A DNA stretch of 64,000 nt, from the NCBI GenBank assembly GCA_022772675.1, contig JALEZW010000055.1, positions 33,631 through 97,630 on the forward strand, given 5' to 3'. The notes beneath the pieces were generated by a model. It ran no database searches, was not told where the DNA came from, and worked only from the letters and a program-made list of their open reading frames with translations. The translations under genes were made by a program, and so were the position numbers. Shown piece by piece: positions 1 through 64,000 of this stretch. How positions within the stretch are numbered: the stretch's first letter is position 1; each line of letters opens with the position of its first letter. The DNA comes from Agathobacter sp. (lineage in GTDB: Bacteria; Bacillota; Clostridia; Lachnospirales; Lachnospiraceae).

Positions 1-1
1 G

Positions 2-346
2 TTTGTAGTGACCAAGGGTCTGGACGGCTGTCTGTTCGTTTACTCCCAGGAGGAGTGGGCGAGAATCGAAGAAAGTCTCCGGGAAAAACCACTGACTTCC
101 AAAGATGCGAGAAAGTTCATGAGATTCTTTTTTGCAGGAGCAGCTACCTGCGAGGTGGACAAGCAGGGAAGAATTCTTCTTCCTGCAAATCTCAGGGAAT
201 ATGCAGGAATTGAGAAGGAAGTTGTTTCTGTGGGCGTATTCAGCCGTGTGGAAATCTGGAGCAAAGAGAGATACCAGGAGAACAACGACTTCGATGATAT
301 GGATGAAATTGCTGAGCATATGGCAGATCTGGGAATTACGATTTAA
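2..346 (+). CDS. mraZ: MraZ transcriptional regulator, 5' truncated by window edge
   Basis: Frame open from base 2 (FVVTKGLDGCLFVYSQEEW...), typical MraZ C-terminal half, directly upstream of rsmH. Confidence 0.95.
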   Translation, partial: FVVTKGLDGCLFVYSQEEWARIEESLREKPLTSKDARKFMRFFFAGAATCEVDKQGRILLPANLREYAGIEKEVVSVGVFSRVEIWSKERYQENNDFDDMDEIAEHMADLGITI

Positions 347-358
347 AGGAGCGTCCGG

Positions 359-1300
359 ATGGAATTTAAGCATACTTCGGTATTGTTAGAGGAGACAATT
401 GAACAGCTGCATATTAAACCGGACGGGATTTATGTGGACGGCACCCTGGGAGGCGGCGGACATTCTTTTGAAATCTGTAAGAGACTTACCACCGGAAGAC
501 TGATCGGCATCGATCAGGATGAGGATGCCATTGCAGCGGCGACTGAGAGACTAAAACCTTACAAAGATTGTGTGACCATTGTGCGGAGCAATTACGCACA
601 GATGGCTGAAGTGCTTCATGATCTGGGAATCCACAGTGTAGATGGAATTATTTTGGACCTTGGAGTTTCCTCTTTTCAGCTGGACACTCCGGAGCGCGGC
701 TTTACATACAGAAGCGAGGATGCCCCTCTTGACATGCGGATGGACAGGCGTCAGAGGATGACTGCCCATGATATTGTAAATAACTACAGTGAGTCGGAGC
801 TGTACCGGATCATAAGAGATTACGGGGAGGACCGTTTCGCTAAGAATATTGCAAAGCATATCGTGCAGGCGAGAAAAGAAAAGCCCATAGAGACAACGGG
901 AGAGCTTAATGCCATTATCCGTGGTGCAATTCCCATGAAAGTGCAGGCAACAGGCGGACATCCTTCTAAGAGAACCTATCAGGCAATCCGTATTGAGTTA
1001 AATCATGAACTGGATGTACTTCGTGATAATCTGGATACGATGATTGACCTGTTAAATGATGGTGGAAGAATCTGCATCATTACCTTCCACTCATTGGAAG
1101 ATAAGATCGTAAAATCCAATTTCAAGAAAAACGAAAATCCATGTATCTGCCCCAGTAATTTTCCGGTTTGTGTATGTGGGAAGAAATCAAAGGGACATGT
1201 GGTGGGGCGGAAACCAATTCTCCCCTCCCAGGAGGAATTAGAGAGAAACAGCAGATCCAAAAGTGCGAAATTACGTGTATTTGAGAGAATGACAGAATAA
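359..1300 (+). CDS. rsmH: 16S rRNA (cytosine1402-N4)-methyltransferase
   Basis: [46 protein letters not shown] motifs; dcw position. Confidence 0.98.
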
Positions 1301-1326
1301 ATTGAGGCGGAAAGAAGGAAAGCAGT

Positions 1327-1794
1327 ATGACGAAAAACTATTACATAAATGGAAATACCGTAAGGGAACTGGATTCGCCGGTTCGAGGAGGGAGAAAAAC
1401 AAGAGAAGAAATTGAGGAGACCAGACGCCGGAAAAACAGGAGAAATGCCATTCGCAGAAACAGACAGCGTGCCATGGAAATGAACCGGGGCTTTGTTGTG
1501 TTTCTGACAGTCTGCGTACTTGTTACCGCTTTTACCGCAGCTGCCTTTGTACAATTACAGGCACAGATGACAAACCATATGAGGAATGTTGCAAATCTTG
1601 AAAGCCAGGTTATTGATCTTCGTGCGGACAATGATGTGCGCTACAAGAAGCTGACAACCTCCGTGGATTTAAACCATATCAAAAAAGTTGCAATGAAAGA
1701 GCTGGGAATGTCTTACCCTTCTAAGGATCAAGTGGTATACTATACTGTAGATAATAACAATTTCATGGATCAGTATGAGGATATCCCGAAATAA
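1327..1794 (+). CDS. FtsL-like small bitopic cell division protein
   Basis: Basic N-terminus, one TM helix, coiled-coil-like C-terminus; between rsmH and PBP genes. Confidence 0.75.
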   Translation: MTKNYYINGNTVRELDSPVRGGRKTREEIEETRRRKNRRNAIRRNRQRAMEMNRGFVVFLTVCVLVTAFTAAAFVQLQAQMTNHMRNVANLESQVIDLRADNDVRYKKLTTSVDLNHIKKVAMKELGMSYPSKDQVVYYTVDNNNFMDQYEDIPK

Positions 1795-1806
1795 CAGGAG
1801 TAAGAC

Positions 1807-3765
1807 GTGAAGAGAAGAAAGAAAAAGAAACCGGTACAGAAATTCAGAGGGTATATGCGCACAAAGCTTATGGCACTGTTTTTGATCTTAAGTGCAGCAC
1901 TTTGTTTTCTGATTGGAAGAATTACCTGGATAGAACATAAAAATGGGGCGGCCTACGAAAAGAAGGTCCTGTCGATGCAGTCATACGACAGCAAGACAAT
2001 CCCGTACCAGAGAGGCGATATTGTGGATCGTTCCGGTACGGTTCTTGCTACGAGTGTGGCTGTTTATAATGTAATTTTGGACTGTACAGTGGTAAATGAC
2101 AAAGAGGAGTATTTAGAGCCTACGCTACAGGCACTTACCAGCTGTTTCCCGGAGCTTAAGGAAAGCGAGATCAGGGATATCATCAGGACGAAAAAGGACA
2201 GCCGCTATGTGGTTCTTGCAAAAAAGGTGCCTTATGAGGAGGTACAGCCCTTTATTGAACTGCAGGATAAGGTGGATAAAAAGGGCGTGAAGGTCAACCC
2301 GGATATAAAGGGAGTCTGGTTTGAAAAAGAGTACCAGAGAGAGTATCCCTACAATTCCCTGGCAGCATCCGTGATTGGATTTACCTCTGCCGGAAATGTG
2401 GGAACCACAGGTCTTGAAAATTATTATAACAGCACCTTAAATGGAGTGAACGGCAGAGAATACGGGTATCTGGATTCCGACAGTGATTTTGAGAAGACAG
2501 TCATTGCAGCCAGGGACGGCGATACCATTGTTACTTCCATTGATGTCAATATCCAGTCAATCGTAGAAAAGAAGATTGAGGAATTTAATAAGAAATATAA
2601 AGACAATTACTTTAAAGACGATGGAAGTGTGAATACCTCTGTCATTGTGATGAATCCCAATAACGGGGAGATTTTAGCCATGGCAGACTATCCGTTTTTT
2701 GATCTGAACAATCCAAGAGATCTTACAGGCATTTATTCTGAGAGTCAGATTGAAAAAATGTCGGATGATGACAAAATGAATGCGTTAAATGAGTTGTGGC
2801 AGAACTTCTGTGTAACGGCAACCTATGAGCCCGGTTCGGTACAAAAGCCTTTTACTGTAGCGGCAGGACTGGATACCGGAACCATAAATGACAAGATGAC
2901 CTTTGTCTGTGATGGAGGAGAACAGTTTGACCGCTGGGTCAGATGCGTTAACAAAAACGGACACGGTGTTGAGACAGTGAGAAAGACTCTTATGGATTCC
3001 TGTAACGATGCCATTATGCAGATGACCTATAAAATTGGAAAGAAAAATTTCTCCACTTATCAGGCAAATTTCGGTTTTGGCCAGAAGACGGGAATCGACC
3101 TTCCGGGTGAGCCTAACACCTCTTCTTTGATTTATAAGGAAGAAGATATGAAGCCGGTAGATCTGGCAACAAACGCATTTGGTCAGAACTATAACTGTAC
3201 CATGATACAGATGGCATCCGCTTTTTCGTCTCTTATAAATGGCGGAACTTATTATCAGCCCCATGTAGTGACGAGAGTTACAGATGCTTCCGGCAATACG
3301 ATTTCCACAGTGGAACCCAAGGCGGTAAAGCAGACCGTTTCCCAAAGCACCAGTGATCAGATAAGGGATTATCTCTACAGTGTAGTCAGCGAAGGAACCG
3401 GCGGGACCGCAAAAGTGGATGGTTATTCCATGGGTGGAAAAACCGGAACTGCGGAAAAACTGCCGCGAAAAAACCATAAGTATCTTGTGTCTTTTATGGG
3501 CTTTGCACCATATGAAAATCCCCAGCTTGTGATTTACTGCACAGTAAATGAGCCCAATGCAAAGGACGAGGCCCACAGCTATTTCGCCCAGAACATTACA
3601 AGAGAAATTCTTAAGGAAGTTCTTCCGTATATGAATATCTATCCGGATGAGAAGAAGACCGGTAAAAACAAAGGGCTGGATGTTACTGGAGAAAATGCCC
3701 AGTACACCGGAAAGAATGACGGAACTGCCTCCAGAGACGGGGAGAAAAAGAAAGAGACGGAGTAA
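1807..3765 (+). CDS. Class B penicillin-binding protein (FtsI/SpoVD type); GTG start
   Basis: SVQK (YEPGSVQK), SCN, KTGT (GGKTGTAEK) transpeptidase motifs; N-terminal TM and PBP dimerisation region. Confidence 0.95.
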   Translation: MKRRKKKKPVQKFRGYMRTKLMALFLILSAALCFLIGRITWIEHKNGAAYEKKVLSMQSYDSKTIPYQRGDIVDRSGTVLATSVAVYNVILDCTVVNDKEEYLEPTLQALTSCFPELKESEIRDIIRTKKDSRYVVLAKKVPYEEVQPFIELQDKVDKKGVKVNPDIKGVWFEKEYQREYPYNSLAASVIGFTSAGNVGTTGLENYYNSTLNGVNGREYGYLDSDSDFEKTVIAARDGDTIVTSIDVNIQSIVEKKIEEFNKKYKDNYFKDDGSVNTSVIVMNPNNGEILAMADYPFFDLNNPRDLTGIYSESQIEKMSDDDKMNALNELWQNFCVTATYEPGSVQKPFTVAAGLDTGTINDKMTFVCDGGEQFDRWVRCVNKNGHGVETVRKTLMDSCNDAIMQMTYKIGKKNFSTYQANFGFGQKTGIDLPGEPNTSSLIYKEEDMKPVDLATNAFGQNYNCTMIQMASAFSSLINGGTYYQPHVVTRVTDASGNTISTVEPKAVKQTVSQSTSDQIRDYLYSVVSEGTGGTAKVDGYSMGGKTGTAEKLPRKNHKYLVSFMGFAPYENPQLVIYCTVNEPNAKDEAHSYFAQNITREILKEVLPYMNIYPDEKKTGKNKGLDVTGENAQYTGKNDGTASRDGEKKKETE

Positions 3766-3819
3766 TTAGGAATTGCCCCATTTTCATAAGCTGATAAAAA
3801 GAAGTTAAGCAGGCAGCAT

Positions 3820-5541
3820 ATGGAAAGGAATAAAACCTTTCACCGGAGAAAAATATGCGTAATTTTCTTTGTGGTGGCAGCGTGCGCCTTTGGCCTTATG
3901 GGAAGACTGGGATATCTGATGCTGGTGCGGGGGGATTATTATGCCACACTGGCAAAGGATTTACAGCAGCGGGAGAGAAAAATTAAAGCTGCACGCGGAA
4001 AAATTCTTGATAAAAACGGAGTGGTACTGGCAGGAAATAAATCTGTCTGTACCATTTCTGTTATCCATAATCAGATCAGGGATCCGGAGGCAGTCATTTC
4101 CATGCTCTGTAAGGAATTACATCTTCCGGAGGAAAAAGTAAGAAAGCGGGTGGAAAAATACTCTTCCATTGAGAGAATCAAAAGTAATGTGGACAAGGAA
4201 ACGGGAAACCGGATTCTTGCCTATGGATATGCCGGAGTTAAGGTGGATGAGGACTATAAGAGAGATTATCCTTATGATACCCTGGCCTCTAAGGTACTGG
4301 GGTTTACCGGAGGCGACAATCAGGGAATCATAGGACTGGAAAGTGTTTACGATACCTATCTGCAGGGAAAGGACGGGATGATTCTTACCACCACCGATGC
4401 AAGAGGGGTTGAGGTAGACAATGTGGGGGAGGAGCGGAGAGAGCCGGTCCCGGGAGATGATCTGGTTACCTCGCTGGATTACAATATCCAGATGTATGCC
4501 ATGCAGGCAGCAGAGAAGGCTTATCTGCAGAAAGAGGCAGATTCCGTCAGTATTATCGTGATGAATCCAAAGAATGGAGAGATTTCCGCCATGGTGGATT
4601 ATCCGGAATTTGATTTGAATGACCCCTTTGAGCTGACAGAGGAATATAAGGAATATAAAGGAACTGAGAAGGAACAGGATGCCTGCAATCAGATGTGGAG
4701 AAATAAATGCATCAACGATACCTATGAGCCGGGTTCTACCTTTAAGGTGATTACTGCAGCGGCAGCCCTGGAAGAACATGTGGTTTCTTTGGAGGATCAT
4801 TTTAACTGTCCGGGATATATCGTGGTGGAGGACAGAAGAATCCGCTGTCATAAAACAACAGGGCATGGATCTGAAACCTTTGTACAGGGAATTGAAAATT
4901 CCTGCAACCCGGTGTTTATCAACGTGGGACTCAGACTTGGGGCAGACCGGTTTTATCACTATTTTGAGCAGTTTGGCCTGCTGGGAAAGACCGGGATTGA
5001 CCTTCCCGGTGAGGCGGCCACCATTATGCACAAGAAAGAAAATATCGGGCTGGTGGAGCTGGCCACGGTTTCTTTTGGCCAATCCTTTCAGATTACTCCG
5101 ATTCAGCTTGCCACAACGATTTCCTCCATTATAAATGGCGGGAACCGCGTGACACCCCATCTGGGAGTAAGGGTTTTGGATGGGGACAAAAATATTGTAA
5201 AAACCTTTGATTACGGAGCAAAAGAGGGCGTGTGCAGTACAGAAACCTCCGAAACGATGCGTAATCTTCTGGAAAAAGTGGTTTCCGAGGGCGGTGGAAA
5301 CAAGGCTTACATCGAAGGTTATAAAATAGGAGGAAAGACTGCTACCTCCCAGACACTGCCCCGTTCTGCACACCGTTACATCTCTTCCTTTATGGGATTT
5401 GCCCCTGCAGATGACCCGCAGGTTCTGGTGCTTGTCATCATTCGAAATCCCACGGGGGTTTATTATGGAGGAACCATTGCAGCTCCGGTTGCAAAGGAAA
5501 TATTTGAAAACATACTGCCTTATCTTGAATTAGGGGAGTAA
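3820..5541 (+). CDS. Second class B penicillin-binding protein, KTG box reads KTA
   Basis: STFK (YEPGSTFK), SCN; GGKTATSQT at the third motif; tandem with the preceding PBP. Confidence 0.93.
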   Translation: MERNKTFHRRKICVIFFVVAACAFGLMGRLGYLMLVRGDYYATLAKDLQQRERKIKAARGKILDKNGVVLAGNKSVCTISVIHNQIRDPEAVISMLCKELHLPEEKVRKRVEKYSSIERIKSNVDKETGNRILAYGYAGVKVDEDYKRDYPYDTLASKVLGFTGGDNQGIIGLESVYDTYLQGKDGMILTTTDARGVEVDNVGEERREPVPGDDLVTSLDYNIQMYAMQAAEKAYLQKEADSVSIIVMNPKNGEISAMVDYPEFDLNDPFELTEEYKEYKGTEKEQDACNQMWRNKCINDTYEPGSTFKVITAAAALEEHVVSLEDHFNCPGYIVVEDRRIRCHKTTGHGSETFVQGIENSCNPVFINVGLRLGADRFYHYFEQFGLLGKTGIDLPGEAATIMHKKENIGLVELATVSFGQSFQITPIQLATTISSIINGGNRVTPHLGVRVLDGDKNIVKTFDYGAKEGVCSTETSETMRNLLEKVVSEGGGNKAYIEGYKIGGKTATSQTLPRSAHRYISSFMGFAPADDPQVLVLVIIRNPTGVYYGGTIAAPVAKEIFENILPYLELGE

Positions 5542-5594
5542 ATCACGTATACTTATTTCATGTTCCAAGGAATATATGAATGGAGGCTGATAAA

Positions 5595-6956
5595 ATGAAA
5601 ATAGAAGATAAGAAGGTTTTAGTAGTTGGCGCAGGAAAAAGTGGAATTGCCGCTGCAGAACTTTTACTGGAAAAACAGGTAGAAACTGTTTTGTATGATG
5701 GAAATAAAGATTTTAACATAGAACAGCTGTATGAGAAAGAGCCAAAGTTAAAGGGGGTTCCGGTTTTACTGGGAGAACTCTCAGATGAACAGCTGCGGGA
5801 ATTTGATATTGCTGTATTAAGCCCGGGTGTTCCGACAGATTTACCGGTTGTAGACCGGATGCGGGCCATGAATGTTGCAATCTCTGGAGAGATTGAGCTT
5901 GCTTACTCTTTTGCAAAGGGAAAGCTTGCCGCAATAACCGGAACAAACGGGAAAACAACCACCACGGCACTGACCGGGGAAATCATGAAAAGCTATTTTG
6001 AGGACGTCCGTGTGGTGGGGAATATTGGAATCCCTTATACGAATGAAGCGGCAACCATGACGGAAGATACTGTGACCGTTGCGGAAATTTCAAGTTTTCA
6101 GCTGGAGACAATCCACGACTTTCATCCGAATGTTTCTGCAATTTTAAATATCACACCGGATCATTTAAACCGTCACCACACCATGGACTGCTATATTAAG
6201 ACGAAAGAGAACATTACGAAAAACCAGACAAAAGATGAGGTTTGCGTATTAAATTATGAGGATGAACAGCTTCGCAGCTTCGGTGAGAGTGCCGGGGTCC
6301 GCGTTGTGTGGTTCAGCAGCGGGAGAAAATTAAAGGATGGATTTTATCTGGAGGGAGAGGACATCTATTATGCAGTAGATGGAACAAACCGGCATGTGAT
6401 CAATGTCAATGACTTAAATCTGCTGGGACGCCATAATTATGAGAACGTGATGGCAGCCTGCGCCATAGCTGTTAATTTTGGGGTTCCCATGGATAAAATC
6501 GTGGAGGTATTAAAACGCTTTAAGGCAGTTGAACACAGAATCGAGTATGTGACCGAGAAGCGGGGTGTGAAATTCTATAATGACTCCAAGGGAACCAATC
6601 CGGATGCAGCCATACAGGGAATCCGTGCCATGAACCGTCCGACTCTTTTAATCGGCGGCGGCTATGATAAGCAGTCGGAGTATGACGAGTGGATCGAGGC
6701 ATTTGATGGAAAGGTGAAAAAGCTTGTACTGATCGGTCAGACAGCAGAGAAAATTGAGACCTGTGCCCATCGCCATGGATTTATGGATACTGTAAAATGT
6801 GAAACCTTTGAGGAGGCAGTTCATTATTGTTATGACCACGCTGAGGCAGGAGATGCAGTACTTCTTTCTCCGGCCTGTGCCAGCTGGGGAATGTTCCCGA
6901 ACTATGAGGAGCGTGGAAGAATCTTTAAAGAAATTGTGCGTGGATTAGAGGAGTAG
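5595..6956 (+). CDS. murD: UDP-N-acetylmuramoylalanine--D-glutamate ligase
   Basis: GTNGKTTTTAL ATP-binding motif, VVGAGKSGIAAAELL N-terminus, NDSKGTNPDA; SD ggagg upstream of ATG 5595. Confidence 0.97.
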   Translation: MKIEDKKVLVVGAGKSGIAAAELLLEKQVETVLYDGNKDFNIEQLYEKEPKLKGVPVLLGELSDEQLREFDIAVLSPGVPTDLPVVDRMRAMNVAISGEIELAYSFAKGKLAAITGTNGKTTTTALTGEIMKSYFEDVRVVGNIGIPYTNEAATMTEDTVTVAEISSFQLETIHDFHPNVSAILNITPDHLNRHHTMDCYIKTKENITKNQTKDEVCVLNYEDEQLRSFGESAGVRVVWFSSGRKLKDGFYLEGEDIYYAVDGTNRHVINVNDLNLLGRHNYENVMAACAIAVNFGVPMDKIVEVLKRFKAVEHRIEYVTEKRGVKFYNDSKGTNPDAAIQGIRAMNRPTLLIGGGYDKQSEYDEWIEAFDGKVKKLVLIGQTAEKIETCAHRHGFMDTVKCETFEEAVHYCYDHAEAGDAVLLSPACASWGMFPNYEERGRIFKEIVRGLEE

Positions 6957-6962
6957 TGTTTC

Positions 6963-8090
6963 GTGTCGAGACGAGAGCGTGGAGAAAAGAAAACGACATA
7001 TTTTGACTATAACCTGCTTTTTATCATCATTTTCCTGTTGTGCTTCGGGCTGGTCATGCTGTTTAGCACCAGTTCCTACACATCAGCAAACAAGTACGGG
7101 GACAGCGCACATTACCTGAAACTGCAGCTCCGTAATATTGCAGTGGGGCTGATTCCCATGTATCTGTTTGCAAAAATTGACTACCACTTTTGGAAAAAAT
7201 TTGGTCTTTTCGCATACATAGCTTCTATTTTGCTCTGTGTGATGGTAATGCTTCCGATTCCCTTTCTGGTAAGAAGCTCCCATGGAAAAGCCAGATGGCT
7301 GAATTTAGGACCACTTAGTTTCCAGCCATCGGAGCTGGCAAAGCTTGCAGTAATCATTTTTCTTGCAATGCTTCTGGAGCGGATTCTCAAACAGCTGGAT
7401 CAGTTCCGGAATGTGATCAAGGTTATGTTAATGCTGATACCGTTATTTGTGGTGGTAGCCGTCAATAACTTAAGTACGGCCGTCATTATTTTTGCAATCG
7501 CAGGCTGTATGCTTTTTGTTGCAAGCCGGAAGGTCTGGCCTTTTGTGGGGATTGCAGGAGCCGGAGTGGGACTGATTGCCGTGTTTACTTTCTGCGTCGG
7601 ATACCGCAGCACCCGTGTAGATGCATGGCTGCATCCGGAGACGGCAGGAGATGCGGGACTTCAGCCGCTGATGGGGCTTTATGCCATCGGTTCCGGCAAA
7701 ATATTCGGAAAAGGATTAGGACAGAGTCTGCAGAAACTTGGAAATGTGCCGGAAGCACAGAATGATATGATCTTTTCCATTATCTGTGAGGAACTGGGAT
7801 TGTTTGGTGCAGTCTGTGTAATTCTTCTATATGTACTGTTGCTGTGGCGCATGATGGTAATCGCAAATAATGCTAAAGATCTGTATGGGGCTCTTCTGGT
7901 ATCCGGTATTATGTCCCACATGGCAATTCAGGTAATCTTAAATATCGCGGTTGTGACCAACACGATTCCAAACACAGGTGTAACCCTTCCCTTTATCAGC
8001 TATGGAGGAACCTCACTGGTGTTCCTTATGGCGGAGATGGGGCTGGCCCTTAGTGTGTCCAGGGGAATACATTTAGATTCGATCAGGTGA
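6963..8090 (+). CDS. FtsW/RodA/SpoVE SEDS-family protein
   Basis: Multi-TM protein with SEDS signatures (GLQPLMGLYAIGSGKIFGKGLGQSLQKLGNVPEAQNDMIFSIICEELG, PNTGVTLPFISYGGTSL). Confidence 0.96.
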   Translation: MSRRERGEKKTTYFDYNLLFIIIFLLCFGLVMLFSTSSYTSANKYGDSAHYLKLQLRNIAVGLIPMYLFAKIDYHFWKKFGLFAYIASILLCVMVMLPIPFLVRSSHGKARWLNLGPLSFQPSELAKLAVIIFLAMLLERILKQLDQFRNVIKVMLMLIPLFVVVAVNNLSTAVIIFAIAGCMLFVASRKVWPFVGIAGAGVGLIAVFTFCVGYRSTRVDAWLHPETAGDAGLQPLMGLYAIGSGKIFGKGLGQSLQKLGNVPEAQNDMIFSIICEELGLFGAVCVILLYVLLLWRMMVIANNAKDLYGALLVSGIMSHMAIQVILNIAVVTNTIPNTGVTLPFISYGGTSLVFLMAEMGLALSVSRGIHLDSIR

Positions 8091-8094
8091 CGAA

Positions 8095-8868
8095 ATGATT
8101 AAAGAAGAGAGAAGAAAGGCAAAAAAGCGAAAAAATATTCTGCAGACCATACTTGCGGTGCTGATTGTGATTGCTTTTTGCGTGGTAATTGTTCTGACCG
8201 TTTTTAAGGTAAAACATGTGGAGGTGGAGGGAAATAAGCTCTATGATTCCAAGGTGATCGAAAAGGCAGTGCTGAATGACGAATATTCCTGGAATTCCCT
8301 CTATGTTTTTTTGAAATATAAGTTTGTGGATTCGGATAAACTTCCCTTTGTGGATACGTTGGAGATCAGCTTAAAGAATCCCCGGACATTACATATCACA
8401 GTTTACGAGAAGGGTATCATGGGATATCTCTATGTGCCGTCCATTAGTAAAAATGCCTATTTTGATAAAGATGGAATTGTGGTGGAAACATCTTCCCGGG
8501 AGATTGAGGGGACACCGCAGATTCTCGGGATAGACTGTAAAAAGATTGTATTGTATGAGAAACTTCCCGTTCCCAAAGACCGCCTGCACGAACTTTTGGT
8601 GTTGACACAGGCACTGAAACGGAATAAACTGATTCCCGACAGTATTACCTATGGCGGGGCAGATGAACCGGAACTTTCCTATGATAAGGTTCGGGTGGAG
8701 ATGGGGTCTTTAAACCTGCTGACGCAAAAGGTGGAGCGGCTCTCCAGGCTTCTGCCGGAGGTTTCCGGGATGGAAGGAACACTACATTTAGAGAATTGGA
8801 CCGAAGAAACGACAAATATTGTGTTTGACAGAAAGAACGTTCCGAAAAAAGATGAGAAAAAATCATAA
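8095..8868 (+). CDS. DivIB/FtsQ-like cell division protein (POTRA domain)
   Basis: N-terminal TM followed by VKHVEVEGNKLYDSKVIEKAVL POTRA-like segment; between ftsW and ftsZ. Confidence 0.88.
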   Translation: MIKEERRKAKKRKNILQTILAVLIVIAFCVVIVLTVFKVKHVEVEGNKLYDSKVIEKAVLNDEYSWNSLYVFLKYKFVDSDKLPFVDTLEISLKNPRTLHITVYEKGIMGYLYVPSISKNAYFDKDGIVVETSSREIEGTPQILGIDCKKIVLYEKLPVPKDRLHELLVLTQALKRNKLIPDSITYGGADEPELSYDKVRVEMGSLNLLTQKVERLSRLLPEVSGMEGTLHLENWTEETTNIVFDRKNVPKKDEKKS

Positions 8869-8979
8869 ATTCCTGTTGATTATTTGTGGGAAAAATTATA
8901 TTATAGACTATAAGAGTGTACATGAAACATGAAAAATGTTTCACAAAGCACAGGGCTTTAGGAAAGAGGAGGAAGAACC

Positions 8980-10233
8980 ATGCTGGAGATTCAGACAACG
9001 GAGGCAGATACTAGTGCTAAAATCATTGTACTCGGTGTAGGTGGTGCTGGTAATAACGCTGTGAACCGCATGATTGATGAGAATATAGGTGGAGTCGAAT
9101 TTATCGGAGTAAATACGGATAAGCAGGCATTACAGCTCTGCAAGGCTCCTACGTTGATACAGATTGGAGAAAAGCTGACCAAGGGACTTGGTGCAGGAGC
9201 ACAGCCGGAGATTGGTGAGAAGGCAGCTGAGGAGAGTGCGGAAGAGTTGTCTGCAGCTGTGAAAGGTGCGGACATGGTGTTCGTTACCTGTGGCATGGGA
9301 GGCGGTACCGGAACCGGAGCAGCTCCTATTGTTGCAAAGATTGCCAAGGAGCAGGGAATCCTGACTGTGGGTGTTGTGACCAAGCCATTTAAATTCGAGG
9401 CAAAGAAGCGTATGATCAATGCCATTTCCGGTATTGAGAAGTTAAAGGAAAATGTGGATACACTGATTGTGATTCCCAATGACAAGCTTTTGGAAATCGT
9501 AGACAGACGTACCTCCATGCCGGATGCACTTAAGAAGGCGGATGAGGTATTACAGCAGGCAGTACAGGGAATTACAGACCTGATTAACCTGCCGGCACTG
9601 ATTAATCTTGACTTTGCGGATGTCAAGACCGTTATGGAGAATAAGGGTATTGCACATATCGGTATCGGTAGTGCGAAGGGAGATGAGAAGGCAATCGAGG
9701 CCGTGAAACTTGCCGTTGCCTCTCCGCTTCTTGAGACTACGATTGACGGTGCAACCCATGTCATTATTAACATTTCCGGAGAGATTTCACTGGCAGATGC
9801 CAATGAGGCAGCCAGCTATGTGGAGGATCTCACCGGAGAGGATGCAAATATTATTTTTGGTGCGAAGTACGATGAGACCATGACGGATGAGGTTACAATT
9901 ACGGTTATTGCAACCGGACTGGAGGGACCTGCGGGAAAGCAGACATCTACGGCAGCCGGAGGTATCGGCAACCGTATGGTTTATCCCAACCAGACCGTGA
10001 CACGTAATCCCGGAACCTCCGGAATTGTAAACCGTGCACCATCCACAAGTAAACCTTTTTCGGGAGCAGGAACCACAGGCCGTACCTATTCTGGCGCAGG
10101 AACTACCACCAACCGATCGGTTTCGCCCACACCTTCTACATACTCCGGTATCCAGAAGCCGAAGCCTGTGGAGAGCAATGTAAAGCCTGTGGAGATTAAT
10201 ATTCCGGATTTCCTTAAGAACTCCAGAAGATAG
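8980..10233 (+). CDS. ftsZ: Cell division protein FtsZ
   Basis: [22 protein letters not shown] tubulin signature, conserved C-terminal peptide [10 protein letters not shown]. Confidence 0.99.
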
Positions 10234-10386
10234 GATTTTGTCAGATTCCGGCTATAATTTTTGAATTACAACCTCCTGTTTTTGCTAAATTATAAGGAAT
10301 ATTTTTTCTATAATAGCAGCAAAAGCAGGAGGTGATCTTATATCTATGTATTCTATATCGATATCTTTCTAAAACAGAATTTTCTC

Positions 10387-11133
10387 ATGAATTTTCTTGT
10401 ACTATTCCTGACATTTTTACTTAGTAAAACTGCAGTGAAACATCCGTATCTGCGCATTACGGCCTCGGCATTTCTGGGGGCACTTGTATCTGCCTTTATG
10501 CTGATAAGGTTACCCTATGGGGCAGCTCTGCTTGGAGTGGCTTTTTTTGTGATTCCTGTAATGTTATGGGGTTCCTTTGGAAAAGAAACAATAAAAAACT
10601 ATTTGTTTCGGATGCTGGTAAGCTGGTTTTCTATTGTGCTGCTAAACGGGGTTGCCACAGCACTCTATAACCTGACCGGCATAAAAGCCCTCCATCTGTA
10701 TTCCTGTCTGGTGGTTTTTGCAGTGGCGGCATCCCTTGCAGCTTCCGGTATAACTGGCATGAAAAGACAGCCGAAACGGCTGAATGTACATATTCTGCAT
10801 CATGGCAGGAGCGTGGAATGCATCGGGTTTTACGATTCCGGAAATCTGTTAACCATTCCGGAAACCGGGGAACCGGTCTGTATTGCGAGTCAGGAATTGT
10901 TACAGCAGGTAACCGATGACGAAACCGTGAACCGGGAAATTCCATTTCGGGCACTGGGAACAAAAAACGGCAGAATTTCCGTGTATCAGATGGAAGAAAT
11001 CAAAATAGAGGGAATGGGAAAGAAAAACAAAATTGAGAAAAAAGGTGTATGGTTCGGGATTGCAGAGCCGGGACTTCTTCTGGGGAAAGATTATCAGGTG
11101 ATTTTAAATGCAGCCTTATTGGAACGGTTTTAG
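10387..11133 (+). CDS. spoIIGA: Sporulation sigma-E processing peptidase SpoIIGA; annotated start probably truncates the N-terminus (see findings)
   Basis: Multi-TM N-terminus; CIGFYDSGNLL aspartic-protease-like motif; immediately upstream of sigE. Confidence 0.88.
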   Translation: MNFLVLFLTFLLSKTAVKHPYLRITASAFLGALVSAFMLIRLPYGAALLGVAFFVIPVMLWGSFGKETIKNYLFRMLVSWFSIVLLNGVATALYNLTGIKALHLYSCLVVFAVAASLAASGITGMKRQPKRLNVHILHHGRSVECIGFYDSGNLLTIPETGEPVCIASQELLQQVTDDETVNREIPFRALGTKNGRISVYQMEEIKIEGMGKKNKIEKKGVWFGIAEPGLLLGKDYQVILNAALLERF

Positions 11134-11241
11134 TACACCGAATAAAAAAGGTTCTGGTGTACTGTCTGGCAGTTGTGCAGATACCGCAAATACTGTAATG
11201 AAAAAATTTTAATGAATTTTAATTCAGGAAAGGAAAACAGT

Positions 11242-11973
11242 ATGACATTGATTCAGAAATTATGGCAGAAACTCTGCCTTATTTTTACGGGAGATGAAGT
11301 CTTTTATATTGGAGGTTCAGAGGTGCTTCCGCCACCCCTTGAGAAAGAACAGGAAAACAAGTGTTTAGTTGCATTAAGCGGACTCAGTGAAAAAAAGGGA
11401 GATATGACACCGGAGGATGCGAAAAAAATGCTGATTGAGCACAATCTCCGGCTGGTGGTATATCTTGCCCGGAAATTTGAGAACACGGGAATCTGTGTGG
11501 AGGATCTGATTTCCATCGGCACTATCGGACTCATTAAGGGAATCAATACCTTTAATCCGGAGAAAAAGATTAAACTCGCCACCTATGCCTCAAGGTGTAT
11601 TGAAAACGAGATTCTTATGTATTTAAGGCGGAATAATAAGCTAAAGCTTGAGGTTTCCTTCGATGAGCCCTTAAACGTGGACTGGGATGGTAACGAGCTT
11701 CTCCTGTCTGATATTTTAGGAACAGACGAGGACATTATCTACCGGGATATGGAGACGGAGGCTGAGATCGTCCTGCTTCGAGCAGCGGTAGATACCCTGG
11801 GCAAAAGGGAAAAAGAGATTATCTGCCTGCGCTATGGAATCGGCCGGAAAGATGGAAAGGAGATGACCCAGAAGGAGGTCGCTGACCTCCTTGGCATTTC
11901 CCAGTCCTACATATCCAGACTGGAGAAGAAAATCATGGTGAGGCTGAAGAAAGCTATTCAAAACAACGCTTAA
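11242..11973 (+). CDS. sigE: RNA polymerase sporulation sigma factor SigE (pro-sigma-E)
   Basis: [58 protein letters not shown] aggaaagg upstream of ATG 11242. Confidence 0.97.
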
Positions 11974-12023
11974 GTATGATACAATGACAATATCAATGAA
12001 GTACGGGAAGGGGCGTTTTTATT

Positions 12024-13631
12024 ATGAGGATAGAGTTTTTAGGGGCGGACCGGGAGGTAACGGGCAGCTGCCATTATGTGACTTTTGGGGAAAAACATTT
12101 TCTGGTGGACTGTGGAATGGAGCAGGGACCAGATCTTTACGTGAATCAGGAGATTCCGGTGAATGCGGCGACCATTGATTATGTGTTCATTACCCATGCA
12201 CATATTGATCATTCCGGATTGCTGCCGCTTTTGTACAATCATGGATTCCGGGGGAAAATATTTGCAACCAATGCGACCTGTGAGCTCTGCAATATCATGC
12301 TTAAGGACTCCGCACATATTCAGGAGTTTGAAGCTGAGTGGAAAAACAGAAAAGCACGCCGGGCCGGTAAGCAGGAAGTGGTTCCCATGTATACCATGGA
12401 GGATGCACAGGGAGTATTGGAACACTTTGTTCCCTGCGATTACCATGAAGAAGTGCATGTCTGTGAGGGACTTAAAGTACGGTTTGTAGATGCGGGGCAT
12501 CTTCTTGGCTCTTCATCCATAGAAATCTGGGTGACAGAGGGAGAGGAGACAAGAAAACTGGTATTTTCCGGTGATATCGGAAATGAAAACAGACCCCTGA
12601 TTAAAGATCCGGAATATTTAACGGATGCAGATTATGTGATCATGGAGTCTACTTATGGCAGCCGGAATCATGATACACCGCCGGACTATGCGGTGGAGCT
12701 GGCGAAAGTCATGAATATGACCTTTACCCAGGGGGGAAATCTTGTCATTCCGGCATTTTCTGTCGGCAGAACCCAGGAGATGCTTTTTTATATGCGCCGG
12801 ATCAAGTCGGAGGGACTGCTTCCTGAGTATCCGGGTTTTGAGGTTTACATAGACAGTCCTCTTGCAGTGGAGGCAACCAGTGTGTTTAATAAGAGTGTGG
12901 CCGAGTGTTTTGATAATGAGGCACTGGAGCTGATTCAGTCCGGTGTGAATCCTATCCAGTTTCCGGGACTTAAGGTGGCGGTTACCAGTGATGAATCCAA
13001 GATGATCAATTTTAATTCCAAGCCCAAGGTAATTATCTCTGCTTCCGGTATGTGTGAGGCGGGACGTATCCGCCATCATTTAAAGCATAATCTGTGGCGT
13101 GGGGATTCCACGATTCTGTTTGTAGGTTACCAGGTACCGGGGACGCTGGGGCATGCGCTGTTAAATGGTGCGAAGAAAGTGAAACTCTTTGGTGAAGAAA
13201 TTGATGTAAAGGCAAGGATTGTCAATCTTCCGGGCATCAGCGGTCATGCAGACCGGGATCATCTGACGAAATGGATTTCCAGTTTTACCACGGCTCCGAA
13301 GAAAGTATTCGTGGTACATGGGGAGGAGGAGACCGCAGTCGGTTTTGCAGAGCATGTAAAAAACGATGTGGGCTTTGATGCCGTTGCTCCATACAGTGGG
13401 GATGTTTACGATCTACTGACGGGAGAACTCTTACAGGCAGGAAGCAGAGAACTGGTGGAGAAGAAAACCGTGCAGGGTGTTTACCGTGCCAAGACGGCTG
13501 CTTTCGACCGCCTGCTGATTGCCGGAGAGCGTTTGCTGGCGGTCATCCGTAAGTGCCAGGGTATGGCAAACAAGGATCTGGGGAAATTTGCAGATCAAAT
13601 CAATTCACTATGCGATAAATGGGACAGATAA
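12024..13631 (+). CDS. MBL-fold / beta-CASP metallo-hydrolase (RNase-like)
   Basis: HAHIDHSG metal-binding motif, VIMESTYGSRNH, SASGMCEAGRIRHHLKHNLW, GISGHADRDHL. Confidence 0.93.
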   Translation: MRIEFLGADREVTGSCHYVTFGEKHFLVDCGMEQGPDLYVNQEIPVNAATIDYVFITHAHIDHSGLLPLLYNHGFRGKIFATNATCELCNIMLKDSAHIQEFEAEWKNRKARRAGKQEVVPMYTMEDAQGVLEHFVPCDYHEEVHVCEGLKVRFVDAGHLLGSSSIEIWVTEGEETRKLVFSGDIGNENRPLIKDPEYLTDADYVIMESTYGSRNHDTPPDYAVELAKVMNMTFTQGGNLVIPAFSVGRTQEMLFYMRRIKSEGLLPEYPGFEVYIDSPLAVEATSVFNKSVAECFDNEALELIQSGVNPIQFPGLKVAVTSDESKMINFNSKPKVIISASGMCEAGRIRHHLKHNLWRGDSTILFVGYQVPGTLGHALLNGAKKVKLFGEEIDVKARIVNLPGISGHADRDHLTKWISSFTTAPKKVFVVHGEEETAVGFAEHVKNDVGFDAVAPYSGDVYDLLTGELLQAGSRELVEKKTVQGVYRAKTAAFDRLLIAGERLLAVIRKCQGMANKDLGKFADQINSLCDKWDR

Positions 13632-13684
13632 TCTCATAACATTCTGATGAAATGGTAAATTGCAAAGGAAAGGGATAAATCAGG

Positions 13685-14794
13685 ATGAGTAATTTACGAA
13701 AGAAAATGGTGATGAACCTGAAATATGGCGGAATTACTAAGGAGGAATACGAAGAACTGCAGGATGAGATCCTGGAAAAAGACCGAAGTTCCCTGCAGAT
13801 GACAGCCATCTGTCTGGTGTTTATGTTTACCGGACTTTTTCTTGGAAGTCTGGTAAATAATCTGATGGCATCTAACAGGATTGCGTATGCCATGCTTTGG
13901 CTTTGTTTTGTGATTCTTTATCTGATTACCAAAAATCTGAAAAAGAAAAGCAAGTGGCTGGTTCTGCCTCTTTGGTATGGGGCAATGACGTATATGTTTG
14001 TGTATGCGGCAGTTCTTAATACGATTGTCAGGAATGATATTTCTGCTACAACATTTTGCATTATCATGATCGTTGCACCGCTTTTGATTCTGGATAGGCC
14101 ATGGCGTGTGTTTAGTTATTTCACACTGGTTGTGCTGTTGTTTATCCCAATGGCTTTTCATTTCAAAAACGCATATCTGGCCTTTACGGATATGGTTAAT
14201 ATATTATGTTGTCTGTTTCTTGGAACGGTCATTCATTTTGGAATTATCCGTACGAAACTGTGGGAGATGATGCAGCGGCGTTATATTGAAAAGCAGAGGG
14301 ATACGGACAATCTGACCGGCTGCCTGACCAAGGCTGCTTTTGAAAATCAGATGAAGCAGTGTCTGAAGGAGGATGACAATACCGGGGTGCTGCTGGTCAT
14401 GGATGTGGATAAATTTAAAAGTATCAACGATAACTATGGACATACCTTTGGGGATTTGGTTTTACACACCTTTGGACAAAACCTTGCAGGGACATTTCCG
14501 CAAAGTTCGCTGTGCGGAAGGTTTGGAGGAGACGAATTTGTGGTCTGGATACCCGGAATTCTGACGAAAAAAGAGATTACGGAACATCTGGATGAACTGA
14601 TGGGTCGGATTCATTCCATTAAAACACCGGATGGTAAGATTGTGATTACGTCAAGTATTGGGATTGCGGAATGCCCGAATAATGGAAAAACCTATCAGGA
14701 GTTATTTGAAAATGCAGATGCAGCACTGTATACTGCAAAGAATCTGGGAAGAAACCGCTATGTGTTCTGCCCGGATATGGGAAAGGGGATTTAA
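13685..14794 (+). CDS. Membrane-anchored GGDEF diguanylate cyclase
   Basis: N-terminal TM helices; RFGGDEFVVW active-site motif. Confidence 0.93.
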   Translation: MSNLRKKMVMNLKYGGITKEEYEELQDEILEKDRSSLQMTAICLVFMFTGLFLGSLVNNLMASNRIAYAMLWLCFVILYLITKNLKKKSKWLVLPLWYGAMTYMFVYAAVLNTIVRNDISATTFCIIMIVAPLLILDRPWRVFSYFTLVVLLFIPMAFHFKNAYLAFTDMVNILCCLFLGTVIHFGIIRTKLWEMMQRRYIEKQRDTDNLTGCLTKAAFENQMKQCLKEDDNTGVLLVMDVDKFKSINDNYGHTFGDLVLHTFGQNLAGTFPQSSLCGRFGGDEFVVWIPGILTKKEITEHLDELMGRIHSIKTPDGKIVITSSIGIAECPNNGKTYQELFENADAALYTAKNLGRNRYVFCPDMGKGI

Positions 14795-14797
14795 ACT

Positions 14798-16024
14798 ATG
14801 GTATATGACTTTGTTGTATTGAATTTTGCACCACTGACAGGACTTTTATTTCTTTTCATTTTCCTGCTCTGTAATGGGGAGGTGGAGAAAAGGAGACAGT
14901 ATCTTTTTTATATTATTCTTGCGCTGGAACTTTTAGAAATGATTTTTTACAGTGCAGAATTTAAAACGGAAGCATTTGCGCATCCAACAGTGTGGCGGAC
15001 ATTATTCTCCGCACTGTGCTACAGTATTCGCCCGATGCTTCTGATTGGTCTGCTGTGTCTGTCTTTGCGTAAGGAGCTGTCAAAGCAGAAGTTTATACTC
15101 TTGTCAATTCCGGCAGTGATAAATATCCTTGCTTCATTTTCTGCATTTTTTACGGGAATTGTTTATTCCTATAATGCAAAAAATGAGTTGGTGCGTGGAC
15201 CTCTTGGGTATACCATGCATGTGATTGTGTTTTTTTACCTCATTATGATGCTGATTTGCAGCATTCGTTCATGGGGGAAAGGGGTGGGCCTGGAAAACCT
15301 GATCATCCTTTCCGGTTTTGTGGTCGTTGTAATTGCGATTGTACTGGAAGCAGTTTTTTCGGTTCGAAGTCTGGGAAGATCTGCAATCGTCCTTTCTACG
15401 ATTGCCTATTATCTCTATTTCCAGACACAGACCTACAATGAACAGCTTCGTGCCTATATGGAGAATACCATATCGACCCAGCAGGAGCATCTGCGGGAGA
15501 TGAATGTTATCAGTGTTCTGGCAAATGAATATGTTACGGTCTGTTATGTGGATGTGAAAAAAGATATTGTGACTCCCTACAGAATTACGCCGGTTTTAGA
15601 GGAACGGTATGGGGAGGTACTGCGTTCGGGGGTTTCCTTTGAGCAGGTCTTTAAGGCGTATATCAATCACGATATTTATGAGGAGGATCGGAGTTTTTTC
15701 ATGAATGTCTCGAAACTTCCGGATATGATTTCCTATCTGAAAGAAAACGGAAATCTTTCCAGAAAGTACCGTGTACTGCGTGAAGGCACCATGATTTACT
15801 GTGAGATGCGTGTGGAACTGGTTCCTAATGAAGATGGCACGGAAGATCTTGTTTTTGGATTTTCCAATAATGACTCCAGGGTCCGCCGGGAGATGGTTTA
15901 CCAGAGTACGGTTAAGCAGGAAATTGATAAAGTGGAGGAGGCAAGAAAAAGCCTTTCCGGTATTGCAGAGCTGGCGGGGCAGCTGAAGGATGAAATAGAG
16001 GAGAAACTGTCGGGGTTGCAGTGA
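14798..16024 (+). CDS. Seven-TM sensor-like membrane protein with PAS-like C-terminal region, no recognisable output domain
   Basis: About 7 hydrophobic segments then a soluble region (NVISVLANEYVTVCYVDVKKDIVTPYRITP); 4 bp after the GGDEF gene. Confidence 0.6.
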   Translation: MVYDFVVLNFAPLTGLLFLFIFLLCNGEVEKRRQYLFYIILALELLEMIFYSAEFKTEAFAHPTVWRTLFSALCYSIRPMLLIGLLCLSLRKELSKQKFILLSIPAVINILASFSAFFTGIVYSYNAKNELVRGPLGYTMHVIVFFYLIMMLICSIRSWGKGVGLENLIILSGFVVVVIAIVLEAVFSVRSLGRSAIVLSTIAYYLYFQTQTYNEQLRAYMENTISTQQEHLREMNVISVLANEYVTVCYVDVKKDIVTPYRITPVLEERYGEVLRSGVSFEQVFKAYINHDIYEEDRSFFMNVSKLPDMISYLKENGNLSRKYRVLREGTMIYCEMRVELVPNEDGTEDLVFGFSNNDSRVRREMVYQSTVKQEIDKVEEARKSLSGIAELAGQLKDEIEEKLSGLQ

Positions 16025-16158
16025 TCCGGAGGGATACGCTAAATATGACAAGCTCCGGTACGGTTTAATTGAGAAATTTGGAGAATCGCCCGTACAATGA
16101 ACCGATGGGGGCCGCACAAAGGTTAGATTCTCGAACTTTAGCTCACAGTCGATCGCCC

Positions 16159-16953
16159 TCAGCGAGAACCGGGCGAATCATTCAGGTACTGGTACATATT
16201 CTTCAGGGCATTTTTCTCCAGGCGGGAAACCTGTGCCTGGGAGATATGGATTTCATCCGCTACCTCAATCTGGGTTTTTCCTTCAAAAAACCGGAGCTTG
16301 ATAATCTGCTCGTCCCGCTTATTCAGATGGGAGAGGGCATCACTTAGAGACAGATCCTCCACCCAGTTATCCTCTTTATTTTTCTTGTCCGAAATCTGAT
16401 CCATCACATAAAGAGTATCTCCGCCGTCGGTGTAAACCGGATCGAAGAGGCTTAATGGGGTCTGGATGGCATCCAGTGCATAGACGATGTCTTCAGCAGG
16501 AATACCGCTTTCTTTGGCAATCTCATCCAGCGTAGGCTCTTTCTGGGAATCTTTGGAGAGACGCTCTTTTGCCTGCATGGCCTTGTAGGCAATGTCCCTT
16601 AAGGAGCGTGGGATTCTGTAGCTGCTGTTGTCACGTAGATATCGACGGATTTCCCCCACGATCATTGGTACCGCATAGGTGGAAAATTTTACCCCTACAT
16701 TTACATCAAAATTGTCGATTGCCTTCATGAGTCCGATGCATCCGATCTGAAACAGATCGTCCACATTTTCGTTGTGGTTGTGAAACCGTTTGATGACAGA
16801 AAGTACCAGACGAAGATTCCCTTCAATGTAGGTTTTACGTGCTTCCTGGTCGCCTTTTTGAATCCTGTCAAAGAGAGCCTCCTTCTCCTCATCTTTTAAA
16901 ATTGGCAGTTCCGATGTGTTCACACCGCAGATTTCCACTTTATATGAAGACAT
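16159..16953 (-). CDS. sigG: RNA polymerase sporulation sigma factor SigG
   Basis: MSSYKVEICGVNTSELPILK N-terminus; NLRLVLSVIKRFHNHNENVDDLFQIGCIGLMKAIDNFD; C-terminal HTH. Confidence 0.97.
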   Translation of the reverse strand: MSSYKVEICGVNTSELPILKDEEKEALFDRIQKGDQEARKTYIEGNLRLVLSVIKRFHNHNENVDDLFQIGCIGLMKAIDNFDVNVGVKFSTYAVPMIVGEIRRYLRDNSSYRIPRSLRDIAYKAMQAKERLSKDSQKEPTLDEIAKESGIPAEDIVYALDAIQTPLSLFDPVYTDGGDTLYVMDQISDKKNKEDNWVEDLSLSDALSHLNKRDEQIIKLRFFEGKTQIEVADEIHISQAQVSRLEKNALKNMYQYLNDSPGSR

Positions 16954-16990
16954 AACAAGATTCCTCCGATAAATTTTTGGTTTCTATAGA

Positions 16991-17248
16991 ATGATATGAG
17001 GGTCAAAAGGTATTTTGCCCCTCATTTGATACACGAATTGCTCCGTTGCTACGCAAGTCTTTGCTTCGCTCCGGTCGGCGCAAAGCAGACATCCACCGGA
17101 TGTCTTGCGCCCCGCAATTCTACACACATTCGGAATCCGTTGATTTTCCAAGGTAAATCACTACTTCCTCATGTGCGTGCGGGTCAACAAGTCAGAGCTC
17201 TTATCCTGCAAGCAGGAACGAGTTCTGACCTTTTGACCCTTGTATCAT
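16991..17248. repeat. Structured inverted-repeat element, copy A (complete)
   Basis: 20-bp imperfect terminal inverted repeats ATGATATGAGGGTCAAAAGG / CCTTTTGACCCTTGTATCAT; internal hairpins; related copies at 31059 and 59720. Confidence 0.8.
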
Positions 17249-17353
17249 AGAATAATCTTGTTCTTTTTTTTGCATTTTTATTCAGTTAATGTTATACTTT
17301 TCTCATGTTCGATGAAGGGGATTAAAATAGGAAAAATAAGGGAGGAACTTAAT

Positions 17354-17491
17354 ATGGATGAAGAAAAGAAAACAGTTGTAAACCCAAAGACGGAGAAAAA
17401 GAACGGGCCTGAGAGCGATGACTGGGCTACGGAGGCACTTCAGGAGATGGACGATTTTATTGAGTCCCAGGGAATTTACATCCGTCAATAG
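17354..17491 (+). CDS. 45-aa charged small protein (MDEEKKTVVNPKTEKKNGPESDDWATEALQEMDDFIESQGIYIRQ)
   Basis: Strong SD (gggagga) before ATG 17354; followed by an intrinsic terminator. Confidence 0.75.
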   Translation: MDEEKKTVVNPKTEKKNGPESDDWATEALQEMDDFIESQGIYIRQ

Positions 17492-17540
17492 GATTCAAAG
17501 GCATTTCCTTATGAAGACAAAAGAAAATCGTATATGGCAA

Positions 17541-17566
17541 AGAGAGGACGAGGGCCTCTCTTTTTT
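17541..17566 (+). terminator. Intrinsic terminator
   Basis: agagagg-acgaggg-cctctc followed by TTTTTT. Confidence 0.85.
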
Positions 17567-17747
17567 CATACAGTAAATGGATATATATCGTTCGTTTTCC
17601 TGCTTAGGAACAAATTCGTAACAAAATCCTTGTAAGACCGCATAAAATCAACAAATAAATTCATAAATCCTTAAGGAAATCTTAAGGACACAGGAAGTTC
17701 TGTTATGTTATAGTGATTTAGGAAGTTCAATAGAGAGGAGAACAATC

Positions 17748-19766
17748 ATGAAAAAAAAGGGACTACGATGGATATGTCTTCTGGCTTGTCTGGTCTGTAC
17801 AATGATTGGCCAGGGACAGGCTGTGCAGGCAAAGGATAAACCGGATTTGTCCGGAACAGTGACATTTCTTAAGGAAACGGATAAGAATTATCAGTTTCAG
17901 GTAGAGGTAAGAAATAAGGGAGAGGATTTTGATGGTACGGTACGGCTGTTATTTGATGGAACGAACGAAGATATAGGCTGTGCTTATGACAGAAAGATTA
18001 CAATTCCGGCCGGGGGAGAAAAACAGTATACCGTGACCGTATTGTACAACGATATGATGCGTGTACGGACCACCGGAATGCTGGCATTTTTAGATGAAAA
18101 AGGTCATGTGCTTAAGACGGAGCGGTTTCAGAATCCTCTTAAGGGCCAGGTGACCGGAGTCAGTGTCGGTATTTTGTCGGATCATCCGGATAAACTGGGG
18201 TGGATGGATATGAGGGGGGAACGTTATTTTATTCGAAACAGCGGATATCCCATCAGCCTTATGGAGGTCAATAAAGAAAATCTGGAAAAGACTTTGGATA
18301 AACTTTATTTTCTTGTGATTGACCAGTACGATGTCAGTTCCCTTGGAAATGATACGGTGAAAAAGATTGAGAAATGGGTGTCAGCCGGAGGTTGGCTTTT
18401 AATTGGAACCGGAGAGCGGGCAGAGGAGACATTAGGCGCATTTTCGCCGAATTTTACCGGTGTGACCTGTGGTGAGATTACCGCAGCTGGGGAGGAAAAC
18501 AGCGCCCATACAGCAGAACAGACCCAGACTGCATTTTACGATTATTATGACAGTGGGATTGACCTGTCCGCTATGGCGATGGCAGAGCTTATAGGACAGA
18601 ATGCTTCCTATGAATCCAATATATTCCCGGGCTGGGTTACGATGCAGGGGAAAGGAAGTGTTTTGGTCAGTGCTTTTTCCTTCGGTGAGGATGAAATGAA
18701 AAAAGCAGGTTCCTCGCTCTGTTCAGACATATATGATGAGGCGGTCTGCAATTCCTCCGGCACAAATCAGTATCAGACGGACAGTGACTGGGGATACATG
18801 GGGAGGGATGCTTTTGCGGCAATTGACCACAGGAACACCAGGGTCAATTTTTCATGGCTTAAGATTCTGATCATATGCTATGTCATTATGGTAGGTCCGC
18901 TTGTCTATCTGCTTCTCAGGAAAAAGAAAAAAAGTGAGTGGTACTGGGCAGCGGTTCCGGTGCTTGGAATTTTCTTTATCGGTATGGTCTATCTCTTTGG
19001 ACAAAACTTAAGGGTTCATGGAACACAGACCTATTCTGTATCGGTACAGAACGTGGATGGAAAGGATACGCAGAAGCTGGATACCTATTATCTGGCATAT
19101 CACTCAGGACTGAAGCCCTGGGATATCAGTCTTACAGACGGCTACACCAGTGCAGGAAGTGCCTTTTCCGATTACTATACCAGCTCTTCCCAGAAAGCGT
19201 CTGCCGACAGATACAAATACAGGGTAACTGCAGAGGATACCACTTCTGTGGGAATGAAACCTACATCCAATTTTGAGAATGCCTATTTTCATGCAGAGGG
19301 AACCGGAAAAGGACATGGGGAAATAAAGACAAATAGTCTTGTATGTACAGATACGAAAAAGAGTGGAACCATTACCAATGAGACAGGCTATGATATGCCG
19401 TATGTGCTGGTATTTTCCGAAAACAGAGCGGTGGTTTTATCCGATGTAAAGGCGGGACAGACTGTGGATCTGGCAAAAGAAAAGCCATTTCTGGAGCAGA
19501 CATCAAGCTATCTGGAGGATACCTTTACGATGCTGCAGGACTACGAAAGAGGCTCAAATGGAAAGGCAGATAAAAAGGACTCTGATTTTATCGGTGCACT
19601 CTTAGTGGGTGCCTGCCATACGGTAGGAGAGGATACCTGGAACAGTGACAAAATCTCTGTTATCGGTGTGGTGCCGGATTTTACGAAAACCGTAAGCAGC
19701 AAGTGTAATGAGAGGGCATATGGTTGTCTGTACACCTACGCAAAACAGGAGGGTAAGGATGCTTGA
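17748..19766 (+). CDS. Secreted/membrane-anchored protein of the VWA-ABC operon
   Basis: Signal peptide; internal TM; first gene of a tight multi-gene operon. Confidence 0.7.
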   Translation: MKKKGLRWICLLACLVCTMIGQGQAVQAKDKPDLSGTVTFLKETDKNYQFQVEVRNKGEDFDGTVRLLFDGTNEDIGCAYDRKITIPAGGEKQYTVTVLYNDMMRVRTTGMLAFLDEKGHVLKTERFQNPLKGQVTGVSVGILSDHPDKLGWMDMRGERYFIRNSGYPISLMEVNKENLEKTLDKLYFLVIDQYDVSSLGNDTVKKIEKWVSAGGWLLIGTGERAEETLGAFSPNFTGVTCGEITAAGEENSAHTAEQTQTAFYDYYDSGIDLSAMAMAELIGQNASYESNIFPGWVTMQGKGSVLVSAFSFGEDEMKKAGSSLCSDIYDEAVCNSSGTNQYQTDSDWGYMGRDAFAAIDHRNTRVNFSWLKILIICYVIMVGPLVYLLLRKKKKSEWYWAAVPVLGIFFIGMVYLFGQNLRVHGTQTYSVSVQNVDGKDTQKLDTYYLAYHSGLKPWDISLTDGYTSAGSAFSDYYTSSSQKASADRYKYRVTAEDTTSVGMKPTSNFENAYFHAEGTGKGHGEIKTNSLVCTDTKKSGTITNETGYDMPYVLVFSENRAVVLSDVKAGQTVDLAKEKPFLEQTSSYLEDTFTMLQDYERGSNGKADKKDSDFIGALLVGACHTVGEDTWNSDKISVIGVVPDFTKTVSSKCNERAYGCLYTYAKQEGKDA

Positions 19767-20703
19767 AATTCATCATTTATATAAAAATTATGGGAAATTT
19801 GCGGCGGTGAAGGATTTAAACCTTCATGTGCCCAAGGGAGATCTGTTTGGTTTTGTGGGACCGAATGGTGCCGGAAAGACTACCACCATCCGGATGGTCT
19901 GCGGGCTGATGCCTCCCACAGCTGGAAGCATTTCCATCAATGGGGTAAATGCGCTGGAAAATCCTAAGGAAATCAAGAAACAGATTGGATATGTGCCGGA
20001 TTTTTTCGGGGTCTATGATAACTTAAAGGTCAGTGAATATATGGATTTTTACGGTTCTATGTATCGGATGACATCCAGGGAGATTGCGGCGGTGGCAGAT
20101 GATCTGTTGGAACTGGTCAATCTTACCGATAAGAAGGATGTCTATGTGGATACCCTTTCCAGAGGCATGAAGCAGAGGCTCTGTGTTGCGCGGGCATTAA
20201 TCCATAACCCGGCACTTTTGGTTCTGGATGAACCGAATTCCGGTCTGGACCCGAGAGCCAGGGTGGAGATGAAGGAACTCCTCCTGAATTTAAAGAGTAT
20301 GGGAAAGACGATTGTGATCAGTTCCCATATTTTGTCGGAGCTTTCGGAGATGTGTAACAGCATTGGTATCATGAACCGGGGAAATCTGGTGGCGGCAGGA
20401 AAGATTGAGGATGTCATGACTTCCGTCTTTGGAAATAACCGGATGGTCATTTCTGTAAGCGGGGCGATGGAGCCTGCGGTGTTGCTGCTGAAAGAGCAGG
20501 CGGGAATCAAGGTGGAATCCGTAGGAGAGAAGGAGATTACGATTTCCCATACCCTTTCCGAGGAAGAGATGGCAAAGCTCATTTCCCATATGATAGATAC
20601 CGGCATTATTGTCACCGGTTTTCATAAAAAAGAGGGAAATCTGGAAACATTGTTTATGCAGCTGACAGGAGGAGAAGAAAATGCGACTGAATCCAATCGT
20701 TAA
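19759..20703 (+). CDS. ABC transporter ATP-binding protein
   Basis: Walker A GPNGAGKTT, LSRGMKQRL signature, LLVLDEP Walker B; ATG 19759 after ggaggg SD. Confidence 0.96.
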   Translation: MLEIHHLYKNYGKFAAVKDLNLHVPKGDLFGFVGPNGAGKTTTIRMVCGLMPPTAGSISINGVNALENPKEIKKQIGYVPDFFGVYDNLKVSEYMDFYGSMYRMTSREIAAVADDLLELVNLTDKKDVYVDTLSRGMKQRLCVARALIHNPALLVLDEPNSGLDPRARVEMKELLLNLKSMGKTIVISSHILSELSEMCNSIGIMNRGNLVAAGKIEDVMTSVFGNNRMVISVSGAMEPAVLLLKEQAGIKVESVGEKEITISHTLSEEEMAKLISHMIDTGIIVTGFHKKEGNLETLFMQLTGGEENATESNR

Positions 20704-21586
20704 AAAAGAAATCCGTGTGCAGGCCAGAAGTATGCGGATTTGCTGGGAGGTATTTGCCTATGAAGCCATCATGGCGGCAGTTTTCTTTTTTGCCATGTTG
20801 ATTTTTGAGCAGACCTTAAGCTATTCCCAGTCCAATATTTACAGCAGTATCACGGGGCTGTTTCCGGTGCTGGGCATGACGCAGCTTCTGATCCTTGGAG
20901 TGGTAATCCCGGTATGGACTTCCACAGCAATTTCCGGGGAAAAGGAAAGACAGACCTTTGATATTATGATGACCACCAGTATGTCCCCGTTTTCCATCAT
21001 TATGGGAAAGGCGATGACTGCAATCATGCAGGGAATGTTTTTTGTAGTAGCGGGAATGCCGATTCTTGCACTGGCCTTTGTAATTGGTGGCATGTCCTGG
21101 GGCAAATTGTTTACTTATTTAGGGGTGGCTCTTCTGGTGTCACTGTTTTCTGCGGGAATAGGTATTTTCTGCTCCTCTGTCTGCCGGAAAAGTATCAGTG
21201 CAGTAATCCTGTCCTATGGGATTTATGTGGGATTTTTTGTTCTGACGGCTCTTCCTATGATGCTTGCAGCACTTCTGGAATATACAGATACGGGAGCAGC
21301 AGCTGCCATGCCGTTTTTGCTGTTCAATCCGGCATGCTATCTTACAGAATTTTTTACCTGGAGCATGACAGGAGTTTCCATGGCACATGAAATGATAACG
21401 GACAATAAATGCTTTGCCTGGGCGGGGCAGTCAGCCGCTGCAGTCCATATTGTGTGGATGTTACTGTCTACTCTATGTCTGGTTCTTTTTGCTTTTTTCT
21501 TTTTACTGATTGCGAAAAAAAGAATCAGTCCGGTTTCTAAGAGAAAGGCAAAAAAGCTGTCACAAGGGGCAAAGGTAAATGGATGA
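20681..21586 (+). CDS. ABC transporter permease (ABC-2 type)
   Basis: Multiple TM segments; overlaps the upstream ATPase gene; ISGEKERQTFDIMMTT motif typical of ABC-2 permeases. Confidence 0.9.
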   Translation: MRLNPIVKKEIRVQARSMRICWEVFAYEAIMAAVFFFAMLIFEQTLSYSQSNIYSSITGLFPVLGMTQLLILGVVIPVWTSTAISGEKERQTFDIMMTTSMSPFSIIMGKAMTAIMQGMFFVVAGMPILALAFVIGGMSWGKLFTYLGVALLVSLFSAGIGIFCSSVCRKSISAVILSYGIYVGFFVLTALPMMLAALLEYTDTGAAAAMPFLLFNPACYLTEFFTWSMTGVSMAHEMITDNKCFAWAGQSAAAVHIVWMLLSTLCLVLFAFFFLLIAKKRISPVSKRKAKKLSQGAKVNG

Positions 21587-22931
21587 GAAATCATATCTGA
21601 TCAGAAAAATTAAAGCTTTTAAAGGGATGAAAAATTCAGCAGTCCTTTTGGATGCTGTTCTGGTGGGACTGGCAGTTTCCGGAGTTCCGGCAGCGGCGCT
21701 GGAGTTTTTTTCCATCTTTTTTCCTTTTTATCCGGTGCACTTTGCGGCGGCAGGCTGCTTTCTTATGGGAGTGGCAGCCGGGCTTGTTTTTGCCATAATC
21801 AGACGTATTGATATGAAGTCTGCAGCCCGTTATATGGACAGCTTCGGTCTGGGTGAGAGAGTCCTTACGGCCTATGAAAATCTTCACCGTCCGGAGGAAA
21901 TTTATGCCCTGCAGCGGACGGATACAATCAGCCATGTAAAAGAGCAGGAAGAGAACTTAAAGGTTCGAATCTGTCCGCCGGGGCGTCATTTTACAGCATT
22001 CGCCCTTTCTGTCTGTATGGTACTTCTCTTTGCCCTGATTCCCTCCCAGGCAAAGGATACGGCAAGGGAGAGGCATGAGGTGACACTGGAGGCAAAGGAG
22101 CAGGAAAAAGAGCTTGAAAAGGAGTTAAGTAATCTTAAAAAGGCAGATACATCTTCCCTGACCCGGGAACAAAAGCAGGCACTTAAGGAATTGCAGGAAT
22201 CCCTTAAGCTTTCCATGGAAGCCCTGAAGACTGTCAAGTCCAAAGAGGCACTGGCTGAGGAAAAACAAAAGCTCACATACAAGTATGATGCAGCGGAAGA
22301 GCTTCTGGCAGAAAATACGAAAGCATCAGCGCAGGATTTTGCGGGAATTGGCAGCGAAAATGGAGAAAATACCGGAAACCCATCCGGAAATCAGGATAAG
22401 GGATCCGGGGATACTTCGGGGGATGGCAGTAATGCATCGGGCAATAGCGGGAATGGGAACAGTACGCAGGATGCCGGTGCCGGCAGCGGAAATAACAGTA
22501 ACGGTGCCGGCAGCAGCCAGAGCGAAAACAGCAGTGAAAATAACGATAGCAGTCAAAGCGGAAGCTCAAATGGAGAGGGCTCCGGGAACGGAACCGGTGG
22601 AAACGGGAATGGAAGCGGAAGTGGAGTCGGGAATGGAAATGGTTCCGGCTCAGGAAGCGGCCGTGGAACCGGATCCTCCGATACCGGGCATGATTATGTC
22701 AGCATCCCCAATAAGGTAGGAAACGACAGCAGTATTGCGGGAAACAAGGGAGATTCCAAGGATTCTGATTATTACCGGGCAAAAAACGGTCTGGCATGGG
22801 AAGGAGAACATGTCAGTGTGGACTCCGTGATTGGAGATTACACAAAAGATGCCTATGAGAGTATCGCATCCGGCAGATATCCAAAGGGTATGGAGTCGGT
22901 AATCCGGGATTATTTCCAGTCCTTAAACTAA
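21579..22931 (+). CDS. Membrane protein with coiled coil and long Gly/Ser/Asn low-complexity linker
   Basis: N-terminal TMs, coiled-coil-like Glu/Lys-rich segment, G/S/N-rich segment, C-terminal domain; translationally coupled to the permease. Confidence 0.7.
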   Translation: MDEKSYLIRKIKAFKGMKNSAVLLDAVLVGLAVSGVPAAALEFFSIFFPFYPVHFAAAGCFLMGVAAGLVFAIIRRIDMKSAARYMDSFGLGERVLTAYENLHRPEEIYALQRTDTISHVKEQEENLKVRICPPGRHFTAFALSVCMVLLFALIPSQAKDTARERHEVTLEAKEQEKELEKELSNLKKADTSSLTREQKQALKELQESLKLSMEALKTVKSKEALAEEKQKLTYKYDAAEELLAENTKASAQDFAGIGSENGENTGNPSGNQDKGSGDTSGDGSNASGNSGNGNSTQDAGAGSGNNSNGAGSSQSENSSENNDSSQSGSSNGEGSGNGTGGNGNGSGSGVGNGNGSGSGSGRGTGSSDTGHDYVSIPNKVGNDSSIAGNKGDSKDSDYYRAKNGLAWEGEHVSVDSVIGDYTKDAYESIASGRYPKGMESVIRDYFQSLN

Positions 22932-22969
22932 TTACAGTGAACAATAGCGGGAAAAAGAAAGGAGAAAGG

Positions 22970-23926
22970 ATGTCTGAATTTGAAGTATGCCAGCAGAAAA
23001 TCATGGCATGTGAAAGAGAAATTGCAAAGGGAATCATCGGGCAGAAGGAGGTTATCCGTCAGGTTATGCTGGCACTTCTTGCCGGGGGAAATGTCCTGCT
23101 GGAGGGAATGCCGGGCCTTGGAAAAACTATGCTGGTGCGTACCATCAGCCAGGTTTGTGACCTGTCCTTCAAAAGAATCCAGTTTACACCGGATCTGATG
23201 CCTTCAGATGTGACCGGAACCAACATTATTGTAAAAGAGGGAGATAAGAGCAGCTTTCGTTTTGAAAAGGGACCGGTTTTTGCCAATCTGGTGCTTGCAG
23301 ACGAAATTAACCGGGCTACCCCGAAGACCCAGTCGGCACTTTTGGAAGCCATGCAGGAGCATACAGTGACGGTGGGAACCGAAAGCCACAGATTAGAAGA
23401 ACCGTTCCTTGTGCTGGCAACTCAGAACCCCATTGAAAACGAGGGAACCTATCCGCTGCCGGAGGCACAGCTGGACCGCTTTCTGTTTAAAATACTGGTG
23501 GAATTTCCGGACCGGCAGGAGCTTAAGGATATTATTGCACTGACGGAGGGCAGTGAAAAGCCGCAGATTATGACGGTGCTTGATAAGGAGGAACTGCTTC
23601 AGGCACGGACACTGGTGGAGCAGATTCCTATTGCCGATGCAGTCATGGATTTTATCCTGGATATTGTTATGGCAACCCATGAGGAAAATCCCTATATCCG
23701 GGAGGGGGCAAGTCCTCGTGCGGCGCAGGCTGTAGTTCGGACAGCCCGGGCAAGAGCTTTTATGGAAAACCGGCTCAATGTTTCCTTTGAGGATGTAAAA
23801 ACCGTTGCACTTCCGGTACTGCGCCATCGTATTCTGTTAAGTTTTGATGCCATTTCAGACGGTGTGAAGGAAGATACTGTGATCAGACAGATTCTGGAGG
23901 AAAAAGGAAAGGGATTATATGCTTAA
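22970..23926 (+). CDS. MoxR-family AAA+ ATPase
   Basis: EGMPGLGKTML Walker A, DEINRATPKTQSALLEAMQE, ATQNPIENEGTYPLPEAQLDRF. Confidence 0.97.
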   Translation: MSEFEVCQQKIMACEREIAKGIIGQKEVIRQVMLALLAGGNVLLEGMPGLGKTMLVRTISQVCDLSFKRIQFTPDLMPSDVTGTNIIVKEGDKSSFRFEKGPVFANLVLADEINRATPKTQSALLEAMQEHTVTVGTESHRLEEPFLVLATQNPIENEGTYPLPEAQLDRFLFKILVEFPDRQELKDIIALTEGSEKPQIMTVLDKEELLQARTLVEQIPIADAVMDFILDIVMATHEENPYIREGASPRAAQAVVRTARARAFMENRLNVSFEDVKTVALPVLRHRILLSFDAISDGVKEDTVIRQILEEKGKGLYA

Positions 23927-24797
23927 TGCAGAGACTTATGAGCTGTTATCAAAGCTTTCGCTGGTTATGAACCATAAGAGCAGCTTAAATCGTTCCGGAA
24001 ACCGCAAATCCCTGCAGAAAGGAATCTCCGCAGAATTTTCCGATTTCCGGGAATATATGCCGGGAGATGATTTAAGAAGGCTGGACTGGAATGTCTACGC
24101 CCGCTCGGAGCGCATGTATATACGGGAGTATCTGGAGGAAAAGGAGGCAGTGGTATCTGTCCTTTTGGATACCAGTGCCTCCATGGATTACGGAAGACAG
24201 AAGAAATCAGACTTAAGCATAGACCTTTGTGGGGCGGTGGCATTCCTCACTCTTAACAATATGGACCGGCTCGTTTTATATGACAGCAATGAGATAAACC
24301 GTCCATTTACGGTTTCCGGAGGAAAGAATGCGCTTCCAAAGGTTTTTAACTGGCTGGAAAAAAGGTCCTTTAGGGGTGAGACGAATCTGTTTTCCGCTGT
24401 GAAAAAAATGAAACAAAGGGGTGCCGGGGTAACAGTCATAATCAGTGATTTTTTAACAGCAGAGATGCTGGATGAAGCAGATGAAAATCCGGAAAAAACG
24501 ATGAAATATCTTGTCTATAAAAAACAGAGACCGCTTCTTTTTCATACTTTGTGTGCTGAGGAGCTTCGCATCGGTATGGAAGGAACGAGAAACTTAATTG
24601 ATATGGAGACTGGGCAGAAGCTTCGGGTGACCATGACGGAGTCTGCGATTACATCTTATGAGAGGGAACTAAACAAACTGATGACGAGACTGAATAAAGG
24701 ATGCCGGGCATGCGGAGGAGCCTATATGCTATGCGATTCTGAAAAGGACCGAAGCCAGCTGATACTGGAAGATGTATGCAGCGTTTGTACGGGATAA
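23919..24797 (+). CDS. DUF58 domain protein
   Basis: FSDFREYMPGDDLRRLDWNVYARSERMYIREYLEEKE; overlaps moxR by 8 bp. Confidence 0.94.
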   Translation: MLNAETYELLSKLSLVMNHKSSLNRSGNRKSLQKGISAEFSDFREYMPGDDLRRLDWNVYARSERMYIREYLEEKEAVVSVLLDTSASMDYGRQKKSDLSIDLCGAVAFLTLNNMDRLVLYDSNEINRPFTVSGGKNALPKVFNWLEKRSFRGETNLFSAVKKMKQRGAGVTVIISDFLTAEMLDEADENPEKTMKYLVYKKQRPLLFHTLCAEELRIGMEGTRNLIDMETGQKLRVTMTESAITSYERELNKLMTRLNKGCRACGGAYMLCDSEKDRSQLILEDVCSVCTG

Positions 24798-24830
24798 AGG
24801 TAAAAGGAAAAATAAAGTTAGAGGGAAATT

Positions 24831-27800
24831 ATGCAATTTGAGAGTATGTGGCCACTGGTATTTCTTCTGGCAGTGCCGGTGGTGATTCTGTTATATCTTT
24901 TGGTGCCGAAGGGAAAAGATACAAAGGTGTCTTCTAATCTTTTGTGGCAGAAGCTGTTTTATAACCGGCAGTCCAAAACGTTTCTGGAAAAATTTATTCA
25001 TAATCTGCTTATGTATCTGCAGATTATGATCGTGTTTCTTCTTGTGCTGGCACTGATGTCCCCGTTTTTGTTACGGGACAAAAAAAGCAGCGGCAGTATC
25101 GTTTATGTGCTGGACACCAGTGGAAGCATGAAGCACCTGACTAAGAAAGGGGATACCCGTTTTGCGGCAGCGGTAAAGGAGATCAGAAGTCAGATTTTGG
25201 CATCCGATGGAACAAAGATTTCCATTGTCACAAATGACGGAACCGGAAGTCGCATGCTGGCGGTCAATTCCACTGACAAAAAAACATTACAGAATACACT
25301 GAAAAAAGTAAAGTGCAGCGATACGGAAGGAGATCTGTCATCCGTTTTAAGCACGGTGCAGACATTACAGAGCGGCGGTCAGCAGAAAGATAAAGCACAG
25401 ATCATCTTCTATACAGATGGAGTCGGGGCGAAATATGCCAAAAGTACAGCGGATGCACTTTCCGCCAGAGTAAGGGTGATGGGAGATTCTGTTTCCAATG
25501 TGGCAAATACTTTTCTTTCCTGTACCAGGGAAAAGGACAGCTACAGGGCAGCGGCAGGACTTGTGAATTACAGCAGCCATAAGGCGAAGTTTGATGTGTC
25601 TTTGTATGAGGGGAAAAAGCTTCTTTCTGTCCGGACCGTCACATTAAAGCCGGAGGAATCCTTTACCTGTCTGTTTTCTGATGTGGACTGGAAGGGAGAG
25701 CCTCTTTGCACCAGAATTTCATCCGTGTCCTTTGAGGGAACGAAGGAAAAAGATTCCCTTTCCGCAGATAACTGTGCCTATGCCCTGTACGGGGAAAACT
25801 CAGATGTGGATGCGGTTCTGATTGGAGAAGGAAACACTTATTTAGAAAAGGCCTATCAGGCAGTGACGGGGAAAACTCTGACTAAGACAGAACTTTCCTC
25901 TTCTCTGGAAAAAGAAGATTCCCGTATCCGTATCTATGATGCCGGTGTTTACCCGGAGGATGCAAAAAAGCGGATGGTATTTGCAGAAAAGTCAGAAAAA
26001 CAGATGAAAAATGTGAGCCTTTCTGCCAGAAGCTGCCAGCTGACGGAAGGAATTGACAGTTTTGCCATAGGAGTCAATGAAACTTACGTTTATGACCTGC
26101 CGGAGTGGGCAACGGGATTTCTCTGGAGTGGAAAGCAGTGCGCAGCTTATTACGGTGAGCACGATGGAATCCGCGAGGTGGTGATGGGCTTTGATATCCG
26201 GGAATCGGATTTTGCGTTAAAACCGGAATTTCCGGTTTTGATGGCAAATGCGTTCCATTTTCTGGGGGATGACTCCCTGTTGGCAGGAAATGTCTACACA
26301 GCCGGGGAGAAGGTACTCTTTCATGCCCGGAGTAATGTGGATATTGACAGCATTTTGGCACCGACGGATGAAGCAGGCATCTATAGGGCAGAGGCAGGAG
26401 AATTAAAGGAAAACTATATTGTAAAGTTTCCCTGTGACAGCCAGTCGGATGGCCGGATTACGGAAAAGGATTACGGCACGGAGGTTTCGGCACAGAGGAC
26501 GCTGAGCCGAAAACATATCCGGAATTTCCTGCTGGTACTGGCACTTCTTGTCATGATCTTAGAATGGGTCCTCTATGTAAAACAGATGCGTTACCAGGGC
26601 AGATTTTATCTTGTTGTGAGGCTCATAGGCCTTTCCCTGCTGTTACTTGCCATGTGCGGACTTTCTGTGAATATAAAAAAAGCAGAGGATACCACGGTCT
26701 TTCTGGTGGATTTATCGGAAAGTAATGCTGCAAACCAGAAAAAGATGGAGAACTATCTCAGGGAGCAGGTTAAAAAGATGCCGGGGAAAAATCAGTATGG
26801 AATTGTGGCTTTCGGGGAGAATGCACTGGTAGAGCAGTTTTTGACGGATAAAAAGCAGGCTTCCCCGATTTTGTCAGCTCCGGAGCGGGCGGCAACCAAT
26901 ATTGAGGAGGCTGTTTCCGCAGGGCTTTCCCTGATTCCGGATGGTGCGGCGGGACGGCTTGTGGTACTGACAGACGGGAAAGAGACAAAGGGAGATATCA
27001 CTCGAACGGTATCCGCACTGACGGCGAAGAAGGTGCAGCTCCTTTCGGTACTCTATGAGGATACAGAGGAAGATTCCGATGCCTATATTGAAGACGTGGA
27101 TATGCCGGATTACCTCTATCAGGGAGATTCTTACACCATGACAGTGACCGTTGTCAGCAATTATGATACGGATGCGCGCCTTAAGCTTTTACAGGGGACA
27201 AAGCTTTCCAGTGTGACAAAGGTTCATCTGAACAAGGGCAGTAACAGTTTTGCCATCAGGCAGAAGGTAACCGGGGAAGAGTCGGAACAGTATACGGTCA
27301 AAGTAGAGGCACCGGGAGACGGATGTGAAGAGAATGACAGTTTTTATACCTATGCAGCTGTGGATTCCCTGCCGAAGATACTGGTAATCTCCGGGATGAA
27401 GGAGGACAGTACACAGTTTTGTTCCGTTCTTGAAGCAGCAGGATGCAATTTCCGGGTTGTTTCGGCAAAGAACGCACCGGAGACGTTAAAGGAGATGCTC
27501 CAGTATAAAAGTATCATTCTGGAAAATGTGTACCGGACGGATCTGCCGGAAGGTTTTTTAAAACAGGTGGAAACCTATGTGAAGGACTACGGCTGCGGCC
27601 TGATCTGCTGTGGTGGTGAGGAAAGCTATGCACTGGGCGGTTACCGGGATACGGAGCTTGAGAAAGTGCTTCCCGTTGATATGCAGCTGCGAGGGCAGAA
27701 TGAGAAACAGAATCTTGCCATGGTGATGGTCATTGACCATTCCGGGAGTATGTCAGTTTCGGCAGATGGGAATGGTGCCACGAATCTTGACCTTGCCATT

Positions 27801-29279
27801 GCAGCGGCAGATGCGGCAGTGGATCAGCTTAGTGCAAAGGATGAGGTGGGGGTTGTGACTTTTGATGACCACTATAACTGGCAGGTTCCATTGCAGAAAG
27901 TAACGGATAAGGATGCAATCCATGAAAAAATTGAGACGGTCAATGAGGGCGGCGGCACTACCATTAAACCTGCGGTCAGGACGGCGCTGAATAAGATAAA
28001 ACAGAGCAGCGCTCAGCTTAAGCATATTGTCCTGCTTACGGACGGGCAGGGAGAAACCCGTAATTTCACGGATATCGTGGAGGAATGTCAGAAGGCGGGG
28101 GTCACACTCTCAACCGTTGCGGTGGGGGAAGACTCCGATGGCTTGCTGTTAGAAAACCTTGCCGGCCAGTGTGGCGGCAGATATTATTACTCCGATATTT
28201 CCACGGATATCCCAAAGATTTTTGCCCAGGAGGTATTTCTGAGCGGAGATACCTACCTGCAGAACGGGGATTTTCCACTGGCGGTAAATGGTGGGAATGC
28301 CATTACGAAGGGGCTGTTTGAAAATGGCTGGCCTGACCTTCTGGGTTATGTCAGTGCCTCTCCGAAAAACGGCACGAAGGTGTTGATTGCAGCCGGGGAA
28401 AAAGAAGATCCCATTCTTTCTGTGATGCAGTACGGCCTGGGGCACACCGTGGCATGGAACAGTGATGTCACAAACCGCTGGACAGCAGGCTATGCCCGCT
28501 CGGATGAGTATGTGCAGCTCTGGAAGCGGATTGTGGACTACAGTGCAGGAAGCGGCTCCCTTGGGGAGGATTCCGTTGATGTGACCACCGTTTCGGGAAA
28601 AACACACCTTACCTATGAGGCAAAGGATTACTCGGAAAAAACGGCTGTTGAGACGGTATATACGGACCCGGATGGGGAAACCCACAGCGTAAAGCTTTCC
28701 GCCAGCGGGCCCGGCGTTTACGAGGCTGATTTAGAAACCGGAAAGAGCGGAGTCTATGATCTTAGTGTGCGCCGCATGAATGGGGATAACATAGATAAAT
28801 CCCTCATGACTGCAGCAGTGGTGCAGTATTCGGAGGAATATAAATTTGCGCTGACCAGCGACCGGTTCTGCGCTTTTGTTAAGCAGTACGGAAAAATGAT
28901 TACGGAGAAAACAGATTTCTGGAAGAAATTAAAGGCATCGAAAAGAAGCGGATATGATATTACGAACATTCTTTTAATGCTTCTGATTCTTTTATTTGTG
29001 GCAGATGTGGCGATGCGAAGATTCAGCTTTGTTCCGCCGGTTTTGCACTGGACGAAAGGAAAGAAAAAGAATATAATTGCGAAAGAGGTGTCGGACAGGA
29101 AGACAGAACCCCTTTTGAACAGTGATCTGAAAGGGGACGGTTCTATGAAGAAGGATTCCGGAAAGATAGATTCCGGAAAGAAAGATTCCGGAAAAAAGCG
29201 TTCCGCCGGAAAGGAACCACCGCAGGCTCTGGATACTTCGGCACTTTTAAAGAAAAAAGAAGAGAGACATTATCAATGA
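24831..29279 (+). CDS. 1482-aa BatA-like multi-VWA membrane protein (apparent fusion)
   Basis: BatA-like N-terminus; VWA motifs VYVLDTSGSM, VFLVDLSES, VMVIDHSGSMS; GATase-like segment between VWA 2 and 3. Confidence 0.9.
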   Translation: MQFESMWPLVFLLAVPVVILLYLLVPKGKDTKVSSNLLWQKLFYNRQSKTFLEKFIHNLLMYLQIMIVFLLVLALMSPFLLRDKKSSGSIVYVLDTSGSMKHLTKKGDTRFAAAVKEIRSQILASDGTKISIVTNDGTGSRMLAVNSTDKKTLQNTLKKVKCSDTEGDLSSVLSTVQTLQSGGQQKDKAQIIFYTDGVGAKYAKSTADALSARVRVMGDSVSNVANTFLSCTREKDSYRAAAGLVNYSSHKAKFDVSLYEGKKLLSVRTVTLKPEESFTCLFSDVDWKGEPLCTRISSVSFEGTKEKDSLSADNCAYALYGENSDVDAVLIGEGNTYLEKAYQAVTGKTLTKTELSSSLEKEDSRIRIYDAGVYPEDAKKRMVFAEKSEKQMKNVSLSARSCQLTEGIDSFAIGVNETYVYDLPEWATGFLWSGKQCAAYYGEHDGIREVVMGFDIRESDFALKPEFPVLMANAFHFLGDDSLLAGNVYTAGEKVLFHARSNVDIDSILAPTDEAGIYRAEAGELKENYIVKFPCDSQSDGRITEKDYGTEVSAQRTLSRKHIRNFLLVLALLVMILEWVLYVKQMRYQGRFYLVVRLIGLSLLLLAMCGLSVNIKKAEDTTVFLVDLSESNAANQKKMENYLREQVKKMPGKNQYGIVAFGENALVEQFLTDKKQASPILSAPERAATNIEEAVSAGLSLIPDGAAGRLVVLTDGKETKGDITRTVSALTAKKVQLLSVLYEDTEEDSDAYIEDVDMPDYLYQGDSYTMTVTVVSNYDTDARLKLLQGTKLSSVTKVHLNKGSNSFAIRQKVTGEESEQYTVKVEAPGDGCEENDSFYTYAAVDSLPKILVISGMKEDSTQFCSVLEAAGCNFRVVSAKNAPETLKEMLQYKSIILENVYRTDLPEGFLKQVETYVKDYGCGLICCGGEESYALGGYRDTELEKVLPVDMQLRGQNEKQNLAMVMVIDHSGSMSVSADGNGATNLDLAIAAADAAVDQLSAKDEVGVVTFDDHYNWQVPLQKVTDKDAIHEKIETVNEGGGTTIKPAVRTALNKIKQSSAQLKHIVLLTDGQGETRNFTDIVEECQKAGVTLSTVAVGEDSDGLLLENLAGQCGGRYYYSDISTDIPKIFAQEVFLSGDTYLQNGDFPLAVNGGNAITKGLFENGWPDLLGYVSASPKNGTKVLIAAGEKEDPILSVMQYGLGHTVAWNSDVTNRWTAGYARSDEYVQLWKRIVDYSAGSGSLGEDSVDVTTVSGKTHLTYEAKDYSEKTAVETVYTDPDGETHSVKLSASGPGVYEADLETGKSGVYDLSVRRMNGDNIDKSLMTAAVVQYSEEYKFALTSDRFCAFVKQYGKMITEKTDFWKKLKASKRSGYDITNILLMLLILLFVADVAMRRFSFVPPVLHWTKGKKKNIIAKEVSDRKTEPLLNSDLKGDGSMKKDSGKIDSGKKDSGKKRSAGKEPPQALDTSALLKKKEERHYQ

Positions 29280-29293
29280 TCTAAGGAGTAATT

Positions 29294-31027
29294 ATGCAGT
29301 CAGAAAGAGATTTAAGAGAGAAATTAAGAAGTATTGATCATAAGAGCTATCCCGCATACAAGTCCCTGCGTGGAAGTTACCGTTTTCCTTCCTTCATTTT
29401 ATCCATTGACCATGTACAGGGGGATCCTTTTGCAGCTCCATCCCATGTGAGTGTCCTGGTGGATAGAAAAGCAGCAGGATTTCCGGAATATGCCATAAAA
29501 AATGAGCTGACAAGAACTGCCCTGGCAGATGAACTGCTGCGAGGCTTTGCGGCACAGGTGAACCGGTTTACATTTAAGGCAAAGGGCTCCGGAAAAAGCG
29601 GGCTGATTTCCGTTACACACTGCGGACAGGAGGTATTGAAACGGACTGCCTGTGAGGTATCGGAAAAAGAGATTACTGCCAGATTTGCAGTGGGATTTCC
29701 GGCAAACGGAAGAACCATAAATGCCAGAGAGCTGGATAAGATTTTATTTGAGTATCTGCCGGTCTGTGTGGAACAGGCATTTTACTATAAGAATCTGGAT
29801 GCAGAGAAAATAAAGGCAGTTATTGATCTGGCAGAGGATCAGGATTCTATCCGCAGCCAGTTACAGGAGAGAGGACTTTCGGCCTTTGTGGCGGATGGCT
29901 CCGTTTTACCCAGGGAGAGCGGTATTTCCTCCCGTCCCATGAAAAATTCCGTGGCATTTGTTTCCCCGGATTCTCTTCGGGTAACTCTTAAGCTGCCCCA
30001 TAAGGGCAGTATCAGCGGCATGGGAATCCCAAAGGGAATCACTCTGATTGTAGGTGGCGGTTACCACGGGAAATCCACACTGTTAAATGCCCTGGAGCTG
30101 GGGGTTTATAATCACATTGCAGGGGATGGAAGAGAGTATGTTATTACGGAAGAAAGTGCTTTGAAGCTTCGTTCCGAAGATGGACGGTTTATTAAGGACG
30201 TGGATATCTCCATGTTTATCAGTGACCTGCCCAATGGAAAGGATACATGCCGTTTTTCCACGGAGGATGCCAGTGGAAGCACCTCCCAGGCAGCAGGAAT
30301 TGTGGAAGGAATGGAGGCAGGCAGCAGGCTTTTTCTGTTGGACGAGGATACCTCTGCTACGAATTTCATGGTAAGGGATGCCTTTATGCAGCGGGTGGTA
30401 AGTCCGGACAAGGAGCCTATCACCCCGTTTCTTTCCCGTGCCCGTGAACTGTATGAAAAGGCAGGGATTTCTACCATACTGGTTGCCGGAAGTTCCGGTG
30501 CATTTTTCCATATTGCAGATACGGTGATCCAGATGGACTGTTACCAGCCGGTTGACATTACAAAAAAGGCAAAGGAACTGTGCAGGGAATTTCCGATTTC
30601 GGAAGAGAGACCGGCACCTTTTGTTATGCCGGAAAGTAAACGTGTGATGACAAAGGATGAAAACGCAGCGGTCAGACGGAGAGATTACCGTACCGGGGCA
30701 TTCAAAAAGGACGAGCCGGAACGGTTAAAGGTAAAGGTAATGGGGCGCGATGGATTTTCTCTGGGAAAACAGAATGTGGACCTGCGCTATATCGAGCAGC
30801 TGATTGATACAGAACAGACGGCAGCACTGGGACTCATACTGAAATATGCGGTGGAGCATCTCATTGATGGAAGGCGGACGCTTTCGGATATTGCAGAATT
30901 TTTGCAGGAACAGCTGTCAAAAAAAGGACTGGCCTTTTTTGCGGATGGTGGTTATATTCCGGGAGGATATGCCATGCCCCGGGTACAGGAAATCTATTCC
31001 TGCCTGAACCGTTATCGGAGAGCGTAA
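29294..31027 (+). CDS. P-loop ATPase of the 'ABC class' (COG3044-like)
   Basis: GGGYHGKSTLLNALELGVYNHI Walker A, LFLLDEDTSATNFM Walker B. Confidence 0.9.
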   Translation: MQSERDLREKLRSIDHKSYPAYKSLRGSYRFPSFILSIDHVQGDPFAAPSHVSVLVDRKAAGFPEYAIKNELTRTALADELLRGFAAQVNRFTFKAKGSGKSGLISVTHCGQEVLKRTACEVSEKEITARFAVGFPANGRTINARELDKILFEYLPVCVEQAFYYKNLDAEKIKAVIDLAEDQDSIRSQLQERGLSAFVADGSVLPRESGISSRPMKNSVAFVSPDSLRVTLKLPHKGSISGMGIPKGITLIVGGGYHGKSTLLNALELGVYNHIAGDGREYVITEESALKLRSEDGRFIKDVDISMFISDLPNGKDTCRFSTEDASGSTSQAAGIVEGMEAGSRLFLLDEDTSATNFMVRDAFMQRVVSPDKEPITPFLSRARELYEKAGISTILVAGSSGAFFHIADTVIQMDCYQPVDITKKAKELCREFPISEERPAPFVMPESKRVMTKDENAAVRRRDYRTGAFKKDEPERLKVKVMGRDGFSLGKQNVDLRYIEQLIDTEQTAALGLILKYAVEHLIDGRRTLSDIAEFLQEQLSKKGLAFFADGGYIPGGYAMPRVQEIYSCLNRYRRA

Positions 31028-31058
31028 TAAATTGACAATATCAGTTTCAGCATATAAA

Positions 31059-31123
31059 ATGATAGGAAACGAAGCAATTCGTGTATCAAATGAGGGGAAA
31101 ATACCCTTTGACCCTCATATCAT
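31059..31123. repeat. Inverted-repeat element, copy C (65 bp, internally deleted, opposite orientation)
   Basis: Reverse complement ATGATATGAGGGTCAAAGGGTATTTTCCCCTCATTTGATACACGAATTGCTTCG matches the left end of copy A almost exactly; ends in ATGATA/TATCAT. Confidence 0.8.
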
Positions 31124-31145
31124 AAAATACGAGGAGAATAACAGC

Positions 31146-32933
31146 ATGAAAGCATTAATTGACAAGATTACCGATGAAGTGACCGCTGCATTCAAGGAGA
31201 ACGGGTACGACGGAAAATACGGCAGGGTAACGGTTTCCAACCGCCCGGATCTGTGCGAATACCAGTGTAACGGTGCAATGGCTGCTGCAAAGGAATATAA
31301 ATGTGCACCCTTTATGATTTCCGACAAGATTGCTGAGACTCTTTCCGGAAATGCAATGTTTGAAAGTGCGGAATCAGTAAAGCCGGGATTTATCAATTTA
31401 AAGATCAGTCCGGAATATCTGGCAGAATATGTAAGTGAAATGAAAGAAGATGAGGGACGTTTTGGATGTGAAAAGACGAAAAACCCAAAGACCATTATTA
31501 TAGACTACGGCGGACCCAATGTGGCAAAGCCGCTTCATGTGGGACATCTTCGTTCCGCCATTATCGGAGAGAGCGTTAAGCGCATCTGCAGATATATGGG
31601 TCATAACGTGATTGGTGATGTTCATCTGGGAGACTGGGGCTTACAGATGGGACTTATCATTGTGGAACTGAAAGAGAGAAAGCCGGACCTGGTATATTTT
31701 GACGAGAATTATACCGGTGAATATCCAAAAGAGGCACCCTTTACCATCTCAGAGCTTGAGGATATCTATCCCACTGCCAGCGGGAAATCAAAAGAGGATG
31801 AAAACTTTAAAGCTGCTGCGCTCCAGGCTACCCATGAGCTGCAGCAGGGAAGACGGGGATATCAGGCACTGCTTTCCCATATTTTAAATGTATCCGTGAC
31901 AGATTTAAAGCGCAATTATAAGAATCTCAATGTGGAGTTTGATCTGTGGAAGGGGGAGTCCGATGCACAGCCCTATGTGCCGGAAATGGTACAGATGATG
32001 AAGGACAAGGGCTATGCTTACATGAGTGACGGTGCCTTAGTAGTGGATGTGGCAGAGGAGACCGATTCAAAAGAAATCCCCCCATGTATTATCTTAAAAT
32101 CCGATGGTGCTTCATTATACAGTACCACAGATCTAGCTACAATCGTCATGCGTGTGAAGGACTACAACCCGGACAGTATTATTTATCTCGCCGATGCAAG
32201 ACAGAGCATGCATTTTATTCAGGTATTCCGCTGCGCAAGAAAGACCGGACTGGTGAGGGACGATGTAGAGCTTACCCACATTGGATTTGGCACCATGAAC
32301 GGTAAGGACGGAAAGCCTTTTAAGACAAGAGATGGCGGTGTCATGCGTCTGGAGTATCTTCTGGATGAAATCAATCAGGAGATGTTAAAAAAGATTACGG
32401 AGAACCAGAAGTCCAAGGAGAATCTTGATATTTCGGATGAGGAGGCAAAGGAAACCGCAAGAACGGTTGCTCTTGCAGCGGTGAAGTATGGGGATCTCTC
32501 CAACCAGGCCAGTAAGGATTATGTATTTGACATTGAGCGGTTTACATCCTTTGAGGGAAATACCGGCCCATATATTTTATATACCATTGTAAGAATCAAG
32601 TCGATTCTTAAGAAATATGAGGCTTCAGGCCAAAGCCTGCCGAAGTCTGCTTTATTAAGTGCCCATTCAGCCAGCGAGAAAAAGCTTATGCTTTCTCTTT
32701 CCGGTTTCAATGCCATGATGGAAAATGCTTATGAGGAGAAAGCACCTCACAGGATCTGTGCCTATATTTATGAGCTGGCAAATGCATTTAACGGCTTTTA
32801 TCATGAGACAAAGATTTTATCTGAGGAGAATCAAAAGGTACAGTCTTCTTATATCGGTCTTTTGATGCTGACAAAAGATATTCTGGAGACCTGCATTGAT
32901 GTACTGGGATTTTCGGCTCCTGACCGGATGTAA
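31146..32933 (+). CDS. argS: Arginyl-tRNA synthetase
   Basis: DYGGPNVAKPLHVGHLRSAIIGESVKR; SD gaggag before ATG 31146; upstream in-frame ORF extension crosses repeat copy C. Confidence 0.97.
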   Translation: MKALIDKITDEVTAAFKENGYDGKYGRVTVSNRPDLCEYQCNGAMAAAKEYKCAPFMISDKIAETLSGNAMFESAESVKPGFINLKISPEYLAEYVSEMKEDEGRFGCEKTKNPKTIIIDYGGPNVAKPLHVGHLRSAIIGESVKRICRYMGHNVIGDVHLGDWGLQMGLIIVELKERKPDLVYFDENYTGEYPKEAPFTISELEDIYPTASGKSKEDENFKAAALQATHELQQGRRGYQALLSHILNVSVTDLKRNYKNLNVEFDLWKGESDAQPYVPEMVQMMKDKGYAYMSDGALVVDVAEETDSKEIPPCIILKSDGASLYSTTDLATIVMRVKDYNPDSIIYLADARQSMHFIQVFRCARKTGLVRDDVELTHIGFGTMNGKDGKPFKTRDGGVMRLEYLLDEINQEMLKKITENQKSKENLDISDEEAKETARTVALAAVKYGDLSNQASKDYVFDIERFTSFEGNTGPYILYTIVRIKSILKKYEASGQSLPKSALLSAHSASEKKLMLSLSGFNAMMENAYEEKAPHRICAYIYELANAFNGFYHETKILSEENQKVQSSYIGLLMLTKDILETCIDVLGFSAPDRM

Positions 32934-32983
32934 TGGACTGTTAGGAAAAAACATAGTTCTAAAACAGAATAGAAAGAATATAA

Positions 32984-33021
32984 ATGAGTCATAGGGACAA
33001 AACCCTCTGGCTCATTTTTTT
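32984..33021 (+). terminator. Intrinsic terminator downstream of argS
   Basis: ATGAGTCATAGGG acaaaa CCCTCTGGCTCAT followed by T-run. Confidence 0.85.
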
Positions 33022-33050
33022 GATAAGAATATTCATTAAGGACGTGAACT

Positions 33051-33959
33051 ATGGAAATACAAAATTATCTTCCAATGGCATTCCGTACACAGATTAACGG
33101 GGGAATGCTAAAGGATGCCGAAGAAATCCGTCTTCGGGTGGGACAACCGTTAGAGATTCTTTATGCGGATGAAAAAAGCAGAAAATTTGGCAGGATAAGC
33201 GGGGAGCAGATTAAGGAAATGTTAAATTACCTGAGCGGCTATTCCCTTTATGCCATTGAGGAGGAACTGAGGCAGGGGTATTTTACCGTGGAAGGAGGGC
33301 ATAGAATCGGAGTGTCCGGGAGGACCAGCTACCAGAAAAAGGGCAGATGGAGTGAAATGAATCCTTTGTCTTTAGTCAGTGGATTAAATATCCGTCTTGC
33401 CCATGAGAAAAAGGACTGTGCACTGCCTGTGATTCCTTATCTTTATCATAACAGGAGCATTTACCATACTTTCTTTTTTGCACCGCCGGGGGTAGGAAAA
33501 ACAACATATCTGCGGGACTGTATCCGCTGCCTGTCAAAAGGGGATAAGAGAAAACGTGGATTAAAGATCAGCGTGGTGGATGAGCGTTCGGAAATTGCGG
33601 CATGCCACCGGGGCATTCCACAGAACGATTTGGGACCCAGAACCGATGTATTGGATAATTGCCCCAAGGAGCAGGGGATGCGGATGCTGCTTCGGGCTAT
33701 GTCACCGGAAGTCATTGCAGTGGATGAACTTGGAACACCGGAGGATTTTGCGGCGGTTTACGACTGTGCTCGGTGTGGAATCTCAGTGCTTGGAACCATT
33801 CACGCGGGAGATAAGGAAGAAGTGATAAAGAGACTTTCCGGAAACGGGCTTTCGCAGATTTTAAAGGAGTGCCGGCTGGTAGGACTTAAAAGGTTGGGGG
33901 ATGGAAAAAGAAAGATTATGGTTTATGACGGAAAAGGGGAACTGCTATGGGAAAAATAA
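33051..33959 (+). CDS. spoIIIAA: Stage III sporulation protein AA
   Basis: EEIRLRVGQPLEI, APPGVGKTTYLRDC Walker A; first gene of the spoIIIA operon. Confidence 0.97.
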   Translation: MEIQNYLPMAFRTQINGGMLKDAEEIRLRVGQPLEILYADEKSRKFGRISGEQIKEMLNYLSGYSLYAIEEELRQGYFTVEGGHRIGVSGRTSYQKKGRWSEMNPLSLVSGLNIRLAHEKKDCALPVIPYLYHNRSIYHTFFFAPPGVGKTTYLRDCIRCLSKGDKRKRGLKISVVDERSEIAACHRGIPQNDLGPRTDVLDNCPKEQGMRMLLRAMSPEVIAVDELGTPEDFAAVYDCARCGISVLGTIHAGDKEEVIKRLSGNGLSQILKECRLVGLKRLGDGKRKIMVYDGKGELLWEK

Positions 33960-34462
33960 CAGGGATGATTTTAATTATGGCAGGATGTGCGGGAACACTG
34001 GGATACTGGTATGAGACAAAGAAAAAGGAACTTTCCATGATGGAGGAGTGTATCAGACTTTTTTCCCATTGGCAGGATGCTCTGGAAACGGAGCATATGC
34101 GCCTCTATGATTTTCTGGATACCTATCCTGCACTGACGGAAGAGATGCCTGCAATGCTGAAAGAACTAAAAAATATGCTGGAAAAAAACTGCTATCCCAC
34201 GGGGAGAAAAGCATGGGACAGGGTGCTGGAAAAAAACAGGAAAAGCCTGTTTTTAGGGGAGGAGGCAAAGCAGATTTTAAGGAATGCCGGGGAAGCCTTT
34301 TTCTGTGAAAGCAGCCGGGAAAGTATCCGTATCAGCCGGGTATGCACCCGCCGCATGGAGAAGATCCTGGTACTTAAGAGGGAGGAACTTAGAAGAAAGT
34401 GCAGAGTTTATCTGCCGGCAGGAATGCTTCTTGGTGTAATGATAATTATTCTACTGCTTTAG
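33947..34462 (+). CDS. spoIIIAB: Stage III sporulation protein AB
   Basis: Position and TM/coiled profile; overlaps spoIIIAA by 13 bp. Confidence 0.9.
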   Translation: MGKITGMILIMAGCAGTLGYWYETKKKELSMMEECIRLFSHWQDALETEHMRLYDFLDTYPALTEEMPAMLKELKNMLEKNCYPTGRKAWDRVLEKNRKSLFLGEEAKQILRNAGEAFFCESSRESIRISRVCTRRMEKILVLKREELRRKCRVYLPAGMLLGVMIIILLL

Positions 34463-34470
34463 GAGGGGCT

Positions 34471-34665
34471 ATGAGTGTAACGATCATATTTAAAATTGCA
34501 GCGGTGGGTATTGTCGTTGCCGTATTGAGCCAGATATTAAAACACAGCGGAAGGGAGGAGCAGGCGTTTCTGATCAGCCTTGCAGGACTTATCATTGTAT
34601 TATTCTGGATTGTTCCCTGCATCAGCGAACTGTTTTCTACGATGGAAACGCTTTTTGAATTGTAG
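34471..34665 (+). CDS. spoIIIAC: Stage III sporulation protein AC
   Basis: MSVTIIFKIAAVGIVVAVLSQILKHSGREEQA; ATG 34471 after aggagggg. Confidence 0.95.
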   Translation: MSVTIIFKIAAVGIVVAVLSQILKHSGREEQAFLISLAGLIIVLFWIVPCISELFSTMETLFEL

Positions 34666-34667
34666 CT

Positions 34668-35048
34668 ATGATCATAAAAATTGGAATGATTGGTTTGTCT
34701 GCGGTATTTCTTGCTCTTTTATTCCGGAAGGAAAAAGGAGAACTTTCACTGCTTATCGCAGTAGCTGCAGCAATTCTTATTTTTGGATATGTGCTGGCAA
34801 AGCTCAGAATCATTACGGAATTTCTTTCCGGTCTGGCAGATAAGCTGCCCATTGAAAAGACCTATCTGACAGCACTTTTAAAAATGCTGGGGATTACCTA
34901 TGCGGCAGATTTTATTTCTTCCATCTGCAGCGAGGCCGGATATGGGGCAGTCGGCAGCCAGATTGAACTGTTCGCAAAGATTTCCATTATAGCACTGGCT
35001 GTTCCGGAGCTTATGTATCTGATACAGGTAATTGAGAATTTTTTCTGA
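34668..35048 (+). CDS. spoIIIAD: Stage III sporulation protein AD
   Basis: Paralogous multi-TM protein; YAADFISSICSEAGYGAVGSQIELFAKI. Confidence 0.95.
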   Translation: MIIKIGMIGLSAVFLALLFRKEKGELSLLIAVAAAILIFGYVLAKLRIITEFLSGLADKLPIEKTYLTALLKMLGITYAADFISSICSEAGYGAVGSQIELFAKISIIALAVPELMYLIQVIENFF

Positions 35049-35165
35049 CGAGTTGTTATTCAGTGACAGGAAGCACCGGTCTTCTGCCGGTATTTCTTCC
35101 GCAGGAATTCATGTATCGATTCAAAACAGGCAGAAAATAAAAGGGTTGGGAAAGGTGTTTGGAAC

Positions 35166-36323
35166 ATGGGAAAAGACATAAAAATAACAGTACATATTCT
35201 ATTATCCATAACAGTTGGAATTTTTCTGGTCATGTTTTCTCCTGAGTGGGTATACGCACAGGATTATCTGGATGAAATCCTGGAGGAGATGGATTTGGAT
35301 GAGGTGGATGAGAGTATAAAACAGCAGGAAAAACTGCCGGAAAAATTTACTTTTCGGGAACTGGTGGATACCTTCGTCCATAAAGGAACGGATGGAATGG
35401 AACAGTCGGCTCTTTTAGATTATGTACTGGATTTATTTTTTTATGAAATAAAGACAGCAAGGCCGTTATTTATGGAGCTCATTTGCATTGCCCTTTTGTT
35501 TGCAGTGTTTGGAAAGCTGTTAGTAACAAAGCAGCAGTATGTTTCAGAGCTTTCATTTTTTGCTGTTTACACAGGAATTCTGCTGCTTTTGCTCAAATCT
35601 TTTTCTTTGATTGCAGAGGTGGTGGAGAAGGGGGTCGGACTCATGATATCATTTATGACAGCCTTTGTCCCGGTGTTCTCGACAGCACTTTTTCTGACGG
35701 GAAATGCAGCATCTTCCGGTACTTTTTACGCCACGGCTTTTGGTATTATCTATCTGCTGGAACTTGGCATGAAGGTGCTGTTTCTTCCGGGAGTGTCAAT
35801 CTTTGTTCTCATTCTGTTAATGGATCATTTTTTCGAAGAAACCAGGCTGTCAAAGCTTGCACAGCTGCTGGAGGATGCCATCCGTTTCCTGCTTAAATTC
35901 GGACTGGCTGCGGTGAGTGGACTTGGAATCGTGCAGTCCCTCATTGCTCCGGCAAAAGACAGGCTTTCCAACAGCAGCATTTACCATGGTCTTACAGCTG
36001 TGCCGGGGGTTGGAAATACCTTTGGGGCCGTGGGAGAAATCCTGATGGGATGCGGTATGGTGATCAAAAACAGTATGGGGGCGGCTGCTCTGGTTCTGCT
36101 GGTTCTGATTGCCCTTACACCGGTGATCAAGGTATTCGGTTTTTATGTAATGTACCGTATTTCTGCTGCGCTTCTAGCCCCCTTCTGCGACAAAAGAATT
36201 GCTCAGTCGGTGTATGATGTGGGGCGGGGCTGCAGCATTTATTTAAAGGTAATGACCACGGTGATGCTTTTGTTTTTTATTACCATTTCCATGATCAGTG
36301 CCTCCACCGCATTTGTTTTGTAG
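35166..36323 (+). CDS. spoIIIAE: Stage III sporulation protein AE
   Basis: Signal peptide, multi-TM; GLGIVQSLIAPAKDRLSNSS; operon position. Confidence 0.95.
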   Translation: MGKDIKITVHILLSITVGIFLVMFSPEWVYAQDYLDEILEEMDLDEVDESIKQQEKLPEKFTFRELVDTFVHKGTDGMEQSALLDYVLDLFFYEIKTARPLFMELICIALLFAVFGKLLVTKQQYVSELSFFAVYTGILLLLLKSFSLIAEVVEKGVGLMISFMTAFVPVFSTALFLTGNAASSGTFYATAFGIIYLLELGMKVLFLPGVSIFVLILLMDHFFEETRLSKLAQLLEDAIRFLLKFGLAAVSGLGIVQSLIAPAKDRLSNSSIYHGLTAVPGVGNTFGAVGEILMGCGMVIKNSMGAAALVLLVLIALTPVIKVFGFYVMYRISAALLAPFCDKRIAQSVYDVGRGCSIYLKVMTTVMLLFFITISMISASTAFVL

Positions 36324-36331
36324 GGGGAATT

Positions 36332-36646
36332 ATGCAGACTGTTTTACAATTTGTCAAAAGTTATTTTATTTTTATGCTGATTCTTTTTCTGTTTTCCTAT
36401 CTGGCACCGAAGGAAAGCTGCCGGAAATATTTTCATTTTTTTATCGGGGTGCTTATGACAGCCGTACTTTTGCAGCCATTGCTACAGCTTTTCCGGCAGG
36501 ATACGGGAAAACAGTTCAGGCAGGAACTGTCGGAGATTGAAGAGGAAATTTCAGATATGGAATATTACGAAAAGGGGGAGAATATCTATGAACAGTTTCT
36601 CACAGATGGGGGAATGGATAAGGAAGAAACGGAAAAAACCGAATAA
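36332..36646 (+). CDS. spoIIIAF: Stage III sporulation protein AF
   Basis: Two N-terminal TMs; operon position. Confidence 0.88.
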   Translation: MQTVLQFVKSYFIFMLILFLFSYLAPKESCRKYFHFFIGVLMTAVLLQPLLQLFRQDTGKQFRQELSEIEEEISDMEYYEKGENIYEQFLTDGGMDKEETEKTE

Positions 36647-37157
36647 GACGGACTTTCTTGTCATGATTCTGTTAGGGGTTCTTGTGATGATTATAGCGAT
36701 TCCCTCAGGAAGTGAAAAAAAGGGAAGAAACTTAAAAAACAGCCAGAGTGAAACCAGTGATGGGGAAAAAGGCAGGGATCTGTTACAGTCAGAGGATGAT
36801 TACAGGTCCTCACTGGAAAAGCGGCTGGAGGAACTGATCGGTAGCATGGAGGGCGCAGGAGAGTCAACAGTGATGATCACACTGGCGGATGAAGGGCAGA
36901 CTTATGTGGACAAAAATGTATCTGTAGAGGAAAATAAAAGGGATGAGGAGACGGTTGTCTACGACACCGGAGATGGAAATGAACCCTTTGTGGTACGGCG
37001 GGAACAGCCGAAGGTAGAGGGGGTTGTGGTGGTGAGTGAGGGAGGAGATAATCCCCGGGTGGTGACAGAAATTTCCAATGCGGTCATGGCACTTTTTCAC
37101 ATCGAAGCCCATAAGGTGACGGTGATTCCCATGAAAAACGCAGAGGATAAAAATTAA
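36588..37157 (+). CDS. spoIIIAG: Stage III sporulation protein AG
   Basis: ATG 36588 after gggggag; single TM; LEELIGSMEGAGESTVMITL; overlaps spoIIIAF by 59 bp. Confidence 0.92.
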   Translation: MNSFSQMGEWIRKKRKKPNKTDFLVMILLGVLVMIIAIPSGSEKKGRNLKNSQSETSDGEKGRDLLQSEDDYRSSLEKRLEELIGSMEGAGESTVMITLADEGQTYVDKNVSVEENKRDEETVVYDTGDGNEPFVVRREQPKVEGVVVVSEGGDNPRVVTEISNAVMALFHIEAHKVTVIPMKNAEDKN

Positions 37158-37242
37158 AAGCACTTTTCTGACAAGGGCATAACTTATATGGAAAAAGCAT
37201 AGAGTGTAAACAGGTAAAAATATCAGTGCAGGAGGAAGAGCA

Positions 37243-37890
37243 GTGAAGAAAAGAATTCATAAAAATCAGGTGGTCATTACGGCACTTGCGGTTCTGATCG
37301 CAGTGGCCGGATATGTGACCTACGACAGAAAAAACGATGATTCAAAAAACGTGGCAGCAGTGGCAAATTCAGACAATACTGTATCGGATATGGCAGAGAA
37401 AGCAGAGGAAAAAAACGACGGGGCAGATCTTACGGCGGAGGAGCTTGATATTACAAGCAGTGCGGAGGATTTAGCAGAGGCATCCACGGAGGATGTGGAA
37501 AATCCGGGGGAAACCGTGCTGACATCGGCAATGACAGGGGACTCTGATTATGCGGCGAAGGTGAAATTAAACAGGGAGCAGGTGCGCTCCAAAAACAAGG
37601 AGACACTGCAGGCCATCATAGATAATGATTCTTTGGATGAAGCAAAGAAACAGGCAGCAGTGGATGACATGATTGCCCTTACGGATATTGCAGAGAAGGA
37701 ATCTAACGCAGAGATGATGTTAGAGGCAAAGGGATTTACGGATGTGGTGGTCAGCATGAACGATGATGGCTGTGATGTGGTGTTGAATATGGGGGAAGCC
37801 ACTGATGCCAGGCGCGCACAGGTAGAGGATATTGTGAAGCGCAAAACCGGTGTCCCAGCAGATAAAATTGTAATCACACCAATTCAGTAA
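37243..37890 (+). CDS. spoIIIAH: Stage III sporulation protein AH
   Basis: Single TM and YscJ/FliF-like C-terminal region; last gene of spoIIIA. Confidence 0.93.
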   Translation: MKKRIHKNQVVITALAVLIAVAGYVTYDRKNDDSKNVAAVANSDNTVSDMAEKAEEKNDGADLTAEELDITSSAEDLAEASTEDVENPGETVLTSAMTGDSDYAAKVKLNREQVRSKNKETLQAIIDNDSLDEAKKQAAVDDMIALTDIAEKESNAEMMLEAKGFTDVVVSMNDDGCDVVLNMGEATDARRAQVEDIVKRKTGVPADKIVITPIQ

Positions 37891-37939
37891 CCGGCATTCT
37901 GGTATCTGCTATCGTCTGCGTGGGTGAAAAAATTTTGTT

Positions 37940-37967
37940 TTGACATTTTCCGTTTTTATATTATAAT
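37940..37967 (+). promoter_or_regulatory. Sigma-A-like promoter upstream of XRE-cupin regulator
   Basis: TTGACA - 16 bp - TATAAT. Confidence 0.75.
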
Positions 37968-38000
37968 GACCTTTATATCGCAGAGCAAAGGAGAAAAAAC

Positions 38001-38552
38001 GTGGATTATTTGGCGCATAACATTGCAATTAACTTGAATAGAATTCGAAAGTCAAAGGGGATGAGCCTGGATACTGTGGCAGAACAGTCAGGAGTCAGCA
38101 AAAGTATGCTGGCACAGATTGAAAAGGGTACAGCCAATCCTTCTATCGGTGTGCTTGGAAAAATCGTGAGCGGTCTTCGGATTACATTTGATGACCTGCT
38201 GCAGACACCGGTATTGGATTCCTATCTGGTCCATATTAATGAGCTGGTTCCAACGAAGGAGATGCCGGGTCAGTACAGGGTCATGACCTGTTTTCCGATT
38301 GAGGATAACTACCAGGTGGAAATTTACCGGATTGAGATTGAACCGGGCGGAACTTATATCAGTGGAGGACATGGTGAGCGTACCAGAGAGTATATATCTG
38401 TCCTGACAGGGAAACTTACGATGGAAACAAAAGGAAAAACGGAAGTTGTAACAGTAGATGATGCCTATCGTTTTGAATCAGATCAGGAACACTGCTATCG
38501 GAATAAGGAAGATGTGCAGTTGGTGTTCAACTGCTTTTTTGTAACATATTAA
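38001..38552 (+). CDS. XRE-family HTH regulator with C-terminal cupin
   Basis: LNRIRKSKGMSLDTVAEQSGVSKSMLAQIEKGTANPSI HTH; cupin-like C-terminus; GTG start. Confidence 0.93.
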   Translation: MDYLAHNIAINLNRIRKSKGMSLDTVAEQSGVSKSMLAQIEKGTANPSIGVLGKIVSGLRITFDDLLQTPVLDSYLVHINELVPTKEMPGQYRVMTCFPIEDNYQVEIYRIEIEPGGTYISGGHGERTREYISVLTGKLTMETKGKTEVVTVDDAYRFESDQEHCYRNKEDVQLVFNCFFVTY

Positions 38553-38678
38553 AATCCATTATATTAGACAAACGATATGTGAAATAATACAATAAAAAAT
38601 CATAAATAATACCGAATAACCTTAAAAATAAGCATAAAACCAATTAAAAAAGCATTTTTAAAAATATAAAAGAATGTA

Positions 38679-38707
38679 TTGACAAATGGATAAGTACATG
38701 ATATTGT
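38679..38707 (+). promoter_or_regulatory. Sigma-A-like promoter for the transaminase operon
   Basis: TTGACA - 17 bp - TATTGT. Confidence 0.65.
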
Positions 38708-38750
38708 AATGGTGTTCAAAATAATAAACGAAATAATTGCGAAAGACAAA

Positions 38751-38802
38751 GGCGTCTGATAAATTCTTTTCTAGGGAATTTGCAGACGCATTTTTATTTT
38801 TA
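38751..38802 (+). terminator. Terminator-like hairpin in the 5' leader of the aminotransferase gene (possible attenuator)
   Basis: GCGTCTGATAAATTC ttttctagg GAATTTGCAGACGC followed by ATTTTTATTTTT; lies between promoter and start codon. Confidence 0.75.
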
Positions 38803-38817
38803 AGGAGGAAAAGTATT

Positions 38818-40038
38818 ATGAAATTAAAAGATTTAGGATTGACGGCACAGGACATCAAAGACAAGGTAAATAAGTACATGATTGAGACGTATGAACGATT
38901 TGATTTCGTTGCTGAGACTGCAAAAGATCAGTACATTTATGATGAGAAGGGGGAGCCGTACCTGGATTTCTATGCAGGCATCGCAGTTAACTCAGCAGGT
39001 AACTGCAATGAGAAGGTCGTTGAGGCAGTTAAGGATCAGGTTGATGATATTATGCATACATTCAACTACCCATACACAATTCCTCAGGCGCTGCTTGCTG
39101 AGAAGGTTTGCACCACAATCGGAATGGACAAAATCTTCTTCCAGAACTCAGGAACTGAGGCAAATGAGGCCATGATCAAAATGGCAAGAAAATATGGTAT
39201 TGAGAAATATGGACCAAACAAATACCATATCGTAACAGCTAAGAACGGATTCCACGGAAGAACCTTCGGTGCCATGTCTGCAACAGGTCAGCCGGGAAAC
39301 GGATGCCAGGTTGGATTCGGACCGATGACATACGGTTTCTCGTATGCGCCATATAATGACTTGGAGGCATTCAAAAATGCATGTACAGAGAACACAATTG
39401 CCATTATGATTGAGCCGGTACAGGGCGAGGGCGGTGTTCATCCGGCAACACAGGAATTCATGACAGGGCTTCGTAAATTCTGTGATGAGAACGGAATGCT
39501 CCTTCTGATCGATGAAGTACAGTCCGGATGGTGCAGAACCGGTGCCGTAATGTCTTATATGAATTATGGAATCAAGCCGGATATCGTATCCATGGCAAAG
39601 GCTCTCGGCGGTGGAATGCCAATCGGTGCAATCTGCGCAACAGAGGAAGTTGCAAAGGCATTTACACCTGGCTCACATGGAACAACTTTCGGCGGACATC
39701 CGGTTTGCTGTGCAGCGGCATTAGCTGAGGTCAATGAACTCCTTGACAGAGATCTTGCAGGAAATGCAAAGAAGATGGGTGCATACTTCATGGATAAGCT
39801 TCGCAAAGAAGTTCCACACGTGGTAGATGTTCGTGGACAGGGACTGCTGGTTGGCGTTGAGTTTGAGGATACCATTTCCGGAGTTGATGTAAAGCACGCC
39901 TGCTTAGACAGACATCTGTTGATTACAGCAATCGGTGCGCATATTATCCGCATGATTCCACCACTTATCATTACGGAAGAGGATTGTGATAAGGCTGTTG
40001 CCATTATCAAAGAATCCGTTGAGTCACTTGCAAAATAA
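38818..40038 (+). CDS. Class III PLP-dependent aminotransferase
   Basis: FFQNSGTEANEAMIKMARKYG, LLIDEVQSGWCRTG, MAKALGGGMPIGA; SD aaggagg before ATG 38818. Confidence 0.95.
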   Translation: MKLKDLGLTAQDIKDKVNKYMIETYERFDFVAETAKDQYIYDEKGEPYLDFYAGIAVNSAGNCNEKVVEAVKDQVDDIMHTFNYPYTIPQALLAEKVCTTIGMDKIFFQNSGTEANEAMIKMARKYGIEKYGPNKYHIVTAKNGFHGRTFGAMSATGQPGNGCQVGFGPMTYGFSYAPYNDLEAFKNACTENTIAIMIEPVQGEGGVHPATQEFMTGLRKFCDENGMLLLIDEVQSGWCRTGAVMSYMNYGIKPDIVSMAKALGGGMPIGAICATEEVAKAFTPGSHGTTFGGHPVCCAAALAEVNELLDRDLAGNAKKMGAYFMDKLRKEVPHVVDVRGQGLLVGVEFEDTISGVDVKHACLDRHLLITAIGAHIIRMIPPLIITEEDCDKAVAIIKESVESLAK

Positions 40039-40059
40039 ACACTGAGATCACAACAAAGG

Positions 40060-40107
40060 GGACGTGACAGGACAGACAGGTGTTTACGTCCTCCTTTTTA
40101 TACTAAA
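40060..40107 (+). terminator. Probable intrinsic terminator after the aminotransferase gene
   Basis: aggggacgtga ... tttacgtcctcct followed by TTTTTA. Confidence 0.6.
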
Positions 40108-40130
40108 TTCTGATTGGGAGGATTTTCCTT

Positions 40131-40739
40131 ATGAATAAAAATTTTGTGGTTTCCGTAGGATGTGAATATGGATGCCTCGGACCAGAAATCGGGAAAAAAA
40201 TAGCAAAAGATTTAGGGATTGCCTATTATGACAGGGAACTTATCGATGATATTATTGCAGAAGCAGGATTTTCCAGAGATTTAGCAGAAAAGGCAGAAGC
40301 CGGTGTATCTGTCCGGGGAAATGTGAGCGGACCTACGGGATATACGGATTTGACAGACCGAATGGTCTATATTCAGACAGAAGTAGTTAAGAAGCTTGCA
40401 GACAGAGGATCCTGTGTATTTATCGGCAGATGTTCGGATTATATTTTAAGAGACAGGGATAACTGCTTAAATGTTTTTATTTATGCTCCGGAAGAAATCA
40501 GAATTAAGAACGTCATGAATATGCATAAACTGAATCGTAATGATGCGATTCTCCTGATTGAGAAAAACGATGAAATGCTTCATAAACGGTATTTACAGAT
40601 GACTGGAACGTATCGCGGAGACAGACATAACCGTCACCTTCTGATTGATTCCAATCTGTTAGGGCTGGATGGAACCGTGGATTTGATTGAACATGTGATT
40701 AGTAAAAAATATAAACTGGAAAATCACAAGGGGGATTAA
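40131..40739 (+). CDS. Cytidylate kinase-like family protein with atypical P-loop
   Basis: VSVGCEYGCLGPEIGKKIAKDLGIAYYDRELIDDI aligns by eye with the AAA_26/cytidylate-kinase-like N-terminus. Confidence 0.85.
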   Translation: MNKNFVVSVGCEYGCLGPEIGKKIAKDLGIAYYDRELIDDIIAEAGFSRDLAEKAEAGVSVRGNVSGPTGYTDLTDRMVYIQTEVVKKLADRGSCVFIGRCSDYILRDRDNCLNVFIYAPEEIRIKNVMNMHKLNRNDAILLIEKNDEMLHKRYLQMTGTYRGDRHNRHLLIDSNLLGLDGTVDLIEHVISKKYKLENHKGD

Positions 40740-40744
40740 GGGAT

Positions 40745-42283
40745 ATGGAAGAAAAGAAATCATCAGATTTTAATAAAGTTCTTGGAGCCTGGGACATTCT
40801 GGTCATCGCTTTTGGCGCAATGATTGGATGGGGCTGGGTAGTCTCTTCCGGTGAATGGATTGGAAGGGGTGGTGTTGTCGGTGCAGCAATCGGATTTGTC
40901 ATCGGCGGTATTATGATATTTTTTGTAGGACTGACCTACGCAGAGCTGACGGCAGCTATGCCACAGTGCGGTGGCGAGCATGTATTCAGCCACAGGGCAT
41001 TAGGACCGATGGGATCCTTTGTCTGCACATGGGCGATTATTCTGGGATACGTTGGAGTAGTATGTTTTGAGGCATGCGCTTTTCCGACCATTATTACCTA
41101 TATTTATCCGGAGTTTTTAAAGGGATATCTTTATACAGTAGCAGGTTTTGATATCTATGCATCCTGGCTTGCTGTTGCAGTTGGTATTGCACTGATTATG
41201 ACTTTTATCAATGTTTTAGGCGTGAAAACAGCTGCCGTATTACAGACAATTTTAACTTGTATTATTGGCGGGGTTGGTATTCTTCTGATGGCGGCCTCTG
41301 CGTTTAACGGAAATATATCAAATCTTTCCGGACAGTTATTTGTTGGAGATTCCACAGGAAGCATGATAAAGACAGTCCTTTCCGTTGCGGTTGTGACACC
41401 ATTTTATTTTATCGGATTTGATGTCATTCCGCAGGCAGCAGAGGAAATTAATGTACCTCTGAAAAAAATTGGTAAGATTATGATTCTTTCCGTAGTACTG
41501 GCTGTTACTTTTTATGCGCTTGTGATTTTAAGTGTGGGCTATATTTTGAATCCGGCAGAGATTACGAGTTCTGCAAACGGGTCCGGACTGGTAACTGCAG
41601 ATGCCATGGCTAAAGCGTTTCATTCGTCTGTTATGGCAAAGGTCGTCATTATCGGTGGTATGTGTGGTATCGTAACCAGTTGGAACTCGTTCCTGATGGG
41701 TGGAAGCCGTGCGATGTATTCCATGGCTGAGTCCTATATGATTCCGAAGTTTTTCTCAAAGCTTCACCCGAAATATAAGACACCGGTAAATTCATTAATT
41801 CTGATTGGAGCACTCTCTGTACTGGCTCCTTTCGCAGGAAGAAAGATGCTGGTCTGGATTTGTGATGCCGGTAACTTTGGATGCTGTCTGGCATATTGTA
41901 TCGTATCAGTTTCTTTCCTTGTTCTCAGGAAGAAAGAGCCGGATATGGAACGTCCGTTTAAGGTGAAAAATTATAAATTTATCGGAGCAATGGCAGTGAT
42001 TCTGTCCGGCTTTATGGTGGCCATGTATATGATTCCGCATTCCGGTGCAACCCTGGTATGGCAGGAATGGCTGATAGTAGGTGGATGGATATTGCTCGGT
42101 ACGGTATTCTGTGTGGGCTGTAAGAAAAAATATAAAGAAAAATTTGGTATTCTTGTTGAGATTATTTCTGAGGAGGATGCAGTTGCGCTGCAGTCCAGTG
42201 ACGAGGAAATTTCCGTGGCTCTGGATGCGGCAATCGATGCGGCTATTGTCAAAATTTTAGCACAGAGGAACGTGCAGTTTTAG
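40745..42283 (+). CDS. APC-superfamily amino acid/amine permease
   Basis: About 12 TM; DILVIAFGAMIGWGWVVSSGEWI N-terminal motif. Confidence 0.93.
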   Translation: MEEKKSSDFNKVLGAWDILVIAFGAMIGWGWVVSSGEWIGRGGVVGAAIGFVIGGIMIFFVGLTYAELTAAMPQCGGEHVFSHRALGPMGSFVCTWAIILGYVGVVCFEACAFPTIITYIYPEFLKGYLYTVAGFDIYASWLAVAVGIALIMTFINVLGVKTAAVLQTILTCIIGGVGILLMAASAFNGNISNLSGQLFVGDSTGSMIKTVLSVAVVTPFYFIGFDVIPQAAEEINVPLKKIGKIMILSVVLAVTFYALVILSVGYILNPAEITSSANGSGLVTADAMAKAFHSSVMAKVVIIGGMCGIVTSWNSFLMGGSRAMYSMAESYMIPKFFSKLHPKYKTPVNSLILIGALSVLAPFAGRKMLVWICDAGNFGCCLAYCIVSVSFLVLRKKEPDMERPFKVKNYKFIGAMAVILSGFMVAMYMIPHSGATLVWQEWLIVGGWILLGTVFCVGCKKKYKEKFGILVEIISEEDAVALQSSDEEISVALDAAIDAAIVKILAQRNVQF

Positions 42284-42295
42284 GAGGATAAAAGA

Positions 42296-43444
42296 ATGAA
42301 AGCGTTTACATTTTCAGTTCCGCAAAATATAATGGTAGGAAAGGGAAACTTAAAAAAATTGCCGGAGGTTGCAAAGAAACTTGGCGGTACCCATGCATTT
42401 ATTATTTCCGGTCCGCATCTGAATAAGATGGGAATTGTGGCATCCTGCGAGGAAGGACTTGAAAAAGCCGGAATTAAGACGGACGATTTCACGGAGACAG
42501 AGGGAAATCCATCCGTAGAAACGGTAGAAAAGGCTGCCGCAGCGTTCAAAGAATGCGGGGCGGATTTTATTATCGCATTAGGCGGCGGTTCACCGATGGA
42601 TGTAGCAAAGGCTGTAGGTGTTGTGGCAAAATACGGCGGAAGCATCACCCAGTATGAAGGAGGCGGAAAGGTTCCGGGAGATATTATCCCGCTGATTGCG
42701 ATTCCAACGACAGCGGGAACAGGATCTGAGGTAACTGCATTTTCCGTAATCACCGATCACAGCAGAAATTATAAACTGACAGTATTCAGTTATAAGCTGA
42801 TTCCGGCTTACGCAATTTTGGATGCAGAACTTTTGACAACTGCTCCGGCATCTGTTGCGGCAGCCTGTGGTATTGATGCGATGGTTCATGCACTGGAGGC
42901 TTATATTTCAAAGGATGCATCCCCGTTTTCCGATGCAATGGCAGAGAAGGCACTGGAACTCATTGGAAAAAATATCAGAAGCTATGTAGCTGACCGTACG
43001 AATGTGGAAGCTGCAGAAAATATGCTGGTTGGATCCTTATTTGCAGGTATTGCTTTCTCCTGGGCAAGGCTCGGAGATGTACATGCCATGAGCCATCCGG
43101 TCAGTGCATTCTTTAATGTACCCCACGGAGTTGCCAACGCTATTTTACTTCCGACAATTGTAGACTATAACGCATTGGCTGATACCGGAAAATATTTAAA
43201 GATTTATAATTATATTTCACAATCTCCAATCAGTGAAGAGGAATTCGATTCATCCATGCTGGCAGGGCTTCTTCAGGATTTAAACGAATCTTTAGGAATA
43301 CCGGCAGGACTTGAAGAAGTTGGTGTGACAGAGGACAAGTTTGATGCAATGGCCGATGATGCGATGAAGAGCGGAAATATTGCAGTAAATCCAAGAAGTA
43401 CAACAAAAGCTGATGTATTGATGTTGTATAGGGAAGCATTATGA
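42296..43444 (+). CDS. Iron-containing alcohol dehydrogenase
   Basis: GGGSPMDVAKAVG, PTTAGTGSEVTAFSVI, HAMSHPVSAFFNVPHGVANAILLP. Confidence 0.96.
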   Translation: MKAFTFSVPQNIMVGKGNLKKLPEVAKKLGGTHAFIISGPHLNKMGIVASCEEGLEKAGIKTDDFTETEGNPSVETVEKAAAAFKECGADFIIALGGGSPMDVAKAVGVVAKYGGSITQYEGGGKVPGDIIPLIAIPTTAGTGSEVTAFSVITDHSRNYKLTVFSYKLIPAYAILDAELLTTAPASVAAACGIDAMVHALEAYISKDASPFSDAMAEKALELIGKNIRSYVADRTNVEAAENMLVGSLFAGIAFSWARLGDVHAMSHPVSAFFNVPHGVANAILLPTIVDYNALADTGKYLKIYNYISQSPISEEEFDSSMLAGLLQDLNESLGIPAGLEEVGVTEDKFDAMADDAMKSGNIAVNPRSTTKADVLMLYREAL

Positions 43445-44367
43445 AAAAAATAACAGATCGTGGAACTGGAAAGGCTTCCTGCTTTGCCGTGGCTTTTGCG
43501 GGGGCATTGTGGGGAACCAATGGATTTTTTATTAAAAATTTAGCAGCATTAGGAGTGGACAACAGCTGTATGGTGAGTTTCCTTCGATTTACATTTGCGG
43601 GCATCCTTATGGGGGTGCTCGTATTTGTACGTGAAGGGAAAAAGGCATTTGCAGTTAAGAAATGTACACTTTTTTGCTGTGCACTGCTTGGACTTTTGTG
43701 TCACGCGGTTTATAACGTACTTTATGCCCTTGGCTGTGAGACGGCAGGGATGGCACTGACAGCAGTTTTAGTGAATATGGCACCGGTTTTTACCCTGTTG
43801 TTTTCTGCAATAGTTTATAAAGAAAAAATGACCTTTCAAAAAATTATTGCTATTCTGATCAATGTAACCGGGTGTGTTTGCTGTGCTACAAATGGTCATT
43901 TTGATATAGAAAACATCTCAGTAACCGGTATACTAATTGGAGTTGGCGCGGCTGTTGTGTATTCGACTTCGGCAATTATCGGGAGGTATAGCAAGGAAGA
44001 AGTAAGCCCTTTTGTGGTCTGCTTTTATTGTTTCCTTTTTGCAGATCTCTTCCTGCTGCCCTTTACAAAATTCTGGGATGGTACGTTTCCGCTGAACTGG
44101 AAAGTGATGGGAGTTTCGATTGGTTATTCCCTGGTTCCTACATTACTTTCTTATGTGTTCTACTATGGAGGAATAAAGAAAATTACAGAGAGCAGCAAGG
44201 TTCCCGTTTTAACTTCTGTGGAGATGGTTGTTACTGTATTGATTGCAATGCTGGTGTTTCATGAGAAGATTGGTGTGGTCAGTCTTACAGGGGTTATTCT
44301 GGTTTTGTGTTCCATCATGCTGATGAATTTGAAAGGAATAGTTGAAAAAACAAAAGGTTTAGAGTAA
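43441..44367 (+). CDS. EamA/DMT-family transporter
   Basis: About 10 TM, two EamA repeats (AFAGALWGTNGFFIKNL); ATGA overlap with the ADH gene. Confidence 0.92.
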   Translation: MKKITDRGTGKASCFAVAFAGALWGTNGFFIKNLAALGVDNSCMVSFLRFTFAGILMGVLVFVREGKKAFAVKKCTLFCCALLGLLCHAVYNVLYALGCETAGMALTAVLVNMAPVFTLLFSAIVYKEKMTFQKIIAILINVTGCVCCATNGHFDIENISVTGILIGVGAAVVYSTSAIIGRYSKEEVSPFVVCFYCFLFADLFLLPFTKFWDGTFPLNWKVMGVSIGYSLVPTLLSYVFYYGGIKKITESSKVPVLTSVEMVVTVLIAMLVFHEKIGVVSLTGVILVLCSIMLMNLKGIVEKTKGLE

Positions 44368-44408
44368 AATAATCCTCAGTGTGCAAAGACAGTTTGGAGG
44401 ATTTGTAA

Positions 44409-46001
44409 GTGAGTGATTTAAAGAAAGAGATAGAAAAAAGACGTACCTTTGCGATTATTTCCCACCCGGATGCAGGAAAGACAACACTGACAGAGAAGTT
44501 CCTGCTTTACGGAGGAGCCATTAACCAGGCGGGCTCCGTAAAGGGAAAGGCAACTGCAAAGCATGCCGTTTCCGACTGGATGGAAATTGAGAAGCAGAGA
44601 GGTATCTCTGTAACTTCTTCCGTGTTACAGTTTAATTATGATGGATACTGTATCAATATTCTGGATACACCGGGACATCAGGATTTCTCGGAGGATACTT
44701 ATCGTACTTTAATGGCGGCAGATTCCGCAGTCATGGTTATCGATGCCAGTAAGGGTGTGGAGGCGCAGACCCGTAAGCTGTTTAAAGTCTGCGTGATGCG
44801 TCATATTCCGATTTTTACTTTTATCAATAAGATGGATCGTGATGCAAATGATACCTTTGAACTTTTGGATGATATTGAAAATGAGCTGGGGATTGCTACC
44901 TGCCCTATCAACTGGCCCATAGGCTCAGGAAAGGAATTTAAGGGAGTCTATGACCGCCACAGCAGACAGGTCATGACTTTTTCTGACACCTTAAAGGGAA
45001 CAAGAGAGGGCTCGGAAAAAATCATCGATATGGACGACCCGGCATTGATTGATGAAATCGGTGCAGATAAAAAAGCAATATTGGACGAGGAGATTGAACT
45101 GCTGGACGGAGCCAGTGCAGAGTTTGATATTGACCTTGTTACAAAGGGAGAACTTTCTCCGGTATTTTTCGGTTCTGCTCTTACCAATTTCGGTGTGGAG
45201 ACTTTTTTGCAGCATTTTCTTAAGATGACCTATGCGCCCACAGCCAGAAAATCAGATCTTGGAATGATTGATCCGTTTCAGGAGGATTTTTCCGCATTCG
45301 TCTTTAAGATTCAGGCAAATATGAATAAGAATCACAGAGACCGGATTGCCTTTATGCGTATCTGTTCCGGAAAGTTCACGGCCGGAATGGAAGTGTTCCA
45401 TGTGCAGGGAAATAAAGAAATCAAGCTTTCCCAGCCCCAGCAGATGATGGCAGATGAGAGAAAGATGGTAGAGGAAGCCTATGCAGGCGATATTATTGGA
45501 ATTTTTGATCCGGGGATTTTCTCTATTGGAGATACGCTGACTACAGCGAAGGACAAGTTTCAGTTTGAGGGAATTCCCACCTTTGCACCGGAGCATTTTG
45601 CCAGAGTAAGGCTTGTAGATTCTATGAAGCGGAAACAGTTCGTGAAGGGTGTAACCCAGATTGCACAGGAAGGTGCTATTCAGATTTTCCAGGAATATAA
45701 AGGCGGCATGGAAGAGATAATAGTAGGTGTAGTGGGTGTTTTACAGTTTGATGTATTGAAATTCAGACTGGAAAACGAGTATAATGTAGAAATCCGGTTG
45801 GAGAACCTTCCCTATGAGCATATCCGCTGGATCGAAAATAAAGATGAGGTGGATGTGGATGCACTGACAGGAACCTCAGATATGAAGAAGGTGATTGACA
45901 TGAAAGGCAACCCGCTACTTTTATTTGTCAATTCCTGGAGCGTTGGAATGACGCTGGAACGTAATGAGGGGCTTGTACTGGCAGAATTCGGTAAAAACTG
46001 A
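44409..46001 (+). CDS. prfC: Peptide chain release factor 3; GTG start
   Basis: ISHPDAGKTTLTEKFLLYGGAI, DWMEIEKQRGISVTSSVLQF, DTPGHQDFSEDTYRTL. Confidence 0.98.
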   Translation: MSDLKKEIEKRRTFAIISHPDAGKTTLTEKFLLYGGAINQAGSVKGKATAKHAVSDWMEIEKQRGISVTSSVLQFNYDGYCINILDTPGHQDFSEDTYRTLMAADSAVMVIDASKGVEAQTRKLFKVCVMRHIPIFTFINKMDRDANDTFELLDDIENELGIATCPINWPIGSGKEFKGVYDRHSRQVMTFSDTLKGTREGSEKIIDMDDPALIDEIGADKKAILDEEIELLDGASAEFDIDLVTKGELSPVFFGSALTNFGVETFLQHFLKMTYAPTARKSDLGMIDPFQEDFSAFVFKIQANMNKNHRDRIAFMRICSGKFTAGMEVFHVQGNKEIKLSQPQQMMADERKMVEEAYAGDIIGIFDPGIFSIGDTLTTAKDKFQFEGIPTFAPEHFARVRLVDSMKRKQFVKGVTQIAQEGAIQIFQEYKGGMEEIIVGVVGVLQFDVLKFRLENEYNVEIRLENLPYEHIRWIENKDEVDVDALTGTSDMKKVIDMKGNPLLLFVNSWSVGMTLERNEGLVLAEFGKN

Positions 46002-46064
46002 CGGTAATGAATAAACTTCATTATATGATTGAGACTGTTACATGATGGATAAGGAGGATAAAAA

Positions 46065-46391
46065 ATGGGAGTTGTAACATTAACAAAGGACAATTTTGAA
46101 CAGGAGGTTCTGGCAGCAAAGGTGCCGGTTCTGATTGATTTCTGGGCAACCTGGTGCGGACCATGCCAGATGCAGTCTCCAATTGTGGATGCGGTGGCAG
46201 AATCTTTAGGGGATAAGGTGAAAGTCTGTAAGGCAAATGTGGACGAGCAGCCTCAGCTGGCATTAAATTATCAGATTGTCAGCATTCCTACACTGGTCTT
46301 TATGAAAGATGGTATGTTCCAGAAGAAGATGGTGGGACTGCAGACCCAGAGTACCATTGAAGATTATCTGAAAACTCTTCTTGACGCATAG
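46065..46391 (+). CDS. trxA: Thioredoxin
   Basis: VLIDFWATWCGPCQ active site. Confidence 0.97.
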   Translation: MGVVTLTKDNFEQEVLAAKVPVLIDFWATWCGPCQMQSPIVDAVAESLGDKVKVCKANVDEQPQLALNYQIVSIPTLVFMKDGMFQKKMVGLQTQSTIEDYLKTLLDA

Positions 46392-46410
46392 TATTTTCAC
46401 AGGTATAATA

Positions 46411-46446
46411 AAAGACAGCTGCAGAGTGCGGCTGTCTTTATTTTTT
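46411..46446 (+). terminator. Intrinsic terminator downstream of trxA
   Basis: AAAGACAGC...GCTGTCTTT then TTTTTT. Confidence 0.85.
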
Positions 46447-46477
46447 CCGATTTTGATTCCCAATTTTAAAAATTACA

Positions 46478-46533
46478 TTGACAAAGAAAACAAAATATAC
46501 TACTATTAGAACATAGAAACGAACATAAGTTCG
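46478..46533 (+). promoter_or_regulatory. recA promoter with LexA/DinR box
   Basis: TTGACA-17-TACTAT; CGAACATAAGTTCG at 46520-46533 matches the Gram-positive SOS box. Confidence 0.9.
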
Positions 46534-46550
46534 TACAGAAGGAGATTATT

Positions 46551-47621
46551 ATGGCTAAGGACGATAAATTAAAGGCATTGGATGCTGCCATTGCGCAGAT
46601 TGAGAAGCAGTATGGCAAGGGTTCTGTAATGAAGCTGGGTGACAATTCCAAGAATATGAATGTGGAGACGGTTCCCACCGGATCTTTGAGTCTTGACATT
46701 GCACTTGGACTCGGCGGGCTCCCGAAGGGACGTATTATTGAGATATATGGACCAGAGTCCAGTGGTAAGACAACCGTTGCCCTTCACTGTGTGGCAGAAG
46801 TGCAGAAGAGAGGTGGAATTGCTGGCTTTATTGACGCTGAACATGCTCTGGATCCGGTTTATGCCAGAAATATCGGGGTTGATATTGATAACCTCTATAT
46901 TTCCCAGCCGGATTGCGGTGAGCAGGCACTGGAGATTACGGAGACGATGGTGCGTTCCGGTGCGGTGGATATTGTAATTGTGGATTCCGTGGCTGCTCTT
47001 GTGCCGAAGGCGGAGATTGATGGCGAGATGGGAGATTCCCACGTGGGCTTACAGGCACGTCTGATGAGCCAGGCGCTTCGGAAACTGACCGGTGTTGTCA
47101 GTAAGACCAACTGCATTGTTATTTTTATCAACCAGCTTCGTGAGAAGGTGGGCGTGATGTTTGGAAATCCGGAGACAACAACCGGTGGTCGTGCACTTAA
47201 ATTCTATGCCTCCGTGCGCCTGGATGTGCGTCGGGTGGAGGCTTTGAAGCAGGCGGGAGAGGTAGTTGGAAACCATACCCGGGTGAAAGTGGTAAAGAAT
47301 AAAGTGGCTCCGCCATTTAAGGAGGCAGAGTTTGATATCATGTTCGGAAAGGGAATTTCCAAGGAGGGCGATATCCTGGATCTTGCGGCGAATGTGGGAA
47401 TCATCAGCAAATCCGGAGCATGGTATGCTTATGAAGGCGATAAAATTGGCCAGGGTCGTGAGAATGCAAAGAATTACCTGCGGGAGAATCCGGAGTTCTG
47501 CAAAATGATTGAGGATCAGGTGCGTGAGCATTATTTTACGCAGGATGAGGATACAGGGACAGAAGATGTACCGGCAGCAGAGACTGATAAGGCTATGGAA
47601 GAGCCGGAAAAAGAGAATTGA
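46551..47621 (+). CDS. recA: Recombinase A
   Basis: [66 protein letters not shown]. Confidence 0.99.
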
Positions 47622-47624
47622 TTT

Positions 47625-48227
47625 ATGGTAACCGTGACAGAATGCATTCCCCTTGGAAAGGGAAGAATCCGCTATCATATGGATGATGGTACGGAGTTTG
47701 TTTTATACAGGGGCGAGGCAAAAAAATACCGTCTGGGTGAGGGGGCAGAGCTTTCTGATAACGAGTATGGGGAATTACTATATGATGTTGTGGGAAAACG
47801 TGCAAAGAAGCGGGCACTTCATCTGTTAGAGAAGATGGACCGGACAGAAAGACAGCTCCGTGATAAGTTAAGACAGGGCGGGTATCCTCCTGTGTGCGTA
47901 GATCTTGCATTAGAGTATGTGATTTCCTATCACTACGTGGATGATTACCGGTATGCCTGTAACTTTATCAGGTGTTCACAGGAACGTATGAGCCGCCAGC
48001 AGATGAAACAGAAGCTGATGGGAAAGGGCGTGGATAGAGAAAAGATTGAACAGGCATTATTGGAAAACTGTGAGACAGATGAAAATGACCAGATTATAAA
48101 ACTCCTGGAGAAAAGGAACTTTGTACCGGGAAAATCCGATCAGAAAGAATTTCAAAGGACTTACCAGTATTTGATGCGTCGTGGTTTTCACAGCAGTGAT
48201 GTTCTCCGTGCAATGAAAGCAGTGTAG
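47625..48227 (+). CDS. recX: Regulatory protein RecX
   Basis: ALHLLEKMDRTERQLRDKLRQGGY; directly downstream of recA. Confidence 0.94.
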   Translation: MVTVTECIPLGKGRIRYHMDDGTEFVLYRGEAKKYRLGEGAELSDNEYGELLYDVVGKRAKKRALHLLEKMDRTERQLRDKLRQGGYPPVCVDLALEYVISYHYVDDYRYACNFIRCSQERMSRQQMKQKLMGKGVDREKIEQALLENCETDENDQIIKLLEKRNFVPGKSDQKEFQRTYQYLMRRGFHSSDVLRAMKAV

Positions 48228-48294
48228 CGTGAATGGCAGTGTGCCCACGGCTCCGGCTCCATGTGTTAATCCGTCTAAAAATATGCGGTATTGC

Positions 48295-48323
48295 TTGACA
48301 ATTTTGAGCAAAAAGGATAAAAT
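48295..48323 (+). promoter_or_regulatory. Sigma-A-like promoter for rny
   Basis: TTGACA-17-TAAAAT. Confidence 0.7.
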
Positions 48324-48406
48324 TAGTATGTTGTAGAATTATGACATGAAAAGTTTATATCTTTTTGTTATATGTACAATGAAAATTTAATAAAGGAGGT
48401 GCTCCT

Positions 48407-49954
48407 GTGCTACAGGTAATTATTGCTGTTGTTATCACACTTATAATTACTTCTGTTGCGGTATGGTTTATCTCATCTGAATATCACAAGAAGGTCGCAA
48501 GTACCAAGATTGGAAATGCAGAAGAGCAGGCCAGAGGAATCATCGACGAGGCAGTGAAGGCAGCCGAGGATAAGAAGCGCGAAGCTATGCTTGAGATTAA
48601 GGAAGAGACCATTCGGTCGAAGAATGAGCTCGACAGGGAAATCAAAGAGCGTAGAAATGAGATTCAGCGTAACGAACGTCGGATTGTTCAGAAGGAAGAA
48701 AATCTGGATAAGAAGCTGGAGGCAATCGAAAAACGCGAGATTGGTTTCCGTGCCAAGGAAGAGGATTTGAAGAAGCAGAAGGTTGAGATAGCAAAGCTCA
48801 ACGAACAGCGAGTGCAGGAACTGGAGAGAATCTCCGGGTTAACCTCTGAACAGGCAAAAGAATACCTTTTAAAGACCGTGGAAGAAGATGTAAAGCTTGA
48901 TACGGCGAAAATGATCAAAGAGATGGAAGCGCAGGCAAAGGAAGAAGTCAACAAGAAGGCAAAGGAATATGTTGTCACTGCTATTCAGAAATGTGCTGCG
49001 GATCATGTTGCTGAATCGACAATCTCTGTTGTACAGCTTCCAAGTGATGAGATGAAAGGACGTATCATCGGACGTGAAGGCCGGAATATCCGTACTTTAG
49101 AGACGATGACAGGTGTTGATTTAATTATTGATGATACACCGGAGGCTGTCATTTTATCAAGTTTTGATCCGATTCGGAGAGAAGTTGCAAGAATTGCTCT
49201 TGAGAAATTAATCGTGGATGGACGTATTCATCCGGCACGTATCGAGGAAATGGTGGAGAAGGCTCAGAAGGAAGTGGAGACAATGATTCGTGAGGAAGGC
49301 GAGGCTGCCGTCCTTGAAGTTGGAATTCATGGAATCCATCCGGAGCTTGTCAGACTTTTAGGTAAGATGAAGTATCGTACCAGTTATGGTCAGAATGCAT
49401 TGAAGCATTCCATTGAGGTTGCACAGCTTTCAGGACTGCTCGCTGCGGAGATTGGCGAGGATGTCCGGATTGCAAAGCGTGCCGGTTTGCTGCATGATAT
49501 TGGTAAAGCAGTTGACCACGATATGGAAGGCTCCCATATTCAGCTGGGCGTAGAGCTCTGCAGAAAGTATAAGGAATCGCCGCTTGTAATCAATGCAGTT
49601 GAGGCACATCATGGCGATGTAGAGCCGGAAAGTCTTATTGCATGTCTTGTTCAGGCTGCAGATACCATCAGTGCAGCTCGTCCGGGTGCGAGAAAAGAGA
49701 CATTGGAAACATATTCAAACCGCTTGCAGCAGCTTGAAGAAATTACAAATGGTTATAAGGGTGTTGAGAAATCTTTTGCAGTTCAGGCAGGTCGTGAGAT
49801 TCGTATTATGGTCGTTCCTGAGCAGATTAGCGATGCAGACATGGTTCTTCTTGCCAGAGATATTTCAAAACAGATTGAGGCAGAACTTGAGTATCCGGGT
49901 CAGATTAAAGTTAATGTGATCAGGGAGTCGCGTGTCGTGGATTATGCCAAGTAA
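48407..49954 (+). CDS. rny: Ribonuclease Y; GTG start
   Basis: N-terminal TM, long coiled coil, KH domain [30 protein letters not shown] domain [15 protein letters not shown]. Confidence 0.98.
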
Positions 49955-49974
49955 ATTTTAGATTAACAAACTTT

Positions 49975-50025
49975 AAGGAAAGTATTGTAAAACATCGTGT
50001 TTTTGATACTTTCCTTATTTTTTTT
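49975..50025 (+). terminator. Intrinsic terminator downstream of rny
   Basis: AAGGAAAGTAT...ATACTTTCCTT followed by T-rich tract. Confidence 0.88.
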
Positions 50026-50058
50026 GAATGTTATATGGTGTCCCATAAATAAAGAAGT

Positions 50059-50208
50059 TTAACAATCCTTACGTTCAATTAAATTGGCAAGCATATCGCT
50101 TAGAACTACAAGGTCGGAGGAGAGGATGGCAAGCTCCTCCTCAGACAGACATTCAGAAACCTGGCAGGCAATGGCAGATAAATAAAGCAGGTTACTACAA
50201 TTATTCAT
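50059..50208 (-). CDS. 49-aa small protein, DUF6774-like
   Basis: Reverse-strand ORF MNNCSNLLYLSAIACQVSECLSEEELAILSSDLVVLSDMLANLIERKDC; absent from the ORF track because it is short. Confidence 0.65.
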   Translation of the reverse strand: MNNCSNLLYLSAIACQVSECLSEEELAILSSDLVVLSDMLANLIERKDC

Positions 50209-50310
50209 AAACCTCTGTTACAACTGTTCATAAGATATTACACAGCTGTGTTGTGATGGAAGTTACTATTATTATATGCAATATGATAGAAGGTGTGACG
50301 AAGTCGAGTA

Positions 50311-50826
50311 TCAGGAGGAATTTGATTCCGGATTTATGAAAAGTCCAATATCCGGAGGAGTGTAAGTAAAAATAAAAAAGCAGAGTGTGAACAAAAAGAC
50401 AACCGTCCACAAAATAGCCGAAACAAAGAAATAACTGCAGGATAGCGTGAGTTTATAAATCACAAGGAATGCAAGCAAAACACTGATGATAAAAACGGCA
50501 ATATCCGCTGGCAAAAAATTCTGACCTATGATACCGGAATACGTATAAAATATAACCGGGATCAGTAAGCTGCCCGTAAGTATTCCGGCAGGCAGGGCAG
50601 ATAAAATGCAGGGATATTCCTGCTGCAGCCTCTGTTTCATAAAGATTCCATAGACAAGCATCGGGAAAAATACAAGCTTCATATGTTCCCAGGTGGATTC
50701 ATTCACCGGAAAGAATAGACCAAGGAATGTGTTATTGCCGGACCATTCATATACGAAATGAGAAAGTGTACCGAAGACAAGTACAAACAGGATGCCTCCG
50801 AGGATGTAATATTTTAATCGTTTCAT
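50311..50826 (-). CDS. DUF6512-like integral membrane protein
   Basis: Five to six TM segments; HFVYEWSGNNTFLGLFFPVNESTWEHMKLVFFPMLVYG. Confidence 0.75.
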   Translation of the reverse strand: MKRLKYYILGGILFVLVFGTLSHFVYEWSGNNTFLGLFFPVNESTWEHMKLVFFPMLVYGIFMKQRLQQEYPCILSALPAGILTGSLLIPVIFYTYSGIIGQNFLPADIAVFIISVLLAFLVIYKLTLSCSYFFVSAILWTVVFLFTLCFFIFTYTPPDIGLFINPESNSS

Positions 50827-50960
50827 AATATCAGGATATGAAAAAAGGGAAAAAGTTATACGGACCAATAAGCATATTGAGAAAAAACAGCAGATATGGT
50901 ATGGTATCAGTAAAGCGTAAAAAATTCACAAGTGAATGACAACAGAAAAGGAAGGTTAGT

Positions 50961-51524
50961 ATGGTTGAACATGTAAAGCGATTAAATCGTGAACTGGTTT
51001 ATAAAGGAACGATTCTTGACTATTACAAAGATACAATAGAACTGCCGGATGGAAACACAGAGGAGTGGGATTTTGTATCTCACCGAATGGGTGCAGCTGC
51101 GATTCTTCCGGTGCTTCCAGATGGCAGGATTGTGATGGTACGTCAGTATCGGAATGCAATCGATAGGGAGACACTGGAAATCCCGGCTGGATGCCGCGAC
51201 AGCAGGACGGAGGATACAGCAGTCTGTGCTGAACGGGAGATGGAAGAGGAGACCGGCTATCGCAGCACACATGTAAAGCATCTTCTTTCTTTACGGACTA
51301 CGGTGGCATTTTGTGATGAGTTTGTAGATGTTTATGTTGCAACAGAGTTAGAACCCTGTACCCGCCATCTGGATGAAGCAGAGTCCATTGATGTGGAGAT
51401 TTATACCTTGGAGGAACTCTGCAGCATGATTTATCAGGGGAAGATTCAGGATGGAAAAACAATCGCGGCTATTATGGCGTATGCGTCAGCTGTAAGAGGC
51501 GGACTTGGAGAAACAGGCGAATGA
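50961..51524 (+). CDS. NUDIX hydrolase (ADP-ribose pyrophosphatase-like)
   Basis: GCRDSRTEDTAVCAEREMEEETGY Nudix box; LEIPAG. Confidence 0.94.
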   Translation: MVEHVKRLNRELVYKGTILDYYKDTIELPDGNTEEWDFVSHRMGAAAILPVLPDGRIVMVRQYRNAIDRETLEIPAGCRDSRTEDTAVCAEREMEEETGYRSTHVKHLLSLRTTVAFCDEFVDVYVATELEPCTRHLDEAESIDVEIYTLEELCSMIYQGKIQDGKTIAAIMAYASAVRGGLGETGE

Positions 51525-51597
51525 TATCATGATACAAAATGGAATAAAAAAGGCGGACAGGGAATAGATTACATAGAAAAGAGTTTCCGGTTGGATT

Positions 51598-52143
51598 ATG
51601 AAAAAAGAAATTGCTGTTGGAACCTGTTTTGTTATTGCAGGAATTTTATGTACCTGCCTGTTTGGATATTCCTATTTTACAACCTATGGTTTTTTAAATG
51701 CCTATCATATGAATGCCTTTGCCAGTTCCCAGACGGATTTTGTTACACTGCTTGGGAATATTGTCTGGGAGCGGGGAAAACTTATGTTGTTCCTTGCCAT
51801 TTTATCTCTTACTGCATTAAAACCGGTGATGCCCCTCATTCTGCGGTGTCTTATCTGCTTTACCTGTGGAATCTTCCTGGCGGCCTGTGTGATGAATATG
51901 GGGTGGCTGGGAATCGTTTTTTTTCTTGTATCATGGTTTCCCCATGGGATGTTTTATATAGCAGGGATTGTATTACTTTTGCATGTGGACGTGCACCGTT
52001 TTTATAACCGAAGAAATCCGGTTGTGAAAAAGACGGCATTCTATATGGGAATCATAGTGCTGGTGCTTGCTGGATGTATGCTGGAGGCATCGGTTGGGAC
52101 GAAACTTTTGAAGATGGTAGCGAATGCTGTGAGAATTTCGTGA
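51598..52143 (+). CDS. Membrane protein, SpoIIM-like
   Basis: Multi-TM; WFPHGMFYIAGIVLLL; directly after a nudF-like gene, as spoIIM is in B. subtilis. Confidence 0.55.
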   Translation: MKKEIAVGTCFVIAGILCTCLFGYSYFTTYGFLNAYHMNAFASSQTDFVTLLGNIVWERGKLMLFLAILSLTALKPVMPLILRCLICFTCGIFLAACVMNMGWLGIVFFLVSWFPHGMFYIAGIVLLLHVDVHRFYNRRNPVVKKTAFYMGIIVLVLAGCMLEASVGTKLLKMVANAVRIS

Positions 52144-52210
52144 ATAACATTTGAAAATGGCAGAGAATGCTGTTTGGGAAATGTGAGGGGAGGACCTGAA
52201 TAGTTAAATA

Positions 52211-52273
52211 AAAAAGATCAGCTGGCCGGAAGACTCCTGTCTCAAGATGTCATTCCGTCTGGCTGACCTTTTT
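52211..52273. terminator. Bidirectional terminator between convergent genes
   Basis: GATCAGCTGGCCGGAAGAC...GTCATTCCGTCTGGCTGACC flanked by A- and T-tracts. Confidence 0.8.
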
Positions 52274-52335
52274 ACTGTTGTATGGAGCAGCTATTTAAAA
52301 ACTGTCTGAACGTTTAACATGTATTTATTTTGCAT

Positions 52336-53370
52336 TTATTTTGCATTCATCTCTGCAATATCATAGATTAACTGCTTGGAATCTTCCCATCCCAGACATG
52401 GATCGGTGATAGATTTACCGTAAACATGGCTGCCAATGGACTGATTGCCTTCTTCGATGTAGCTTTCAATCATAAGACCCTTTACAAGAGTGCGGATTTC
52501 CGGAGAAAGCTGGCGGTTATGCATGACCTCTTTTGCGATACGAATCTGCTCCTTAAACTGTTTACCGGAGTTGGAATGGTTGGTATCGATGATAGCTGCC
52601 GGGTTGATAACATCCATCTTTTCATACATTTCATGGAGACGGATGAGATCTTCATAGTGATAGTTCTGGGTGGTATTTCCATGCTTGCTGACGGCACCCC
52701 GGAGCACTACGTGGGTCAGAGGATTTCCCGTTGTCTCCACTTCATAGCCACGATATACAAAATGGTGTGGATGCTGTGCTGCGTAAACGGAATTCAGCAT
52801 AACAGAGAAGTCGCCACTGGTGGGATTTTTCATACCGGATGCCACATCAAAACCACTGACAGTAAGACGATGCTGCTGATCCTCAACAGAGCGGGCACCG
52901 ATTGCCACGTAGGAGAGAAGATCCTCTACATAGCCCCAGTTTTCCGGGTAAAGCATCTCGTCCGCACAGGTCAGCCCACTTTCCTCGATGGCACGAATGT
53001 GCATTTTACGCATGGCAATCAGACCTTCAATCATATCCGGTGCCTTTTCCGGGTCCGGCTGGGAGGCGATACCTTTGTAACCCTCGCCGGTGGTACGCGG
53101 TTTATTGGTATAGATACGAGGAATCAGAATCACCTGATCCTTAACATCCTCCTGAATTTTGGTCAGGCGGCTGACATAATCGCAGACAGAATCCTCATTA
53201 TCTGCGGAACATGGTCCGATAATGACTAAAACACGGGAATCCTTTCCGGTGAGGACATCGGAAATCATGACATCCCTGCGCTTTTTTAATTCGCGAAGCT
53301 CCGGGGAAAGCGGGTACTCACGCTTGATATCAGCCGGAGTTGGTAATTGATTTAAAAATTCGAAACTCAT
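52336..53370 (-). CDS. aroF: 3-deoxy-7-phosphoheptulonate synthase (class I DAHP synthase)
   Basis: VLVIIGPCSADN, IPRIYTNKPRTTGEGYKG, DTNHSNSGKQ. Confidence 0.96.
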   Translation of the reverse strand: MSFEFLNQLPTPADIKREYPLSPELRELKKRRDVMISDVLTGKDSRVLVIIGPCSADNEDSVCDYVSRLTKIQEDVKDQVILIPRIYTNKPRTTGEGYKGIASQPDPEKAPDMIEGLIAMRKMHIRAIEESGLTCADEMLYPENWGYVEDLLSYVAIGARSVEDQQHRLTVSGFDVASGMKNPTSGDFSVMLNSVYAAQHPHHFVYRGYEVETTGNPLTHVVLRGAVSKHGNTTQNYHYEDLIRLHEMYEKMDVINPAAIIDTNHSNSGKQFKEQIRIAKEVMHNRQLSPEIRTLVKGLMIESYIEEGNQSIGSHVYGKSITDPCLGWEDSKQLIYDIAEMNAK

Positions 53371-53556
53371 AATATAGATACTCCTTGATATTTGTCGAAA
53401 TTAACACACAAACCCTATCTTAATAGAAAAAAAAGTAAATGTCAATAAATGAGGAGTACTGTTTTCAGTGGATTGTGATAATTTTTCTTTCAATTGAGAT
53501 GCTTTACTGTTATAATGGGAAAATGTGAATGCTTATGCAGAAGGAGGACACAAAAA

Positions 53557-54321
53557 ATGGAAGATCTTCTTTGTATCAAGGGAAAAGTAATCGGAAAAGG
53601 CAAACCTCTTGTTTGTGTTCCGGTAGTGGAGCAAACGAAAGAGAAAATTATTGAGGAAGCCGGCCGTCTTGCAGAACGTGGGACAGACATGATCGAATGG
53701 CGTGTTGATGCTTTTGATGAAGTAAATAGTTTAAATGCAATCCGTGAGGTGCTGGAGGAACTAAAAGCAGTGATCGGAGACAGCATTCTGATCTATACCT
53801 TCCGCTCCAAAAGCCAGGGGGGACTTTGCCAGTTACCTTCGGATGAAATCTATGATATCCATCAGGTTGGGGCGGAATCCGGTGTGGCAGATTTGATAGA
53901 TGTAGAGTACTTTGAATCCCAAAAACCCCAGAAAGAGATTATGAAGTTGAAACAGATGGGAGCCCATGTCATTGCATCCCATCATGATTTCCAGCAGACC
54001 CCGCCGCGGAATATAATGTGGATGCTGATGAATCAGATCAGAGAGAGCGGAGCAGATGTAGTGAAACTGGCAGTGATGCCTCAGTCCATGCAGGATGTGT
54101 TAAATCTTTTGGAAGAAACCAGTCATTTTCATCAGGAGTTTCCCGATCATCCGCTGATTACGATGTCCATGGGACCGAAAGGCTGTATTTCCCGTATTTC
54201 CGGAGAATTCTTTGGCTCCTGTGTCACCTTTGGTGCCGGGGAAAAAGCCAGTGCACCGGGACAGCTTCCAGTGGATGAGCTGGAAACCATGCTTGGAATT
54301 TTACATAAAAGTGTGGATTGA
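53557..54321 (+). CDS. aroD: Type I 3-dehydroquinate dehydratase
   Basis: TDMIEWRVDAF, IYTFRSKSQGG, VIASHHDFQQTP, ATG 53557 after aaggagg. Confidence 0.95.
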   Translation: MEDLLCIKGKVIGKGKPLVCVPVVEQTKEKIIEEAGRLAERGTDMIEWRVDAFDEVNSLNAIREVLEELKAVIGDSILIYTFRSKSQGGLCQLPSDEIYDIHQVGAESGVADLIDVEYFESQKPQKEIMKLKQMGAHVIASHHDFQQTPPRNIMWMLMNQIRESGADVVKLAVMPQSMQDVLNLLEETSHFHQEFPDHPLITMSMGPKGCISRISGEFFGSCVTFGAGEKASAPGQLPVDELETMLGILHKSVD

Positions 54322-54377
54322 CTCATAAATGGAAGTATGATATAGTATATAAGCATGCAAAGTGTGCGTGCTTTTGA

Positions 54378-54449
54378 GCAGCCGTAGTATAATGGATAGA
54401 ACGTAGGACTCCGACTCCTGAGATGCGGGTTCGATTCCCGCCGGGTGCA
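54378..54449 (+). tRNA. tRNA-Arg (anticodon CCG)
   Basis: Cloverleaf by eye: anticodon loop CTCCGAC, T arm GCGGG-TTCGATT-CCCGC, acceptor GCAGCCG/CGGGTGC with one G-G mismatch. Confidence 0.85.
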
Positions 54450-54752
54450 CTATCGTCATAAGGAGGGATCCATCGTAGATGGGAGGATTTCTTGTGACTA
54501 GGGCAGATTACATTTTGTTATCGTGAAAATGCAGTAGAATCAATGGTTTCACAGAACCAATAAAACAAATGATCTGATTACTTGTGATTACTCAAACAAA
54601 ATTACACAGGAAAGGAGAAATCCTGCACGTATGCTATCTAGATGAATCGACCATGAATCGGTTTATTTTTTTTGCAAATTTTAGAAAAACCTTTCACTGG
54701 ACGAACGGATTGATATGTGGTATGATAAGACAAGTATTTGTATAGGAGGTTT

Positions 54753-55883
54753 ATGATGCAGAACGAACAAGATAATAAGTTTATGGACTTTTTTACGAAG
54801 TATAAGAAGTATATAGCAGCGGCAGTGGTTCTGCTGTTTTTTATACTCATATTGATAAAATGTACCGGAACAGAGAAAAAGGATGAAAAAAAACCGGATA
54901 CACAGCAAAACTCAGAGGCAGTAACACAGACAACGGAATATGAGCAGGTAGGAAAGCTTGCAAAGGATGCGGATCAGGAGCTGGTTACTCTGATGGATAA
55001 TTACTACGCAGCATATGCTGCAGGGGATATAGAAACCTTAGAGATGCTGGCACAGCCCCTCAGTGATAATGAGAAAGATTATATTGAGACCTTTTCTGCG
55101 TATTATGAGGATTATCAGAATATTACCTGCTATTCTGCGAAAGGGGCAACGGATGATTCCTACATGGTATCTGTGTGCTATGACCTGAAATTCAAGGATG
55201 TGGATACTGCAGCACCGGGAATGGATTTCTTCTACGTTGAGAGGGATGGAAAGGGAAATCTGGTTATCAATAATATCTATTCCTCATATAATTTCACATT
55301 CCTGGATCAGGATCTGGATGCAAATCTGTATTCGCTGATTCTTGCCTATGAGAAGAGTGACGAGGTTGTGAAACTGCAGAATGATGTGCAGAGCCGGTAT
55401 GATGAGGCAGTTAAGAGCGATGAAAAGCTTGCCAATATGGTAGGGGGAACACTCCGTGAGGCCATGGCAAAATGGCAGAAGAATGTTGCTTCGGCGGCAG
55501 AGACACAGACGACTGAAACTCAGGCAGGTGAGACTCAGCCAACTGAAACTCAGGCAAGTGAGACTCAGACAACTGAGCCACAGACCGCTGAGACCGGGAA
55601 AGATGACGCTGAGAAGAAGGATACAGAAACGGAAGATTCTAAGAAAGAAGACACCGCAAAGGATGATTCATCTAAGGAAGATAAAACGAAAGAAACAGGA
55701 ACTGTCAAGACAAAGGATATCTGTAATGTCAGAAAGTCACCCAGCACCGATGGTGAACTTTTGGGCAAAGTTGATATTGATGTTAAGCTGAAAAAGCTGG
55801 GAACCAAGGGAGACTGGACCAAAGTTAAATTCCAGGGACAGACCGGATATATTAAGAGCGATCTGCTTAAGACCGTAAAGTGA
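54753..55883 (+). CDS. Membrane-anchored protein with Thr/Glu/Gln repeats and C-terminal bacterial SH3 domain
   Basis: Single TM near N-terminus; ETQ repeats; DICNVRKSPSTDGELLGKVDIDVKLKKLGTKGDWTKVKFQGQTGYIKSDLL. Confidence 0.85.
   Translation: MMQNEQDNKFMDFFTKYKKYIAAAVVLLFFILILIKCTGTEKKDEKKPDTQQNSEAVTQTTEYEQVGKLAKDADQELVTLMDNYYAAYAAGDIETLEMLAQPLSDNEKDYIETFSAYYEDYQNITCYSAKGATDDSYMVSVCYDLKFKDVDTAAPGMDFFYVERDGKGNLVINNIYSSYNFTFLDQDLDANLYSLILAYEKSDEVVKLQNDVQSRYDEAVKSDEKLANMVGGTLREAMAKWQKNVASAAETQTTETQAGETQPTETQASETQTTEPQTAETGKDDAEKKDTETEDSKKEDTAKDDSSKEDKTKETGTVKTKDICNVRKSPSTDGELLGKVDIDVKLKKLGTKGDWTKVKFQGQTGYIKSDLLKTVK
55512..55571 (+). repeat. Two 30-bp in-frame tandem repeats (TETQA..ETQ)
   Basis: actgaaactcaggcaggtgagactcagcca / actgaaactcaggcaagtgagactcagaca. 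Confidence 0.9.
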
Positions 55884-55898
55884 AAAAGTTGACAGGCC

Positions 55899-55928
55899 GC
55901 GGAGACTGGTAAGGTCTCCGCGCTTTTT
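55899..55928 (+). terminator. Intrinsic terminator
   Basis: GCGGAGAC-tggtaag-GTCTCCGC-GC-TTTTT. Confidence 0.9.
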
Positions 55929-55960
55929 CAATTGAAAATACGGGAATTAAAGGAGTTATT

Positions 55961-56719
55961 GTGGAAGTCAGAATCAACAAATTTTTGAGTGAGGCAGGGG
56001 TGTGCTCCCGGCGTGAAGCAGACCGTCAGATAGAGGCCGGAAATGTGACCATAGATGGAAGAACAGCCCAAATGGGAGATAAGGTTATGGAAGAACAGGT
56101 GGTCTGTTTTCAGGGAAAACCGGTGAAGAAGGAAGAAGAAATGATTCTGATTGCTTTCCATAAACCGGCCGGAATCGTGTGTACAGCAGAAAAAAGAGAA
56201 AAGAATAATGTGATTGACTATCTGAACTATCCGAAGCGGATTTATCCGGTTGGAAGATTAGATAAGGATTCCGAAGGTCTTTTACTATTGACCAATAACG
56301 GGGACATGGTCAATAAGATCATGCGTGCCGGAAATATGCATGAAAAGGAATATATTGTCACCGTCAATAAACCGGTTACGGATTCCTTTCTCCGTGGACT
56401 TGCAGGCGGGGTTCCGTTGGTGGAACTCGGTGTGACAACGCGGAAATGCAGGGTAGAAAGAATTGGAAAAAAACAATTTCGAATTATCCTTACCCAGGGA
56501 TTAAACCGGCAGATCAGACGGATGTGTGAATATTTTGGATACCGGGTACAGAAACTGGTTCGTGTAAGAATTATGAATATCCGCCTGGGAGATTTAGAAT
56601 GTGGAAAGTATCGTGATGTGACACCGGAGGAATACCGGAAATTACTGGAGCTTACAGCAGATTCCAGTAACGCACCGATGAAAGAGAGAAGACATGGATA
56701 CAGAAAAACAACGAATTGA
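55961..56719 (+). CDS. 23S rRNA pseudouridine synthase, RluF-like; GTG start
   Basis: S4 domain INKFLSEAGVCSRREADRQIEAG; PVGRLDKDSEGLLLLTNNGD; QGLNRQIRRMCEYFGYRV. Confidence 0.93.
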   Translation: MEVRINKFLSEAGVCSRREADRQIEAGNVTIDGRTAQMGDKVMEEQVVCFQGKPVKKEEEMILIAFHKPAGIVCTAEKREKNNVIDYLNYPKRIYPVGRLDKDSEGLLLLTNNGDMVNKIMRAGNMHEKEYIVTVNKPVTDSFLRGLAGGVPLVELGVTTRKCRVERIGKKQFRIILTQGLNRQIRRMCEYFGYRVQKLVRVRIMNIRLGDLECGKYRDVTPEEYRKLLELTADSSNAPMKERRHGYRKTTN

Positions 56720-58667
56720 AATGCTGGTAAAACAGCTTAATGCTGCATCAGCTGCATATTATAACGGTCAGGATGAAATCATGTCAAACTATGAGTGGGA
56801 CGCACTGTTTGATGAACTGACGGAACTGGAAAAAAGATCAGGGTATGTCCTGCCGGACAGCCCAACGCAGAATGCCGGATTTAAGGAGAGTGGAAGCGGA
56901 CAGAAGGAAGCACATGAATATCCGGCACTTTCCCTTGCAAAGACAAAACAGGTCAGTGAGCTGCAGGCATGGGCAGGAAACCGTTCCATCTGGCTTTCCT
57001 GGAAACTGGACGGACTCACACTGGTTCTGACCTATGACGGGGGAATTCTGACGAAAATACTGACCCGGGGAAATGGAAGTGTGGGAACTAATATCACATT
57101 TTTAAAGAGTGCAATCGGTGGTTTCCCACAGAAGATCAGTTACAAGGGACATATGGTGGTGCGTGGGGAAGCTGCGATTTCCTATACGGATTTTGCACAG
57201 ATCAATGATATGATCGAGGATGATGACGAGAAATATGCCAATCCGAGAAATCTGGCCTCCGGCACTTTAAACCTGGAGGATCCGGCGGAGGTAAAATCAC
57301 GCCACGTGGTCTTTCATGCATTTACCCTGGTTCACATGGATGAACCCATGGTATCCTGGGGAGAGCGAATGAACTTTCTGGAAAAAGAGGGCTTTACTGT
57401 GGTGGACAGAGAGGCAGTTACTGCAGAAACGCTTCCGGAGGCTGTAGAGAGATGGACAAAGCGTGTGGAAATGGGACAGATGGATATCCCGGTAGATGGC
57501 CTTGTTATCTGCTATGATGATACGGATTATGCAGCATCCGGCAGTGTGACCGGACATCATGCCACAAGAGCCGGTTTTGCCTTCAAGTGGCAGGATGAGG
57601 CAGTAGATACGAAACTGGATCATATTGAATGGTCCTGTGCGGTATCCACAATTTCCCCGGTAGCTGTATTTGAGCCGGTACAGATTGAGGGGACAACTGT
57701 TTCCCGGGCATCCCTGTGTAATATCAGTGAAATTGAGCGGCTTGGAATCGGGAAAAATTGTACACTTTCCGTGATAAAAGCAAATAAAATCATTCCAAAG
57801 TGTATAGCGGTAAGGGATGCGGTGGGAGAAGTAGAAATTCCAAAAGAGTGTCCGGTCTGCCATGCACCTACGGAAATTCATGTCAGTCCAAACAGCGGAA
57901 CCCGGACACTGCACTGTACAAACCCGGAATGTACGGCAAAAAATGTTAAGAAATTTACCCGTTTTGTCAGCAAGTGGGGGATGGATATTGATGGCTTATC
58001 CATCCAGACCATGCTTCGCTTTATCAATGCCGGTTACATTCACGAGTTTGCAGATATTTATCATCTGCGGGATCATTTTTCTGAAATTAGCGGAATGGAT
58101 GGGTTTGGAGAAAAGTCTGTGGCAAATATGGATCAGTCCATTGAAAAAAGCAGGCAGGTGCATCCGGTGAATTTTATCTTTGCACTCTGTATCCCATTAA
58201 TTGGTGTGGATGCGGGAAAGAAAATTGTAGCATCCATCGGATTTGACGGCTTTTTAAAGAGAATGGAAGAGGGCGAAGGCTTTGAGGATATAGAGGGAAT
58301 CGGTGCAGAGCGTTCTAATTCCATTTTATCCTGGTACGGGAAAGAAAAAAACAGGAACGGACTTATGGAACTGCTTAAGGAAGTATCGGTAGAACATGTG
58401 GAGCGTAAAGATACATCGGAAGGAAGGTGTGCAGGGCTTAGCTTTGTCATAACCGGAGATGTACATCACTATAAAAACCGTGATGAATTTAAGGCCTATG
58501 TAGAAAGCCAGGGCGGAAAGGTGACCGGAAGCGTTTCGAAAAAAACGGCATATCTCGTCAATAATGACTTAGAATCCGCGTCATCTAAAAACCGTAAGGC
58601 AAAAGAACTGGGAATCCCGATTATTTCAGAGGATATGTTTATAGAAAAGTTCGGAGGAGGAATTTAA
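56694..58667 (+). CDS. NAD-dependent DNA ligase, LigA-like (divergent)
   Basis: WKLDGLTL nucleotidyl-lysine motif, NPRNLASGTLN, 4-Cys Zn finger (CPVCHAP...CTNPEC), HhH and C-terminal BRCT. Confidence 0.9.
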   Translation: MDTEKQRIEMLVKQLNAASAAYYNGQDEIMSNYEWDALFDELTELEKRSGYVLPDSPTQNAGFKESGSGQKEAHEYPALSLAKTKQVSELQAWAGNRSIWLSWKLDGLTLVLTYDGGILTKILTRGNGSVGTNITFLKSAIGGFPQKISYKGHMVVRGEAAISYTDFAQINDMIEDDDEKYANPRNLASGTLNLEDPAEVKSRHVVFHAFTLVHMDEPMVSWGERMNFLEKEGFTVVDREAVTAETLPEAVERWTKRVEMGQMDIPVDGLVICYDDTDYAASGSVTGHHATRAGFAFKWQDEAVDTKLDHIEWSCAVSTISPVAVFEPVQIEGTTVSRASLCNISEIERLGIGKNCTLSVIKANKIIPKCIAVRDAVGEVEIPKECPVCHAPTEIHVSPNSGTRTLHCTNPECTAKNVKKFTRFVSKWGMDIDGLSIQTMLRFINAGYIHEFADIYHLRDHFSEISGMDGFGEKSVANMDQSIEKSRQVHPVNFIFALCIPLIGVDAGKKIVASIGFDGFLKRMEEGEGFEDIEGIGAERSNSILSWYGKEKNRNGLMELLKEVSVEHVERKDTSEGRCAGLSFVITGDVHHYKNRDEFKAYVESQGGKVTGSVSKKTAYLVNNDLESASSKNRKAKELGIPIISEDMFIEKFGGGI

Positions 58668-59600
58668 ATGCCAATCAAAACACAGAGTGATCTCCCCGCA
58701 AAGGAGATTTTAGAGAGAGAAAATATATTTGTGATGGATGAAAACCGCGCAATGCATCAGGACATTCGTCCAATTAAGATTATGATCATGAATCTGATGC
58801 CCCTTAAGGAGGATACGGAGCTGCAGATTCTGCGGTCATTGTCCAACACGCCGCTGCAGGTTGATGTATCCTTTATGGCACCGGTGTCCCACCTGCCTAC
58901 GCATACCTCCATCAGTCATCTCAATCAATTTTATCAGACCTTTGATGAAATCAAAAATGAATATTATGACGGGCTGATCATTACCGGTGCGCCTGTAGAA
59001 CTGATGGAGTATGAGGAAGTGGACTATTGGCGGGAAATCTGTGAGCTGATGGAATGGTCAAAAAAGCATGTAACTTCCACCCTTCATCTGTGCTGGGGGG
59101 CTCAGGCGGGATTGTACTATCATTACGGAATTCCCAAGTATACGCTGGACAAAAAAAAGTTCGGAGTGTTCCGCCACCACGTCATGAACCGGAAGATTCC
59201 CCTGGTCCGCGGATTTGACGACTATTTTTATGCCCCGCATTCCCGCCATACCGAGGTACGGAAAGAAGATATCTTAAAGCATGAGGATCTGACCATTCTT
59301 GCGGAATCTGAGGAGGCAGGGGTTTCCCTTGTGATCAATCAGGACGGAAGCCAGATTTTCGTGATGGGACATCCGGAATATGACCGTCTGACCCTGGATA
59401 AGGAATATAAGCGTGACAGGGAAAAAGGACTTCCCATTGAACTGCCCTGCAATTATTATCCGGATGATGATCCGGGAAAACGGCCGATGCTGCAGTGGAG
59501 ATCCCATGGGAACATCATGTATGCCAACTGGCTGAATTATTACGTATACCAGCAGACGCCCTATGAGTTTGTCAATACTGCGGAGATTATCGGGAAATAG
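58668..59600 (+). CDS. metA: Homoserine O-acyltransferase MetA
   Basis: [63 protein letters not shown]. Confidence 0.97.
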
Positions 59601-59719
59601 CAGGAAAATTATAATCTGGTCTATGCGGGAAATCTGGAGAAATCGTGTTGCTGCATGAGCGAGGGGAGTACAGTGCACATTTCGTGGATTCCTTCGGATT
59701 TACCGGGGTGCCGAAATTT

Positions 59720-59778
59720 GCAAGAGCTCTTTTCCTGCAAGTAGGATAAGAGTTCTGACCTTTTGACCCTTGTATCAT
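59720..59778. repeat. Inverted-repeat element, copy B (right end only)
   Basis: gagctctt-tcctgcaag..agg...gagttctgaccttttgacccttgtatcat shared with the right end of copy A. Confidence 0.8.
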
Positions 59779-59832
59779 ATTATAGGAAAAATCCCACTCA
59801 GCCATGTGGGTGTAACTGAGTGGGAGAACTGT

Positions 59833-60180
59833 CTAAATAATAATTCGTGCAGCCGGAGAATCCTCTAAAGTATCTTCGATGTACTTGTTTATAGACATTT
59901 GATGGGCTGTTGCATAAATAAACAGCTTTTTGTGAAGTTCAGGAGAAAGGCGAATGTTGAAGCTGCCCTTAAATGCAACTTCTGGCTTTTTGCCCTCTGA
60001 CTTACAGGTTTCCAGATAGTCGTCAACAGCACCGTGGAAGTCATCCAGAAGCTCTTTGGCATTTTCGCCTTCATAAGAAATCAGAGAACGAATCCCCATG
60101 ACTTTACCGTAGAAAATGCCATCTGCTTCAGAAAACTCAACGTTTCCGACATAACCTTTGTATTGGATAGTGTTATTCAT
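59833..60180 (-). CDS. HicB-family antitoxin-like protein, apparently without intact HicA
   Basis: YKGYVGNVEFSEADGIFYGKVMGIRSLISYEGENAKELLDDFHGAVDDYL; C-terminal RHH-like FNIRLSPELHKKLFIYATAHQMSINKYIEDTL. Confidence 0.88.
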   Translation of the reverse strand: MNNTIQYKGYVGNVEFSEADGIFYGKVMGIRSLISYEGENAKELLDDFHGAVDDYLETCKSEGKKPEVAFKGSFNIRLSPELHKKLFIYATAHQMSINKYIEDTLEDSPAARIII

Positions 60181-60535
60181 ATAAGACCCTCCTGTTCCAA
60201 AATCGCTATCAGTTGTTTGAAGTGGAATGGAAGAACGAGATTCTGAACAATTTAGGTTCAAATTAAAAGCTGAACATAAAACATGAGAATAAATGATCCA
60301 TAAAGTTGTATGAATTAATAACTCACAATTATTCCTCAAAATCTTGAAAATCTAAAAAAAATAGCATATACTATTATTGTACGAAAGAAGAGTTTATGAT
60401 GCAGGTGTCAAAAGAAATTTCAACTCTCGTAGTATGTACAAAAAGGGTATTTCCCTAAAAATAATCAGAGATGCCTAGACGCTTTCCCTGTTTATATGGA
60501 TGATATAAATAAAACAAGGAAAGAGAGGAGAGTAT

Positions 60536-61363
60536 ATGAGTTTAGAACAATACTCAAAAGCGACACAGGAAACAGCGCAAAATCTTCGAATTATTGATGA
60601 TGCGTTATTCCGGTTGATGGCAGAGCGTCCGGGTGTATGCCAGGAAATTCTTAGAACCCTGTTAGATATGCCAAAACTGGTTGTAACACGCGTAACTGCA
60701 CAATCGGTTGTAAAAAGTCTCCATCGGGAAATTACATTAGATGCCTTTTGTGTCCTTGAAAATGGTGAATATGCAAATGTTGAAATGCAGAAAGGTGCAT
60801 GTAATGATGATATTGCAAGGACAAGGTTTCATGCAGCAGCACTTACAACCGCATATACACCAAAGGGTACAGATTTCAGAGATATTCCACAGGTTACAAT
60901 TTTGTATATCACTGAATATGATGCACTGAATAACAATCAGGCAGTAACACATGTAAAACGGTGTATGCAGACAAACGAAGGATTCATTCCTGTTTCTGAC
61001 AAAGAGGATATAATCTTTGCAAACACAGCTGTGAAGGATGATTCAGACAAATCGAAATTATTACAATTATTTCTGCGCAAGGATGTGTTTGAGGATGAAA
61101 AATATCCTGAATTAAGCAAAGCAATGAGGTATTTCAAACAAACGGAAGGAGGTCGTTCTGAAGTGTGTAAAACAGTAGACGATTATGCAAAAAGTTATGC
61201 AAAAAATTATGCAATTAGTTACGGCCAGCAGTGCCGTGCAGAAGAGCGATTAGATTCGATCCGAAATATGATCGAATTTGGTCTCACAAAAGAACAGATT
61301 TTACGAAAATATTCCGAGGAGGAATACGAAAAGGCAGAGCAGTCCATGCTCACAAATGCTTAA
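60536..61363 (+). CDS. Rpn-family recombination-promoting nuclease / PD-(D/E)XK transposase-like protein
   Basis: DDALFRLMAERPGVCQEILRTLL; REITLDAFCVLENGEYANVEMQ; FANTAVKDDSDKSKLLQLFL. Confidence 0.88.
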   Translation: MSLEQYSKATQETAQNLRIIDDALFRLMAERPGVCQEILRTLLDMPKLVVTRVTAQSVVKSLHREITLDAFCVLENGEYANVEMQKGACNDDIARTRFHAAALTTAYTPKGTDFRDIPQVTILYITEYDALNNNQAVTHVKRCMQTNEGFIPVSDKEDIIFANTAVKDDSDKSKLLQLFLRKDVFEDEKYPELSKAMRYFKQTEGGRSEVCKTVDDYAKSYAKNYAISYGQQCRAEERLDSIRNMIEFGLTKEQILRKYSEEEYEKAEQSMLTNA

Positions 61364-61502
61364 TGTTGGTTTATTGAAAGAAAGCCTTGTTTTACAGGGC
61401 TTATTTATTAGTTTTTCAAGCTTTAGATAAAATTGAGAATATTTTACCAACCCTTCCTTTTCGTGCATTTTATCAAGTGCAGGAAAAGGAAGGAGGGTGT
61501 CT

Positions 61503-61904
61503 ATGTCAGATTTTTACTCATTTCAGAGCTGGTTGTATCATACCAGCATTTACCAAAACTTGTTACGGGAGCTTCCGGCTCCGCTAAACAATATTTATTT
61601 TGATTCCATCTTGTGTATTTGCTTGGTGTTGTATCTGATTTATCGGCTGGTGGAGACAGTACATATCATCAGGTATCGGAAGAAAATACGCAAGAAGCAG
61701 GAGTCAGACAGAAAGCGTCGGTTGGAAAAAGATCAGGAATTTCACGAGAGGGAGCCAAAGGCGGACGAGAAGGAGGAACGAATCGGCAGATTCTTCGACT
61801 CTATGGAGTCCCATTTTACCGGAAAAATGAGAACACAGGAAACAGCCGGTGTCTGCAGGCCACAGAAAAACAGAAAATCGTTAGGCAGGAAGATTTTTTC
61901 TTGA
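61503..61904 (+). CDS. Hypothetical single-TM protein with charged C-terminus; possibly frameshifted
   Basis: ATG after ggaaggaggg SD; one TM then Lys/Glu-rich segment. Confidence 0.6.
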   Translation: MSDFYSFQSWLYHTSIYQNLLRELPAPLNNIYFDSILCICLVLYLIYRLVETVHIIRYRKKIRKKQESDRKRRLEKDQEFHEREPKADEKEERIGRFFDSMESHFTGKMRTQETAGVCRPQKNRKSLGRKIFS

Positions 61905-62231
61905 GAGGAAGGGAGCATTGACTGAGGAAAAGCCGGATGTGGAAGAGACTGTGAGCGACTACGATGTTGTCATGGGAGCTTTTGCATCCGAAGTGGAGCA
62001 GGAGGAGCGGATGAATCAGCTGCGGGAAAAGGATTAAAATCTATTACAAAAGATCAATTGCAGAAATTCATTACAAAAATGTTTAATGATGGATTTTCGC
62101 CGAAGGACACTCGGTGTCAGGCACACGAAACTGCAATGCCATTTAGCTCCGTGTTCGATTTCTTGTTCGGGTATCCGGGAATGAAAAATACCAGGAATTT
62201 TTGACAAAAAAATAGCAAAAATAAGCACGCC

Positions 62232-62257
62232 AAAAAGACAGATGCAAATCATCTGTC
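62232..62257 (-). terminator. Intrinsic terminator for the IS transposase
   Basis: Minus strand GACAGATG-atttg-CATCTGTC-TTTTT. Confidence 0.8.
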
Positions 62258-62283
62258 AAAACAAAAATATTCAGTTGCTAAGA

Positions 62284-63648
62284 TTACCGATATCCGAAAC
62301 GAATTGCTCCAATTCCACGAAGCGGACGGGCAAATTGTCGGAATTCTGTTTTTACAGCGTGTACAAATTTTGTCATTAATTTAATGATATCTATGGGCTT
62401 ATGTGTATCCCTGCGGATAAAGAATTTTCTTGCAGCTTTTAATGCTGATGAAAAGTCAATTTCGTAGTTATATTTATTGTCCTTTTTCCGCTTCTTTTTC
62501 TGGTTTTCTTCTGCAGCTTCATTGGCCAGGAAGATTCCAAAATTGTACAGAATAAGATTGGCATATATTTCCTGTTTCAGGAAGTCTGGTTTCTTGGAAT
62601 GAAAATAAAGAAGACCATTTGCGTGTTTCAGATACCGGAAAGAAACTTCAATGCCCCAGCGCCAGTGATAGCATGCCTTGATATCTTCCAGATCAAAAGT
62701 GTGCGGCAGGCTGGTAATCATATATTCGTAAGTGTTATCTGCCACCTTGATTTTTACAACCCGGAACTGCATGAAATAAAGGTGTTTATCATCGAGAAGC
62801 TGCTGGAAATGGGGAATATTTTTGTTAGGATTCATGTAGCTGTATACGTCGGACTGGTCTTTCATGATATTGGTTTTTTTGTCCGTAAAAAAGCGTTTGA
62901 TCGTAACGTCGAATTCCTCCTGGTCATCGGGCAGTTCGTTGATATAGGAGGAAAGCAGGCTCCTTGATGAAGCAGGTGCCTTCATTCTGAAAATATAGTT
63001 CAGATGCTTTTGTTCGCAGTGAAAAAGAAGGTCATAAGATTCGTAGCCTCTGTCCGCAGTAACAATATATTTTTCCGGATCATCCGGCTGGAAATGGTCA
63101 AGCATTGTATGAAATGCTTCCCGTTCATCGGGCTGCTGTCCCGGCTGGATAACAATGTCAAGAAAAGCCTTGCTGATGACGTCAACAAAACCATTCAGAT
63201 GCATGTGGTTATAACCCTTGTAGTCGATAAGGTGGGGCTTATTATAGTCCTCAATAATCTCCGAATTAGTCGTGTAAACAACATGACACCCATCACAGGC
63301 GAGAATGCAGTAATCTTTAAATTTGTTGGTAGTCCTGGGAAAAGATGAAGAAAATTCCGAGAACAGATATTCAAAAGCAGAAAGTGAAATCTGGCTGCGA
63401 CGCTGGCAGAAAGCAGACTGTGAGGGAATGCGGTCCGGATCAAAATCAAAGTAATCCATGATCTCATCATTGGTGCTTTCCTTGCCTATACCGATGATCA
63501 TACGCATGGTGTCATAGAAAGACAGTTTTCCAAGATCCTGCCGCATAAAATCGTGCCCGGGATTATTGGAAAAAAGCCAGTGATGGTCAGCCATGTCAGA
63601 GATGATAGAATTCAGTTTTTCTTTTACATTTGTAGGAAAATCGTTCAT
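62284..63648 (-). CDS. IS4-family-like DDE transposase
   Basis: ILACDGCHVVYT, VTADRGYESYDLLFHCE, YHWRWGIEVSFRYLKHANGLLYFHSKK (Y-x2-R-x3-E-x6-K region). Confidence 0.9.
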   Translation of the reverse strand: MNDFPTNVKEKLNSIISDMADHHWLFSNNPGHDFMRQDLGKLSFYDTMRMIIGIGKESTNDEIMDYFDFDPDRIPSQSAFCQRRSQISLSAFEYLFSEFSSSFPRTTNKFKDYCILACDGCHVVYTTNSEIIEDYNKPHLIDYKGYNHMHLNGFVDVISKAFLDIVIQPGQQPDEREAFHTMLDHFQPDDPEKYIVTADRGYESYDLLFHCEQKHLNYIFRMKAPASSRSLLSSYINELPDDQEEFDVTIKRFFTDKKTNIMKDQSDVYSYMNPNKNIPHFQQLLDDKHLYFMQFRVVKIKVADNTYEYMITSLPHTFDLEDIKACYHWRWGIEVSFRYLKHANGLLYFHSKKPDFLKQEIYANLILYNFGIFLANEAAEENQKKKRKKDNKYNYEIDFSSALKAARKFFIRRDTHKPIDIIKLMTKFVHAVKTEFRQFARPLRGIGAIRFGYR

Positions 63649-63755
63649 AATATAAATGTGCCTCCTTAGAAAAATAAGATGTTTTGAGTGGAATCAAAAA
63701 TCTCTTGTTAATCTAAGGGCCGCCTTATCTGATGTCAGATAAGGCGGCCGCACAT

Positions 63756-64000
63756 GTGCGCCTTGCGGCGCACGTTTCTAATGGGTGAAAGTCCCTAATC
63801 CGCCCTAGTAGTGGGAAGGATACAGCCAAAGCTAAGGGTGTCCTATTCATAGCATCGACTATGATTAACGCGAGGGGAATCTGAAGGAAAGTGGAGGCAA
63901 ATCTCTGGTCTGACGAACAGAAATCACATCAGGCTATAGTTAAGGATAAGGTTGCATGGCAAACTGAAGTCCAATAACTACTCGGAATTAACTATAGTAA
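63756..64000 (+). mobile_element. 5' end of a group II intron (continues beyond window)
   Basis: Starts GTGCG; domain I-like sequence gggtgaaagtccctaatccgccctagtagtgggaaggatacagcc...gaatctgaaggaaagtggaggcaaa...ctgacgaacagaaatcacat. Confidence 0.85.

What the first reader, a model, noticed from the sequence alone, without database searches (positions are those of the whole stretch)
16991..17248. Dispersed structured inverted-repeat element of unknown class (complete copy A)
258-bp element bounded by near-matching 20-bp terminal inverted repeats (ATGATATGAGGGTCAAAAGG / CCTTTTGACCCTTGTATCAT) with no coding capacity. The interior is mostly hairpins: GAGGGTCAAAA..TTTTGCCCCTC, GGCGCAAAGCAGACATCC-acc-GGATGTCTTGCGCC, and a right-end hairpin around CTCTTATCCTGC-aa-GCAGGAACGAG. 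Two further derivatives occur in the window, so it is a genome-level repeat: MITE-like, or a transcribed structured element.
Basis: seen in the sequence. Interest (0 to 1): 0.75.

Follow-up and report, generated by a model that had tools for sequence, protein, structure and literature searches.

The report
Jumping repeat carrying Clostridiales-1 RNA
The 256-base repeat is a small mobile DNA element that carries a catalogued but unexplained gut-bacterial RNA (Rfam "Clostridiales-1"), and a family of jumping genes with the same end sequences and insertion footprint probably moves it, which changes how that RNA family should be read.

Summary
The repeat is real, complete and genome-wide: 52 blastn pieces, and 124 terminal-repeat hits against 10 for a reversed control. 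It is not an unknown class. Bases 17027-17247 (minus strand) match Rfam RF01699, "Clostridiales-1 RNA", at 100.7 bits against a cut-off of 48. The new part is what that RNA sits in.

The transposed unit is 16992-17247, about 36 bp longer than the Rfam match at the RNA's 3' end. It is flanked by a 5-bp duplication, TAGAA. Duplications of 5-6 bp with consensus TNNTA flank 12 of 23 own-genome copies, 47 of 61 copies in another genus and 24 of 36 copies from further genera; controls with re-paired flanks average about 1-3. Six congeners have an empty site upstream of sigG.

An IS1182-like insertion sequence in at least nine Lachnospiraceae genomes has the same terminal repeat (TGATGTTGGGGTCAAA...) and the same 5-6-bp duplication, so it is the likely mobiliser.

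Across at least 26 genera the RNA fold covaries strongly, and internal-loop bases are nearly fixed, so the passenger is a selected structure. I call it a new variant of a known kind: a MITE with conserved structured-RNA cargo. RNA function and transposition are untested.

The parts
16992..17247 (-). complete element (256 bp), given on the RNA strand
   Evidence: bounded by terminal repeats and a 5-bp duplication; genome-wide copies
16987..16991 (.). target duplication TAGAA, left copy
17248..17252 (.). target duplication TAGAA, right copy
16992..17009 (+). terminal inverted repeat at the RNA's 3' end, TGATATGAGGGTCAAAAG
17230..17247 (-). terminal inverted repeat at the RNA's 5' end, TGATACAAGGGTCAAAAG
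17027..17247 (-). Clostridiales-1 RNA (RF01699): outer stem around three hairpins
   Evidence: 100.7 bits, gathering 48; fold
16996..17025 (-). 3'-terminal hairpin that carries the second terminal repeat and lies outside the Rfam model
   Evidence: fold; present in other genera
17077..17111 (-). lineage-specific extra hairpin inside the last arm of the RNA
   Evidence: absent from the other 26 aligned elements
31068..31122 (+). truncated derivative: RNA 3' end plus terminal hairpin (RNA strand +)
59723..59777 (-). truncated derivative: RNA 5' arm with terminal repeat (RNA strand -)

Best explanation
The feature is a miniature transposable element (MITE) whose cargo is the Clostridiales-1 structured RNA. 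A DDE transposase of the IS1182-like kind, acting in trans, recognises its ~18-bp ends (TGATRYNNGGGTCAAAAG), inserts it into AT-rich TNNTA sites and duplicates 5, sometimes 6, bases. Shown from sequence: the ends, the duplications, an empty orthologous site, high copy number with near-identical copies, and a family of insertion sequences with the same ends and duplication length. Inferred: that this insertion-sequence family is the mobiliser, that the element is transcribed, and that the conserved fold acts as RNA. Its role for host or element is not established; my best guess is that the RNA keeps the element tolerable or transmissible, for example as an inert structured leader or by engaging the transposition machinery.
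For: RF01699 match. Copies and ends far above control. 5-6-bp duplications in register with the ends: 12/23, 47/61 and 24/36 against null means of about 1-3 for the dominant 5-bp class. Empty site upstream of sigG in six congeners. IS1182-like transposase bracketed by the same repeat with its own 5-6-bp duplication; 18 of 22 relatives' flanks carry the repeat against 9 of 1100 shuffled flanks; an RNA element sits next to one of them. Fold covariation: 238 double-change cells against 86 shuffled and at most 71 slid; conserved unpaired bases.
Against: No such insertion sequence was seen in the window's own draft (91% complete) or in the copy-richest genome G038. NCBIfam's IS1182 model scores 120.8, below its cut-off of 270. 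About a quarter to a half of copies lack a clean duplication. Ten of 40 cross-genus RNA matches have no recognisable second end. No transcription or transposition data.
Confidence: 0.82

Rival explanations
1. It is a stand-alone small-RNA gene, as Rfam's type 'Gene; sRNA' implies, that has merely been duplicated around genomes and acts in trans.
For: Strong RNA covariation and conserved loop bases; the founding study rates it a probable RNA, not cis-regulatory.
Against: Structure begins at base 1 of the terminal repeat, so no shared promoter lies upstream; flanks differ at every insertion; 5-6-bp duplications and dozens of copies per genome.
Confidence: 0.07
2. It is a REP/BIME-like palindromic repeat moved by a Y1 (HUH) transposase such as RAYT, selected as DNA hairpins only.
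For: Palindromic 38-bp and 71-bp forms exist.
Against: Y1 enzymes leave no target duplication (general knowledge), whereas 5-6-bp duplications dominate here; the matching transposase has DDE-type domains; nearly fixed unpaired loop bases are not explained by palindromes.
Confidence: 0.04
3. It is chiefly a cis-regulatory leader co-opted by the host, here for the sporulation gene sigG; mobility is a past event.
For: This copy lies between the sigG start codon and the conserved upstream block, RNA strand in the same sense as the gene; one fragment lies directly upstream of another gene start (31068-31122).
Against: The sigG insertion is absent from six congeners, so it is lineage-specific; local co-option cannot explain fold conservation across many genera at unrelated sites.
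Confidence: 0.06

Closest known systems
Clostridiales-1 RNA (Rfam RF01699; Weinberg et al. 2010, PMC2864571)
   Same: The RNA part is this family by covariance model: outer stem and three hairpins.
   Different: The catalogue describes an sRNA and stops at the outer stem; here the unit extends about 36 bp further to a second terminal repeat and transposes with 5-6-bp duplications. I found no paper that says so, but the 2010 supplements could not be read.
Bacterial MITEs (RUP, Correia/NEMIS, ERIC; named from general knowledge)
   Same: Short, non-coding, terminal inverted repeats, target duplication, many copies, mobilised in trans by a related insertion sequence.
   Different: Interior is a covarying structured RNA kept across at least 26 genera; 5-6-bp TNNTA duplication rather than TA.
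IS1182 family insertion sequences
   Same: Candidate mobiliser has DUF772 and DDE_Tnp_1_6 domains and its best NCBIfam model is IS1182.
   Different: Scores below the NCBIfam cut-off; the RNA element carries no transposase and the insertion sequences carry no RF01699.
Transposon-encoded guide RNAs (omega RNA of IS200/IS605, bridge RNA of IS110; general knowledge)
   Same: Conserved structured RNA inside a mobile element's ends.
   Different: Here the RNA is only in the non-autonomous element, no guide-like segment was identified, the transposase is DDE-type, and no role in transposition has been shown.

Membership tests
Clostridiales-1 RNA (RF01699) | Covariance-model score above the gathering threshold over the full model | tested here: met
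   100.7 against 48 bits, positions 1-166 of 166
Clostridiales-1 RNA (RF01699) | Expression as a small RNA | not testable with these tools
   no transcript data
MITE | Short, non-coding, with terminal inverted repeats | tested here: met
   256 bp, ~18-bp ends; lengths across genera not in frame
MITE | Target-site duplication in register with the ends | tested here: met
   5-6 bp in 12/23, 47/61, 24/36; controls about 1-3
MITE | Empty orthologous site | tested here: met
   six congeners lack it upstream of sigG; exact join not readable at this divergence
MITE | Autonomous partner with the same ends | tested here: met
   IS1182-like insertion sequence, same repeat and duplication; in other genomes, not shown in the window's own
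MITE | Transposition in trans by that partner | not testable with these tools
   needs an assay
IS1182 family (the partner) | Curated NCBIfam score for IS1182 transposase | tested here: not met
   120.8 against 270 bits, though the best hit; hence called IS1182-like only
REP/RAYT or IS200/IS605 derivative | No target duplication (HUH chemistry) | tested here: not met
   5-6-bp duplications

The most novel reading that the evidence does not exclude
The Clostridiales-1 RNA is a working part of a transposition system: a structured RNA carried only by the non-autonomous element that engages the IS1182-like transposase, or the host, so that the element spreads better than the insertion sequence itself. 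That would be an RNA-assisted MITE conserved across a bacterial family.
Probability: 0.2. Interest if true: 0.82.

Novelty: new variant of a known kind. Interest (0 to 1): 0.55.

Why it matters
An orphan Rfam family, listed since 2010 as a probable non-coding RNA, turns out to be the cargo of a transposable element with defined ends, target preference and a candidate transposase. That changes how its many copies should be annotated and probably explains why many draft contigs end in it. It also makes its function testable: one can ask whether the RNA matters for transposition, for the host, or for neither. A MITE whose interior fold is under selection across at least 26 genera is unusual, because MITE interiors normally decay.

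Tried and rejected
Transposases with PF00665 (IS3/IS21/IS30/IS481 type; 24 loci) and PF01609 (IS4/IS5/IS1634 type) had none of these ends. Convergent terminal repeats 1-3 kb apart in G038 proved to be neighbouring MITEs around ordinary genes. A protein-coding role was rejected because lengths are not in one frame. Viral contigs pattern and protein scans gave no answer from the server. The genome-contig scan with the neighbouring 408-aa protein found nothing. Phage and plasmid collections hold only partial pieces. The open-frame test of insertion sites was crude and is used only as a hint that genes are avoided. No paper linking IS1182 or Lachnospiraceae with such an element was found.

Full report
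What is there. Window 16992-17247 is a complete 256-bp repeat with terminal inverted repeats TGATATGAGGGTCAAAAG and TGATACAAGGGTCAAAAG. It lies upstream of a sporulation sigma-factor gene (sigG/spoIIIG-like, 16159-16953, minus strand; identified from its sequence). The same genome holds 52 blastn pieces of it, 42 RF01699 matches and 124 terminal-repeat hits, against 10 for the pattern read backwards. Many contigs of this draft end inside it.

It is a catalogued RNA. cmscan gives RF01699, Clostridiales-1 RNA, on the minus strand at 17027-17247, 100.7 bits against a gathering score of 48, the whole model covered. The RNA is widespread in one family: 113 of 200 genomes sampled one per genus, many with 13 or more copies, and none of 14 control genomes. 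In the wider class sample it is rare outside that family (12 of 293 genomes, nine of the 12 in it). The family is probably Lachnospiraceae, inferred because the transposase of G110 (same family) matches Anaerobium acetethylicum at 100%. The founding paper rates it probably an RNA and probably not cis-regulatory, and its main text names it only in that table.

It moves as DNA. In the own genome, 10 of 23 bounded copies have an exact 5-bp duplication at the terminal-repeat edge (null mean 1.2, maximum 5 in 2000 re-pairings), two have 6 bp, and shifting the edge by one base removes the signal. In a copy-rich genome of another genus (G038), 39 of 61 copies have 5 bp and 8 have 6 bp (5-bp null 2.7, maximum 9). 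In a mixed set from further genera it is 18 and 6 of 36 (5-bp null 1.0, maximum 5). The duplicated target reads TNNTA. The window copy has TAGAA on both sides. Six congeners show the sigG upstream region without the element, and the joined flanks align better to them than the occupied site in every case. At 78% identity or less the exact join cannot be read.

The true unit is longer than the Rfam model. In 30 of 40 cross-genus loci the RNA is followed by a further segment, usually a ~27-36-bp hairpin, that ends in the second terminal repeat. Its arms differ between genera but mostly still pair, for example GGGGTC/GACCCC, AGGTC/GACCT, GCGTC/GACGC and GTGTC/GACAC. The Rfam annotation therefore cuts off the 3' transposon end. 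Shorter derivatives exist: 38-bp double ends, 71-bp and 109-bp forms.

A likely mobiliser. Among PF13751 transposases of eight genomes, one, in G110, is bracketed by the element's terminal repeat and a 6-bp duplication TCAATA. Its 535-aa protein has DUF772 and DDE_Tnp_1_6 domains and is distantly IS1182-like. Twelve loci encoding it or relatives turned up in GTDB genomes, by their record titles members of the Lachnospiraceae. 18 of 22 of their flanks carry the repeat within three mismatches against 9 of 1100 shuffled flanks. Duplications taata, tttta, tataa, tcaata, taata and tatga are visible at six of the eight insertion sequences with both ends. Two Butyrivibrio copies begin TGATGTTGGGGTCAAAAGCCCC, letter for letter the 3' terminus of the RNA element in G047. 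One relative has a Clostridiales-1 element right beside it (L349). The RNA itself is not inside any of these insertion sequences. PF00665 and PF01609 transposases of the tested genomes lack these ends.

The cargo is a selected fold. On 27 elements from at least 26 genera, the G047 structure projected on the alignment gives 83.4% paired cells, 45 of 68 pairs with changes on both sides and 238 double-change cells; shuffles average 86 and structures slid by 1-3 columns reach at most 71. RNAalifold finds the same core architecture. Sixteen unpaired interior columns are at least 90% identical, among them facing GA/GA internal loops and GGA stretches, which argues for an RNA rather than merely palindromic DNA. 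Relatedness inflates such counts, so the slid control is the fairer one. The window copy has an additional lineage-specific hairpin (17077-17111).

How it probably works (inference). A DDE transposase supplied by a related insertion sequence cuts at TGAT...ATCA and joins the element into TNNTA sites. Joining TA to TGAT creates TATGAT at most junctions, a near-consensus -10 box pointing inward, so each insertion could make its own weak promoter for the RNA. This is a reading of the letters, not tested. What the RNA does is open. A stand-alone sRNA gene is unlikely, because no upstream sequence is shared between insertions.

Limits. No insertion sequence with these ends was seen in the window's own 91%-complete draft or in the copy-richest genome. 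Expression, binding and transposition are untested. The supplements of the founding paper could not be read, so a remark there about repeats cannot be excluded.

Noticed in passing
L182, L183, L181 (G038); L010 (window genome, C48:68612-68846): Tandem copies separated by a single copy of the same target duplication (target-element-target-element-target), suggesting re-insertion at, or unequal exchange through, the duplicated target.
   Followed up: no
element-flank junctions, e.g. window 17244-17252 on the minus strand: TNNTA target plus the TGAT end creates TATGAT at the junction, a possible inward -10 promoter box.
   Followed up: no
window 16959-17300: The sigG leader of this genome is interrupted by the element; congeners keep a conserved TTTTTTTGCATTTTTATTCAG block that reads on the sigG strand as a sigma-F/G-like promoter (own reading).
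   Followed up: partly
window 63864-64000: Start of a group II intron domain (RF02001, 93.4 bits), running off the window's end.
   Followed up: no
window 62539-63312: IS4-type transposase domain (PF01609; 469-aa open frame, minus strand) without the element's terminal repeats.
   Followed up: partly
L349:4255-4450: A Clostridiales-1 element whose two ends both read GCGTC instead of GGGTC, hinting that both ends change together with the transposase.
   Followed up: no
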